A stretch of 64,000 bases of DNA from Cantharellus purpuraceus (Eukaryota; Basidiomycota; Agaricomycetes; Cantharellales; Hydnaceae). The notes beneath the pieces are model-generated. The model did not search any database, had not been told where the DNA came from, and saw only the letters and a list, made by a program, of their open reading frames with translations. The position numbers and the translations under genes were made by a program. The stretch lies in the NCBI GenBank assembly GCA_025174535.1, contig JALBUN010000048.1, positions 1,798,001-1,862,000 on the forward strand, written 5' to 3'. Positions 1-64,000 of the stretch are shown here, in pieces (positions within the stretch are counted from its first letter, which is position 1; the number at the start of each line of letters is the position of its first letter).

Positions 1-230
1 CTAATACCTGCATCCAAGATTTCAGAGATGGAGAATGACTTAGATAGTTCAGATCAGACTTAGGAGCTAGTTGTGATTTGATATTTGAACTGGGGAATGA
101 AGTCCCCAGTAGTACAACTTAAATACATATTCAAAATCTAATAATAATTACTCCGGTGATGGATCTCCAAGGCCAACAGCCTTACATGAATATGTCTGAG
201 TCTGGTGGGGATGGATGTCCAGTTCCTATG
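1..230 (-). repeat. A-family LTR fragment
   Basis: This stretch is the reverse complement of the distal part of the A-family LTR seen at 25239-25791. It includes the conserved inverted repeat ACTGGGGA...TCCCCAGT in degraded form and the segment preceding it. The left side is cut by the window edge. On the right the similarity stops after 'cctatg' at 230, so the 5' part of the LTR is missing. It is a decayed remnant. Confidence 0.8.
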
Positions 231-547
231 ACCTACAGTCATCACATGTCACACAGCCAGATGCCTCCTGGCCTGCTGAGAAGTACCAACGTCACTGTGT
301 GATGGAATGCCTTTGCATTCATTTGCCAACAAAGTGGCTGCTTTGTGCACAAAAGTCGAAAGGAAACCCCCATCAGTGTAGACACTGTAAAGCTACTGGT
401 GAAGTAAGTTGTCGATGCAAATTTCCATCAATTGATTGCAAAGTCTACTTGAGCAGATGAGGGTTACTAATGCTGAGAAGTACCGAAAACAGAGTCACTG
501 ATCTTTGACCGATTACTTTGACGGAAACTGATGTGGGTCATAACACT
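231..547. other. Spacer without recognisable gene
   Basis: This lies between an LTR fragment and a solo LTR. One short plus-strand open frame spans 215-460, but it begins inside the LTR fragment and shows no domain I recognise. I see no gene or promoter here. Confidence 0.5.
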
Positions 548-1062
548 TGTTATACACTAGGTCTGATTGGGGGTCAGAGATTGGGTTGGAGGTCGGGTCG
601 GAGTTGGAGTACATCATGGGGGTTGGAATGGACTTGGCTTCAGCTTATGTGCTGCGCCCTCACTAATACTGGTGTCTGAGATTTCGGAGATGGAGTACAA
701 CTTAGAGAGTTAGGATCGGACTTAGGAACTAGGCATGATTCGATATTCGAACTGGGGAATGAGGTCCCCAGTCAGGCAACTTAAATACATATTTTAAAAT
801 CTAATAATAATTACTCCGGTGATGGGTCTCCAAGGCCAACGGCCTTACATGAGTATGTCCGAGTCCAATGGGGACGGATATCTGGGTTCCTATGGTGATG
901 CTGATGCATCAATCGGAACCAGAGACGGATGGGCGGAATTGGCGGTGATAATCAGACAGGTAGATGGAGATGGCGGTTTCCAAATGGAGTATAGATTTCA
1001 TACGCATGGGGATCTGGGTGGATCGGATGGGGAACTGGATGTTAATGAATATAGTCATAACA
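548..1062 (-). mobile_element. Solo LTR, A family, TSD ACACT
   Basis: This is a complete LTR in reverse orientation. The plus strand starts TGTTATACACTAGG and ends ATAGTCATAACA, so read in sense it starts TGTTATGACTAT and ends GTATAACA. It is flanked by the direct repeat ACACT at 543-547 and 1063-1067. No internal element sequence is attached, so it is the product of LTR-LTR recombination after a genuine integration. The antisense open frame inside it (819-1133) recurs in other copies of the LTR and is not taken as a gene. Confidence 0.93.
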
Positions 1063-1689
1063 ACACTCCAACAAAGCATGAGTGTAGCTACTGCTGCATG
1101 GACCTTACCACGGCAGCTTTCATGGTTACATAAAGTTATTGGTAAATATGTGTTAATATAAGAGCAAGGTGTTTCAATATCTGAAACAGGGCACTGATGG
1201 ATATGACATGCCGTGATGGGTCATTAATGTGGGTAAATTCCACACATGTGGATGCAAACCACAAATGCAGATACGTTCCACATTCCAACAACAACACACT
1301 GATTGATCTTTCTCATACATCAATAGGCACTGTTCAGGCTCAATCCTATTTACTCACCTCGCATTGTTCCCGAGTCTCAGCATACTTTGGTTGTGTGCAC
1401 TTGGGAGATGTGTTCGGTCATGTCTTTGTATATATGCACAACACATAAGTTTGTGCAAGATTAAATGAACAGGAGGGGCTTGAGGCCAGTCAATTGACCA
1501 TAAATGCCATAGCGTTTAGATATAGAATACTATTTTACTCATTTGAGTCTTTCCTACACAATAGTTACATCGTCAACTAGCTCACTTGAGAAAAAAGGTC
1601 TCCTGAGATCTTCACAGTAAATGAAATAAATAGTCTCCAAGTGCCTCCATTGTTCAATCTTCCACTGTCCCCTGGGAATGGCAGCGAGA
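1063..1689. other. Spacer without recognisable gene
   Basis: This is AT-rich sequence of mixed composition with no transposon similarity to the rest of the window and no frame that I can assign. Confidence 0.5.
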
Positions 1690-1998
1690 ATGCTTCAAAT
1701 CATATTATCTGGAATGTCCTGTCAGCTGGCTGATTCAGAAAGACAGAAATGAGAACGTACTTTCAGGAGCATGCCACCACACCTCCACGGGTGTATCAGA
1801 ACTCTGTGGCTGAGACAGAATCTCAACCAGAGCAATACCGTCCTCTGCCATCGCAGTTGGCATATCAGGATCCATGGGGACAACTTCAGCGATGGCTCTG
1901 TCGGTCATCATATCAGCTTCCCATTCCTCAAACTCTGTCATAACTGTTGTAAACCATGCGTATAGGCTTATTCTGTCCCTGCCAACATACACAACCAC
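1690..1998 (-). CDS. Possible 3' exons of an unrecognised gene
   Basis: On the minus strand a frame of 87 codons looks coding-like: acidic, few rare residues, ending in ...WWHAPE. It is preceded by a possible 3' splice site (TGTTGGCAG at about 2010). It is followed by a possible 42-nt intron beginning GTACGT and ending CTGACAG, after which a stop comes within a few codons. I do not recognise the product. It could be the C-terminal end of a gene whose upstream exons lie to the right, but no continuity with the DUF6533-like locus at 2938-3862 could be shown. Confidence 0.3.
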
Positions 1999-2937
1999 TC
2001 ATTCATCTCTCATCACAAGCTCCATATCACATTCCAAATACTATGCTCTGTCCGATCACCAGTCATAAGGCTAGATCATATTATCATCGCCTACACAAAC
2101 AACTGCCCGCATGATATATCCCTGCATATGGTCAGGAGTGTAACTAGCTATTCAATTCTATCTCCTATTTCTTGTTCATATTGATTATCCCCTCTATGTC
2201 TAATATCACCTGATCCTCATATCTAATCCTCATCACTTTTATACCTCCTATTCCCTGATTATATACAAAACACAGTCTATTTTCTATTCTATTTCACTCA
2301 TGTGATATAGATACTTCATGTATGATCCAGATGCCAAGATCATTTTTGCATGTATAAGCATACCTACTACAGATATGTATTTCTCCAGTCAATCCGAGTT
2401 ATTGTACTCACTGACTCACATTTGTCTCGTTGCAAATCCAGTTATATACTGGTACACTTGCTCTCGTTCTACCTTCTACTTAATCTCTCAACAATAACGG
2501 CATCATGAATCCATTGGGTCGCTGCATGGAAGCTTCCAAGGTTCATCATAGGCAAGACTTGGGAGATGTTGGCATTATGGTGTGCGTTTCTTCTTTGGAG
2601 GACAAGGTGAAAGCAGCACATGACAGAGACAAGCTATATATGCTTTTTCAAATGACACCTGTTCAGGAACAACATTGTCACCCACCTATCTTGGAAAGGT
2701 GTAAGAATATTCCTGATAGAAGGCTGAAGGCAGAGTTGAAGGTACAATTCGGTAGATATCAATACAATCCACACCTTCAAGGCCTAATGATTTAGATTAG
2801 TACTAAGTAAGGTGTGGTAATTGATGCATTGACAGTACCAACGGCAATACCATTGCAACCACACTTATGGTTAGCACAAAACTGATAAGTATCAGTTCTA
2901 CATTCACCCGAGATAAAGGTAGTTACAATACCCAATC
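1999..2937. other. Spacer without recognisable gene
   Basis: An isolated 96-codon plus-strand frame (2505-2795) has no recognisable domain and no splice context. Nothing else was seen. Confidence 0.4.
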
Positions 2938-3862
2938 TCATAAAATCTGATTTGAGGAATGTATGTTAGAATTGGCTGGTAGTGGAAACATTTGCTTACT
3001 TTGTTGAGCTAGTAGATGGGTTAGTGTCAGCTGGTTCCATGTTGATGGTTTGTATATTGTCCACATTTCCAGTATGCTGGCAAGGATCACAACAACCACT
3101 ACTGCATCAAACAGGATGAGAGCAATTCCATTCATGTTCCCAGCTAAAGAAATGAATCAGTAACGAATAGCACTTCTGAGTGTCTTACAACTAATAGTCT
3201 AATGAGCATATTTCATAAATACAGCAGTTCTGACCCACATATTAATTATGTGGATTCATCACAAACTGATGTCACACCCATCTGAAGTGGCTCCTAGCTG
3301 TGATTGATGTTTGTACATGGCAAGGTCATGGAAACATATGAGCACGTACTAGTACCGGTATAATACTACAACATCCGAGTACAACAAGAACTGCTAATAT
3401 CATTCTTTTGTGATTGGTAACAGCATATGTTTGTGCCAGCAGAAAGCCTGCATTGTTTGTTACATTAATGACATGCTGACTAAAAGAGATTTCATTACCT
3501 TGAACACCAATGATGGAGAGGTGTTCAAAAGCTCTCGAAGCACCCCTAACAATATAGAAAGCAGTATGGTGTACCAAGTCAATACATATAAAGCTGTTCC
3601 CAATTTAAAATTCCTAAGCCATATATACTCTACTTCCTGAGGGAGTGTTAGAAAGAGGTCATATGTGGGAAGCACTATTTCAAGAGGTAGTCTGTTAGCT
3701 TGGTTGTAAAAACAAGCATAAACTTACTGAGTGTGGCTATAATGATAGTTGAAGGCCATACTGATGCAGTAAAATAGTTCACATATACATGTCATCAGTG
3801 TGAGCTGAGACTTACTTATCTGATGCCACCTGAACAGTGGCCTGGTCTTGCAGAGACATCAT
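2938..3862 (-). pseudogene. DUF6533-like multi-pass membrane protein, probably degenerate
   Basis: Minus-strand blocks match the plan of the Agaricomycete DUF6533 membrane-protein family. A possible start (two ATGs at 3862/3859) precedes a GTAAGT donor. Next comes a block with the family signature YDLFLTLPQEVEYIW followed by a hydrophobic helix (about 3675-3530). A second block contains AQTYAVTNHKR and a strongly hydrophobic helix (about 3440-3330). A third block has a valine-rich helix and the basic-polar stretch ending LTHLLAQQSKQ (about 3135-3000). One plausible 51-nt intron runs from GTAATG to AATGCAG. I could not join all blocks in one frame with canonical introns, so the locus may be broken. 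Members of this family are integral membrane proteins of unknown function. Confidence 0.5.
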
Positions 3863-5818
3863 GTTTGAACGATGAAGGGTAAGGTTAATCAGCTGGACTA
3901 GTATGTTGAGGCGGCTCTGAAGATGAGATGAATAGAAATCACTATGCTCATATATACGTTGGAAAGAGTGTCACTTGTGTCACGAACAATTATTAACAAA
4001 GAACTTCCAAAAGCTATGCATCACAGGAGCAGATTATGCTTGCCCATAGCCATGATATGCACTTAGATGTGGTGAGGTATCATGGGGTTTTGCTTCATCT
4101 TAAGATGAGGGAGTTCTGCACTGCCTGAAACTGTCTCTATGGCATGCCTCCTCTCACGTTTAGTTCAAGACCCTTTAGCAAAGACTTTCAAATGACATGT
4201 CTTACTGATGTAAAGAGGGAAGGACAGAAGACACATATGCATGTATGCACATCGACAGGAGCTAAGTCAAGAAGTGATACCTTTCTCAGTTAAATTCGTC
4301 GGCATTTTGTTGCAAAGGCATGCAATTCAAAGTTCTGATTCATCAACATTGGCTTGCAGGTAGTGGCATAGGAGTGGGGACCTACAAGCTGCCAGTTAGG
4401 TGTTGTTGCAGCTACCACATAAGACTTGACACAACTTGACGTGCAAGGTCTATTTTTTTCATCAGATTCAGTATGTATACAGGAATTGAGGTGTGAACCA
4501 CCTGGTCAACTAGTCTTATGTTTTGGCGTATCTCATTGTTGATCAAGAAGGCACTAGTACAGCCACAGGAGGATATGTATCACTGAGAGAACAATTGAAG
4601 CGTCCAAAAAAAACGGTTAATAATGATAAATGACATCAATGATGGTCAAGACTCAAGGCATCACAGCTCTGATATTTGATCATGGAATACATACTGATGT
4701 GAACAGAAGGCGGAATAACCGTCTGCAGTGATACATAAGATCTCAGACAGAAGCAATTCTGCCATAAGTTAGGCCAAGAAACTTGCACCGGGGGTTGCCA
4801 GCTCAGACATGATTCTTTGGGCACAATCAATTCTATTGGCTATATTCACACAATGGCATTGCTTTGATGGTTTCAGATTCTGATTCAACCACAGAAACAT
4901 AAGGTGCTGAAAGATAATCAAATGAAGTAGGCTTATATAGGTACCCACCTGAGTTGTCTTAGCAGTTGGTGCACAAGAGTTGGAACGATTGCATTGCAAG
5001 TCCATCATGTCTTGAAGTATATGAGCAAACCTTACCAGAGACAAAACTGATTCTGAGAGTAATCATAACCAGACATGATAGGGGTCAGAGTATGCCTGCT
5101 GATTGCACATCTGACGAAGATCACCCTCAATGTGGACTCCTATGGGTCCACGACTCGGCAGGCTTGATAAACAATTTTCTAGCACTTACTGGAGTTCACG
5201 CTCTTTCTGCTGAACTCCAGGTAAGCAATCCATAGTATTCTGCCAACAACATTAGTATTTGATACATGCTCTTTCTGCTGAACTCCGGCCTCCGCCTGCC
5301 TAAGTTGTTAGCATCAGAACTGCTAGAGCATAGTCACAAACATTAGTCCACCTTGAAATAATAATGTGGGTAGTCTTTGTTTGCACCGGCTTGTAGTATG
5401 CCTGTCATGCCTGTCCATATATCCAGATATGTATGTGCAATCAGCCAGGACGTGTAGGCCATAACCCACATCAAGCTATACCAAATATTCGTGAGCTCCA
5501 AAATGTCCAGCCATGAAATACTCAGAGCACTGATTAGGCTTACTGTAAAAACACCCATTGTGTCATGGATCTTTGGCTATGCTCAATGCGAGGCATGGTC
5601 ATGGCAGTAAGAACAAGAAATTCAAAATCCAGACTGGGAAGTTGGTTTCCAAGCATTCCTATGTTTTCAGTGAGATTGTATCTTGACGTTCAGGTGGAGC
5701 AATTGGCCAATGTGTGTAGCCCATAGAAAGGCCTCTCAACCCCTTGAGATGAGATGCTGTGGGAAAAGAGAAGCTGTTGAAGCTGCACCCATTTTGGTAA
5801 GCCCGAGTGTAGGCCCAC
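3863..5818. other. Spacer; weak hydrophobic minus-strand frames only
   Basis: No gene can be supported. A minus-strand frame at 5343-5558 is rich in hydrophobic and aromatic residues and could be an exon remnant of a membrane protein. It has no family signature I can name. A short direct repeat (tgctctttctgctgaactcc-like) lies at about 5199-5220 and 5266-5286. Confidence 0.4.
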
Positions 5819-6020
5819 TGTAAGGAGCCAGTCTTGACCAGAGACAGAGTACAATACTATCTCCAACCAAACATTACACTGAAACTTCATATGGCATATA
5901 AGTAGATAGATAGATGCATGTACAAAAAAGAGGCTTCTTGGACCTCAATATGACTTGGTAGTTGACTGGTCCCCTGGTTACTTCTAAGTCTATTTGAAGT
6001 CCAAACTCATACTTCTTACA
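5819..6020 (+). repeat. Element E 5' LTR
   Basis: This 202-bp repeat starts TGTAAGGAGCC and ends CTTCTTACA. It is the partner of 37728-37941. It lacks 10 bp present in the 3' copy. Many differences are CG in the 3' LTR against CA or TG here (for example GGAGCCAGTC against GGAGCCGGTC), the pattern of CpG decay. Confidence 0.9.
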
Positions 6021-6124
6021 TCTTTTTGACCCATCTGTAAATCCAAGCACTGGTCAAGCCCCCTGGACTGATCACTCAGTGAGCCAATGACCAAAATTCC
6101 ATTACTGAGAAATTATTATAGGGA

Positions 6125-8277
6125 ATGTCAACTAGAGCAGGAAGAACATACCAGATAATGGATGACTCGCACAGGAGGGCAAGATCTGTCACATCCCAGA
6201 GGGATGTTGAACTGGATGGCCACAACAATGGTCAGATATCAGGCAGGGAGGATACTTCCCTAGCCACTGTAACAGGTAATGTAGCTCCAGAGCATATTGC
6301 TTTACCCCCCTCTGAGACTGGAGTAGAGGCACATGTTGATGCACCTGGGGAGGCCTCCCATGTGGAGAGCTTTGATACCACCCCTGAGAATTCAGCAGGG
6401 GTGAGAGTGTTACCCTCTGAAAGAAAGGAGGCCTTGGAACTGAGGCTTATCATCAGGCAAACTGTTGAACACCCCAAGGGTGACAAAGGATGTGTAGATT
6501 TGAGTGGCTATATTACCCCTCCACGAACTGTCCCTGCTCCCCCTAAAATGAATTGAGGTACTATAGACATGACAAGGTATTTCCCTAAGTGGTTCAAGAA
6601 TTTTTGAACACTGGGAATAGAAAGGAAAAGTCACAATTACTTACCAATGGTGAACAAACCCGATGGAGTGACTTTGATGGGACTGAACATCCCTATGGAG
6701 AAATTCCAGTTAACTGGAGGAATGTGGTGCCTACTCCAATGAATGGAATATTGTCAGGGAGAGCAAAGAAGCATCAGAATCCAGAAAAGCAACCTGGTGA
6801 AACATACTCACGATTCATGACCAGTCTAGTTGAAGGGCTAGACGAGAAAATCAAACAGCAAATTTATGCAAGAGCAGAAAAGTTTGAAAACCTTGATGCA
6901 TTGAATAACTCTACTTCAGAGGCAACTGAGTCTAGTAAATGCAAGCATTCAGTGAAAACACATCAATCACAGGAAAACATAGTGTATGCACATGCTCTCT
7001 CACACACATACTAAAAATGGTCCTGAAAATATATCTGCAGATAGACAGGGAAGTTTCTTACTGATAGCAGCCCTGCTAAGATAAAGAAAGCTGACAGATT
7101 ACCTGACATATATCAGTTGTGAGGTATTACTCCTAGAGGTGAACTGAAGTGACCAGAAATCCTCAGAGAGATACAGGATCCACTCAGACAGATACCTCCC
7201 ACCAGCTATCTTGCAAAGATAGCTGCACCTACCAGAGAACCTGACCCAGGAGGGTCTGACTCATCAGAATTCAGATACCTCATCTGAGAGAAGCTCCCTA
7301 AGCGAGGGAGGAAGGAGACATAAGATTTTAAAGCAGAAGTGCTACAGAAAAAAAGGAAAAAATGAGGATTGAACAGGCCAGCAAAATCAAGATAGATCCA
7401 CCTGCACCTTATGATGGATCATCAGATTTTGAGGCATTTGCACAATGGACATATGCTGTGAATGTATGGTTTGATATTACTGGCTTCCCAAAGAAACATA
7501 AAGTGAAACAAATGCTTGCCTTTATGAAGGGGATAGCTGAGCAATATTTCATGACATTCATTGCACCAAATTTAAGAAACTGGGCAGTAGAAACTGTAGC
7601 GCAAGGACTGTTCAACTACTGTTTTCCACCTGTGTTCAGAAGACAGATGTGTGTCAGATTCAATGAACATACACAAGAAAAGAGAACAATAAAGGAATAT
7701 CTTTTCCAACTACAATCAATGGCTGCTAGGCTTCCTGATGTCACTGAATTTCAACCAACTCAACAATACTGGGATGGAGTGAATGCTTACCTCCATCTGA
7801 AATGGACCAAAAATGGGTATATGCTAGAATTCTCAAGGCTGGAAGAGTTAGAACTAGCTGCAGAAAGATATGAGAATATGGAACAATTGTGTGCCTATGA
7901 GGCCAGGAGAGCAGCTAGGGAGAGCACTCACAATGGGAATTCAGAAATAGGAAGGAGTGGTTCTCAACCACAACAATGAGATGGATATCTACCACAATGA
8001 GAAAATAGATCCATGGCACCAAATTTAAATATGGCAGGAAAAGCCCTACAACAGAGAAATCAAAGTCAGTCAAATAACATAGCTGGAGGGTGCAGGGCTA
8101 TTACTCAACGTCCATGGGATCAAATTGCTAGAGATGGATATAATCAGTGACATACCAATATAAGCAGCCCATCTGGTAGACTGAAATTATCAAGTGAAAA
8201 ACGAGATGAACTAAGGGTGAACAATCAGTGCTTCCTTTGTGAACAGAGGGGATACTTAGCTCATGACTGCCCTCAAT
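6125..8277 (+). pseudogene. Element E gag, broken
   Basis: Open pieces at 6125-6556, 6589-7014 and 7362-7979 belong to one gag reading region interrupted by stops. The 205-codon piece at 7362-7979 carries the retrotransposon gag fold, with a motif like YDGSSDFEAFAQWTY near its start and an arginine/glutamate-rich end. Farther on, about 8229-8272, is a CCHC zinc knuckle in the form C-FL-C-EQRG-Y-LAHD-C. The histidine is replaced by tyrosine, a single C-to-T change. The N-terminal part (6125-7014) is low-complexity and polar, as usual for these gags. The product would have been the capsid/nucleocapsid protein. It is no longer expressible. Confidence 0.75.
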
Positions 8278-8409
8278 GAAGTACAGTGAGACCACCTGGC
8301 ATTCAGGCAGCAGTAGTTGACATACCTCATTTACAGAATCTGGGAACTGCTGCAAATAGACAATATCAGTTAGAGTTAGACGCTTATTCAGAAATACAAC
8401 AAATACGTA

Positions 8410-8991
8410 TGTACAACCTATTTTCCTCAAATTTTATACAATACACTTCAATTCAAACTTATTTTCATATTTCAACATGATTCTCAAATTTTACACAATA
8501 TACTAGATTAAAACATATTGTGATATTTTGGCATAATTCTCAAAAATAATTGTTTTTTCCCCATTTAGTGGTGGCAACTCTCTTGAAGGAACATCCAAAT
8601 ATCATTGATTCTTTCTTATACAATACTTGTAACATAATTTGAACTATCTTTAATCCCCACCTGGTATTTGTATATCTAAATACCCTATATAATACCAATT
8701 ATATTCATATATACATTCCTATTATATCCATGTAAATAATTATGTTCATCTCAACCAAATATCTTATCTTTTAAAGTTTATTAAAATATAGAATATATGT
8801 TTATATTTATGAAAATTTCACACATCCGAAATCTTTTAAGATATCCAAATTGTAACTCCCTGGCTTTATGTATCATTGAAATCCTGATGTATATCTCCTA
8901 TACATCAGAATATTGTATACTGACATGATTCCGAACAAGCGTCTTAGCTTGCATAGCCCCCCAAGATAACACAAGTTACCTGTGGCGTACA
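8410..8991. other. AT-rich insert-like segment within element E
   Basis: Composition changes abruptly to very AT-rich between the gag knuckle and the protease. The segment can be bounded as TGTACAACC...GGCGTACA, with complementary 5-bp ends (TGTAC/GTACA). No target duplication is visible (acgta against ttcaa). It may be a small solo LTR or an AT-rich spacer of E. No coding capacity was seen. Confidence 0.35.
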
Positions 8992-9018
8992 TTCAATAAG
9001 ATCACTGCTGAAACAATA

Positions 9019-10522
9019 GTGTTAGATCACAATAGTTTATGCCCCATGGGAAAGGGATGTAAAGCAGCAAACTCACAAGGAGAAGAAGCCTACCCTGATG
9101 TCATGATCGCAATGGAATGCAATGCATCAAAGCTGAAGGATTTTTGTTGCATTGTTCCAAAAGCAGTGATTGTTGAGTGTAAGATCAATGGACATGCTGC
9201 CAGAGCATTGTTGGATAGTGGATCATTATCCAATTTCATATCTACTACACTGGTAGATCAGTTAAGGTTAAAAGCTGATCATCTTACAAAGCCAATTACT
9301 TGCCAGATGGCAGCAACTGGATCACACATGATGATCACCAGCTCTGTCAAACTGCTGTTTACATTTCAGGGGATAGAAGAAATCTGGCAGTTTGATGTCA
9401 TAAATCTGGAAAATCACAATGTTATCTTAGGCACACTGTTCCTGTGGCAACACAAAATCATACTTGGCTTTAACCCATCAAAAATATCTGTGGGCTGCCA
9501 AAGAGCCATCCTGATAAGTGGTGAAGGTGTTGCAAAAATCACCAGTCTTACAGCAGATCTGCTGGAGGAAGGGTTAGATAAATTGTGAGAACAGTTAAAA
9601 GAGGAATCAAAAGACCTGTGTGTTGCTGCAGAGGATACACTGCTACCACCACTACGAGCAATCAACCATAAGATCCCAATTATTGATGAAAAGAGGATTT
9701 ACACTTACCAGCCATCTCAATGCCCAGAAGCTCTTAAGCTGCTATGGAGGGAAAAAAGAGATAAATACCTTAAATCAGGTTGATTGGAATATGCTGTTGG
9801 TCATAATGCTATTCCTATGCTACTGATTAATAAGAAGCTGGTGCCTGATGGAACTCCATGACTGAGAACAGTTTTTGATGATAGAGAACATAACACGAAT
9901 ACAAAAAAGATGGCTAGTCCATTACCAGATCAGCAAGCTATTCTAATGAATGTTTGCAGGCACTCTTACCGGTCTCTCATATATGGAAAAGATGCCTATG
10001 AGCCCTGTCAGGTAGAACCTAGTGACGTCTGGAAAACATTGTTCAACACATCTGATGGAACAATGGTCAGTAATGTCATGCAGCAGGGCAATTGCAATGT
10101 GCCAATTACATACCAGACTTTGATGAACCAACTTTTCTAGTGCATACATTGGCATGTTCATGGACGTGTACCTAGATGACATTGTCATATACTCAGATAC
10201 AATTCAAGACCACTTACAACACTGTAGAAGTGTATTGGGCATTTTATGGCACAAAAAACTATACCTGTCCACACCCAATAAGCTTCAATTCTTTGCTACA
10301 GAATTGCGGATCCTGGGACACATCATTGATGAAAGGGGTATCATAATGGACCCACATAAAGTTGATGACATGGGAAAATGGAAGGTACCCACCAACCAGA
10401 ATCTACTGTTGCAATTTGTTGGTGCAGCTGGATATCTTACAGAAAATTGCCCAAATCTGCGCTTAGACAGTGGTGTACTAAGTACATTATCAGGAGTAAC
10501 TAAAGTATGGTGATGGGGACCT
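9019..10522 (+). pseudogene. Element E protease and reverse transcriptase, broken
   Basis: The first open piece (9019-9588) has the aspartic-protease motif ARALLDSGSLSNFIS with the catalytic D-S-G, then NVILGT typical of the retroviral-type fold. After several stops (9586, 9781, 9859) RT sequence follows. The piece at 10154-10513 contains the palm motif VYLDDIVIYS (catalytic YLDD), then the thumb-region signature LGHIIDERGI. The frame is cut at 10522 by the LTR of chromovirus A1, with no RNase H attached. The RNase H end reappears only at 23542, so about 100-200 codons between are missing. Confidence 0.8.
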
Positions 10523-11059
10523 TGTTATGACTATATTCATTTATGCCCAGATCCCTGTCCGATCCACTCAGATCCCCACACATGAAATCTATACTCCATT
10601 TGGAAACCATCACATCTTCATTAGCCTGTCCGATTGTCACAGTCAATCTCACTCATCTGCCTCTGGTTCTGAATGATGCATCAGCATCACCATAGGAACC
10701 CGGACATCCATCTCCATTGGACTTGGACATACTCACGTAAGGCCATCAGCCTTGGAGACCCATCACCAGAGTAATTATTATTAGATTTCAAATATGTATT
10801 TAAGTTGCCTGACTGGGGATCATTCCCCAGTTCAAATATCGAATCACACCTAGCTCCTAAATCCAATCTGAACTATCTAAGTCGTACTCCATCTCCAAAA
10901 TCTTGGACACAGGTATTAGTGAGGGTGCAGCACATAAGCTGAAGCCAAGTCCATTCCGACCCCCACGACACAACCTGATTCCTGCTCAGACTCCAACCAT
11001 CAACTCCGACCCAATCTCTGACCCAATCCCCAACCCCCAATCAGACCTAGTGCGTAACA
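10523..11059 (+). repeat. A1 5' LTR
   Basis: It starts TGTTATGACTATATTCAT and ends CCTAGTGCGTAACA, 537 bp. It contains the conserved 8-bp stem ACTGGGGA/TCCCCAGT (degraded here) downstream of TATTTAAG, and a short tandem array of AACCNNC-type units near its end. Confidence 0.9.
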
Positions 11060-12141
11060 GTATATTCAAACTGCCATACTCACTCCTACCAATGCCACGA
11101 TCCACCGCCAATTCTGAACACACACAAACCATTGAGGTGCCCGCTCCCAGCATCAACACCATCCCCGAGGTCATCAAAGAACCAACGGGCCACATAGAGG
11201 CTGTCAATGAAGAGGACAATACTCCACCCTCCCCAAATCTGGTGCAAGCCATCTCCCTGCTCGCCAGCAGCATCTGTACCCCACAAGCTCCTAAGTCCTG
11301 GACCAAGGTCTGGGAACCCGACCCATTCAATGGCTCCGATCTGCGCAAGCTCCAACCATTCTTGGTGCAATGCTGGTTGAATTTCTGCAACTGCCCTGAT
11401 GCATTCACATCTGATCAGGCAAAGGTCACCTTCACCATGTCCTATCTCAGGGGCACCACACTGGACTACTTTGAGCCAGCGCTCATGGATGACTCTGATG
11501 ACCTGATATGGTCAGAAGACTACTCCAACTTCATCTCTGAACTCCAGACCAATTTTGGTCCTTACAACCCTGAGGCTGATGCCGAGAATGAACTCAATTG
11601 ACTTCAGATGAAGGAAAATCACAAGATTGCAAAATACATTGTGAGTTTCCAGCAGCTAGCTCCGAGAGTCCAATGGGGCGATGCTGCACTCCAATGCCAA
11701 TTTTATGTTGGCCTCCCATCCTGCATCAAGGACAAGATATCACGCGTCGGTAAGCCAGATACTTTGGTTAACCTTTGCAACTCGCCCAATCCATCGACAC
11801 CCATTATTGGGAACGTCAATCCAAGGTCTCCCACGAAAATTTGGCTAACAACAAATTGGACAAATTGTCAGACAAGACCCCAAAGTTCAACAAGGGGTCC
11901 AATAAGAAGACCGCTACCAACTCTGGCCAGAAGTCAAACACTGGTAATGCCGCCACTTCCGGTTCCAGTCAGAACAATTCTGGCACCGGCAACAACTCTG
12001 GAGCTTGAAAGAGCACTCCAGACCTCTCCACCAAGCTGGGGAAGGATGGCAAGCTTACCCAGCAGGCAAGTCCAACACCAAGGCATTGGACCCAAAAAAA
12101 TAGTTAGCAGTCCTCTAGCCTCCATATGGGCTGAGGGCTGC
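11060..12141 (+). pseudogene. A1 gag, frameshifted, zinc knuckle deleted
   Basis: The gag body is recognisable by comparison with the B and C copies. It has an N-terminal variable region, then a capsid segment with YLRGTTLDYFEPAL and NFGPYNPEADAENELN, broken by TGA (CGA to TGA) at about 11600. It continues from 11608, then shifts frame near 11780 through loss of bases in a GCAAGCTC-like stretch. The same shift is found in A2. At about 12065 sequence present in A2, B and C, including the whole CCHC knuckle, is missing. The reading jumps from CCCAGCAGG to CAAGTCCAAC. No functional capsid is possible. Confidence 0.8.
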
Positions 12142-13567
12142 TGTTTTGGAACCTGCAAAATTATGGTGTTAGGGCAAACTCCAAATCACCACAATTCCAT
12201 GAATGAACAGCTGAGAAGAATATCAAATCCTACTGCAGCACAACTCCAGAAACGATTTAACATTTGTACTTTGGTTACAATCCGTTGTAATGGTCAATGC
12301 AGACAATATGCAGGAAGGTAATATGTTTCTTAGCAGTAGGGAATGAATAAGACTTCCAGAGTCTAGAGTTCACAGACACTTAGGGGTCCAGATATTCCAA
12401 AAAGAGGGGAATGCACTTAGAGGCTAGAGGAAGTAGGTGGATGAATCTGACTGTCCAACCAGTGACACTCTGAAGCGGGTAACAGCGATGTGTGAAGTAG
12501 TCTAGCAACTGCTTCACACGAGTTCAAGATCCTAATGCTCTGCAAAGGCAGTACACACTAGTAACTTAAACAAAGAGCACTAATGGCAGGACTATCGACA
12601 GACAATCTCACCCTGTAGATTCGTAGTCATGCGAGGTAGATACTACACTCACGCCCAAAGCAGGACAATCACTACTTTGAGTGCAATCAAATACAGTTAC
12701 ACAACTGTAAGCGACCCTTGAACTGGACAATCAACAGTTACTGAGATATAGAGGATGACACTGTATGTCACTCTAGTCACACTGATGTGCAAATGATGGG
12801 GTAGAAATGGTTATCAATTTCAGAGGCGGAATGGGCTCCTTTTATATTGTATTTACAGGGGCCGACTAATACTACTGGAAACTTCTACCTATTAATAGAT
12901 GGAAACTACTGGAAGCTGGTGGAATATGTGAGAAGGGGGTGGAAGTTTCCTAGCCAATGAGCTGCTTGGATTTGCTCTGACTCATGGCATGAGTCATGGA
13001 TGGAGTCATAGTATGAGTAGTCACAGGAGTCATGGTATGAGTCATGGAAGGAGTCATAGCATGAGTCATGGCAGGAGTCATTGCATGAGTCACCATTACT
13101 CAAATAACTTGGTCAATACTTCGTTTCCCAGGCTGATCAGCACAGCTATAGGTAGGCACAGCTTCTATTGAACTCTCCACTGAAAATGGAGTCAGGAGGT
13201 GCAGTGGTTGCGAAGATATTGAGCATTTACTGGCAGTGGTGACCAGATTGAGTCGGAGATTGAAATGAGTCATGTGATTGAAAATGAGTCAGTTGTCCGG
13301 GTGACTCCGGCTGACTTTGGGGCTGCTGACATCTGCGAAGGTTTGTGGGTCCATGTGGGTCCCAAAACTTCGCCCAGCAGAACAATAAGTTTGTAGACTC
13401 ATTTCTGCATGGAAAATTCCCGAAAAATTATGAAAAAATAGAGAATATTTGAATGGCCCTGAATCAAGAGAAAGCAGCACATATATGCTGATATTTTAAG
13501 GCCATGAAGCGAAATTGTACAGTTTCGGGACTTTAAACAAGATCTTTTAAGGGAAAACCAGTTCCCA
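12142..13567 (-). mobile_element. 1.43-kb solo LTR (family G) inside A1
   Basis: The boundaries come from comparison with other A-family copies. A1 sequence stops after GGGCTGC and resumes at TACAAGTATCTAGG. The inserted block starts TGTTTTGGAACC and ends CAGTTCCCA on the plus strand, so it has TG...CA ends in either direction. A TATA box reading TATAAAAGG on the minus strand (12838-12846) gives the orientation. No target duplication is found, and protease plus RT palm of A1 are missing, as expected if two G insertions recombined and removed the DNA between. No protein is recognised; open frames here come from the GAGTCAT repeats. Confidence 0.65.
12978..13291. promoter_or_regulatory. Cluster of seven TGAGTCA/TGACTCA sites
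   Basis: The heptamer recognised by Gcn4/AP-1-type bZIP factors occurs at 12978-12984 (as TGACTCA), 12990-12996, 13038-13044, 13062-13068, 13086-13092, 13266-13272 and 13285-13291. Between 12980 and 13095 they sit in an irregular ~15-bp tandem repeat (ATGAGTCATGG-like). The cluster is inside the G-family LTR, upstream of its TATA box in the LTR's own orientation, so it may be an enhancer. Binding is inferred from the motif only. Confidence 0.5.
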
Positions 13568-15842
13568 TACAAGTATCTAGGCTATATCCTCTCCCCTGCA
13601 GGACTGACAATGTCTGATGACAAAATCAAAACCATACAGGAATGGCCAGAACCACGGAAAGTCAAAGACATACAGTCCTTCCTGGGGTTTGCCAACTTCT
13701 ACCACCACTTCATCTACAACTACTCCAATATTACCATTCCACTCACCTGACTCACTAGGAAGGGTATCCAATGGAATTTCACTGATGAATGTAGACAGAG
13801 CTTTGAAACCTTGAAGAAGGCCTTTACCTCCGCTCCAATACTAACTCATTGGGTTCCAGATGTTCCTATTCTACTAGAGACCGATGCCTCTGACTATGCA
13901 CTCACTGTGACCCTGTCCATCATCTCTCCACATGACAGACAAGTCCAGCTGATCACTTTTCACTTGCATACATTTACGCCCCCCAAACTGAACTATGATG
14001 TCCATGACAAAGAGCTCCTTGCCATATATAAAGCCTTCCAGATATGGAGACACTACCTTGAAGGCCCCTCCAATCCAGTAGACATCATAACAGACCACAA
14101 GAACTTGGAATACTTCTCCACAACAAAACTACTCACTTGGAGACAAGTCTGATGGTCCAAATACCTGTGTCAGTTCAACCTCATTATCTGTTTCCATGCT
14201 GGTCAACTCAGAGCAAAACCCAATGCATTAACTAGATGCTGGGACATCTACCCTAAAGAGGGGAGTAGCGACTATGCCACTGTAAACCCACACAACTTTC
14301 ATCCTGTGTTCACTAATGAGCAGCTGGCATTGTCCCTACGAGCATCCACCCTCATGACTCCCACCCTCTGAGCTGTCACCATTATGGACATCAACCAACT
14401 CTGCTCCGACATCTGCTCATCACTCTGATCTGATCCTGTTGCAGTTAAACACTTGGATGACCCTTCCAACCCAAAGTGGTCACTTGACCCCAAAGGACAC
14501 CTCCAACACAACAACCAGATATACATCCCCGACACCAATGGTCTCCAACTCCAAGTTTTGCAGTATTATCATGATCACCCAATTTCCAACCATTTCAGGC
14601 AAAACCACACACAAGGGTTAATCCGATGGGACTACATATGGCCAAAAATGCGAGAGTACATTCAACACTACTGTAACTCTTGTACCACATGTATGTACTC
14701 AAAATCACAAAGGCACAAACCCTACAGAACACTTAAGCAACTTCTGGTTCCGGAGCAACCATGGAACTCCATCTCCATAGATTTCATAGAGAAACTCCCC
14801 GTCACCTGGATACAACACCATAGTTGTGATTGTTGACAGGTTCACTAAACAGTCACTATTCATTCCGACACACAACACCATCACCTCCACCTTACTAGCT
14901 AAGTTGTTTGTTCTCCACGTATTCTCTAAACATGGAGTCCTATTGCATGTCACATCCGATTGGGGCTTGGAGTTTGTGTCCCCCCTCTTCCACACATTAG
15001 GAAAGGCTCTCAACATGAAGCTTCATTTCACCTCTGGATGCCATCCTGAAGGAGACGGACAAACAGAACGAATGAATCAGTCCCTGGAACAATGTCTCCA
15101 AGTCTATTGTAACTATCAACAAGACAACTGGGCTGACCTACTTCCGATTGCAGAGTTTGCCTACAACAATGCCCTGAATGCAACTACCAGCATCTCTCCA
15201 TTCTTTGCTAATAAAGGCTACTATCCAAACATCTCTGTCCACCCCGAGAAGGAACTCACCTCCACAAAAGCCTGCCAATTCATAACCAACCTTGACCAAC
15301 TACACCAACATCTCTGAGAAACAATCTCTGAGGCCCAGAAACAATACCAAGTCTCTGCGGACTGACACCACATCCCAGTTCTGGACCTGCAAATCAGAGA
15401 CAAAGTATTCATCAAGGCCAAACACTTCTGGACCACCCGTCCATCGAAGAAACTCTCCGAGAAATACTTAGGTCCTTATGAGGTCATTGCTCATGCAGGC
15501 AGCAGGTCCTTCACCCTCTGCCTCCCTGACCATTTCCAAGCAGTTCACCCAGTCTTCCATATATCAATGCTCAAACCTGCTACTACAAATGAGATCTCTG
15601 GTCGCACCCAATCTCCGCCTCCTCCAATCATCATCGAAGGAGATAACAAATATGAGATATCTGAGATCCTGGACTTGAAGATTGATCATCGGTACAAGTG
15701 CAAGCTCCAGACCTAGTCAAATGGACTGGATATGAGGGCACCAATGAAGAGTCCTCATGGATCTCCACATCTGAACTAGATCATGCATCTGAATCTGTCT
15801 CCAATTTTCACTCTGTTATCCAGACAAACCTGGCCCTCTTAT
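13568..15842 (+). pseudogene. A1 pol 3' half: RT end, RNase H, integrase, chromodomain
   Basis: The block starts at the RT thumb (LGYILSPAGLTMSDDK). It continues through RNase H with ILLETDASDYAL and HDKELLAIY (13811-14152). The integrase HHCC finger follows (YYHDHPISNHF...YCNSCTTC), then the catalytic core with SIDFIEKLP and a second domain around 14826-15317 ending PEGDGQTERMNQS. A chromodomain closes it (LVKWTGYEGTNEESSWIS, about 15715-15790). Stops are mostly CGA to TGA, for example 13747, where B keeps CGA. The chromodomain normally steers integration to marked chromatin. Confidence 0.85.
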
Positions 15843-16012
15843 GAATCTTTAAGTTCCATTACTGATGCTAATTCTATGATTTTGCATCATCGTTTTATTA
15901 CAAAGTCACAAAGGAAATCACAAGTCTGCCCAACCTCTGAAAGAATCTCACTCCACCCTATTTCTTCTCTGCTCCAAAATATTACAATCATTTTCATTTT
16001 CATTTTTTTTAG

Positions 16013-17847
16013 TTATACATTGCGCTTCCTTTTTTCCTTCCCCTTGTCTACCTCAGGCTCCATCTCCGACTCATTGTCACTCTCTACATCTGACACCCAA
16101 TCTTTCTCATCCCCCATGTCTGAATCCTCATCCAAGGGGGCCATGAACTTCCACAGTCGACACAACTCAGCAGTCTGCCGGCCCTCGAGAACCTCCTTCC
16201 ATTTCATCGTCTTCACTAACTCCACTAACAACCCCTCTGTCTGCTGAAGGTGCTCCAACTGCAGGTTAACCAGCCAGATAAGCTGGCCCACAGTACTATT
16301 GGGTGCGGAGATGCACCCCATACCTGCGCCGGTCATTGCTCCTTCCGATCCAATACCGCTACCTCCAGCTGCCACAGCACCCATCTCTGTCTGCCATCTT
16401 TTTGTCAGACAACCTTCTGATTCTTTCTCTGCCCCTCCTTGTACCACTAGTTGGGGCTTGACACTCTGACTTCAGGGATCAAACTTGCCATCGATCCCAC
16501 ACCCTCCTTTCCAACCCCGACAACGATCGCAGGACCAAAGGCAGCGGGTTGGACCAGTGGGCCATACACACTCCACGCCCATGTCATGACACAAGTCACA
16601 AATTATGCTGGGCCTGCCAAATGGCTCCATCAGAGCCAGAGCCTTGGGTGGTCTGCTCCTTTTCAATGTGGCCTCCAAGTGCTCCCTCTCCTCCTCCGTG
16701 TCCTGCTGCTCCGCTGCGGCTTTCTCCATCTCGCACTTGCAAAGCTGGATTGCTGACCTAGCAACATGCAGCTCCTTCTTATGAGTTGCCAATACACGAT
16801 CTTGCGCTTTGCACCATATGACCCTCCGATCTGCCTCCCACTTCTCCATATCAGCACTTGGGGACACCTTCAATGAGAAGACCATGACCTCGAGGTTCTT
16901 CTTGGTGGTAGCAGCATATAGCTCCACCCTTTTGCAAGCTTCAACTGCAGCTACCCAAGCCATCTCCTTGTAACAATTCAAGGTTGGATCAGGGTCCATA
17001 TCCATCCCAACAGCCACACCCGCCTCAGGCTCTGCATTTGTGTTGAGCTCCATGTTGGCATCAGGATCTGCCTCCACTTCTGCCCTCTCCACCTCTGCCG
17101 CGTCATCCTCTTCAGCTGCACCCGCTGCAAATAGCGGCCATGGTTGCAGATGCAACAGTGAATCTACCAGAGGGGCAGTTGTCAGACAGGTCGACTCCAT
17201 CTGTGTGACAGATAATGGCGACCTCAGGACTCCCTGCCTATATTGGCACACTCAGGCTCCCCAGGTGACTAGTCACCCCTGCCCTGGTCACCTCCTCCTC
17301 TACCTCCATGGCAGCTTCTAGCTCATGCACCTGCTCTTCCACTTCCTTCAGCTTCACAGCCTCCATCATGTTCGCAAGCTCCTTGACCCTGTGTGCTCGC
17401 TCAGCCTTCGCTTCTTCCTCCTTTCACTTCCTTTCCGCCTCCTTCACCTCCTTCCATCTCTGTTCATCTCTGTTCCATCTCCTCCTCCTCCTTCCATCTC
17501 CTCCTCCTCCTTCCATCTCCTCCTCCTCCTTCCATCTCCTCCTCCTCCTTCCATCTCCTCCTCCTCCTTCCATCTCCTCCTCCTCCTTCCATCTCCGTTC
17601 CACAACCTCCTCCTCCTTCCATCTCCATTCTGCCTCCTCCTCCTTCCATTTCCGCCTCCTCCTCCTTCCATTTCCGTTCCACCACCTCCTCCTCCTTCCA
17701 TCTCCATTCTGCCTCCTCCTCCTTCCGTTTCCATTCCACCACCTCCTTCCATCTCCATTCTGCCTCCTCCTCCTCCTTCTGTCTCCGCTCCTCTTCTTCT
17801 TCCCTCTGTCAGGCCAGGAGCAACTGCTCAAGCTCGGCCACACTCAT
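16013..17847 (-). CDS. Antisense coiled-coil protein with Zn2Cys6-type cluster (A1 copy)
   Basis: This gene is read against the retrotransposon and ends tail-to-tail with pol. The start ATG is at 17847, 51 nt below a TATA box. The N-terminal third is a charged repeat of the type RWKEEEEAE (17800-17450), predicted coiled coil. An acidic linker follows, then a second helical region. Next is a cysteine cluster spaced C-X2-C-X6-C-X12-C-X2-C-X6-C (about 16590-16490; CDLCHDMGVEC and CDRCRGWKGGC), which fits the fungal Zn2Cys6 consensus. A ~145-residue acidic tail begins at about 16447. An early TGA (after LLLA) is shared with the B copy and more frameshifts exist, so this copy is probably not translated whole. 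Function is unknown; DNA or chromatin binding is inferred from the cluster alone. Confidence 0.6.
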
Positions 17848-17897
17848 GTTTGCTAAACGGTTCAACATCATTGAGGATAAGACCTCAACATGCCCCT

Positions 17898-17906
17898 CCT
17901 TTTATA
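17898..17906 (-). promoter_or_regulatory. TATA box of the A1 antisense gene
   Basis: The minus strand reads TATAAAAGG, 51 nt upstream of the antisense ATG at 17847. The same element is kept in the B copy at 33967-33975. Conservation at the same distance supports a real promoter. Confidence 0.6.
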
Positions 17907-17981
17907 TGTCTCCAGACCCCCAGTATAACTCCAACTGCACCCAACCATCTCACCTATTCAATCCATGGACATGAGGCCTCA

Positions 17982-18210
17982 CCCCATGCACATGAAATCT
18001 ATACTCCATTTGGAAACTATCACATCTCCATTAGCCTGTCCTCTCGCTCATCCACCTCTGGTTCCGATTGATGTGCCATCACTGGAGTAATCATTATTAG
18101 ATTTCAAATATGCATTTAAGTTGCCTGACTGGAGACTTCATTCCCCAGTTCAAATATCGAATCATGCCTAGCTCCTAAATCCAATCCTAACCATCTAAGT
18201 TGTACTCCAT
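17982..18210 (+). repeat. A1 3' LTR, truncated on both sides
   Basis: LTR sequence starts only at CCCCATGCACATGAAATC. The first ~65 bp of the LTR and the upstream polypurine stretch are deleted compared with B. It stops at TACTCCAT, where the A2 LTR begins, so A2 was inserted into this LTR. Confidence 0.8.
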
Positions 18211-18737
18211 TGTTATGACTATATTCATTAACGTCCAGATCCCCATCCGATCCACTCAGATCCCCGCGCATATGAAATCTATACTCCATTTGGAAACCGC
18301 TGTCTCCATCTACCTGTCTGATTGTCACCGCCAATTCCGCCCATCCGTCTCCAGTTCCGATTGATGCATCAGCATCACCATAGGAACCTGGACATCTGTC
18401 CCCATCAGACTCAGACATACTCATGTAAGGCCTTCGGCCTTGGAGACCCATCACCAGAGTAATTATTATTAGATTTCAAAATATGTATTTAAGTTGCCCA
18501 ACTGGGGACTTCATTCCCCAGTTCAAATATCAAATCATGCCTAGTTCCTAAGTTGGATCCTAACTCTCTAAGTCATACTCCATCTCCAAAATCTCAGACA
18601 CCAGTATTAGTGAGGGCACAGCACATAAGCTGAAGCCAAGTCTGTTCCGACCCCCACAACGTGCTCCAACTCCGACCCAACCTCTGACCTGACCTCCGAC
18701 CCAATCTCCAACCCCCAATCAGACCTAGTGCGTAACA
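18211..18737 (+). repeat. A2 5' LTR
   Basis: Complete A-family LTR, 527 bp, TGTTATGACTAT...CTAGTGCGTAACA. Confidence 0.92.
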
Positions 18738-19879
18738 GTATATTCAAACTGCCATACTCACTCCTACCAATGCCACAATCCACCGCCAATTCTGAGCGCG
18801 CACAGACCATCGAGGTGCCCACTCCCAGCATTGACACCATCCCCAAGGTCATCAAAGAACCGACAGACCACATAGAGGCCAGCAATGAAGAAGATGACAC
18901 CCCGCCCTCTCCAAATCTGGTGCAAGCCATCTCCCTGCTCACCAGCAGCATCTCATAACCCACAAGCTCCTAAGTCCTGGACCAAGGTCCAAGAACCTGA
19001 CCCCTTTGATGGCTCTGATCTGTGAAAGCTCCAGCCATTCTTGGTTCAATGCCAGTTGAATTTCTGCGACCGCCCTGACGCATTCACATCTGATCGGGCA
19101 AAGGTCACCTTCGCCATGTCCTATCTCAAGGGCACCGCACTGGACTACTTTGAGCCAGCGCTCATGGACAACTCTGATGACCTGATATGGTCAGAGGACT
19201 ACTCCGACTTCATCTCTGAACTTTGGACCAATTTTGGTCCTTATAACCCCGAGGCTGATGCTGAGAACGAACTCAATCGACTTTGGATGAAGGAAAATCA
19301 CAAAATCGCAAAATACATTGTGAGTTTCCAGCAGCTAGCTCCAAAAGTCCAATGGGGTGATGCCGCACTCCAACGCCAATTTTATGTTGGCCTCCCATCC
19401 CACATCAAGGACAAGATATCATGCGTCGGTAAGCCAGATACTTTGGTTAACCTTTGCAACTCGCCCAATCCATCGACGCCCATTATTGGGAACATCAATC
19501 CAAGGTCTCCCGTGAAAATTTGGCTAACAACAAATTGGACAAATCATTGGACAAGACCCCAAAGTCCAACAAGGGGTCTGATAAGAGGACCACCGCCAAC
19601 TCAGGCCAGAAGTCAAACACTGCCACTTCCGGTTCCAGTCAGAACAATTCCGGTACCAGCAATAACTCTGGAGCTTGCAAGAGTACTCCGGACCTCTCCA
19701 CCAAGCTGGGGAAGGATGGAAAACTTACCCAGCAGGAACGCCAGCGCCGCATGGACAACAACCTCTGTCTGTTCTGCGGAAAGCCTGGCCACCAAGCCAA
19801 GGATTGCAACAAGGCAACCTCGTCCGCAGCAAAGGCAAAGGGCCGTGCCACCAACACCACGACGGACCCAAAAAAATAG
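18738..19879 (+). pseudogene. A2 gag, frameshifted
   Basis: The N-terminal piece is open to 18958, where a one-base difference creates a TAA (ATCTCATAACC against ATCTGTAACC in B). The capsid segment is open from 19041, with MSYLKGTALDYFEPAL. The frame shifts near 19460, as in A1, and the nucleocapsid continues from 19454 in the next frame. Its CCHC knuckle is intact: CLFCGKPGHQAKDC (about 19768-19809). The capsid-nucleocapsid order is that of Ty3/Gypsy gags. It is not translatable as a single protein. Confidence 0.8.
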
Positions 19880-19919
19880 TAAGCAGTCCTATAGCCTCCG
19901 TACGGGCTGAGGGCTGCAT

Positions 19920-22900
19920 TGGTACTCCCCGTACGACAAACAAGGTCCACCTGAACGCATCCACTCTTTCCCACTCCGACTCCCTTACCCTCCTCATCTA
20001 CTCCAACTCCATTCCTGATACCACTATTCAAGCATTAATTGACTCCGGTTCTACTCACTGTTTCCTCAATTCCTCTTTTTCCGATTTACATAAACTCCAT
20101 ACATACACCATAACTCCGATATCGCTCCGATTATTTGATGGCACTACTAATGCTGTTATTTCACGAGCTATAGATCTGTCAATCTGTTTTTCTGTCAGAG
20201 AAATCCAGAACCTTACATTCTATGTTGCTCCGCTTGACTCCAGCTGTTCTGTGGTTCTTGGACATAATTGGCTCACCCGCTACAATCTGTTGATTGACTG
20301 GGCATTGGGCCATATCACATTCCATTCTCCAGTACAGGCTGTGTCATCCCCGACATCACCAGCAACTTTAGGTGCGAAACTATCTTCCGCCTCCACTGAC
20401 TCCGCTCCAATAGATACTCCATCTGCCCCACCGTTTATATCACTGGTGGACGCTATGGTCTTCACCAGACTAAGCAAACTGGATGGCTCTCATACATTCC
20501 AGGTCCACCTCTCCAATCCGATATTCCTCGCCGCTCGTTCCGCCCAATCAACTCCACTGGACCTATCTATGGTTCCTAAGGAATATCATAAGTTCACCGA
20601 CATGTTCAGCAAGTCTAAAGCTGACTCCCTAGCAGAACACCGACCATACAATCTCAAGATTGAACTGGATGACAACTCCACCCCTCCACTTGGCCCTATC
20701 TACTCGCTATCCCAAAAAGAGCTACTGGCTCTCCAAACATTCATAGATGAGAACTTGGCCACAGGCTTCATCCGCCCATCCCTATCGCCCCATGGAGCTC
20801 TGGTCCTATTTGTCCACAAAAAGGACGGATCACTCCGTCTATGCGTCAACTTCTGTGGACTCAACAAGATCACCAAGAAAGACCAATACCCGATACCCCG
20901 CACCGCGGACCTACTCGAAAGTCCTCGAAAGGCTAAGATCTATTCCAAAATAGATCTCCGACATGCCTACCATCTAGTCCACATCCGAGAAGGCAACGAA
21001 TGGAAAACAACCTTCCACACACGATATGGATCTTTCGAGTGGTGCGTCATGCCCTTCGGACTAACCAATGCTCCGGCCACCTTCCAGAGGTTCATGAATG
21101 ATACCTTCGCCGACCTCCTCAATGTGACCGTCCTCGTTTACTTAGACGACATTTTGGTATATTAGGACAACGAAGAAGAACATCGGACACATGTCTGAGA
21201 GGTACTCCGATGTCTCCGAAAGCATGGCCTCTTCGCCTGTGCTGACAAATGCAAATTCCATTCCAACTCGGTCGAATACCTAGGCTATATCCTCTCCCCA
21301 GCAGGATTGACAATGTCTGATGACAAAATCAAAGCCATACAGGAATGGCCAGAACCACGGAAAGTCAAGGACATACAGTCCTTCCTAGGGTTCACCAACT
21401 TCTACCGCTGCTTCATTCATGGCTACTCCGATATCACTGTTCCGCTCACCTGACTCACTAGGAAGGGTATCCAATGGAATTTCACTGACGAATGTAGACA
21501 GAGCTTTGAGACCTTGAAAAAGGCCTTTACTTCCACTCTGATACTGACTCATTGGGTTCCAGATGTTCCTATCCTATTAGAAACCGATGCCTCCGACTAT
21601 GCACTTGCCGCAATCCTGTCCATCATCTCTCCGGACGATGGACAAGTCCATCCGATCGCTTTTCACTCGTGTACATTTACGCCCCCTGAACTGAACTATG
21701 ACGTCCATGACAAAGAGCTCCTTGCCATATATGAAGCCTTCTGGATATGGAGACACTACCTTGAAGGCCCCTCCGATCCAGTGGACGTCATAATGGACCA
21801 CAAGAACTTGGAATACTTCTCCACAACAAAACTGCTCACCCAGAGACAAGTCCGATGGTCTGAATACCTATCTCAGTTCAATCTCATTATCTGTTTCTGC
21901 CCAGGTCAACTCAGAGCAAAGCCCAACGCTTTAACTAGATGATGGGATGTCTACCCTAAAGAGGGGAATAGCGACTATGCCACTGTAAACCCACACAACT
22001 TTCGTCCTGTGTTTACTAACGAGCAGCTGGCATTGTCCCTACAAGCATCCACCCTCATGACTCCCACCCTCTGAGCTGTCACCATTATGGACATCAACCA
22101 ACTCCGCTCCAACATCTGCTCATCACTCCGATCTGATCCAGTTGTAGTTAAACACTTGGACAACCCTTCTGATCTGAAATGGTCACTTGACCCCAAAGGA
22201 CACCTCCGACAAAACAACCAGATATACGTCCCCGACGCCAATGGTCTCCGACTCCAAGTTTTGCAGTATTATCATGATCACCCAATCTCGGGCCATTTCA
22301 GGCAAAATCGCACACAAGGATTAATCCGACGAGACTACGTATGGCCAAAAATGCAAGAATACATTCAACACTACTGTAACTCCTGCACCACGTGTATGCG
22401 CTCAAAATCGCAAAGGCACAAACCCTACGGAACACTTAAGCAACTTCCAGTCCCAGAGCAACCATGGAACTCCATCTCCATGGATTTCATAGAGAAGCTC
22501 CCCCCATTGCTCAGATATGACACCATACTCGTGATTGTTGACAGATTCACCAAACAGTCACTATTCATTCCGACACATGACATCGTCACCTCCACCTCAC
22601 TAGCTAAATCTCTAAACATGGAGTCCCATTGCATGTCACATCCGATCGAGGCTTGGAGTTTGTGTCCTCCTTCTTCTGCACATTAGGAAAGGCTCTTGAC
22701 ATGAAGCTTCATTTCACCTCCGGATACCACCCTGAAGGAGACAGACAAACAGAACGAATGAATCAGTCCCTGGAACAATACCTCCAAATCTATTGTAACT
22801 ATCAACAAGACAACTGGGCTGATCTACTTCCGATCACAGAGTTTGCCTACAACAATGCTCCAAAACACGACTACTGGCATCTCTCCATTTTTTGCTAATA

Positions 22901-23541
22901 AAGGCTATCACCCGAACATCTCCGTCCACCCTGAGAAAGAACTTGCCTCAACCAAAGCCTGCCAATTCATAACTGACCTTGATCAACTACACCGACGTCT
23001 CCGAGAAACCATCTCTGATGCCCAGAAACAATATCAAGTCTCTGCAGACCAACACCACATTCCGGCTCTGGACCTGCAAATCGGAGACAAAGTATTCGTT
23101 AAGGCCGAACACTTCCAGACCACCCGCCCATCGAAGAAACTCTCCGAGAAATACTTAGGTCCTTATGAGGTCATTGCTCGCGCTGGCAGCAGGTCTTTCA
23201 CCCTCTGCCTCCCGGACCACTTCCGAGCAGTTCATCTGGTTTTCCATATATCAATGCTCAAACCTGCTACTATGAACGAGATCTCCAGTCACACGCAACC
23301 CCCACCTCCCCCAATCATCATCGAAGGAGACAATGAATATGAGATATCTGAGATCCTGGACTCGAAGATCGACCGTCGATACAAGTGCAAGCTCCAGTAC
23401 TTAGTCAAATGGACTGGATACGAAGGCACCAATGAAGAGTCCTCATGGATCTCCGCATCCGAACTCAATCATGCATCCAAATCCGTCTCCAACTTTCACT
23501 CCACTTATCCAGACAAACCTGGCCCTCTTATGAATCTTTAA
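19920..23541 (+). pseudogene. A2 pol: protease, RT, RNase H, integrase, chromodomain
   Basis: A long open stretch (to 21165) holds the protease (ALIDSGSTHCFLN, catalytic DSG) and most of RT. RT motifs are [26 protein letters not shown] and the catalytic VYLDDILVY, after which TTG has become TAG. RNase H lies at 21514-21942 (ETDASDYAL...HDKELLAIY). The integrase HHCC finger and first catalytic Asp are at 22087-22600. Near 22608 a stretch of about 20 bases is missing and shifts the frame inside the core. The GYHPEGDRQTERMNQ glutamate region is at 22730. The chromodomain and its stop (YPDKPGPLMNL) end at 23541. Confidence 0.85.
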
Positions 23542-23820
23542 GATATCTATACTGATCATAAGCCGATCAAGTCCTTGATGACACAACAGAACCTATCAGC
23601 GAGGCAGCAGAGGTGGCTGGATGTACTAAGTAATTTCACCTTTCAAATGAAGTATATTCCTGGACCATCCAATGTATTTGTGGATGCACTATTGCAGATA
23701 TATAGCAATGAACCTGTGGGCATTATGAGAGCAGAATCAGAGCTTGTCCATGAGGTGACATACCAACAATCCCTGCATTATTACAATTGCTGATGCATCC
23801 ATTGATCACTGGCAATGAAG
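23542..23820 (+). pseudogene. Element E RNase H / connection fragment
   Basis: E resumes here with YTDHKPIKSL, the last conserved block of Gypsy RNase H, followed by the LSARQQRWLD and YIPGPSNVFVDAL motifs. The preceding RNase H catalytic segment is missing, which marks the deletion junction at 23541/23542. Confidence 0.75.
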
Positions 23821-23825
23821 CCTAC

Positions 23826-24440
23826 TGTTACATCCTGTACCAAGTCTGATCTCCAGATCTCCATCTCTGGATCTCCATCTCCTTCATCTCCATTCTCCAT
23901 CAACTCCACCTCCATCAACCCTGAACTCCATTACTGTTCTCCTTATAAGTAGTTTCTTCTTATGGGTTACAACAAACCTTCTTCTTTTATATTGCTTAGT
24001 TTAGTTTGGACTTGGGTCTAAACTCCAAACTCCTTGCTGTGTTGTACTCCATATCCATCTTATTGTCTTATTGCTTTTAGTTTCATCATTCAATTCTCCA
24101 CATACTTATACAGGCTACTCTCTGTCTATTACAGTAGTTCATATATTGACTAAGATTTGCTCCATCAACTTCTTGGTTGCTAGCTTCTTGACAAGTACTT
24201 TCTTGACAAGTCAAACTCCAGATCCTTGATCCAACTCCATACTCTGAACTCCAAAATATTGGACCAATGATCTGAGGGGGCGCAACACACCAGTTGAAGC
24301 CAAGTCCACTTGATCCAACTCAATAGTTATTGTCCCATTCTGTCTCCAGTTGAACTGGAACAGTGAAGACCCCTTCCCTTCTTCACTAGCAGCCAAACTC
24401 TGGTTATTCCATTGAACCCCAAGTTTTCCAGCCTTTAACA
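23826..24440 (+). mobile_element. Solo LTR, family H, TSD CCTAC
   Basis: This 615-bp block starts TGTTACATCC and ends CCTTTAACA. It is flanked by exact CCTAC copies at 23821-23825 and 24441-24445. Its sequence is unrelated to the A, E, F and G LTRs. It has clustered CTCCATCTCC-type motifs in its first third. Confidence 0.88.
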
Positions 24441-25238
24441 CCTACAATGAACTGAACTTATAACTAGCAGCAATACACAATGATGTTGAAAGTCCAGTCA
24501 TGACATGTTGAAGTTCGTGTGTCCCTAGGCATAGGGCACAAGATCAGGGTGCTGAAGGTGTCACAGTGCTTCCTGTAAGTGAAACCGCATGATCATGGCT
24601 AATGGAACAGAGAGCATGGCAAGTAGAACAGTCATATCAGCAAGTGAGGAAGAAAAAGAGTGATCATAGAGCGCCATACATTGAAAAAAGTGTGTTGAGC
24701 ATGCCTCATCCAAAACGTGTCAACACACATGACGCAGCCAGCCCCCCTGATCTCCAAGATCACAGTAACTTGCATCAACACTATACAAGGAGTGACATTG
24801 ATAATTTACATGACATCATAACAGACACAAATGAACATGATGTGCACACTCCCACAGTAATACCAACTTCAGATACATCATATGAACTACTGACATTCAC
24901 AGATGTTGTAGGAAAACCAATCTGGAAGTTAGTTTTCCTACTTGCTTGAAAAGTCTTTATGAAAATGACAGATTTTTTCAGTGTATTTCTGAAGAGCCTT
25001 CAGGATATCCTGGTTTTCTGGTTCACAATGGTCTATACTACTTGATTGAACAAGGTAGTGAACTTTTATGTATTCCTGATGGGAAAATCAACAACTCCTC
25101 CATCCATGAAATACTTATTTCTCATGCACATTTGCTTTTAGCACATTCATCAGGAAGAAAAACATATTACCTACATGAACACGTCTGGTGGCCAGGAATG
25201 TACAAAGACATAGTAGATTATTGCCAGATGTGTCACAC
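24441..25238 (+). pseudogene. Element E connection region and integrase zinc finger
   Basis: An open piece at 24602-24949 is polar, histidine-rich linker. From 24946 a second piece contains the integrase-leading segment and an HHCC finger (HAHLLLAHSSG ... CQMCHT), interrupted at its last cysteine by the LTR of element B. The core continues at 34672 after the target-site copy. Confidence 0.75.
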
Positions 25239-25791
25239 TGTTATGACTATATTCATTAACGACCAGATCCCCATCCGATCCATTCAGATCCCCACACATA
25301 TGAAATCTATACTCCATTTGGAAACCGCTACATCTCCATTTACCTGTCCGATTGTCACCGTCGATTCCACCCATCCATCTCCAGTTCCAATTGATGCATC
25401 AGCATCACCATAGGGACCCAGACATCCATCCCTGTTGGACTTGGACATACTCATGTAAGGCCGTTGGCCTCGGAGACCCATCATCGGAGTAATTATTATT
25501 AGATTTCAAAATATGTATTTAAGTTGCCCGACTGGGGACTTCATTCCCCAGTTCAAATATCGAATCACACCTAGCTCCTAAGTCCGATCCTAACTCTCTA
25601 AGTCATACTCCATCTCCAAAATCTCGGACACCGGTATTAGTGAGGGCGCAGCACATAAGCTGAAGCCAAGTCCGTTTGGACCCCCACAACATACTCTGAC
25701 CCCGACCCAACCTCTGACCCAACCTCCGACCCAACCTCCGACCCAACCTCCAATCCAATCTCCAACCCCCAATCAGACCTAGTGCGTAACA
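25239..25791 (+). repeat. B 5' LTR
   Basis: 553 bp, TGTTATGACTAT...GTGCGTAACA. The hairpin ACTGGGGA (25531-25538) / TCCCCAGT (25545-25552), loop CTTCAT, lies just after TATTTAAG and is conserved in most copies. Near the 3' end is an array of CCGACCCAACCT-like 12-bp units. Confidence 0.93.
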
Positions 25792-26957
25792 GTATATTCG
25801 AACTGCCACACTCACTCCTACCAATGCCACAATCCACCGCCAATTCTGAGCGCGCACAAACCATCGAGGTGCCCGCCCCCAGCATTGACACCATTCCTGA
25901 GGTTGTCGAAGAACTGACGGACCACATAGAGACCATCAATGAAGAAGACAACACCCCGCCCTCTCCAAATCTGGCACAAGCCATCTCCCTGCTCGCTAGC
26001 AGCATCTGTAACCCACAAGCCCCTAAGTCCCGGACCAAGGTCCAAGAACCCGACCCATTCGATGGCTCCGATCCGTGAAAGCTCCAGCCATTCTTGGTGC
26101 AATGCCAGTTGAATTTCCATGACCGCCCCGACGCATTCACATCCGATTGGGCGAAGGTCACCTTCGCCATGTCCTATCTCAAGGGCACCGCACTGGACTA
26201 CTTTGAGCCAGCGCTCATGGACAACTCTGATGACCTGATATGGTCAGAGGACTACTCCGACTTCATCTCTGAACTTTGGACCAATTTTGGCCCTTATAAC
26301 CCTGAGGCTGATGCTGAGAACGAACTCAATCGACTTTGGATGAAGGAAAATCACAAAATCGCAAAATACATTGTGAGTTTCCAGCAGCTAGCTCCAAAAG
26401 TCCAATGGGGCGACGCCACACTCCGATGCCAATTTTACGTCAGACTCCCATCCCGCATCAAGGACGAGATATCACGCATCGGTAAGCCGGATACTTTGGC
26501 TACCCTCCGCAAGCTCACCCAATCCATCAACGCCCGTTATTGGGAACGTCAATCCGAGGTCTCCCGTGAGAACTTGGCTAACAACAAATCAGACAAAACA
26601 TCAGACAAGACCCCAAAGTCCAACAAGGGGTCTGATAAGAGGACCACCGCCAACTCAGGCCAGAAGTCAAACACTGCCACTTCCGGTTCCAGTCAGAACA
26701 ATTCCGGTACCAGCAATAACTCTGGAGCTTGCAAGAGTACTCCGGACCTCTCCACCAAGCTGGGGAAGGATGGAAAACTTACCCAGCAGGAACGCCAGCG
26801 CCGCATGGACAACAACCTCTGTCTGTTCTGCGGAAAGCCTGGCCACCAAGCCAAGGATTGCAACAAGGCAACCTCGTCCGCAGCAAAGGCAAAGGGCCGT
26901 GCCACCAATGCCATGACAGACAAGTCCGACGCTAAAACGATGGACCAAAAAAAATAG
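25792..26957 (+). pseudogene. B gag, one nonsense mutation
   Basis: The frame enters from the LTR end and runs to a TGA at about 26076 (arginine codon in A1). It then runs open to 26957. Order: acidic N-terminal segment, capsid (MSYLKGTALDYFEPAL; NFGPYNPEADAENELN), serine/asparagine-rich linker, CCHC knuckle CLFCGKPGHQAKDC (about 26819-26860), and a lysine-rich end. Apart from the single stop this is an almost intact ~390-residue gag. No ATG is obvious after the LTR, so the start is uncertain. Confidence 0.85.
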
Positions 26958-27010
26958 TAAGCAGTCCTATAGCCTCCGTACGGGCTGAGGGCTGTGTTGG
27001 TACTCCCCGT

Positions 27011-27616
27011 ATGACAAACAAGGTCCACCTGAACACATCCACTCTTCCTCACTCTGACTCTCTCACCCTCCTTGTCTACTCCAACTCCATTCCCGATACC
27101 GCTATTCAAGCATTAATTGACTCCGGTTCTACTCACTGTTTCCTCAATTCCTCTTTTTCCGATTTACATAAACTCCATACATACACCATAACTCCGATAC
27201 CACTCCGATTATTTGATGGCACTACTAATGCTGTTATTTCATGAGCTATAGATCTGTCTATCCGTTTTTCTGTCAGAGAAATCCAGACCCTTACATTCTA
27301 TGTTACTCCACTTGACTCCAGCTGTTCTGTGGTTCTCGGACATAACTGGCTCACCCGCTACAATCTGTTGATTGACTGGGCATTGGGCCATATCACATTC
27401 CATTCTCCAGTACAGGCTGTGTCATCCCCGACGTCACCAGCAACTATAGGTGCGAAATTATCTTCCGCCTCCGCTGACTCCACTCCGATAGATACTCCGT
27501 CTACCCCTCCGTTTATATTGATGGTGGATGCTATGGTCTTCACCAGACTAAGCAAACTGGATGGCTCTCACACATTCCAGGTCCACCTCTCCAATCCGAT
27601 ATTCCTTGCCGCTCGT
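27011..27616 (+). pseudogene. B protease, split by F LTR
   Basis: The protease has ALIDSGSTHCFLN (catalytic DSG) and [11 protein letters not shown], with a TGA at 27242. The frame is cut at 27616 by an F-family LTR and RT resumes at 29032. Confidence 0.82.
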
Positions 27617-29031
27617 TGTCGGTTTGCTTAAGGAATAGATCCTATAAGCCTGCGCGCAACGGTCCTAGCAAGCAGACGGTGTGTAACGCAGTTGTTCAGC
27701 ACTCCAAAGATCAATCAGGGCGAGGGGTACGTAACAGGGAAGTGGGATAGTGCTCTGTGGTTGGATGAGGATGGGAGCAAAAGGTCGGTCCCGATGGCTG
27801 ATCGTGCTCTGTGACTGGATGACAATGCGGAGCCCAGTTGGGAGGTACGCGAAAGCTGGTTTCAGGAGAATCAACCTCTCGGTGGCGGAGGGAAATCTGA
27901 TCGTTGAACCAAGGTGTTTTACCTCAGTGTAGAGATGATGGATTGTGATGTAGAGCGTAGAGCGTAGACTTAGAGCGTGGACTTTGACTTTAGAGCGTGG
28001 GCTGAAAACTTGTTGATTGATTCCAAAGGCGAAGACTAGCGCCCTTTTATATACAAATCCCCAGGGGACAACGACACAATATGAGGAGCAAATGATGCGA
28101 TATGATGCATGAAATGCTGATCAAGCCAGCTGATGAAGCGTGTGAAGTTGAACTACTAAAGGGGAAATCATGGAGAAATGAAACGACAGATAGGGGTAAT
28201 CTTTGTAAGAATAGGGGGCGATGAGTAATAAAAGAACCAAAAATAGAACAAGGATGAGTAAGTCGTGTATGACTGAATTAAAAGATGAAACAGGGGTGAG
28301 TCATATAAAAGAACAATAGAAACGTCCACCAATACCATCTTCCCTACGGCTCCGAAGGTTAATTGACCCTGAGTCACATGAGGACTTCAGTCAGCATCCA
28401 CAACAAATACTCCTTATTGTCTTAGTGATCCGTCTCCATATGGTATCCCGCTCCAAGAGTATTTGGTCCCTTTGCCTGACACGATGTAACCTGAGTCGGA
28501 TTGAAGTGGGAGGATAGGTCGGCAATGGCGACTGAAATTCTACCTCACGTTCGACTCTTCTATCCGTGTTACGATATAGAGGTGAAATGTCGAGGAATGT
28601 ATATGGTTCAACGGAATTGTGAAAGAATATGGGATCGCCAATGGCATAAGAGAGACATGGTGGGGATCTTGGACGTTGAAAGAGTTTTGGAAGTATTTTG
28701 ACACGTGGAGGTGGCTTAACATGCCCATGGAGCTCGGCGTATTTTTGATAGTCCTCTGTGTCCAGAGACCAGTGTGACGTATTATTAGAAGTGATGTTGG
28801 AGAGGGGAATAGAATGGGAAGCCATGTGAATGATGATGAAAGGATCGGTGTGAATAGAAGGCTGATAATGATCGATGGCGATGAAACACGAGTGACAATC
28901 AATGGCTTGAATTAGAGACTGAGGTGGATAGGGAGTTGCGGCGCTATTTAAAAGTTGATACGAAAAGACGCTGGCGGAGTTGGACTGTCAGAGTGGTTCG
29001 ATATGCGTCCTCGATGCGTCCTGGCTCGTCA
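27617..29031 (-). mobile_element. Solo LTR, family F (1415 bp), TSD TCGT
   Basis: The insertion is defined exactly by comparison with A2: CCGCTCGT|...|TCGTTCCGCCC. The block starts TGTCGGTTTGC and ends GGCTCGTCA on the plus strand, with a 4-bp duplication TCGT at 27613-27616 and 29032-29035. A TATA box (TATATAAAA) on the minus strand at 28046-28054 sets the orientation. A minus-strand frame of 144 codons (28391-28825) is open but is broken in the other copy. Related copies are at 47214-47372, 56604-57743 and 63803-64000. Confidence 0.85.
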
Positions 29032-32031
29032 TCGTTCCGCCCAATCAACTCCACTGGACCTATCTATGGTTCCTAAGGAGTATCATAAGTTCACCGACGT
29101 GTTCAGCAAGTCTAAAGCTGACTCCCTAGCAGAACACCGACCATACAATCTCAAGATTGAACTGGATGACAACTCCACCCCTCCACTTGGCCCTATCTAC
29201 TCGCTATCCCAAAAAGAGCTACTGGCTCTCCAAACATTCATAGATGAGAACTTGGCCACGGGCTTCATCCACCCATCCCTATCTCCTCATGGAGCTCCGG
29301 TCCTATTTGTCTGCAAAAAAGACGGATCACTCCGTCTATGCGTCAACTTCTGTGGACTCAACAAGATCACCAAGAAAGACCAATACCCGATACCCCGCAC
29401 CGCGGACCTACTCGAAAGTCCTCGAAAGGCTAAGATCTACTCCAAAATAGATCTCCAACATGCCTACCATCTAGTCCGTATCTGAGAAGGTGACGAATGG
29501 AAAACAACCTTCCACACACGATATGGATCTTTCGAGTGGTGCGTCATGCCCTTCGGACTAACCAATGCTCCGGCCGCCTTCCAGCGGTTCATGAATGATA
29601 CCTTCGCCGACCTCCTCAATGTGACCGTCCTCGTTTACTTAGACGACATTCTGGTATATTTGGACAACGAAGAAGAACATCAGACACATGTCTGAGAGGT
29701 ACTCTGACGTCTCCGAAAGCATGGCCTCTTCGCCCACGCTGACAAATGCAAATTCCACTCTGACTCAGTAGAATACCTAGGCTATATCCTCTCCCCAGCA
29801 GGATTGACAATGTCCGATGACATACAGGAATGGCCGGAACCCCGGAAAGTCAAGGACATACAGTCCTTCCTAGGGTTCGCCAACTTCTACCACCACTTCA
29901 TTCACGGCTACTCCGATATCACTGTTCCGCTCACCCGACTCACTAGGAAGGGTATCCAATGGAATTTCACTGACGAATGTAGACAGAGCTTTGAGACCTT
30001 GAAAAAGGCCTTTACTTCCACTCTGATACTGACTCATTGGGTTCCAGACGTTCCCATCCTATTAGAGACTGACGCCTCTGACTATGCACTTGCTGCGATC
30101 CTGTCCATCATCTCCCCAGACGACGGACAAGTCCACCCGATCGCATTTCACTCGCGTACATTTACGCCCCCCAAACTGAACTATGACATTCATGACAAAG
30201 AGCTCCTTGCCATATATGAAGCCTTCTGGATATGGAGACACTACCTTGAGGGTCCCTCCAATCCGGTGGATGTCATAATGGACCACAAGAACTTGGAATA
30301 CTTCTCCACAACAAAACTGCTCACCCAGAGACAAGTCCGATGGTCTGAATACCTATCTCAGTTCAATCTCATTATCCGTTTCCGTCTTGGTTGACTCAGA
30401 GCAAAGCCCGATGTGTTAACTAGACGCTGGGACATCTACCCTAAAGAGGGGAATAGCGACTATGCCACTGTAAACCCACACAACTTTCGTCCTGTGTTCA
30501 CTAACGAGCAGCTGGCATTGTCCCTATGAGCATCCACCCTCATGACTCCCACCCTCTGAGCTGTCACCATTATGGACATTGACCAACTCCGCTCCAACAT
30601 CTGCTCATCACTCCGATCTGATCCAGTTGTAGTTAAACACTTGGACAACCCTTCCGATCCAAAATGGTCACTTGACCCTGAAGGGCACCTCCGACACAAC
30701 GACCAGATATACGTCCCCAATGCCAACGGCCTCCGACTCCGAATTTTGCAGTATTATCATGATCACCCGATCTCCGGCCACTTTGGGCAAAATCGCACAC
30801 AAGGATTAATCCGACGAGACTATGTATGGCCAAAAATGCAAGAATACATTCAACACTACTGTAACTCCTGCACCACGTGTATGCACTCAAAATCGCAAAG
30901 GCACAAACCCTACGGAACACTTAAGCAACTTCCAGTCCCAGAGCAACCATGGAACTCCATCTCCATGGATTTCATAGAGAAGCTCCCCCCATTGCTCAGA
31001 TATGACACCATACTCGTGATTGTTGACAGATTCACCAAACAGTCACTATTCATTCCGATGCATGACACCATCACCTCCACCTCACTAGCTAAATTGTTCA
31101 TTCTCCATGTATTTTCTAAACACGGAGTCCCATCGCATGTCATGTCCGATCGGGGCTCAGAGTTTGTGTCCTCCTTCTTCTGCACATTAGGAAAGGCTCT
31201 CAACATGAAGCTTCATTTCACCCTGAAGGAGATGGACAAACAGAACGAATGAATCAGTCCCTGGAACAATACCTCCAAATCTATTGTAACTATCAACAAG
31301 ACAACTGGGCTGATCTACTTCCGATTGCAGAGTTTGCCTACAACAACACTCCGAACGCAACTACTGGCATCTCTCTGTTCTTTGCTAATAAAGGCTACCA
31401 TCCAAACATCTCCGTCCACCCCGAGAAAGAACTTGCCTCCACCAAAGCCCGCCAATTCGTAACCAACCTCGATCAACTACACCAACATCTCTGAGAGACC
31501 ATCTCCGATGCTCAGAAACAATATCAAGTCTCCGCAGACCAACGCCGCATTCCGGCTCCGGACCTGCAAATCAGAGACAAAGTATTCATTAAGGCCGAAC
31601 ACTTCCGGACCACCCGCCCATCGAAGAAACTCTCCGAGAAATACTTAGGTCCTTATGAGGTCAATGCTCACGCAGGCAGCAGGTCTTTCACCCTCTGCCT
31701 CCCGGACCACTTCCGAGCAGTTCATCTGGTCTTCCACATATCAATGCTTGAACCCGCTACCACGAACGAGATCTCTGGTCACACGCAACCCCCACCTCCC
31801 CCAATCACCATCGAAGGAGACAATGAATATGAGATATCTGAGATCCTGGACTCGAAGATCGACCGTCGATACAAGTGCAAGCTCCAGTACTTAGTCAAAT
31901 GGACTGGATACAAAGGCACCGATGAAGAGTCCTCATGGATCTCCGCATCTGAACTCAATCATGCATCCAAATCCGTCTCCAACTTCCACTCTGCTTATCC
32001 AGACAAACCTGGCCCTCTTATGAATCTTTAA
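29032..32031 (+). pseudogene. B pol: RT, RNase H, integrase, chromodomain
   Basis: RT starts in the segment equivalent to A2 with VPKEYHKFTDVFSKSK and runs through VNFCGLNKIT. A TGA (CGA origin) stands at 29483. The palm [10 protein letters not shown] is intact, and a second TGA stands at 29694. From 29804 the frame is open through RNase H (ETDASDYAL) to 30394. Integrase finger and core run 30572-31252, with a short deletion at about 31222 removing the segment before PEGDGQTE. The GAG codon for the DDE glutamate region follows at 31249. The chromodomain is complete at about 31820-31990 (LVKWTGYKGTDEESSWIS). The stop is at 32029-32031, 145 bp from the antisense stop. Confidence 0.88.
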
Positions 32032-32178
32032 GTTTGATTACTAATGCTAATTCTATTATTTCACATCATCATTTTATTACAAGTCAAAGGAAATTACATG
32101 CCTGCCCAAAAGCTCCGAAGGAATCACTCCGCCTCATTCTTCTCTGTTCCGAAATTTATAATCATTTTCATTTTTATT

Positions 32179-33915
32179 TTATACATCGCATTTCCTTTTC
32201 CCCTTTCCCTTATCTACCTCAGGCTCCGTCTCCAACTCCTCATCACTCTCTACATCCAACACCCAATCCTTCTCATCTCCCATGTCCGAATCCTTGTCCA
32301 ACGGGGCCATGAACTTCTGCAACTGACGTAACTCGGCTGTCCGACAACCCTCCAGAACCTCCTTCCGTTTCATCGTCCTCACCAAGTCTACTAACAACCC
32401 CTCCGTCCGCCGAAGGTGCTCCAACTGCAGGTTAACCAGCCGGATAAGCTGGCCCACGGTGCTATTGGGCACCAAGACATGCCCTGTACCTGCACCGGTC
32501 ATCGCCCCTTCCAATCTGACGCCGCTACCCCCGGCTGCCACAGCACCCGTCTCCGTCCGCCTCTTTTTGGTCGGATGACCCTCTGATTCCTTCTCTGCCC
32601 CTCCTTGTACCACTAGTCAGGGCTTGACGCTCTGACTATGGGAATCAAACTTCCCATCAATCCTACACCCTCCTTTCTGACCCCAACAACGATCACAGGA
32701 CCGAAGTCGGCGAGTTGGGCTGGTAGGCCACATGCACTCCACACCTGCATCACGACATAAGTCGCAAGTTACGCCAGGTCCGCCAAATGGCTCCATTGGA
32801 GCCAGAGCCTTGGGTGGTCTGCCCCTTCTCACTGCAGCCTCCAAGTGTTCCCTCTCCTCCTCCTTGTCCTGCTGTTCTGCTGCTGCCTTCTCCATCTTGC
32901 GCTTGCGAAGCTGGATCGCCGACCTTGCGACACGCAGCTCCTTCTTACGGGTCGCCAACATGCGACTCTCTGCCTTGCACCATATGACCCTCCGGTCCGC
33001 CTCTCGCTTCTCTGTATCAGCACTCAGGTAGGCCTTCAAGGAAAAGACCACAACATCGAGATTCTTCTTGGTGGTAGCGGCATAGAGCTCCGCTCTTTTG
33101 CAAGCCTCGACCACAGCTACCCAAGCCATCTCCTTGTAGGAATTCGAAGTGGGATCCGGCTCTGCATCCATCCCAACATCCATGCCCACCTCGGGCTCTG
33201 CATTTGCATCAAGCTCCACATTGGCATCGGGATCTGCTTCCACCTCCACCCTCTCTGTCTCCACCGCATCATCTTCCTCAGCTGCCCCCAACTCAAATAA
33301 GGGCTGTGCCCACGGATGTAATGGCGAGTCCTCCGCAAGTCCTCGAATGAGTCATCTCCGTCCGTGTAACGGAGATGATGGCGACTTCCAGGGTCCCTGG
33401 CTGTATTGGCACACTTGGACTTCCTGGGTGGCTGGTTCCCCCTGCCCCGGTCACCTCCTCCTCTACCTCCATGGCAGCCTCTAGCTTGTGTGCCTGCTCC
33501 TCCACTTCCTCAGTCTTGCGGCCTCCATTTCTGCCGCAAGTTCTTTCACCCTGCGAGCTCTCTCAGCTTTTGCCTCCTCCTCCTTCCGTCTCCCTTCCGT
33601 CTCCACCGCCTCTTTCCACCTCTGCTCCTCCTCCTTCCATCTCCATTCTGCCTCCTCCTCCTCCTTCCGTCTCCATTCCGCCTCCTCCTCCTCCTTCCGT
33701 CTCCATTCCACCTCCTCCTCCTCCTTCCATCTCCGTTCCACCTCCTCCTCCTCCTTCCATCTCCGTTCCGCCTCCTCCTCCTCCTTCCATCTCTGTTCCG
33801 CCTCCTCCTCCTCCTTCCATCTCCATTCTGCTTCCTCTTCCTCTTTCCGTTTCCACTCCTCCTCCTCTTCTTTCCGTCAGGCCAAGAGCAGCTGCTCAAG
33901 CTCGGCCACGCTCAT
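32179..33915 (-). CDS. Antisense coiled-coil protein with Zn2Cys6-type cluster (B copy)
   Basis: The start ATG is at 33915, 52 nt below TATAAAAGG. Residues 1-12 are followed by a TGA (probably CGA before decay), then about ten copies of an 11-residue unit like RWKEEEEAE (predicted coiled coil, to about 33600). A linker follows, then an acidic block (33290-33160), a helical basic block (33130-32830), and the cluster C-X2-C-X6-C-X12-C-X2-C-X6-C (CDLCRDAGVEC, CDRCWGQKGGC; about 32775-32675). After a TGA at about 32615 comes a conserved 144-residue tail ending in a KGKGKRK basic stretch. At the same TGA the A1 copy has CAA, so the ancestor was CGA and the two parts were one protein. The role is unknown. 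The cluster suggests DNA binding, but no DNA target is shown. Confidence 0.65.
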
Positions 33916-33966
33916 GCTTGCCAAAGGGTTTGACATTGTTGAGGATAAGACCTCAATCATGCCCCT

Positions 33967-33975
33967 CCTTTTATA
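33967..33975 (-). promoter_or_regulatory. TATA box of the B antisense gene
   Basis: TATAAAAGG on the minus strand, 52 nt upstream of the ATG at 33915, conserved in A1. Confidence 0.6.
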
Positions 33976-34077
33976 CGTCTCCAGACCCCCAGTATAACTC
34001 CGACCGCGCCCAATCGTCTCACCTATTCAATCCATGGACATGAGGCCTCAGGGGCTCGGCCTTAAATGGAGAGATAC

Positions 34078-34666
34078 TGTCATGACTATATTCATTAACG
34101 TCCAGATCCCCATCCGATCCACTCAGATCCCCGCGCATATGAAATCTATACTCCATTTGGAAACCGCTACATCTCCATTTACCTGTCCGATTGTCACCGT
34201 CGATTCCACCCATCCGTCTCCAGTTCCAATTGATGCATCAGCATCACCATAGGAACCTGGACATCCGTCCCCATCGGACTCAGACATACTCATGTAAGGC
34301 CGTCAGCCTCGGAGACCCATCACCGGAGTAATTATTATTAGATTTCAAAATATGTATTTAAGTTGCCCGACTGGGGACTTCATTCCCCAGTTTGAATATC
34401 AAATCACACCTAGCTCCTAAGTCTGATCCTAACTCTCTAAGTCGTACTCTGTCTCCGAAATCTTGGACACCGGTATTAGTGAGGGTGCAGCACATAAGCT
34501 GAAGCCAAGTCCGTTTGGACCCCCATGACATACTCCGACCCCGACCCAACCTCCAACCCAACCTCCAACCCAACCTCCGATCCAATCTCCGACCCAACCT
34601 CCAACCCAACCTCTGACCCAACCTCCGATCCAATCTCTGACCCCCAATCGGACCTAGTGCATAACA
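34078..34666 (+). repeat. B 3' LTR
   Basis: 589 bp, starting TGTCATGACTAT and ending GTGCATAACA. It is 36 bp longer than the 5' LTR, mainly through extra 12-bp units (CCAACCCAACCT-like) at 34540-34640. The polypurine-like AAATGGAGAGATAC stands just before it. Confidence 0.92.
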
Positions 34667-35056
34667 CACACATGCACAACAAGCAAGGTGACTAACCAGA
34701 AACCTATGAGAAAGTTGAGATCACTTTTGGTACCTCTCAGACAATGGCAGCGAATTGGTGTTGACTTTGTCAGCCTGCTACCAGGTTCGTCAAATCAACA
34801 TGGGGAATTTGACATGATCTGCGTAATTATTGATCACTTAACATCTATGGTACATCTTGTACCTTTGCAAGGTACATTCTGCACAAAAGACATTGCAGAA
34901 CTGATGGTGGAAAATGTTTATAAATACATGGCCCACTGGAAATTATTGTGAGTGATAGAGACTCTTTATTGACTAGTGGATATTGGGATCATGTACACAA
35001 AATGCTCAGGACACAGCTGCGCATGTCTACAGCATTTCACCCCCAAACTGATGGGG
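34667..35056 (+). pseudogene. Element E integrase core, first part
   Basis: After the CACAC duplication E continues in phase with the finger at 25233. It has GVDFVSLLPGS (first catalytic Asp), ICVIIDHLTSMVHLVP, then a frameshift at about 34945 and IVSDRDSLL (second Asp) and AFHPQTDG at 35030-35055. A solo LTR interrupts directly after PQTDG. Confidence 0.82.
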
Positions 35057-35597
35057 TGTTATGACTATATTCATTAATGCCCAGATCCCCGTCTGATCCA
35101 CTCAGATCCCCATGCACATGAAATCGATACTCCATTTGGAAACCATCATGTCTCCAATTATCTGTCCAATTGTCACCACCAAATCTCACCCATCTGTCTC
35201 TGGTTCTGATTGATGCATCAGCATCACCATAGGAACCTGGACATCTGTCCCCATCAGACTCAGACATACTCATGTAAGGCCATCGGCCTCGGAGACCCAC
35301 CACCAGAGTAATTATTATTAGATTTCAAGTATGTATTCAAGTTGCCCGACTGGGGACTTCATTCCCCAGTTCAAATATCAAATCACGCCTAGTTCCTAAG
35401 TCTGATCCTAACTATCTAAGTTGTACTCTGTCTCCGAAATCTCGGACACCAGTATTAGTGAGGGTGCAGCACATAAGCTGAAACCAAGTCCATTCTGACC
35501 CCCATGACGCACCCCAATTCCTGCTCTGACTCCAACCCAACCTCCAACCCAATCTCCAACCCAATCTCCAACCCCCAATTGGACCTAGTGCGTAACA
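35057..35597 (+). mobile_element. Solo LTR, A family, TSD TGGGG
   Basis: TGTTATGACTAT...GTGCGTAACA, 541 bp, with exact TGGGG at 35052-35056 and 35598-35602. It splits the E integrase between HPQTDG and its glutamate. Confidence 0.94.
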
Positions 35598-37398
35598 TGG
35601 GGCTACTGAGTGTGCAAACAGGACAATTACACAAATGCTTCATGTTGCTGTTTCACCTGATCAGAAGGACTGGGTACATATGCTACCAGGTGTAGAGTTT
35701 GGTTTTAATCATGCTCCTTCAGAAATAACAGGCTACTCTCCATTTTTCCTGAACTATGGTAGCATTCCACCACCTATTCTATGGGGACCATCACTAGATA
35801 TTCTCCCAGGCATAAAACATTTCATGAAGCACCTATGTGATGGACTTGTATGCACTCATGATGCTATCTTAACCCAGTGTGCAAAACAGACTTTCCATGC
35901 AAACAAACATCAATGGGACATTTCATTTTCTATTGGAGACCTAGTGTACATGTCTACAGAGAACCTGAGTCTGGCTAAAGGGCATGCTTGGAAACTGGTA
36001 CCAAAATAAATAGGGCCTTATCAGATTCTAGTGGAAGTGAGTTCCAGAACTACATTTCATGTAGCACTACCACCAGACCTCCTGAGCAGAGGTATCCACC
36101 CCATGTTTCATGCAAGTCTGCTTTGCATTCACATCCCTAACAATGACTGATGATTTCCTGGTCAATTGTATCAGCAAGTAATTGACCTGACAAGCTTACA
36201 AACAGACCATGAGGTTAAGCATATACAATCTCATTTTGGACATGCACAGCACGCTTGATTTGAAATAGAGTGGATCTCTGGTGACAAAACTTGGTTACCT
36301 TTTCAAGATATTAAACACTTGACTGCTTTAGAATCTTATCTTGAAAATGAAGGATTTCACAGCATCAATGGTCTGCCCAGTGGTTCAGGCACTCCTCCAG
36401 ATGAAGTCCGTGATCTGGTTGACTTTCCTGAATATATTCTTGATTCAGATGATAGGCAACACACAAATTTAGCAACAATATGTGTTGATGAACATAGTCA
36501 AAATACTTTCAAAGACTGTCATATTGAACACAATGACTATGCAAAGCACATACACAAGATGGCTCTTGAATCTGAACAACTTGCCAAATTTCACAAGTAC
36601 TTGATATGCCTTAATGATGCTGCATTCACATCATCTTCTCACCCTGGTGCAGCTCCTGATGGGTATGAAGCATGGGCAACTGCCAACAAACATGTGAGGG
36701 ATATCCATGATGCCCATACAAAAGTCACCATGTCCTGCCATCCCAATGATACATTCCAGGATCCAAATGGGAACATCCTATGGCTTCCCAACCATCCTGT
36801 GCCAGCAATGATGCATACCATACCCCCCCCTTACAGTTATCCCACATACATGTCTCCCCCCTCTGCCTCTTCTACAATGATGACCACAGATGAAACTTTC
36901 AAATTACTACAGAAATGCCAAGATTTTGACAAAACACAAGATAGGGAGGACAAGGAACGTGGTTATCAATTCAGAAACTTCTGTGGAAATCTGCATGGCA
37001 GGTTTCCCAACAGGTCCTGGTCCAACTGTGAATATACTCCATACTCAAGGAATGCTCAGCCAAGACACGTCCCATCAATTGAAGATGTCCCAAGCCCATG
37101 AAATGACTGTGATGAGGCAGACAAGCCTGAATCTGCCAAACTTTCAATGGACACACTCACTGCCATCCTTGAGCAGAACCAGGATAAGTTGGATGCAGTG
37201 CATGCAGCTATGGAAGAGTCCATCCAAAACTGCAAGAAGAAGTGTCTCAAGGAGCTTGAGAAAATGATAGCTAATGCTAAGAAGAGTATTGCTGAATGCC
37301 ATGCCAGTAAGAACCACAATACTCATGACTCAGTGCACCCTGGTGTGAGATTATTGGCTCATGCCCTTGCATCTATTTACAGATACACCACAGAATAA
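35598..37398 (+). pseudogene. Element E integrase end, chromodomain-like tail and C-terminal extension
   Basis: The core resumes with G-A-T-E (DDE glutamate) and VEFGFNHAPSEITGYSPFFL. The frame is open from 35635 to 36009. A stop and a diverged segment follow. From about 36240 the motif FEIEWISGDKTWLPF represents the end domain of this Gypsy lineage, running into a 260-codon open frame (36319-37101). The last part (37144-37398) is lysine-rich and predicted helical. The long C-terminal extension after integrase is a lineage feature; its role is unknown. Confidence 0.75.
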
Positions 37399-37727
37399 CC
37401 TGCCCAAGGGCCAAACAGAGGCTCTCAACCAGACAATAGGCCAGCCAAACCTCATCATCAATACCCCGGTGGCCATCCCAGCTGTCACAGATATAGACAT
37501 GCTGCACACACCCCTGAGCATGCACGGGCACAACAATATGACTGAAGGACCTTCCGGTCTTTCTGATATTGGATTTATACTTTAAACAAGGAATGTTGAT
37601 GTTTTTCATTATCTCGAAAGTGCGTTTCACAACCCATGTACAAACATATGCAGAAGTCTTCTATAAAAAATACTTACAAAAACAAATATACAGATTCTCT
37701 GTTCTCTTTGAGAACAGGGAGGGCGAG

Positions 37728-37941
37728 TGTAAGGAGCCGGTCTTGACCGGAAACGGAGTACAATACTATGTCCAACCAAACATTACACTGAAACAAGGGT
37801 TGAAACTTCGTATGGCATATAAGTAGATAGATAGATACATGTACAAAAAAGAGACTTCTTGGACCTCAATACAACTTGGTAGTTGACTGGTCCCCTGGCT
37901 ACTTCTAAGTCTATTCGAAGTCCGAACTCATTCTTCTTACA
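37728..37941 (+). repeat. Element E 3' LTR
   Basis: 214 bp, starting TGTAAGGAGCCGG and ending CTTCTTACA, preceded by the polypurine tract AGGGAGGGCGAG. Richer in CG than the 5' copy. Confidence 0.9.
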
Positions 37942-40730
37942 GTATTCTTCCAAACCATCTAAGACGACGACTTGTATATATTTCTCAATGCGGTGCAGGG
38001 TCTGGCAGACATAGTGGGTGGCTTTGGGAAGGTATTGCGGGGTGTTTAGGTGTATTTGGGCATGACAGGGGACAAAGGGTCAGGAGCGGCTGGCCTTGGT
38101 GGTGGTCATGGAACGGCGATGACGAAACAGGAATTAGTTGCACGTATCAGGGTGGTGAGGCATGATACTGTTGTGAGTCAATATGGAGGAGCATTGGGGT
38201 TATATGACATGTATTGACTTGCATTGATCTCGCTTTTGCCATGATGCTGATATTGCTTCTACAGTATTCCCAATAGACATGTTAGTTCCACCCCTTCTAA
38301 CCATCCTTGTGTCGTCACTCTTTCCCACAGCACTCAGAACATCGGTGCTTTGATTCCCGCCCAATGTGTAACAACTAATGCATGAGCTCTACACGTATAC
38401 ACGTCGAGGTTGGTGGATTCCAGCGTTGAGTTGATCCAACTCGAAAGCGTCACCGCTAAACGTGCGCTCACTAAGCCCAATAACGACGAGGCCTCTTACG
38501 CAACAAAAACAGCAGTGCACCCAATGATGACAGTGCAGATGCAGACCACACGGACCTCAAAGTGGCCTGTGGCAGCTCCGGACCTCATGGATTTGAATCC
38601 CACGATGAAGAGCACGAAAGCGGCGTCTACGTCAGACAATGCTGCAATTTCTCTTGCAGCTGTTGCACATGCACATGGGGTACTCCATTCATCATCTTTG
38701 ACGAACATGATAGAACCATATTTCGTGTAGACGTAGCGTCGTGTTAAAAGACACCTTGCCTGATGAAGAAAAGGCTATCAGTGCCCAACCTCTACAATGA
38801 GGATCCTAGCTATCAATATTGGGATACTTACCTGCATGGGGTAATTCGCCACATTCATTACACGTCCACAATTCTTCTGCTGGCACACTGTTTGCCAGAA
38901 ACATGACACTTGCTTTGCACTTGTCAATTATGTCCTTCTGTGGTAAGAACATGCATCGAGGTAAGGACAATATAATTTCTGAGGATCATAGGTAGGCCGT
39001 GGGATGTGAGGACGTTGCAAAGTTCTGAGGTAGAAGATGGTTGATGGGCTGGTGGTCTACATGCATCGTGGCCATATGAATGTCTCACGACCGTGAAGAC
39101 GACCATGCTAGTAAAGAAGCCAACTACCACGAGATCAAGCTAGAGCCGACATCGCATACGTGCCATCCATGAACTATCGAGTATAGTGTAGGCAGTAGAC
39201 GTACGGACAAGTCATTAGTAACATGCTCTCCGGTCCTGAGGTGAATTGAAACACAAATGCGTCGTCCCCTTTTATTGACCATCGTCACAAATGGCAGTGC
39301 CACAAACAAGAAACAGAGGGTCGACCCGAATAAGCTCGCAGCCTGGACCAGCAGCCTCTTGAGCACCCTCTGAGGCACTCCGAGATCTTTTGTGACTCAC
39401 CCAGAACACACATGTACATCCAACCTAAACACGCGGTAGCCCGAGAAAACCCGCACAAGGGAGGCCCCATCTGGCAATCAACATGTGTGTGTATCGGTGA
39501 CAGAAAGGCGCGAGGGCGACGGCATTTGGGTCATCGATCATTGCCGTGGGTGCGGGTTTAATAAGAGACCAAGTTAATAGCCCCTGGTGCTGAAGCGAGG
39601 TACAGACAAGACGTGGCAAGCGTTGACTGTGTCCAGCTTATGTGAAGCACGGCACGAACGGCGACCTGCCACGGTGTCGCCTTGTCGATCAGAGCGGGAC
39701 CTCGGGAAGACTCCGGCAGCTTAAAACGTTCTGTCCCAATCGCCTACCATATAACAACCACCCATCGGCCAGGTATTTCAGGCAGGGCGCTAACTGGCAC
39801 CACCGCCCTTTCCCACTACCACTTTTTCATATCCCTTCTCCCTCTTTTTCCTTGTCGCCTTGTACGATGGTGGCACCAATGCGCGTGCCCTCGTGCTCGA
39901 CAGAGACATGCGTGCGCTGGCTTACACGGTGCTGGTTCGGGAGTCCCGAGAGACCGACTCGGGCGAGCGCAGAGCCATAGCTATACCGCGCTTTTCTCCT
40001 CCACAGTTCCACTCCATTCGCAGTCCCCATCCTCTTCGTCTTCTTCTTCTTCTGTGGCTCGACGTCCGTATGAAGCATCGCTGTGATACGATTGTTGTTG
40101 AGAATGCCGCTGGATGGGGCCCACGCACGATCGTTGATGTGTGTCCCCCACACGTGGGCTCATCAACCGTTGTTCACGGCCATGCTCCCTATCGACAGTC
40201 TCCCTCCGCACTACCCATAGCATTCATTGTGCAAACGACGAGTCTACGCTCGAGTGCAACACCTTTTGCGATACGCCTTATCTCCATGCACACCCTGTCC
40301 TGACACGTCTCTCTTTCACGTCTTTGAGTAGGCCTGCGATGAATGTATGTTGACTTAACTGTGCATCGAGTTTGTCGCCGCCATCGGGCAGCATACTAGT
40401 GCAATGAGACGTGGGTGCCACATCGGTGGGTGGGTGCCACGCACGGACCACCCCGTCGAGTCAATTCGCGTGTTGGGTCATCGTCCACAATCGTGCCAAG
40501 TATCAGAACGTGCTTGTCGACGTGCTATGAGCTCGTACACCATGCCCCTCGACGGGCACTTGTCGACCACCCGACGACAAAGCCGCTTTTCTAGCATCTG
40601 TTGACGTGCTGGTTTTTTCCCACTTGACTGGGCTGGCTGTCCACCTTGACGACAAGCCGCCATGTAAGCATCCAGCAACAGTGGATGACAGGAGAACCTC
40701 CACGTTGCATCGGGTGAATCCGCTTGGACG
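37942..40730. other. Transposon-poor region, no assignable gene
   Basis: Composition is more GC-rich and balanced than in the transposons. On the minus strand, frames at 39124-39378, 38924-39130 and 38496-38708 contain hydrophobic stretches, and a GTGAGT donor stands at about 39395. They could be exons of a membrane protein, but no family signature was seen and I could not join them. The remaining frames look random. Confidence 0.35.
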
Positions 40731-40734
40731 TTAA

Positions 40735-41640
40735 TCACGCCTGTCCATGGCTTGGTGTTCATTCTATCCATAGGAACATGTGTCGGCTCACATTAACACA
40801 GCACCAGCGAGACGATGATCGACTGGTTGACGGGTTGTATCTGGTGTGCGCGTCAGCGATACGTTCCTTCCGTACGCGTTTTCATATAGCACCATTTAAA
40901 TATACTCATCTCGTCACATCAACCATCGACAACATCGAGGATCAGACTCTACGTCGACAAAACGCTTCAGATATAACCATATGCCCGTTCTTCATCGTGA
41001 CAATAACATCAATTGGAGCTTGGCGCATTGTCAAAAGAAGCAAACACACTCACGGGATAGAGTGCATGGACGACCAACAACGTTGTTTTGGTTTAGAAGC
41101 TCGGCGACGAGCGTGTCTGGTATGCGCAGTAAGAGAGATATTCCTTCGATACACATTTTATATTGCTCACCGTTTAAATATGCCTATTTGTTTCGTCAGC
41201 CGTCGACAGCGTCAAGGATTAAACAAGGAAAGGGTCGGATCTAAGCATGGATCCGCTCTTCATTGTGACAACAACACGTCAATTGAGAGTTGACGCACTG
41301 TCCAAAGAAACAAACTCACGGGATAGAGTGCATGGAGCAATCTTTGTTTGAGAGGCTCTGCGACGGCCATGTCTGGTGTGCACAGTAAGACATACAGTCC
41401 TTTAACCCACGTTTCATATTGCTCACCATTTGAATATGCCTATTTTGTTTCGTCAGCTGTTGACAGCGTCGAGGAATGAAACTTTGACAAGAAGCGTTAG
41501 GTCTAAGCATATCTGTTCTTCATCATGACAACACGTCAATTGAGATTTGGGGGGCATTGTCAAAAGAACAAATGCAAACACTTACCGGACAGAGTGCACG
41601 GACACCAGCAACGTCTTTCACTCGTTCAATCATCAAAGGA
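40735..41640. repeat. Diverged tandem repeat, unit ~265 bp, about three copies
   Basis: Marker segments recur in order. TCTGGTGTGCGCG-like sequence is at 40840, 41116 and 41372; TTTAAATAT-like at about 40896, 41171 and 41430; TTCATCGTGACAA-like at 40991, 41258 and 41519. Spacings are 256-276 bp. Units differ by many substitutions and small indels. Frames run through the repeats, but none is clearly conserved. Confidence 0.7.
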
Positions 41641-41989
41641 AGGAAGGCTTCGCTTTTCTGACATTCCGAGTCCTCCGAGTCAAGTTTCAGGCTTTGGGGG
41701 ATCGCAACGTCGGAGAAACCATGCCTTGACTGTCTGACTTGACTGTCTGACTGTCTGACACTTGCCTCGTCCGTCCATCGATTGTCTGGCGAGAATTTGT
41801 CTGCTAAACCAGCTTGGATGGCATGCGTTATTCACCTTCGTAGTCTTGAGCCATCGAGCTGCGCAGAATATGAATACTGTTGATCAGTTGTTTTTCTTCA
41901 GAAACATCCACCGTCCCTGATTCATAATCCCACACCCAATGGCTAGCGTATCAAGTTAAGCAGACTGTCGTCATCTCAATCGCGTGTCC

Positions 41990-43020
41990 TTTTCCAGACT
42001 CGTAAGACTCACGATTTACACCCGACATGCTCCCAGTCCCTGACATGTATGGATACTATCATAACTCAATCACAAATTCCGTCAAGACTTACTAGACTCA
42101 CACCTTGCATTCAAACCACCAGTCTTTCATGTCTGGCAAGATGATAACCGGGACAACAGTCCTGCTGCAGATCCTCAAGCTACGCATACAATCGTCAACT
42201 CGGTCATATATTCTGTGCAAACCTATAAGACTCACGACTTGCATCCAACTTCCCAATCCGTCACACGTGTCTCCCAAAGCATCCCACAACGCATTCCCAC
42301 CATTGTCACATCGTTGATGTTCAGGCTACAAAGGTGGATAATATCCTCAGCTGAAGGTCCTTTCTAAAACCGGATGACTCACCACTTGTGTCTAACCTCG
42401 TTCCCAGTCACGTCGATACCCCATTGCCAGCAGAACGTCTATAAGTCATCGGAGCTTCAAGTAACAGGTAATGTGAATACCTCAGTGGCATGTCGTGAGA
42501 CTTACGGCTTGTAATTTCAGTCCTGCTATAATGAAGAGACTCATGACTTGCGTTCATTCGTCCCAGTCACGTATCCATGTCACCACACCATGAGAACAGA
42601 ATGGGGGCCTTCTTCATGTCTTCACCACCCTGGAAAAGGATCGCAGAGCATGCTCGTATCTTGAATATCCACGCTACATTGATTGTTAGTATGCTCTATC
42701 GTGTATCATCTCTGGAGACGTGACGCTCACCGCTCCATTTCTGACCTTCACCGGTGTCAATGTATGGGGAGCCTTGTCTCAAATCGCCTCCGCCATCGCC
42801 CTTATCCATATCGTCACCTTTGAAGGAGAAAGGGTAGCTGGGCTGGTGTGTGCTACGACCGGAGAAGGTGTCTGTCGACCGATGACCATGAGAGAGGATA
42901 GATCTAATAACGCATATAGTTTGACTTGGGTTAAGTGAAAGAGCAACAAGTGAAACTATACCTGAAGCACTCACCTACTTCTCATGTGGTTTCAGTATGG
43001 ATGTTTCTGCAAACGGCAGG
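41990..43020 (-). other. Unrecognised exon-like blocks with recurring splice donors
   Basis: On the minus strand a block ending in ...GEGQKWS is followed by a 58-nt intron candidate (GTGAGC...AATGTAG, 42730-42673) and a continuing frame of about 35 codons (42672-42570). Further along, a motif encoding D-W-(E/D)-x-x-(G)-C-K is repeatedly followed by GTGAGT (near 42005, 42092, 42228, 42375; degenerate near 42500 and 42541). This looks like a decayed gene with duplicated small exons. I do not recognise the protein. Confidence 0.3.
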
Positions 43021-44884
43021 ATAGGTGTCTCTGGCCACGGGGATCGCAAGTGTCCCGGCACGGGGGGGTTGGTTCACCCAGAATGAGAGTGGGAGGTTGG
43101 GCGCCGTTCTCCATGTCGTTCCCCCCGTCGTTGGATAACAACCGTGCCATAGGGATGAAGGTTTTTTTCAAGTATACGCGCTCGGGAAGGAGGGGGGGTG
43201 TCACTGGACCGGATAACCGCCCTTCTGGATCTCCGAATTTCGCCGTGCCTCTCGGCTCTCACATTTTGGTGCTGCCTAGCATTAGTGTTCCCTGTCGTTG
43301 CACCCTGCCACTGGACTCGCCATAGATACATCTGTTCAACGCTCTTCGGTCCATGTCTTCCTCTTCCAGCTTCAACCCTAGGCTACTCCAGCCATGCTCA
43401 CAGTGCTCCAATCGCTCGTCCTTTCCAGCCAACCCTCGCCTCGGCATCCGGAGTCACGGGGGAAGATGCGGGGGGCAATGACCGCTTCTTACTGACAAGA
43501 TCGATTCGTCCTGTTTTGTGTATACGCGGTCAGATCATTATTATTGGCAGGCCTTTCTGATCGTCGTGCATTATTTTCAGCAACGGCAGCTGCAGCTGTA
43601 CTTTATTCTTTTGAGAACACCCACCTGCACGCTCTGGCTTACCACAGTCTCTTACAAGGAGGGTAGTTGATCCAAGCCATTTCGAAGACATCGATATTTC
43701 AATATCGGGTCATCTCTTGTCGTTCGCACACCATTTTTCGAGCTTGTGGCCTTGGTGGTCCTATTGCTGTCGGTCTGGCTATTCAATCAGGAGTAGAGGC
43801 TTCAGCTTTGCGTGTATGCTGGCGTCCGTTCTTCATTGGCCTTGTGTACTCGCTTTTGTCAAATATTCACCAGGAATGTGGGGGTGAACGGTTTGTGCAT
43901 TCCGGGATATTGTTACTATATTATGGAGAACATTGCTGTATGCTTACTCTATTCTTCTAGGTCAAAGGCAACGTTGCAAGACAGGACGATGAATGCCCGT
44001 TCCCAAAGCTCCGATGCAAAACTTTTTAACAACTTGAGCGCAACCCGAACGAGTTTGCAGTCATCTCATCAATAGGCAACGTGTGGCATCCAATCATTGT
44101 CTCGCTTGCAAACACGCATGGACTTCAGGGATCGAGATGATTCCCATAACACTACGTGTTTCCCGGGAAAAAGTTTCGATGTCAGGCACGGTGTTGACGT
44201 GTACCTGTTGATTTATATGTTCATGTAAATCATACCTTAGTAGGTCAGTCCGCTCAATGTCAGATAATGCGGTCGACCTAAATAACCCATACAGCCGCAC
44301 GTGTAGCGCTGTGTCCCTCCAGTAGGAGATTTTGATATTTACTCCGGTTAATTTGACGCGAGGTTGGATCAGCTGCAGAGGTCAATTGGGGGCCACCCTA
44401 CCTCTAAATGTCTATGTGAGGCATCAGAGCGTCAGAGCACCAATTGTTGTAGTGGGCCACATCGGCACTTGCAGTGTTGATGTTATCCCCAACGCAATTC
44501 ATCTATAGTACTGTTGGCAATGAGTTCAAATCACCTGTTTGCTATTTCATAGTTGAAGGCTGCTGCTTTCTTTTTTTTTTTTTTGATTTTCTGTTTCAAT
44601 GGTCTCGATCACTTTGCGGGTCTCTCCGACTCTGTTCCATCTAGTGGCAGGGGCATTGTGTGCTACGACTGCATAAGTGTGCTGGGATGGTCGCATTTAT
44701 GTCAATCCCCTTAATCCATTCATCGGAGTGTGCCCTAGTCGTATTGGCATCGTCCTTGATAGAATCAGGTTACGACAGCGCATGACTTCAGTCGGTACGA
44801 AACCCAACTTTGCGTGACTAGAGACTTGGGACTGGAAATACCCATACTTTTAAAGATCACATGTTTCGTAAATAACTATCCAAT
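43021..44884. other. Spacer without recognisable gene
   Basis: It contains a T-run at 44573-44584 and scattered short frames, with no transposon similarity and no assignable product. Confidence 0.4.
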
Positions 44885-45914
44885 TCAATGCACCTTCACC
44901 ATACTCCAAACTCCTTCCCATCCTGGCTGTTCCACTGGTGTTCCGTTTTCGCGCCATCTACCTACCAGGTTCTGGTTGCCATGGATGTAACCACTAAAGA
45001 GCAGCGAAGGATCTGGCTCCGTCTAGGCATAGAGAACGTGCAGCATAAGCAACATGTTCTTAGGAACCAAAAACCACGTACAGCCACACTAACAAGCGCC
45101 ACAAGACCGTCCCAGTCCCTCACACGCCCATAGTATTTCTTGTAAACCCAAACATCGCCAAGCTTATCATCTGTCTGAAGTTATAGAGAATGTGAGAATG
45201 TTATTTGTTGGCGCATGTTGTTTCACACACCCTAGCCGTTAGGATGATGTCGTATACTCCATAGCCAAACGGTCCAGTACGTTCGAACTCTTTATCAAGT
45301 GCGCGTTTCGCCAATTCAAAAGGGTCATAGATGTTGTAGGTCGATGCTCGTACGTTGCTGTTGGAAAATCTGGGTTTGAAGTACAGATGGCCCTGTCCCA
45401 GTCATCAGTGGCGAATAGTCGGATGGCAGAAAGCACGTACCGGAGTTTCGGTCATGAGTACACCTTCAGGCAGCCATGCTTTGAATATACCTTCACCATT
45501 CACATCATTGAATCCAATCGTCTGATTCGAATCGTATTGGTGATATTCACTGCATCAAGTATGCGATAATGCTCATCTAAGTGCAGCGCGTCAATACTCA
45601 CCGAACATGAAACTGCATCGGCCAGGAGTACACGTGCATTCCAGCTTCTACAGCAGTTGTCCAAGGACGTGAGGTCAAGGTAGCATCAAACGGTGCCTCA
45701 GGTATTTCCTTGAAATAAACATTGGTCAAGGCGATGATCACAACTTTGAGATAAACCAATGCACAAATAGGCGACCGACCCAAGTGCCTGCCAGCATTCC
45801 GGGAGTGAATACACGCTTGATCATCGGCTGGGTCCACAGATTATAGAAAGTTATCAGGCAATGCCAGTCGTGCTCGAAATCATCCCCATGACCCTCAGAG
45901 ATCCCGCTGCGAGT
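44885..45914 (-). pseudogene. F-box-family protein, C-terminal exons, cut off by an LTR fragment
   Basis: Five exons can be joined in frame with canonical introns: A (from 45914 to 45602), B 45549-45441, C 45392-45231, D 45174-45081, E 45022-44885. Introns are 46-59 nt with GTGAGT, GTACGT, GTGTGT and GTACGT donors and CAG/TAG acceptors. The joined protein shows the conserved C-terminal blocks of a large Agaricomycete F-box-protein family: LWTQPMIKRVFTPGMLAG, GIFKAWLPEG, YYGRVRDWDGLVALV, and IHGNQNLVGRW close to the end. Inside exon A one further intron near 45730 is likely. The N-terminal part with the F-box itself is missing. A fragment of an A-family LTR begins at 45917. The exons are clean, so truncation is recent relative to decay. 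Family proteins are presumed SCF ubiquitin-ligase adaptors. Confidence 0.72.
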
Positions 45915-45916
45915 CA

Positions 45917-46066
45917 TGCTGATGCATCAGTGGAACCAGAGATGGATGGGTGGAGTTGTGATGATGATTGGAAGGACTACAGGAGATGTACAGTTTCCAA
46001 ATGGAGTATAGATTTCATATGCATGGGGATCTGGGGGATTGGACAGGGATCTGGGTGTTAATGAAT
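45917..46066 (-). repeat. A-family LTR fragment next to the F-box gene
   Basis: TGCTGATGCATCAG...GGTGTTAATGAATATA is the reverse complement of the first ~150 bp of the A LTR, with an internal deletion. Both ends are truncated and no TSD is visible. Confidence 0.8.
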
Positions 46067-46094
46067 ATAATCCTAGCCTTTTAGGGCTGAACTT

Positions 46095-46455
46095 GAAAAT
46101 TCTTATTGAGAATTTTCTCTCAGTGACTATGTCATGTGGGCATGACATGATTAATTATCACTTACACCTTTCATGCTACCATGAGTAGCACAAAGATAAA
46201 CTGCTCCCTATGAGAGCAGTTTTCATTGCTATCAAGCTGCCTATTATCATGGCAGCTCTATTCCCCTCTAGGAACTACCATTATTCGAGGTAGTTCCTCC
46301 TCTCCTTGTTGAGCTACTGTCATTGATGGTAGCTCCTTATCGCATTCTGTTAGGAGCTATCATTTATCCTTGGTAGCTCCATTTCTTCCCCCTTGAGCCC
46401 CATTAGATCTTTGGGGCTCCACCTCTCCAAGAACTACTGTCTATGAGGTAGTTCT
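46095..46455. other. Array of ten consecutive short hairpins
   Basis: Perfect stems, in order: 46095-46103/46109-46117 (9 bp, GAAAATTCT), 46129-46136/46141-46148 (8), 46174-46179/46185-46190 (6), 46198-46206/46214-46222 (9), 46235-46241/46251-46257 (7), 46270-46279/46289-46298 (10, AGGAACTACC), 46311-46317/46329-46335 (7), 46353-46361/46372-46380 (9 with one G-T), 46395-46401/46413-46419 (7), 46430-46437/46448-46455 (8). Loops are 4-11 nt. Several stems share the core GAACTAC/GAGCTAC, others not. It lies at the start of the presumed 5' LTR/leader of element D. Confidence 0.85.
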
Positions 46456-47066
46456 CATGCTCAAGTCACCCCTCAAACACCCATCGGATTATTCTCCTAT
46501 ATTTCTTTTATATTTTATTTCATCATTTTTCCCCTATTGGCTCCACCCCCATTTCATTTTTATCACAAGTTTCTTTCCCATGTTTCAAGTAATTCAGGAC
46601 TTTTATCACATGTTCTAAGGACACATATCTTGTAAAAAATGCTTAGCTAGATATGAAATGGACCAGAGAATTTTCTCCCACTTGTTTTTGTTGACTGTGT
46701 CTGAACTAATCGTTTCTGGAATAACTCCAGAACGAACTTGAATTTCTTCAAGCCTTTGCATAATCTTCTAAATTATTGCAACATCTATTCGAATCCCAGT
46801 TTTCGAAGCCTAAGCTCCACTGGTTGATTTTCTATTAAGCATTTACTCTCATTCGAGTCATCTGCTCCTGATCCCTGCTCAAATTGTCAATATCTAGACG
46901 AGGACTACACCGAATCTGATCAAACTTCGTACGAGGATACTCCCAAGATATATCTTCAATTCGACTATGCATACACTCAGTTCCCATCACTCCCTCTGTC
47001 ATTATTCGAAATCTACTCTCCACACCCCCCCAGCAAGGTGAAGTTTTCAACAGTGAGGAGCATTGG
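46130..47066 (+). repeat. Presumed 5' LTR and leader of element D
   Basis: It starts TGTCATGTGGGCATGACATG, a palindromic LTR-like beginning, and is pyrimidine-rich with AT-rich TATATTTCTTTTATATTTTATT in the middle. More hairpins occur at 46714-46732 (TTCTGGA, 7 bp) and 46737-46752 (CTTGAA, 6 bp). No second copy lies in the window to prove LTR status. The sequence stops at the inverted chromovirus fragment at 47067. Confidence 0.4.
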
Positions 47067-48506
47067 ATTGGAGAGGTGAACCTGGAACATTTGTGAGCCC
47101 TCCAGTTTACTTAGTCTGGCAAAGACCATAGCATCCACCATCAATATAGATGGAGGGGTAGGCAGAGTATCTATCGGAGCAGAGTCAGCAGAGGCAGTGT
47201 CAGTTCACTTATGGAATAGATCCTATAAGCCTGCACACAATGGTCCTAGCAAACAGATGGTGTGTAATGCAGTTGTTCAGCATGCCAAAGAACAATCAGG
47301 TTGAGGGGTAGGGGTAGCACTGAGTAACAGGTAAGAGTAATAGTGCTCTGTGGTTGGAGGAGGATGGGGAGTGAATCCGACGATTTGTCCAATTTGTTGT
47401 TAGCCAAATTTTCATGGGAGACCTCAGATTGGGCGAGCTTGCAAAGGTTAACCAAAGTATCTGGCTTACCGACATGTGATATCTTGTCCTTGATGCAGGA
47501 TGGGAGGCCAACATAAAATTGGTGTTGGAGTGTGGCATTGCCCCATTGGACTTTTGGAGCTAGCTGCTGGAAACTCACAATGTATTTTGCAATCTTGTGA
47601 TTTTCCTTCATCTGAAGTCAATTGAGTTCATTCTTGGCATTGGCCTCAGGGTGGTAAGGACCGAAATTGGTCCAGAGTTCAGAGATGAAGTCAGAGTAGT
47701 CTTCTGACCATATCGGGTCATCGGAGTCATTCATGAGCACTGGGTCAAAGTAGTCCAGTGCGGTGCCCTTGAGATAGGACATGGCGAAGGTGACCTTCGC
47801 CCAATTGGATGTGAATGTGTCGGGGTGGTTGTGGAAATTCAACCGGCATTGCACCAAGAATGGTTGGAGCTTGCATGGATTGGAGCCATTGAATGGGTTG
47901 GGTTCCTGGACCTTGGTCCAGGACTTAGGAGCTTGTGGGGTACGGATGCTGCTGGTGAGCAGGGAGATGGCTTGCGCCAGATTCAGGGAGGGTGGAGTAT
48001 CATCCTCTTCATTGACAGCCTCTATGTGGTCTGTTGGTTCTTCAACAACCTCAGGGATGGTGTCGATGCTGGGAGCACCTCAACGGTTCATGTGCATTCA
48101 GAATTGGCAGTGGATTGTGGCATTGGTAGGAGTGAGTATGACAGTTCAAATATACTGTTATACACTAGGTCCGGTTGGGGGTTGGAACTTGTGTTGGAGT
48201 TGATGGTTGGAGTTGGAGTGGGAATCAGGATGCATCATGGGAATCAGAACAGACTTGGCTTCAGCTTATGTGCTGCGCCCTCACTAATACCTGTGTCCAA
48301 GATTTCAGAGACAGAGTACAACTTAGATAGTTAGGATCAGACTTAGGAGCTAGGCATGATTTGATATTCAAACTGGGGAATGAAGTCCCCAGTTGGGCAA
48401 CTTAAATACATATTTGAAATCTAATAATAATTACTCTGGTGATGGGACTCCGAGGCTGATGGCCTTATGTGAATATGTCTGAGTCCGATGGGGACAGATG
48501 TCCAGG
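47067..48506 (-). mobile_element. Inverted A-family chromovirus fragment
   Basis: Read on the minus strand: a truncated LTR (48506-48156), gag from 48155 (capsid motifs MSYLKGTALDYF and ENHKIAKYIVSFQQLAP in the frames 47618-47857 and 47246-47611), a 159-bp piece of F-family LTR (47372-47214), and a protease-linker piece ending at 47067. Gag runs directly into the F piece, so the joint is a scar of an F insertion and deletion. Outer ends lack TSDs. It separates the leader and gag of element D. Confidence 0.8.
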
Positions 48507-51500
48507 CGATCATGAGACCACACAGACAATTGCACAATAGATCATCTGTCAAACAAGAACCCTTCTTTGAGTGGTTCTTTGATTAGAGAAGAAAGGAGGA
48601 GACAGTCATCCACTGTCTCCAACATTCCTAAAGGAAAGGAACATGCTCAATATATGAGCACAAGTAGAAGTAGCAATACTTCTACTAGGGAATCGTGTAG
48701 CACGGAGCAGTGTGAAACCCACAGGTCAATCTTGCGATTGACTGAACAACTCATGCATAATCAACATGAGATGAAGAGCATTAGCAAAGCTAGTGCTCAG
48801 GCAGCTAAGATGGCTGCTGAAGCAGGACATGCTGCCACTACTATGGGGCAGCAAATTGCAGAGCTAGGAACAATGTTAAAATCACTCCAAGAGAACTCTG
48901 AGTGATACAAGTTGCGTTGCTGAAGACCAGATCCTCAACAAGAATCTGAATCCAGAGAGTCTGGATCCCCCTGGGGTGAGAGGATCCAACCAAATGATTT
49001 TTGGTTAGACAGAGGAAATGAAATTCCCCCAATGGAGGGAATTAGAGACTCAGTAATCCCTGTGAGGCAAGGATTACTGATCCAGATTGAAGAGGAAACT
49101 CCTCAATCTATGGCAAAGGAGCTTGATCAAGAGATCAAGCTATGGAAACAATGAGAAGTTGGGGCTTCTTGTAAACATAGATTAGCCCTCAAACGGAAGG
49201 CTAAACATACAGAGCAGGAGCTTGGCCAGCTTTTTAGAGAGCAGCAGCCCCAGCAAGAGCTCAATGTGGCTGTCAATCTAAACTGACAGTTGCAACATGC
49301 ACTGAACAGTTATCAGCATGTACAAGTGGTGGGCCTGTCAGGAGACATCTGCCATGAGCAACAAGATACCCAATGGGTACCTCAAAAAGATATTTCCCAT
49401 AACAGGGAACAATCAGTGCCATTGACCCTAGAAGGTCAAAGCATACCGGATCAATTGGATACAATTGATCCTATCGACAGCATTACTCACATGGTGTGAG
49501 TAGTCATAGTCAATGATAGAGACACTGACCCAGAGAAGTCTGTACTTGCCAAGGTGGGCATTAAAGTATTGCCTCCTGAGCAATACGCAGGAGGTGCAGA
49601 TCTTGAAGAGTTCAAGATCTTTGTAGCAGGCATGCTATGATGGCTGAAGATGAATAATCTCCTAGGGCCATCAAGTACAAAGTTTCAGCTATTGTACTAG
49701 GCACTCACCTTAAAGGTGAGGCCCAGGAATGGTTCTACAGGAATGTAGAACACTACAATAGGGCAGTCCAAGACTGGACCCTGGAAACTGCAATCCAAGG
49801 ATTGCAACGTAGATTCCTACACACCCTGACGCATCACCATGCATCAAATAAATTTGACTCTGTAATACAGGGTCAAAGGACCATTCACGAATTAATGAAC
49901 GACCTAGATAAGTATGCGGGTCACATGATAATGCCACCAGATGCATACATGTACAGGAAGAGGTTTGTAACTGCAATGTGTGAACCTCTGAGACAAGAAG
50001 TCCTCAAGGAGGGCTTCAATGCTGAGTTTAGCAGTATCAAGCAGTTATACGAAACTGCTCAAATGATAGAGGAAGCGACATGATACCACCACAGTATGCA
50101 ACGCCCGGAGAATCCAACTAACACGTCCTCCTCAACCCATAGACCAGTAGTCAATAGAACTACTGGTATGATGGATACAGGGAGTTGACCCACGCCCCAT
50201 GGACGTGTGTATATGGCTCCCAACACACACTCACAACAAGTGAGTGTGTCAAGGTTGGAACCCCATAATGGAAGCTCTGGGTACAATTCCAACAATTACC
50301 TTTTCAAGGGTAATTATCAATTGAAGCCACCAGCACACACAAGTGGTGATCAATTGAACAATGTTACTAGTAATGTTGTGTGCTATGAATGGGGCCAGAC
50401 AGGTCACATGCAGCCCAGCTGCCCCAAACTAAAGGGCAACGTAAAGTCAGCTGTGGTCCAAAAGGACATGTCCTCACACATAGTGGAGGACAATGTAGAC
50501 GGATTCTCCCCGATAGAGGGAGAACATGAAGAAGCAATGGATGATCCCAAGGACCATCTAGACGAAAAAATACCAGCTATAGAAGTGGCTGATGAATGGG
50601 ATGAGGAGGTCACCCCATACGAATGGGACGAGGAGGTCACCCCATACGAATGGGACGACCAAGATGATGCCCCCAAAAAGGAGGCTACACCAATGTATCG
50701 CTCTAATGTGATACGAATTCAACCCAATGATTGAATTTCACTGAAACACACCTATGCAGTGTGTTTCTGTAGTGCAACAAGATTGACAAGAAGCAGGGAA
50801 TCACAACAGCTGCATATAGCTGCTGTCAGTGTCAACAGATCAGCCAAACCTATGTATAATCATAGGAGCCAACAGAAGTCAACAGTGCGACCAGATAGAC
50901 TGTGCATAGACAATAAAACAATCTCTGGGTATTGGGAGATTGGTGGAACACTAGCTCACTGTCTATTAGACAGTGGGAGTGACGGAATAATGATATCCCC
51001 TGAATTCACACATGTGACAGGTATGAAAACCTTCATGCTAGAGCAACCCATCACACTGCAATTAGCGTGCATTGTTATGACTATATTCATTAACGTCCAG
51101 ATCCCCGTCCAATCCACTCAGATCCCCGCGCATATGAAATCTATACCCCATTTGGAAACCGCTACGTCTCCATTATACCTGTCCGATTGTCACTGCCGAT
51201 TCTGCCCATCTGTCTCCGGTTCCGATTGATGCATCAGCATCACCATAGGAACCCGGACATCCATCCCTGTCGGACTCGGACATACTCATGTAAGGCCGTC
51301 AGCCTCAGAGACCCATCACCAGAGTAATTATTATTAGATTTCAAATATGTATTTAAGTTGCCCAACTGGGGACTTCATTCCCCAGTTCAAATATCAAATC
51401 ACGCCTAGTTCCTAAGTCCGATCCTAACTCTCTAAGTCGTACTCCGTCTCCGAAATCTCGGACACCGGCATAGTGAGGGCGCAGCACATAAGCTGAAGCC

Positions 51501-51850
51501 AAGTCCATCCCGACCCCCACGACGTGCTCCAACTCCAACCCAACCTCCAACCCAATCTCTGACCCAATCTCCAACCCCCAATCGGACCTAGTGCATAACA
51601 TGCATTGGGAGCAGGAGTACCATAAATTATGGTACTCACACTACCATAAAGTTTAGTAATCGGGACATTGAAGAATATTTTGATGTCACCAACATTGAGT
51701 ATTACAATGTAATACTTGGTACCCCATTCCTACAAAAGCTAGGAATATGCCTGGACTTTAATGGCCCAGGCCAAATCATGATGGGAACTGAAGAAGTCCC
51801 CACCAATGAAGAGCATAATACCGATGCTCTTTATATCCCATCATTGTAGA
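48507..51850 (+). pseudogene. Element D: Ty3/Gypsy gag-protease, saturated with hairpins
   Basis: Order: a small first open frame (48567-48905) with a helical alanine-rich end; a gag capsid region (LEEFKIFVAGML at 49602; open 49802-50083); and a linker with a tandem YEWDEEVTP repeat (about 50616-50665). A zinc knuckle at about 50382-50423 reads CYEWGQTGHMQPSC, second Cys changed to Trp. The protease has HCLLDSGSDGIMIS (DSG; 50960-51000). The frame is split by a solo LTR at 51073-51600 and resumes at 51606 with VILGTPFL. It ends at about 51850, where Copia-side sequence begins; RT and integrase are absent. Throughout, coding DNA folds into successive short perfect stems (see findings). Gag and protease are recognisable, but stops such as 48905, 49499, 49638 and 50083 break the frame. 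Confidence 0.75.
51073..51600 (+). mobile_element. Solo LTR, A family, TSD TGCAT
   Basis: TGTTATGACTAT...GTGCATAACA, 528 bp, flanked by TGCAT at 51068-51072 and 51601-51605. It interrupts the element D protease in phase, since removing LTR and one TSD restores the frame. Confidence 0.95.
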
Positions 51851-51956
51851 GCTCAGCAAAAAAGCGAAATTGTAACACATAAAACACTCATATCTTCTCA
51901 CAGAATAATCCAATCCATACCAATCTTTTTAGGGACCTTCAGTGCATTCCAACACA
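51851..51956 (-). repeat. Candidate start of a Copia 3' LTR, incomplete
   Basis: Downstream of the Copia stop codon the minus strand has a purine tract (TTGAGGGGGTG) followed by TGTTGGAATGCACTG, the expected order of polypurine tract and LTR start. The sequence meets element D after about 100 bp. No matching 5' LTR was found upstream of gag, so this is tentative. Confidence 0.4.
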
Positions 51957-51961
51957 CCCCC

Positions 51962-54900
51962 TCAATGAAGTGTTCCTTCAATCCTACCAATCCCTAATCC
52001 ATCTCTGAACTTCACATGCTTGGCACACACCAGACTCTTGGTTAGCACATCAGCTACCATCTCATTTGTCAGCACAAACTGGAGTTTCAGCGATCTCCTT
52101 TCCACCTTTTCCCTCAACCAGTGATACATAACATCAATGTGCTTCATCCTGTAGTGGTGTTCAGAGTTCTTGGATACCACAATGGCAGGTTGGCTGTCAC
52201 AATAAAGTGTGATTGGAGGAAGGTGGTAACCAAGTTCAGTTAGCAACTGTTTCAACCACATGGCTTAACATCCTGCAAAGTTAGCTGACATGTATTCAGC
52301 ATCAGATGAGGATGTTGCCACTGTGGGTTGCTGTTTGCTGCTCCAACTGACTGCTGCTCCACCAATGAAGAAGGCATACCCAGTTGTTGACCATCTCCTG
52401 TCCTCATCCCCTGCATAGTTGGCATCACAGTAGGCCTGGAGCATTGCCTGGGAGCCAGAGTCTCCATACATCATCCCCAGTTCAGCAGTCCCTTTGAGAT
52501 ATTTGAGTACATGCTGAACTGCCTTCCAATGACCTAAACCAGGATTTGAGTTGAATTGGCAAAGTTCACCAACCACATGTGAAATGTCCGGTCTGGTTCC
52601 AATCGCAAGGTAATTCAGGCTCCCAATGGCCACAAGGTATGAAACACCTCTCATGGCCTCAATGTCCTCCTTTGACTGTGGACAGAGATCCTTGGAGAGA
52701 TGACAGCCTGGATCAAGAGGAGTCGACACTGGCTTGCAATTCTCCATGTTGAACCACTTCAAAACATCCAGTGCGTACTTGTGCTGATTAATGTGCAATG
52801 TCCTCTTTCTCCTGTCCCTGTGGATTTCCAGACCAACAATGTACCTGGCAGGTCCCATGTCCTTCATTCTGAAGTGTTGTAATAGTTTAAGTTTTATTTT
52901 GTTAAGATGGGTGCGATTGTTGTATGTTATAAGTTGATTGTTAACATAGACAGGGATGTAGACTTTGATGGGTCCTTGCATGTAGAGGTAAAGGCAGCTG
53001 TCCACCTTGGATCTGGTGAATCCCATGTCATGAAAGGCTTGGTCCAGTTTGGCATGCCACCTGTTTCCCCCTTGCCTGGTTCCATAGATGGCCTTGTTTA
53101 GTCTCCCAACCTTGTCTCCTTGCCTGTATCCATCTGGAAGTTCCATGTAGACCTCCTCTTCAATATCCCCATTCAAATAGGCAGGTTTGAAATCAACTTG
53201 GTCCAATTCCAGATCCTCAAGGGCAGCAAGAGCCAGGAGCACTCTGAGCATGTTAAATCTCACAACAGGGGCAAATGTTTCCGTGAAGTCAATCCCTGCC
53301 TTCTGTGTGTATCCTTTTGCAACCACTCTAGATCTGAAGCACTCAATGGATCCATCAGGGTTCTTCTTAAGTTTGAATACCCATTTGGAGCCCACAGCCT
53401 TCTTGCCTGCAGGGAGATCCACCACTGTCCAAACATTGTTGTCCATAAGCGACTGTTCTTCATCGCAGGACTCTCTCCACCATGGTGCATCAACTCTAGA
53501 CATGGCCTCCTGATAAGTGGATGGTTCAGGGAGGTCAGGAGCATTGCTGAGGTTGACAAGTTCCTCAAGTGGATGTTGGACAGATGGTATGGCAGATTCA
53601 GCCTGTTCCACCCCCTCAGTTAGATCATCTTTCTCCTGTGACTCAGGTGGAGGATTCCTGTACTGGGCAGCATTTGGGACAAGCCACCATGGTTGGGGAA
53701 GGATGCATATGTGTGCTGAATGCCTTGGAGGAGGGTCAGGTGGTAGAGGTGGAGATGGGGATAGTTGAGGGGATGCTGTTGCAGTGTCTGGCCCTGGTGG
53801 TAAAGAGGGAGTAGCTGGAGGAATAGCTGGAGGTAAAGTAGTGGTCTGGTGAATGGGCACATCATCAGGAAGTTGTACAAGTTGTTGTGGTGGATTGTGC
53901 ATGGTGGATGTGTGTGAGTGGCCAGATTCATCAAAAATGACATCCCTGCTGATCAATACCCTCCTTTTAGCTGGATCCCACAGTCTCCATGCCTTAGTCC
54001 CATGTTCATATCCAATCATGATGCACTTGGTAGAGTGTGGTTCAAGGTGGCGCCTTTTGGATTTGGGGACATGGACAAATGCAGTGGAACCAAATACCCT
54101 GAAATGTTCAACAGACGGCTTGTGGCCATGCCAGGCTTCATATGGAGTCCCATGGGATAGCACAGATGTGGGAGAGCAGTTGTGGAGAAGAGTGAATGCT
54201 AATGCTGCTTCTCCCCAGAGAGAAGGACCTAGTTGGGCATCGTGTAACATGGAGATAATCCCTTCTTCCAGAGTCCTGTTGTAGCGCTCTGCAACTCCAT
54301 TCTGCTGTGGTGTTCCTGGTGCAGTCCTTTGCCTGAAGATCCCAGAGGATGTGGTCAGGAAAGAGAATTGGTGCAATGAGTACTCTCCTCCTTTATCATC
54401 TCTCAGGGTTTTGATCTGTTTGCCAGTCTGATTCTCCACCAGTGCTTTGAACTGCTTGAATGCATCTAATGCCTGGTCCTTGGTCTTGATCAAGTATAGG
54501 CTCACAAAACGAGATTTGTTGTCTATGAATGTGATCCAGTACCTAAATCCTTGTCTGGTGGGCACCTTCAATGGACCATGAACATCAGAATGGATGAGTT
54601 GGAGGATTTCCATGGCCCTGAAAGAGGCTTTCTTGGGGAATGAATCACGGTGTTGATTACCATGAATGCACGCTTCACAGATTTTGGGGAATGGATTGTC
54701 TGATGTGATGTTCATCCCCTCCACCATATTCTGTGTGATCAGTTGTTTGACAGCATCAATCCCCAGGTGCCTAAAGCAACGGTGCCAGAGTTGTAGATCC
54801 AGTGACTTGGATGCAGCAATGTGTGCAGTGTGAGAGAGTGTTTCCATCCAGGTATGCCAGTCTCTCCTTGACTGTTGCAGTACATATCAGTTTGCCCAAC

Positions 54901-56093
54901 TTGTAGAATTTCACAACCACTCCTATGATTTCCACATGAATCTGACAGTGCATGGTCAAGAAGAGGATGGAGAGAAGGCTGTTTGCAAGTTTGGGAACGT
55001 ATAGTACATTGCTGAACAGTATAGGGTTCAAGTTTGGATCATTTGGGTGAAACATCACTGTGCCAATCCCTTCAGAGTACACAACACTATTGTCCACCAG
55101 TTCAATGGGAGCTCTATGAGGTTTGAGTTCCTTAAACCAATGGTGATGTGGAGTCATATGTAATGAAGCCCCTGAATCAGTGCACCAAAGGGAACTGGTA
55201 TCAGAGACAAGGTGTGCATGATGAGGAGAGGGAATGCTTGCGGTGGTAAATGCTGATCCTGCAACTTCAACAACAGAGGAGGTAGATTCATCTGCCTGTT
55301 TTGCCTTCTGCTTCTGCTTCTTCTCCTGCTTAGCCATCTGTCTGTGCTCCAGATTTGCCTTCTTGGCATTGGCTAGAGCAAAGCAAACATCGGTGTTGTG
55401 AGTGGATGCTTCGCAGAAGTTGCACCATTTAGAGGATGTTGAAGCAGGTGGTTTGTTGGACAGCATGGCTGATTGGACAGAACGATGCAGATGGTTGTTC
55501 TCCTCTATGATAAAGGCTTCAATAACCTTGGCCTTGTTAATGTCCTTTTGAAGCAGTAACACAGATGTGAAGCTGTCAAACTCTTCAGGAAGGGCTCTAA
55601 TGAGTGTCATGATCACCAGTTCTTTGTCCTGTCTGGCCAGGGTATATGAGCCATCAGATGGATGAAGATTCTGGCAGAGTTGCATGGCAGAGCTGACACG
55701 ACCAATCAGTGACTGGAGTGTCTCATCAGGAGCCTTCCATATATTGAAGAGTGCATCATAGGCATTGAAATGAGTGCCTGCCTGCTTCTGAACATGGACC
55801 TTGTGCAGAGCCTCCCACATTTTCACCAGATCGTCCTCTAATCCCTGAACATGAACTTGCTGCCCTTGTTCCAAGGTTGATGCAATGAGTCCAGCTGCTA
55901 CCTCCTGATCCATTTCCCATTTCTCCATGGCTGCAGGTTCAGTGGGGCACTTTTTCTTGCCATTGACAAGCATCCACAAGCCCTTTGAACGTAACCTTGC
56001 AGTCATGTTGAATGCCCAGTCATGATAATTTGAATCTGAGAGCATGGGGAACTTAGGAGAGAGTGTGTTGTTGGTGGAGGTGGTTGTAGACAT
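51962..56093 (-). CDS. Ty1/Copia polyprotein, nearly complete but inactivated
   Basis: The start ATG is at 56093. Domains in order: gag (residues 1-220, SNYHDWAFNM near the start); zinc knuckle CNFCEASTHNTDVC (about 225-238); protease WCTDSGASLHM (about 305). A -1 frame change near 54835 lies just before the integrase finger LWHRCFRHLG...CEAC. The integrase core follows (IHSDVHGPL, LRDDKGGEY, NGVAERYNRT; D-D-E present). RT has WVFKLKKNPDG and DFKPAYLNG, but the active site is YVNN instead of YVDD. RNase H (AYCDANYAGDEDRRWSTTGY) has one TAA at about 52262 before MWLKQLL and ends GRIEGTLH at 51962. About 1370 codons, normal for Copia. The double D-to-N change removes the catalytic aspartates, so this copy cannot reverse transcribe by itself. 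Confidence 0.88.
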
Positions 56094-56603
56094 GGTTTAT
56101 AGATATGTGCAGTGAGGGATAGGTATTAACAGGAAGTGCAGGAGGGTAAAATTAAGTGCAGAGCACCAAATCCAATATGTAATAGTCCTAGGGAGGTCCA
56201 AAACAGTCCTGAGTTGTCCAGGGGGGTCCTAGGGATAGAGAAAATGGCCCAAATGGCACCAATCACCTCCCAGCAACTTCAGAGACAACAGGACTCAGAA
56301 TGAGATGGCACAACCTCGCCGCAAATCAGGTGAACTGTTATGAGTCTGCAGACCACAGACTCCAGCACCTGAGGTTAACAAGAGGCCTCAGTCAACCGGC
56401 GAACTAAGGCCAGGGGTGTGGCTTTGTAATACTAGGCAATGAGGAGGGATCCTTTTTCACCACTGGAACCTGAAACCCTTTGGAAGCTGAAGAGATGACT
56501 GCTGGGAGAAACTGAGGGGAAAGGGGAGGATGTAATGGGTCCAAAAGCGAAATGTGGTTGAGGTTGAAGTTGTTGTTTAATAGGGAATGAGAGGGTTGGA
56601 AAA
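56094..56603. other. Copia leader region and unassigned sequence
   Basis: Upstream of Copia gag I find no sequence resembling the 3' side, hence no 5' LTR. The block ends at 56604, where F-family LTR similarity begins abruptly. Confidence 0.4.
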
Positions 56604-57743
56604 AATACGCCAAGCTCCACAGGCATGTTAGGCCACCTCCACATGTCAAAATACTTCCAAAACTCTTTCAACATCCAAGATCCCCACCATGTCTCTCTTA
56701 TGCCATTGGCGATCCTATATTCTTTCACAATTCCGTTGAACCATATACATTCCTCAGCATTTTGGCTCTATATCGTAACATGGATAGAAGAGTCAAACGT
56801 GAGGTAGAATTTCAGTCACCATTGCCAACCTATCCTCCCACTTCAATATGACTCAGGTTACATTGTGTCAGGCAAAGGGACCGAATACACTTGGAATGGG
56901 ATACCATATGGAGACAGATCACTAAGACAATAAGGAGTATTTGTTGTGGATGCTGACTGAAGTCCTCATGTGACTCAGGGTCAATTTACCTTCGGAGCCA
57001 TAGGGAAGATGGTATTGGTGGACGTTTCTATTGTCCTTTTATATGACTCACCCCTGTTTCATCTTTTAATTCATTCATACACAACTTACTCATCCTTGTT
57101 CTACTTTTGGTTCTTTTATTACTCATCACCTCCTATTCTTACAAAGATTACCCCTATCTGTCATTTCATTTCTCCATGATTTCCCCATTAGTAGTTCAAC
57201 TTCACATGCTTTGTTGGCTGGCTTGATCAGCATTTCTTGCATCATATCGCATCATTTGCTCCTCATATTGTGTCATTGTGCCCTGGGGATTTGTATATAA
57301 AAGGGCACTAGTTTTTGCCTTTGGGATCAATCAACAGGTTTTCAGCCAACACTCTAAAGTCAAAGTCCATGCTCTAAGTCTACACTCTATGCTCTATATC
57401 ACAATCCATCATCTCTACACTGAGGTAAAGCACCTTGGTTCAATGATCAGATTTCCCTCCACCACCAAGAGGTTGCATCTCCTGAAACCAGCTTTCACGT
57501 ACCTCCCAAACGGGCTCCCATTGTCATCCAGTCACAGAGCATGATCAACCATCTGGACCATCCCTTTTTGCTCCCATCCTCATCCAACCACAGAGCACTA
57601 TTTCACTTTCCTGTTACTCAGTGCTACCCATACCCCTCGACCTGATTGTTCTTTGGCGTGCTGAACAACTGCGTTACACACCGTCTGTTTGCTAGGACCA
57701 TTGCGTGCAGGCTTATAGGATCTATTCCATAAGCAAACCGACA
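56604..57743 (+). repeat. F-family LTR, 5' truncated
   Basis: From AAATACGCCAAGCTCC onward it follows the reverse complement of 27617-29031 to the exact LTR end CAAACCGACA. The first ~310 bp of the LTR are absent. It includes TGACTCA motifs near 56849, 56973 and 57045, and a TATA box. Confidence 0.85.
57295..57303 (+). promoter_or_regulatory. F-family LTR TATA box
   Basis: TATATAAAA followed by GGGC, preserved in the B-nested copy (28046-28054, minus strand). It gives the transcription direction of the F family. Confidence 0.6.
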
Positions 57744-57789
57744 TCGTGAAGGATCAACCGCTTACATGACTGGTCAGATCCCTCAGTTG

Positions 57790-58508
57790 TGTTATGACTA
57801 TATTCATTAACGCCCAGATCCCCATCTGATCCACTCAGATCCCCGCACATATGAAATCTATACTCCATTTGGAAACCACCACATCTCCCTCTACCTGTCC
57901 AATTGTCACTGCTGATTCCACCCATCCATCTCTGGTTCCGATTGATGCATCAGCATCACCATAGGAACCCAGACATCCATCCCCATCGGACTTGGACATA
58001 CTCATGTAAGGCCGTCGGCCTCAGAGACCCATCACCGGAGTAATTATTATTAGATTTCAAAATATGTATTTAAGTTGCCCGACTGGGGACTTCATTCCCC
58101 AGTTCAAATATCAAATCACACCTAGTTCCTAAGTCTGATCCTAACTATCTAAGTTGTACTCTGTCTCCGAAATCTCGGACACCAGTATTAGTGAGGGCGC
58201 AGCACATAAGCTGAAGCCAAGTCCATTCTGACCCCATGACGTACCCGACTCCTTCTCTGACTCTGACCAAACCTCCAACCCAATCTCCAACCAAACCTCC
58301 AACCCAATCTCCAACCAAACCTCCAACCCAATCTCCAACCAAACCTCCAACCCAATCTCCAACCAAACCTCCAACCCAATCTCCAACCAAACCTCCAACC
58401 CAATCTCCAACCAAACCTCCAACCCAATCTCCAACCAAACCTCCAACCCAATCTCCAACCAAACCTCCAACCCAATCTCCAACCCCCAATTGGACCTAGT
58501 GTGTAACA
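57790..58508 (+). repeat. C 5' LTR with expanded minisatellite
   Basis: 719 bp, TGTTATGACTAT...GTGTGTAACA. The extra length against ~530-550 bp in other copies is due to the 24-bp array at 58267-58482. Confidence 0.93.
58267..58482 (+). repeat. Minisatellite, 24-bp unit, nine copies
   Basis: Nine nearly perfect units of CCAAACCTCCAACCCAATCT plus CCAA lie in the C LTR. The array is made of two alternating 12-bp variants. It corresponds to the short 12-bp array at the same place in other A-family LTRs. Antisense frames through it give GDWVGGLV repeats and are not genes. Confidence 0.92.
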
Positions 58509-59752
58509 GTATATTTGAACTGCCATACTCACTCCTACCAATGCCACAATCCACCACCAATTCTGAACGCGCACGAACCGTCAAGGTGCCCGCTCCCAGC
58601 ATCGACACCATCCTCAAGGTCATCAAAGAACTGATGGACCACATAGAGGCTGTCAATGAAGAAGACAACACCCCGCCCTCTCCAAATCTGGCGCAAGCCA
58701 TCTCCCTGCTTGCCAGCAGCATCCGTAACCCACAAGCCCCTAAGTCCCAGACCAAGGTCCAAGAACCCAACCCATTCAATGGCTCTGATCCATGAAAGCT
58801 CCAGCCATTCTTGGTGCAATGCCAGTTGAATTTCTGCGACCGCCCCAACACGTTCACATCTGATCGGGTGAAGGTCACCTTTGCCATGTCCTATCTCAAG
58901 GGCACCACACTGGACTACTTTGAGCCAGCACTCATGGATGACTCCGATGACCTGATATGGTCAGATGACTACTCTGACTTCATCTCCAAACTTCGGACCA
59001 ATTTCAGTCCTTACAACCATGACCCGATATGGTCAGATGACTACTCTGACTTCATCTCCGAACTTCAGACCAATTTCAGTCCTTACAACCCTGAGGCCGA
59101 TGCCGAGAATGAACTCGATTGACTTCGGATGAAGGAAAATCACAAAATTGCAAAATACATTGTGAGTTTCCAGCAGCTAGCCCCGAAAGTCCAATGGGGT
59201 GACACTGCACTCCAATGCCAATTTTACGTTGGTCTCCCATCCTGCATCAAGGACGAGATATCACACATCAGTAAGCCAGATACTTTGGTTAACCTTCACA
59301 AGCTCCCCCAATCCATTGATGCCCATTATTGGGAATGTCAATCCGAGGTCTCCCGTGAAAATTCAGCTAACAACAAATCGGACAAATCATCGGACAAGAC
59401 CCCAAAGTCCAACAAGGGGTCCAATAAGAGGACCACCGCCAACTCAGGCCAGAAGTCAAACACAGGTAATGCTGCCGCTTCCAGTTCCAGTCAGAACAAC
59501 TCTGGCACCAGCAATAACTCCAGAGCTTGCAAGAGCACTCCAGACCTCTCTACCAAGCTGGGGAAAGATGGAAAACTTACCCAGCAGGAACGCCAGCGCC
59601 GCATGGACAACAACCCCTGCCTGTTCTGCAGAAAGCCTGGCCACCAAGCTAAGGATTGCAACAAGGCAACCTCATCTGCAGCAAAGGCAAAGGGCAGTGC
59701 CGCCAATGCCACGATGGACAAGTCCAACGCTAAAGCAATGGACCAAAAATAA
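58509..59752 (+). pseudogene. C gag with in-frame 72-bp duplication
   Basis: The capsid region has MSYLKGTTLDYFEPAL. A 72-bp segment (58949-59020) is repeated in phase at 59021-59092, so 24 residues (IWSDDYSDFIS...) occur twice. A TGA (CGA origin) stands at 59121. The rest (59129-59752) is open and includes the knuckle CLFCRKPGHQAKDC. It is the most complete nucleocapsid in the window. Confidence 0.85.
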
Positions 59753-59808
59753 TAATAAGCAGTCCTATAGCCTCCATATGGGCTGAGGGCTGCATTGGTA
59801 CTCCCCAT

Positions 59809-62800
59809 ATGACAAACGAGGTCCACCTGAATGCATCCACTCTTTCCCATTCTGACTCCCTTACCCTCCGCGTCTACTCCGACTCCATCCCCGATACCGC
59901 TATCCAAGCATTAATTGACTCCGGTTCTACCCACTGTTTTCTTGATTCCTCTTTTTCCAAATTACATAAACTCCATACATACACCATAACTCTGATATTG
60001 CTCTGATTATTTGATGGCACTACTGATGCTGTTATTTCATGAGCTATAGATCTGTCTATCTGTTTTTCTGTCGGAGAAATCCAGAACCTTACATTCTATG
60101 TTACTCCGCTTGACTCCAGCTGTTCTGTGGTTCTCGGACATAACTGGCTCACCCACTACAATCCGCCAATTGACCAGGCACTGGGCCATATCACATTCCG
60201 TTCCCCAGTACAGGCTGTGTCATCCCTGACATCACCAGCAACTTTAGGTGTGAAACTATCTTCCGCCTCCGCTGACTCCACTCCGATAGATACTCTGTCT
60301 ACCCCTCCATTTATATCAATGGTGGATGCCATGGTCTTCGCCAGACTAAGCAAACTGGATGGCTCTCACATGTTCTAGGTTCACCTCTCCGATCTGATAT
60401 TCCTCGCCACTCGTTCTGCCCGATCAACTCCACCAGACCTATCTATGGTTCCTAAGGAGTACCATGAGTTCGCCAACATGTTCAGCAAGTCTAAAGCTGA
60501 CTCCCTAGCAGAACACCGACCATACAATCTCAAGATTGAACTGGATGACAACTCCACCCCTCCACTTGGCCCTATCTACTCGCTATCCCAAAAAGAGCTA
60601 CTGGCTCTGTGAACATTCATAGACGAGAACTTGGCCACAGGCTTCATCCGCCCATCCCTATTGCCCCATGGAGCTCCGGTCCTATTTGTACACAAAAAGG
60701 ACAGATCACTCCATCTATGTGTCGACTTCCGTGGACTTAACAAGATCACCAAGAAAGACCAATTCCCCACACCGTGGACCTACTCGAGAGTCCTCAAAAG
60801 GCTAAGATCTATTCCAAAATAGATCTCCGACATGCCTACCATCTAGTCCGCATCCGAGAAGGCAACGAATGGAAAACAACTTTCTGCACACAATATGGAT
60901 CTTTTGAATGGTGTGTCATGCCCTTTGGACTAACCAATGCTCTGGCCGCATTCCAGAGGTTCATGAATGATACCTTCACCGACCTCCTCGATGTAACCGT
61001 CCTCGTTTACTTAGACGACATTTTGGTATATTTGGACAACGAAGAAGAACATCAGACACATGTCCAAGAGGTACTCCGACGTCTCCAAAAACATCACCTT
61101 TTCACCTGCACTGATAAATGCGAATTCCACTCCGACTTGGTCAAGTATCTAGGCTATATCCTCTCCCCTGCAGGACTGACAATGTCCAATGACAAAATCA
61201 AAGCCATACAGGAATGGCTGGAACCCCGGAAAGTCAAAGACGTACAGTCCTTCCTGGGGTTCACCAACTTCTACTGCCACTTCATTTACAGCTACTCCGA
61301 TATCACCATTCCACTCACCTGACTTACTAGGAAGGGTACCCAATGGAATTTCACTGACGAATGCAGACAGAGCTTTGAGACCTTGAAAAAGGCCTTTACT
61401 TCTGCTCCGATACTGACTCATTGGGTTCCAGAAGTGCCTATCCTATTAGAAACCGATGCCTCTGACTATGCACTTGCCGCGATCCTGTCCATCATCTCTC
61501 CGGACAATGGACAAGTCCATCTGATCACTTTTCACTCACATACATTTATGCCCCCCAAACTGAACTATGACGTCCATGACAAAGAGCTCCTTGCCATATA
61601 TGAAGCCTTCCGGATATGGAGACACTACCTCGAAGGCCCCTCCAATCCGGTGGATGTCATAACGGACCACAAGAACTTGGAATACTTCTCCACAATGAAA
61701 CTACTCACCTGGAGACAAGTCTGATGGTCCAAATACCTATCTCAGTTCAATCTTGTTATCCATTTCCATCCAGGTCGACTCAGAGCAAAGCCCAATGCGT
61801 TAACTAGACGCTGGGACGTCTACCCTAAAGAGGGGAATAGCGACTATGCCACTGTAAACCCACACAACTTTCGTCCTGTGTTCACTAACGAGCAGCTGGC
61901 ATTGTCCCTACGAGCATCCACCCTCATGACTCCCACCCTCCAAGCTGTCACCATTATGGACATCAACCAACTCCGCTCTGACATCCACTCATCACTCCAA
62001 TCCGGTCCTGTTGCAGTTAAACACTTGGACAACCCTTCTGATTCGAAGTGGTCACTTGACCCCAAAGGACACCTCTGACACAACAACCAGATATACGTCC
62101 CCGCTGCCAATGGTCTCCAACTCCGAGTTTTGCAGTATTATCATGATCACCCAATTTCTGGCCATTTTGGGCAAAATCGCACACTGGGATTAATCCGACG
62201 AGACTACATATGGCCAAAAATGCGAGAATACATTCAACACTACTGTAACTCCTGCACCACATGTATGCGCTCAAAATCACAAAGGCACAAACCCTACGGA
62301 ACACTTAAGCAACTTCCAGTCCTGGAGCAACCATGGAACTCCATCTCCATGGATTTCATAGAGAAGCTCCCCCCATCGCTCAGATACGACACCATACTTG
62401 TGATTGTCAACAGGTTCACTAAACAGTCACTATTCATTCCGACGCATGACACCATCACCTCTGCCTCACTAGCTAAATTGTTTGTTCTCCACATATTCTC
62501 TAAACACGGAGTCCCATCGCATGTCACATCCAATCAGGGCTCAGAGTTCATCTCCTCCTTCTTCCACACATTAGGAAAGGCTCTTGACATGAAACTTCAT
62601 TTCACCTCTGGATACCATCCCGAAGGAGACGGACAAACGGAATGAATGAATTAGTCCCTGGAACAATATCTCCAAGTCTAATTGTAACTATCAACAAGAC
62701 AACTGGGCTGATCTACTTCCGATCGGAGAATTTGCCTACAACAATGCTCCAAACACAACTACTGGCGTCTCTCCGTTCTTTGCTAATAAAGGCTATCATC

Positions 62801-63429
62801 CAAACATCTCTGTCCACCCTGAGAAGGAACTCACCTCCACCAAAGCCCACCAATCCGTAACCGACCTTGATCAACTACACAAACATCTCCGAAAAACCAT
62901 CTCCGATGCTCAGAAACAATACCAGGTCTCTGCAGACCGATGCCACATTCCAGCTCTGGACCTGCAAATCAGAGACAAAGTATTCATTAAGGCCAAACAC
63001 TTCCAGACCACCCGTCCATCGAAGAAACTCTCTGAGAAATATTTAGGTCCTTATGAGGTCATTGCTCACGCAGGCAGCAGGTCCTTCACCCTCTGCCTCC
63101 CTGAACACTTCCGAGCAGTTCATCCGGTCTTCCATATATCAATGCTCGAACCTGCTACTACAAACGAGATCTCTGGTTGCACCCAACCTCCACCTCCCCC
63201 AATCATCATCAAAGGAGATAATGAATATGAGATATCTGAGATCCTGGACTCAAAGATCGACTGTCAATACAAGTGCAAGCTCCAGTACTTAGTCAAATGG
63301 ACTGGATACGAAGGCACCGACAAAGAGTCCTCATGGATCTCCATGTCTGAACTCGATCATGCATCTGAATCTGTCTCTGACTTTCACTCTGCTTATCCAG
63401 ACAAACCTGGCCCTCTTATGAATCTTTAA
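59809..63429 (+). pseudogene. C pol: protease to chromodomain
   Basis: Protease ALIDSGSTHCFLD (59905). A TGA stands at 60005 and TAG at 60376. RT has [10 protein letters not shown] (61005) and an open frame 60774-61322. RNase H is at 61383-61724 (ETDASDYAL). Integrase finger and core run 61878-62645 (YYHDHPISGHF, CNSCTTC, MDFIEKLP, SGYHPEGDGQTE), with TGA and an extra base at about 62643-62680. The chromodomain is at 63142-63429 (LVKWTGYEGTDKESSWIS) and ends with the family stop after LMNL. At 61067 C has CAA where A2 and B have TGA. Confidence 0.87.
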
Positions 63430-63573
63430 GTTCGATTACTAATGCTAATTCTTTTATTTCACATTGTCATTTTATTACAAGTCACAAGGGAAATTACAAG
63501 CCTGCCCAAAAAACTCCGAAGGAATCACTCCACCTCATTTTTCTCCACTCCAAAATTTAATCATTTTCATTTT

Positions 63574-63802
63574 TTATACATTGTGTTTCCTTTTCCCCTT
63601 CCCCTTGTCTACTTCAGGCTCCACCTCCAACTCATCATCACTCTCCACATCCGACACCCAATCTTTCTCATCCCCCATGTCCAAATCCTCATCCAACGGG
63701 GCCATGAACTTCTGCAGCTGACATAACTCAGCCATCCGCCAACCCTCCAGAACCTCCTTCTGTTTCATCTTCACCAAGTCCACTAGCAACCCCTCTGTCC
63801 GC
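63574..63802 (-). pseudogene. Antisense zinc-cluster gene, C copy, 3' end only
   Basis: The conserved acidic tail of the antisense protein (KFMAPLDEDLDMGDEKDW, ending GKGKRK) is present. At 63802/63803 the frame enters the F-family LTR, so the upstream part, including the cysteine cluster, lies beyond the window if it survives. Confidence 0.75.
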
Positions 63803-64000
63803 TGACGAGCCAGGATGCATCGAGGACGCATATCGAACCACTCTGACAGTCCAACTCCGCCAGCGTCTTTTCGTATCAACTTTTAAATAGCGCCGCAACT
63901 CCCTATACACCTCAGTCTCTAATTCGAGCCATCGATTGTCACTCGTGTTTCATCGCCATCAATCATTATCAGCCTTCTATTCACACCGATCCTTTCATCA
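63803..64000 (+). mobile_element. F-family LTR, cut by window end
   Basis: Starts TGACGAGCCAGGATGC directly after GTCCGC of the antisense gene and follows the reverse complement of 29031-28834. The fixed terminus TGACGAGCC at a second, unrelated site confirms the LTR boundary deduced in element B. Confidence 0.85.

Follow-up and report, generated by a model that had tools for sequence, protein, structure and literature searches.

Short palindromic units of common span tile a Ty3/gypsy retrotransposon family in Cantharellus purpuraceus

Introduction

Ty3/gypsy LTR retrotransposons (RVP_2, RVT_1, Integrase_H2C2, and a Tf2-1-like SH3 domain) resemble the family described here in domain set and order, in the LTRs, and in multicopy decay, but this family is tiled from LTR to LTR with palindromic units of about 23 nt and has an extra 3′ ORF region. 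Some RNA viruses possess genome-scale ordered RNA structure, in which the folding excess is carried by codon choice; the family differs from such structure in its strand symmetry, in the lack of a clear wobble preference, and in the bounded span of its units. Bounded-span, Watson-Crick, strand-symmetric palindromes over a whole retroelement are not the expected legacy of RNA-structure selection. Probing of yeast Ty3 genomic RNA, as described in PMC11381356, mapped about 20% of it to a well-folded core and up to about 30% to structured regions. The likeness lies in dispersed stable structure in the RNA of an LTR element, whereas the family has bounded-span Watson-Crick units that are near-symmetric on both strands.

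Template switching is described as a maker of perfect hairpins (PMC8794818), and yeast quasi-palindromes as turning perfect in highly transcribed DNA (PMC3820800). Such mutations share with the family perfect short inverted repeats, short spacers, and Watson-Crick rather than wobble pairing. The cases described in these two papers are single events in RNA and reporter genes, whereas in the family the whole element is affected, with a common span. The palindromic cis-regions of Sirevirus LTRs and the small-RNA-linked hairpins of LTR elements, both from maize, are alike in belonging to hairpin-rich LTR elements with a possible link to small RNAs (PMC10760457). As far as described there, however, the Sirevirus palindromic motifs define an LTR cis-region, and no such confinement is found here, as gag, pol, and the 3′ ORF region, coding sequence included, are also tiled.

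Results and Discussion

Hairpin excess in the window

The window, that is, the whole stretch of 64,000 nt that was analysed, comes from Cantharellus purpuraceus (GCA_025174535.1, contig JALBUN010000048.1, positions 1,798,001-1,862,000 of the forward strand). Hairpins were counted as perfect inverted repeats with a stem of at least 7 bp and a loop of at most 15 nt. By this rule, positions 48507-51850 hold 38 repeats, including 13 with stems of 9-11 bp, in good agreement with the roughly 35 and twelve of a preliminary description of this DNA, whose nine listed arm pairs are all perfect (9/9). Dinucleotide-preserving shuffles (n = 100), a check proposed there, give a mean of 2.68 stems of at least 7 bp (maximum 7) and 0.22 of at least 9 bp (maximum 3), close to its hand estimates of 3 and 0.2 and far below the observed numbers. 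The stems are distributed over 48507-51072 (32, of which 10 are of at least 9 bp, with spans of 17-31 nt), 51601-51850 (five, including one of 11 bp), and an inserted solo LTR (one); one of the 13 stems of at least 9 bp (51364-51387) therefore sits in foreign sequence, not in the copy. The inverted-repeat scan places the longest perfect stem at 51615-51637 (plus strand; 11 bp, loop 1, span 23). A typical unit, at 49448-49471 (plus strand), has 10-bp arms (GGATCAATTG/CAATTGATCC), a loop of 4, and a span of 24, and 91% of its 190 pair cells are Watson-Crick in the aligned copies.

The 58 kb of the window that lie outside 46001-52000 contain 70 stems, or 1.2 per kb (range for individual kb, 0-5). 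A single shuffle of the window gave 0.83 per kb. The other elements thus indeed lack such runs, as had been claimed. An Rfam scan of 46000-52000 gave no match.

Layout of the window copy

Together, 48507-51072 and 51601-51850 form one decayed copy of a Ty3/gypsy family with many members in the genome; these lie on many contigs and have the hairpin units in common. The first part (plus strand) holds gag and the beginning of the protease, and may include some leader because the boundary between leader and gag is not fixed; the second part (plus strand) holds the rest of the protease. The three frames of 48507-51072 contain 45, 57, and 39 stop codons. The copy is therefore a decayed pseudogene, which corrects the preliminary description.

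The capsid part of gag (49500-50059, plus strand) has a 91% DNA match to L019:4317-4877 in a better-preserved copy, the translation of which matches Pfam Ty3_capsid (E 8.5e-6, below the curated cut-off) and metagenome proteins with up to 71% identity across its length. The gag relatives P0001-P0032 have identities of 54-71%. The stretch CYEWGQTGHMQPSC of gag (50381-50422, plus strand, frame 2, GHM at 50402), which we take to be zinc-knuckle-like, has W in place of the usual second Cys and gave no match in a family search. The aspartic protease region (50648-51074, plus strand) contains LLDSGSDG, with DSG at 50969; its counterpart in L019 matches RVP_2 above the cut-off and aligns to 50648-51074 and 51601-51844.

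A solo LTR (51073-51600, plus strand) that derives from a different Gypsy element separates the two parts and stands outside the finding. Its 5-bp duplication, TGCAT (51068-51072/51601-51605), belongs to this insertion and not to the hairpin-tiled family, and other family copies continue straight across the junction. At 47427-48506 (minus strand), a further Gypsy element is represented by a fragment whose LTR sequence abuts the 5′ side of the copy; it has three 9-bp stems in 1.1 kb, a density far below that of the tiled parts. A 3′ non-coding fragment of the tiled family at 46073-46477 (minus strand), which the preliminary description had not included, is likewise tiled, with 10 stems in 405 nt.

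Architecture of the family and extent of the tiling

In L019, fragments matching Ty3_capsid, RVP_2, RVT_1, RT_RNaseH_2, Integrase_H2C2, and SH3_Tf2-1 follow in this order (capsid and RNase H below curated cut-offs), giving gag - protease - RT - RNase H - integrase; the RVT_1 match, L019:6718-7107, has an E value of 1.8e-20 and 74 bits against a cut-off of 29.6. LTRs of about 270-280 nt are present at both ends, the start of the 5′ LTR at L010:3052 matching the 3′ copies in L036 (273 nt, 92.7%) and L035 (264 nt, 84.5%). The extra 3′ ORF region is without a recognised domain, and a protein homologue search with its last piece gave none.

Hairpins span the whole family, from the LTRs and leader through gag, protease, reverse transcriptase, and integrase to the extra 3′ ORF region. 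The excess is element-wide in all seven copies profiled and continues through the 3′ ORF region and the 3′ LTR. The hairpins that had been assigned to gag and protease codons are thus present there, but the excess is not confined to them. Coding parts carry 11-15 stems per kb, non-coding parts 16-32. The hairpins predate the multiplication of the family.

The nearest relatives examined in the genome (42-46% RT identity) have little or no hairpin excess, and other Gypsy elements of the same genome are without a comparable one. This counts against copying as the origin of the units, since such a process would have to be specific to this one family. L031, L032, and L034 (RT identity 65%, 57%, and 69%) were considered as distant families and rejected: DNA-level comparison identifies L032 and L034 as decayed copies of the same family, and L031, with up to 76% amino-acid identity, is probably another. 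One further RT match (C16:89210, 87 aa) has 49% identity. Searches of viral contigs and genome contigs gave no DNA of homologues from other species.

Geometry of the units

The common geometry of the hairpins is new here, beyond the preliminary description. In 8686 nt, 163 distinct hairpin centres are each found in at least two copies (some 19 per kb). Their outer span has a mean of 23.15, an sd of 3.67, and a median of 23 nt, and falls mostly within 18-29 nt, the arms rarely exceeding 12 bp and the loop filling the remainder. The peak at 22-23 nt appears in four copy sets, which are related copies and not independent, with observed/expected counts of 37/4.3, 44/4.6, 54/4.5, and, in diverged copies, 22/1.8. 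For arms of at least 6 bp, 158 hairpins with spans of 18-29 nt are observed against 24.6 expected, while longer spans give 12 against 7.9 (30-33 nt) and 67 against 54.9 (34-59 nt). The outer edges are sharp: Watson-Crick combinations just past them (168/706 and 196/690) are near the chance level of 0.25. Within long loops, they amount to 56/141 and 46/111. The anticorrelation of arm and loop lengths may partly come from mismatches within formerly longer arms, a point against copying as the origin of the units.

The behaviour of the shortest arms should be mentioned. Arms of 6 bp are enriched with loops of 6-15 nt (52 vs 15.0 expected) and only weakly with tight loops of 0-5 nt (17 vs 10.3), the opposite of a stability rule. 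Loops of 0-2 nt are enriched 15- to 35-fold and loops of 3-10 nt 22- to 40-fold. Suppose that selection favoured a locally folded genomic RNA, hairpins keeping it compact, packageable, or unavailable for pairing. An outer-span limit near 29 nt would then be unexpected, and both the enrichment of loops of 0-2 nt and that of weak long-loop units above tight short-arm ones speak against such selection. Bounded span and sharp edges would also suit protein-binding palindromes or another DNA-level signal (e.g. for nucleocapsid or a chromatin protein) spread by selection; however, the arms in the window differ in sequence between units, no common motif was noticed among them, and density tracks coding freedom, and we consider such a signal very unlikely.

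A regular spacing of the hairpins was also considered and rejected, as the spacing CV (0.40-0.66) is within about one sd of a random-placement null. The unit spans cover 31-49% of the sequence.

Pairing type and strand symmetry

In one-mismatch stems of at least 9 pairs, the mismatch is A.C in 32, G.T in 10, and other in 16, alongside 38 perfect stems. The subfamily alignment has a mild G.T excess (126 cells vs 90 for A.C), a point against copying as the origin of the units, and its 29 listed polymorphic pairs include G.T in 16 and A.C in 14. Beyond decay, non-Watson-Crick pairs are nearly absent. Compared with shuffles, the folding energy along the family gains 12-19 kcal/mol per 150 nt, against at most 2.5 kcal/mol in two other stretches of the window. 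The MFE gain per 150 nt is near equal on the two strands: -13.0 and -13.0 in L019, and -15.0/-15.3, -18.9/-19.2, and -13.6/-12.0 in other segments. Apart from this mild G.T excess, wobble exceeding A.C and a favoured plus strand, the signature at the RNA level, are not seen in the family. A reading of the A.C excess as minus-strand selection was rejected because of the near-equal folding gain.

These results bear on the folded-RNA explanation in both directions. The strong element-wide folding gain (-12 to -19 kcal/mol per 150 nt) agrees with it, as does a tiling that is element-wide and mostly synonymous in coding parts, but the rarity of G.T in one-mismatch stems, with only a mild excess elsewhere, and the near identical gain of the complementary strand do not. 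We judge it somewhat unlikely.

The span mode of 22-23 nt also allows the units to be read as a defence against RNA silencing, in which they would match the small-RNA length of 20-24 nt. A small RNA cut from either strand would then be self-folding, and its target would be blocked by pairing of its own. With fewer than about 12 bp, the arms would remain under the size of a Dicer substrate. Selection on both strands would account for the strict Watson-Crick pairing and the strand symmetry, and the perfection on both strands and the presence of units in LTRs as well as genes point the same way. Small RNAs of Ceratobasidium, an agaricomycete, are described as 20-24 nt, mostly 21-22 nt (PMC9610886). 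Contrarily, random spacing and a coverage of 31-49% mean that most small RNAs would miss the unit ends, and the hairpins of maize TEs, as far as described in PMC10760457, go together with small RNAs and not with their evasion. This defence is unlikely. A bolder version has the palindromes selected, or partly written, by the small RNAs themselves: at each unit, a small RNA from either strand would be self-folding, and the element would become hard to silence with its proteins left unchanged. We regard this as quite unlikely. A tie to small RNAs would mean a new route by which a mobile element escapes silencing.

Codon choice and protein constraint

Synonymous-codon shuffles of L019 (200 shuffles) give a mean of 5.5 stems (maximum 15) against 50 observed; the means for L015 and L011 are 5.0 and 2.1 against 38 and 14. 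These controls, which the preliminary description had named as able to refute it, were run on better-preserved copies and did not reproduce the stems. The proposal that synonymous choices are moulded to the hairpins is thus borne out, the stems being carried largely by codon choice. Chance, base composition, or an assembly or design artefact is refuted by the dinucleotide and codon shuffles, and the units are common to copies on many contigs while neighbouring elements are without them; its probability is practically negligible.

The family proteins are little reshaped by the hairpins. Protein pairability, expressed as centres per kb and compared with relatives without tiling, is not higher at 8 bp (50.5-58.8 vs 51.3-57.5) and slightly higher at 9 bp (28.7-30.2 vs 23.5-25.0) and 10 bp (19.9-20.4 vs 17.5-18.3). 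In one gag fragment, amino-acid conservation inside arms is not below that outside. After codon shuffling, the family sequence still has about 1.5-1.6 stems per kb, compared with 0.8-1.0 for relatives, so that the amino acids or the set of codons may have been affected to some degree, a point against copying as the origin of the units. As a protein-only hairpin detector in metagenome homologues, pairability gave no usable signal.

Variation between copies

For covariation, 20 copies were placed on window coordinates and 19 were counted, L011 being dropped as near-identical to L012. Eighty-nine cells changed on both sides with pairing kept looked compensatory, but were rejected as evidence of structure because the CG/TG/CA states show decay on each arm: with the window copy included, CA/TG occurs 65 times, CA/CA 44, TG/TG 26, and TG/CA 26, and 48 retain a CG. 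Paired state combinations number 91 against 70 unpaired, at sites picked because the window copy pairs there. Most of the apparently compensatory changes from copy to copy are CpG decay, a warning for other decayed repeats. Variation common to at least three copies consists nearly entirely of transitions, mostly in CpG-like context, and no template-switch event was caught among the copies, which counts against copying as the origin. Lineage-specific hairpins exist; those examined are explainable by 1-3 point changes.

Between subfamilies, where counts are of group pairs and not of independent events, both-sided changes keep Watson-Crick pairing in 10 cases and lose it in 2 (slid controls, 0-5 vs 2-10), and one-sided Watson-Crick/G.T changes number 67 (slid controls, 13-46). 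Arm columns diverge slightly less than others (8.5% vs 10.1%). One pair, columns 378/399, shows A-T, G-C, and G.T states. These changes lean towards selection and against copying, and the many stems at the same sites in subfamilies, together with columns 378/399, are further points in favour of a folded RNA.

Origin of the units

We tentatively favour the explanation that a copying process of short range, whose products were sifted by constraint on the proteins, converted the whole element, coding and non-coding, into successive short palindromic units. The bounded span, the lack of a clear wobble preference, and the strand symmetry argue against ordinary RNA-structure selection and for palindrome-making copying, and a template-switch model needs inverted repeats that pair perfectly by Watson-Crick rules across a short spacer, as they do here. 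Among the causes offered in the preliminary description, a structured genomic RNA is therefore disfavoured (no clear G.U preference, strand-equal folding gain, a rule of span and not of stability), while template switching or a still unknown replication habit fits better. We infer that template switching generates the units and that it takes place while the element itself replicates.

An active ancestor may have repeatedly undergone local template switches while replicating, either when the nascent strand was folded back by the element's reverse transcriptase or in an equivalent step of DNA synthesis. Within a window of some 25-30 nt, one arm would be copied as the reverse complement of its partner. 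The proteins being under purifying selection, mainly synonymous events would then have been retained, which would explain the lower density in coding than in non-coding parts. Once the family had spread, copies decayed largely at CpG, and this decay is now eroding the hairpins. If the units were made by copying, they would be a natural record of the fold-back reach of a polymerase at well over 100 sites under known protein constraint, and the origin of perfect hairpins would become testable by comparing relatives.

The arms show a left/right base bias (C-G 264 vs G-C 184), which opposes the intrastrand bias discussed in PMC8794818 and in this respect does not favour copying.

Hairpin excess in the window copy

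The decayed copy in the window of a multicopy Ty3/gypsy LTR retrotransposon (48507–51072 and 51601–51850) is densely tiled with perfect inverted repeats, as the preliminary description had proposed for 48507–51850. All nine repeats that it listed are exact, and with perfect pairing, stems of at least 7 bp, and loops of up to 15 nt, the stretch contains 38 stems, 13 of which are 9–11 bp long. Dinucleotide shuffles give a mean of 2.68 stems, with 0.22 of at least 9 bp (100 shuffles). The absence of such runs from the other elements in the window also holds, since the 58 kb outside 46001–52000 carries 70 stems, near the shuffle level (0.83 stems per kb in one window shuffle). Another Gypsy element's solo LTR occupies 51073–51600 within the reported stretch; it is flanked by a 5-bp target duplication and has one stem. 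A 3′ non-coding fragment of the hairpin-tiled family lies at 46073–46477 on the reverse strand. Two long open frames (860 and 440 aa) adjoin the tiled copy on the minus strand at 52265–56093, with no hairpin excess. A tandem array at 58280–58480 consists of units of approximately 24 bp that are similar to the solo LTR's end (51529–51577).

Copies and architecture of the family

The family has many copies in its own genome (40.15 Mb in 50 contigs), mostly with 86–92% identity across long stretches among the best 40 of 1806 candidates. An RT fragment of the family gives at least 87 matches at 57% identity or higher among the best 150 of 901 candidates, some being pieces of one copy; below these, identity falls to 49% and then 46%. 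Twenty loci of approximately 10 kb each were read. The LTR is approximately 270–280 nt, and the element encodes gag, aspartic protease, RT, RNase H, and an integrase carrying a Tf2-1-like SH3 domain; for capsid and RNase H, the Pfam matches fall under the curated cut-offs. Gag relatives in metagenomes amount to 191 proteins, with up to 71% identity across the fragment. An extra 3′ ORF region of approximately 1.5 kb, hairpin-tiled like the rest, lies between integrase and the 3′ LTR (1–1500 of locus L035, reverse strand; 300–1900 of locus L036). Three ORF pieces from this region have no Pfam match, and the one piece searched against 5.8 billion proteins yielded no homologue at E ≤ 0.001.

Non-coding pieces (LTR, leader, and 3′ non-coding) carry 16–32 stems per kb, and the gag, pol, and 3′ ORF pieces carry 11–15, versus about 0.7–3.2 per kb in their shuffles. 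The related elements L029, L030, and L033 (RT identity of 46%, 46%, and 42%) have 12, 12, and 10 stems in 6.5–7 kb, versus 8.6, 7.8, and 5.9 in shuffles, a slight excess and no tiling. Since about 0.3 Mb of the genome was read beyond the window, it may contain further hairpin-tiled families. Searches of open-licence literature on hairpin-rich fungal, Gypsy, or Ty3 elements, on LTR elements with palindromes, and on hairpins made by template switching (including PMC10760457 and PMC11381356) revealed neither an element with tiling over its full length between LTRs nor a span shared by hairpin units.

Hairpins and protein constraint

The suggestion that synonymous codon choices were moulded to the hairpins is borne out by codon shuffles of stop-free fragments, which do not reproduce the tiling of the better-preserved copies L019 (50 stems observed; shuffle mean 5.5, maximum 15), L015 (38; mean 5.0, maximum 11), and L011 (14; mean 2.1, maximum 6). 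The relatives L030 and L029 give 5 and 3 stems versus 3.2 and 3.7. The shuffled family sequences retain 1.5–1.6 stems per kb versus 0.8–1.0 in the shuffled relatives, suggesting that the amino acids or codon set may add a little. The protein permits 8-bp stem centres at 50.5–58.8 per kb in the family and 51.3–57.5 in the relatives, and 9- and 10-bp centres slightly more often in the family; 11% of the permitted 8-bp centres are perfectly realised in the family and about 0% in the relatives. Compared with 22 homologues, a 187-aa gag fragment shows an amino-acid identity of 0.615 within arms and 0.587 elsewhere. The hairpins thus lie mainly at free codons, without visible cost to the protein sequence.

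Geometry of the hairpin units

The geometry of the units is new relative to the preliminary description. In the anchored segments (8686 nt), the excess occurs at outer spans of 14–29 nt and drops to near background from 30 nt up. The 163 distinct centres, each found in at least two copies, have a span of 23.15 ± 3.67 nt, arms of 7–12 bp plus one of 15, and loops of 0–19 nt; these distinct-centre counts and the shuffles are safer than counts over copies, which are related and thus non-independent. CpG-tolerant arms of 7–12 bp number 46, 37, 24, 26, 11, and 3, respectively, with none of 13–21 bp. Arm and loop lengths correlate negatively (−0.38 and −0.52; +0.02 and +0.17 in shuffled sequences). 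Pairing ends sharply at the outer edge of the units and extends into long loops (40–41% versus 25%), so part of this anticorrelation reflects inner mismatch within a palindromic unit. In the anchored segments, C and A are more frequent in the 5′ arms and G and T in the 3′ arms (C-G 264 versus G-C 184, p = 2e-4; second set 241 versus 155, p = 2e-5; A-T versus T-A, p = 0.1 and 0.011). Nearest-neighbour stacking is not known to explain such a left/right bias.

The span mode of 22–23 nt recurs in other copies, including diverged ones. This length resembles that of the 20–24 nt small RNAs described for an agaricomycete (PMC9610886), and both observations suggest, as a rival explanation of rather low probability, a link between small RNAs and the units.

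RNA structure and template switching as candidate causes

The stems with one mismatch (at least 9 pairs) comprise 32 A·C, 10 G·T, and 16 others, beside 38 perfect stems in the same comparison. Point decay is about even across strands, the folding gain per 150 nt is the same on either strand in a long L019 segment and near-equal in three others, and loops of 0–2 nt are enriched as well. These observations speak against selection chiefly through plus-strand RNA stability. RNA-structure selection nevertheless stays alive as a rival through the subfamily alignment, where both-sided Watson-Crick changes outnumber unpaired ones (10 versus 2; slid controls 0–5 versus 2–10), one-sided Watson-Crick or G·T changes reach 67 (slid 13–46), arm divergence is 8.5% versus 10.1%, and G·T exceeds A·C (126 versus 90 cells). 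Overall, such selection is rather unlikely to have shaped the hairpins.

We tentatively favour repeated local template switching during replication of the element, filtered by protein selection. Local switches with a reach of approximately 25–30 nt would recur at some replication step, the step and the polymerase being inferred, and protein selection would then filter the products. PMC8794818 and PMC3820800 describe single events of this kind, from RNA genes as well as yeast.

History of the tiling

Variation common to at least three copies consists mostly of transitions in CpG-like context, and CpG sites within stems have decayed on either arm; the hairpins are therefore older than the burst of copies. 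The diverged copies (L017:381–1055 and L037–L042; 9–17% divergence at non-CpG sites in those measured) also possess hairpins, many at the same places and some private. The tiling thus predates the subfamily splits. Differences among the copies, L019 included, are largely CpG-type transitions, and many RT matches have TGA stops, a pattern that CpG methylation decay would leave.

The L011 and L012 loci, near one end of contig C17 and the start of contig C49, are 99.8% identical over 9.3 kb; either the locus was recently duplicated or the two contigs overlap in the assembly. A repeat of approximately 570 bp at L010:7281–7850, with matches in L017, L018, L020, and L026 (95–99% identity between loci), is much younger than the elements that it interrupts.
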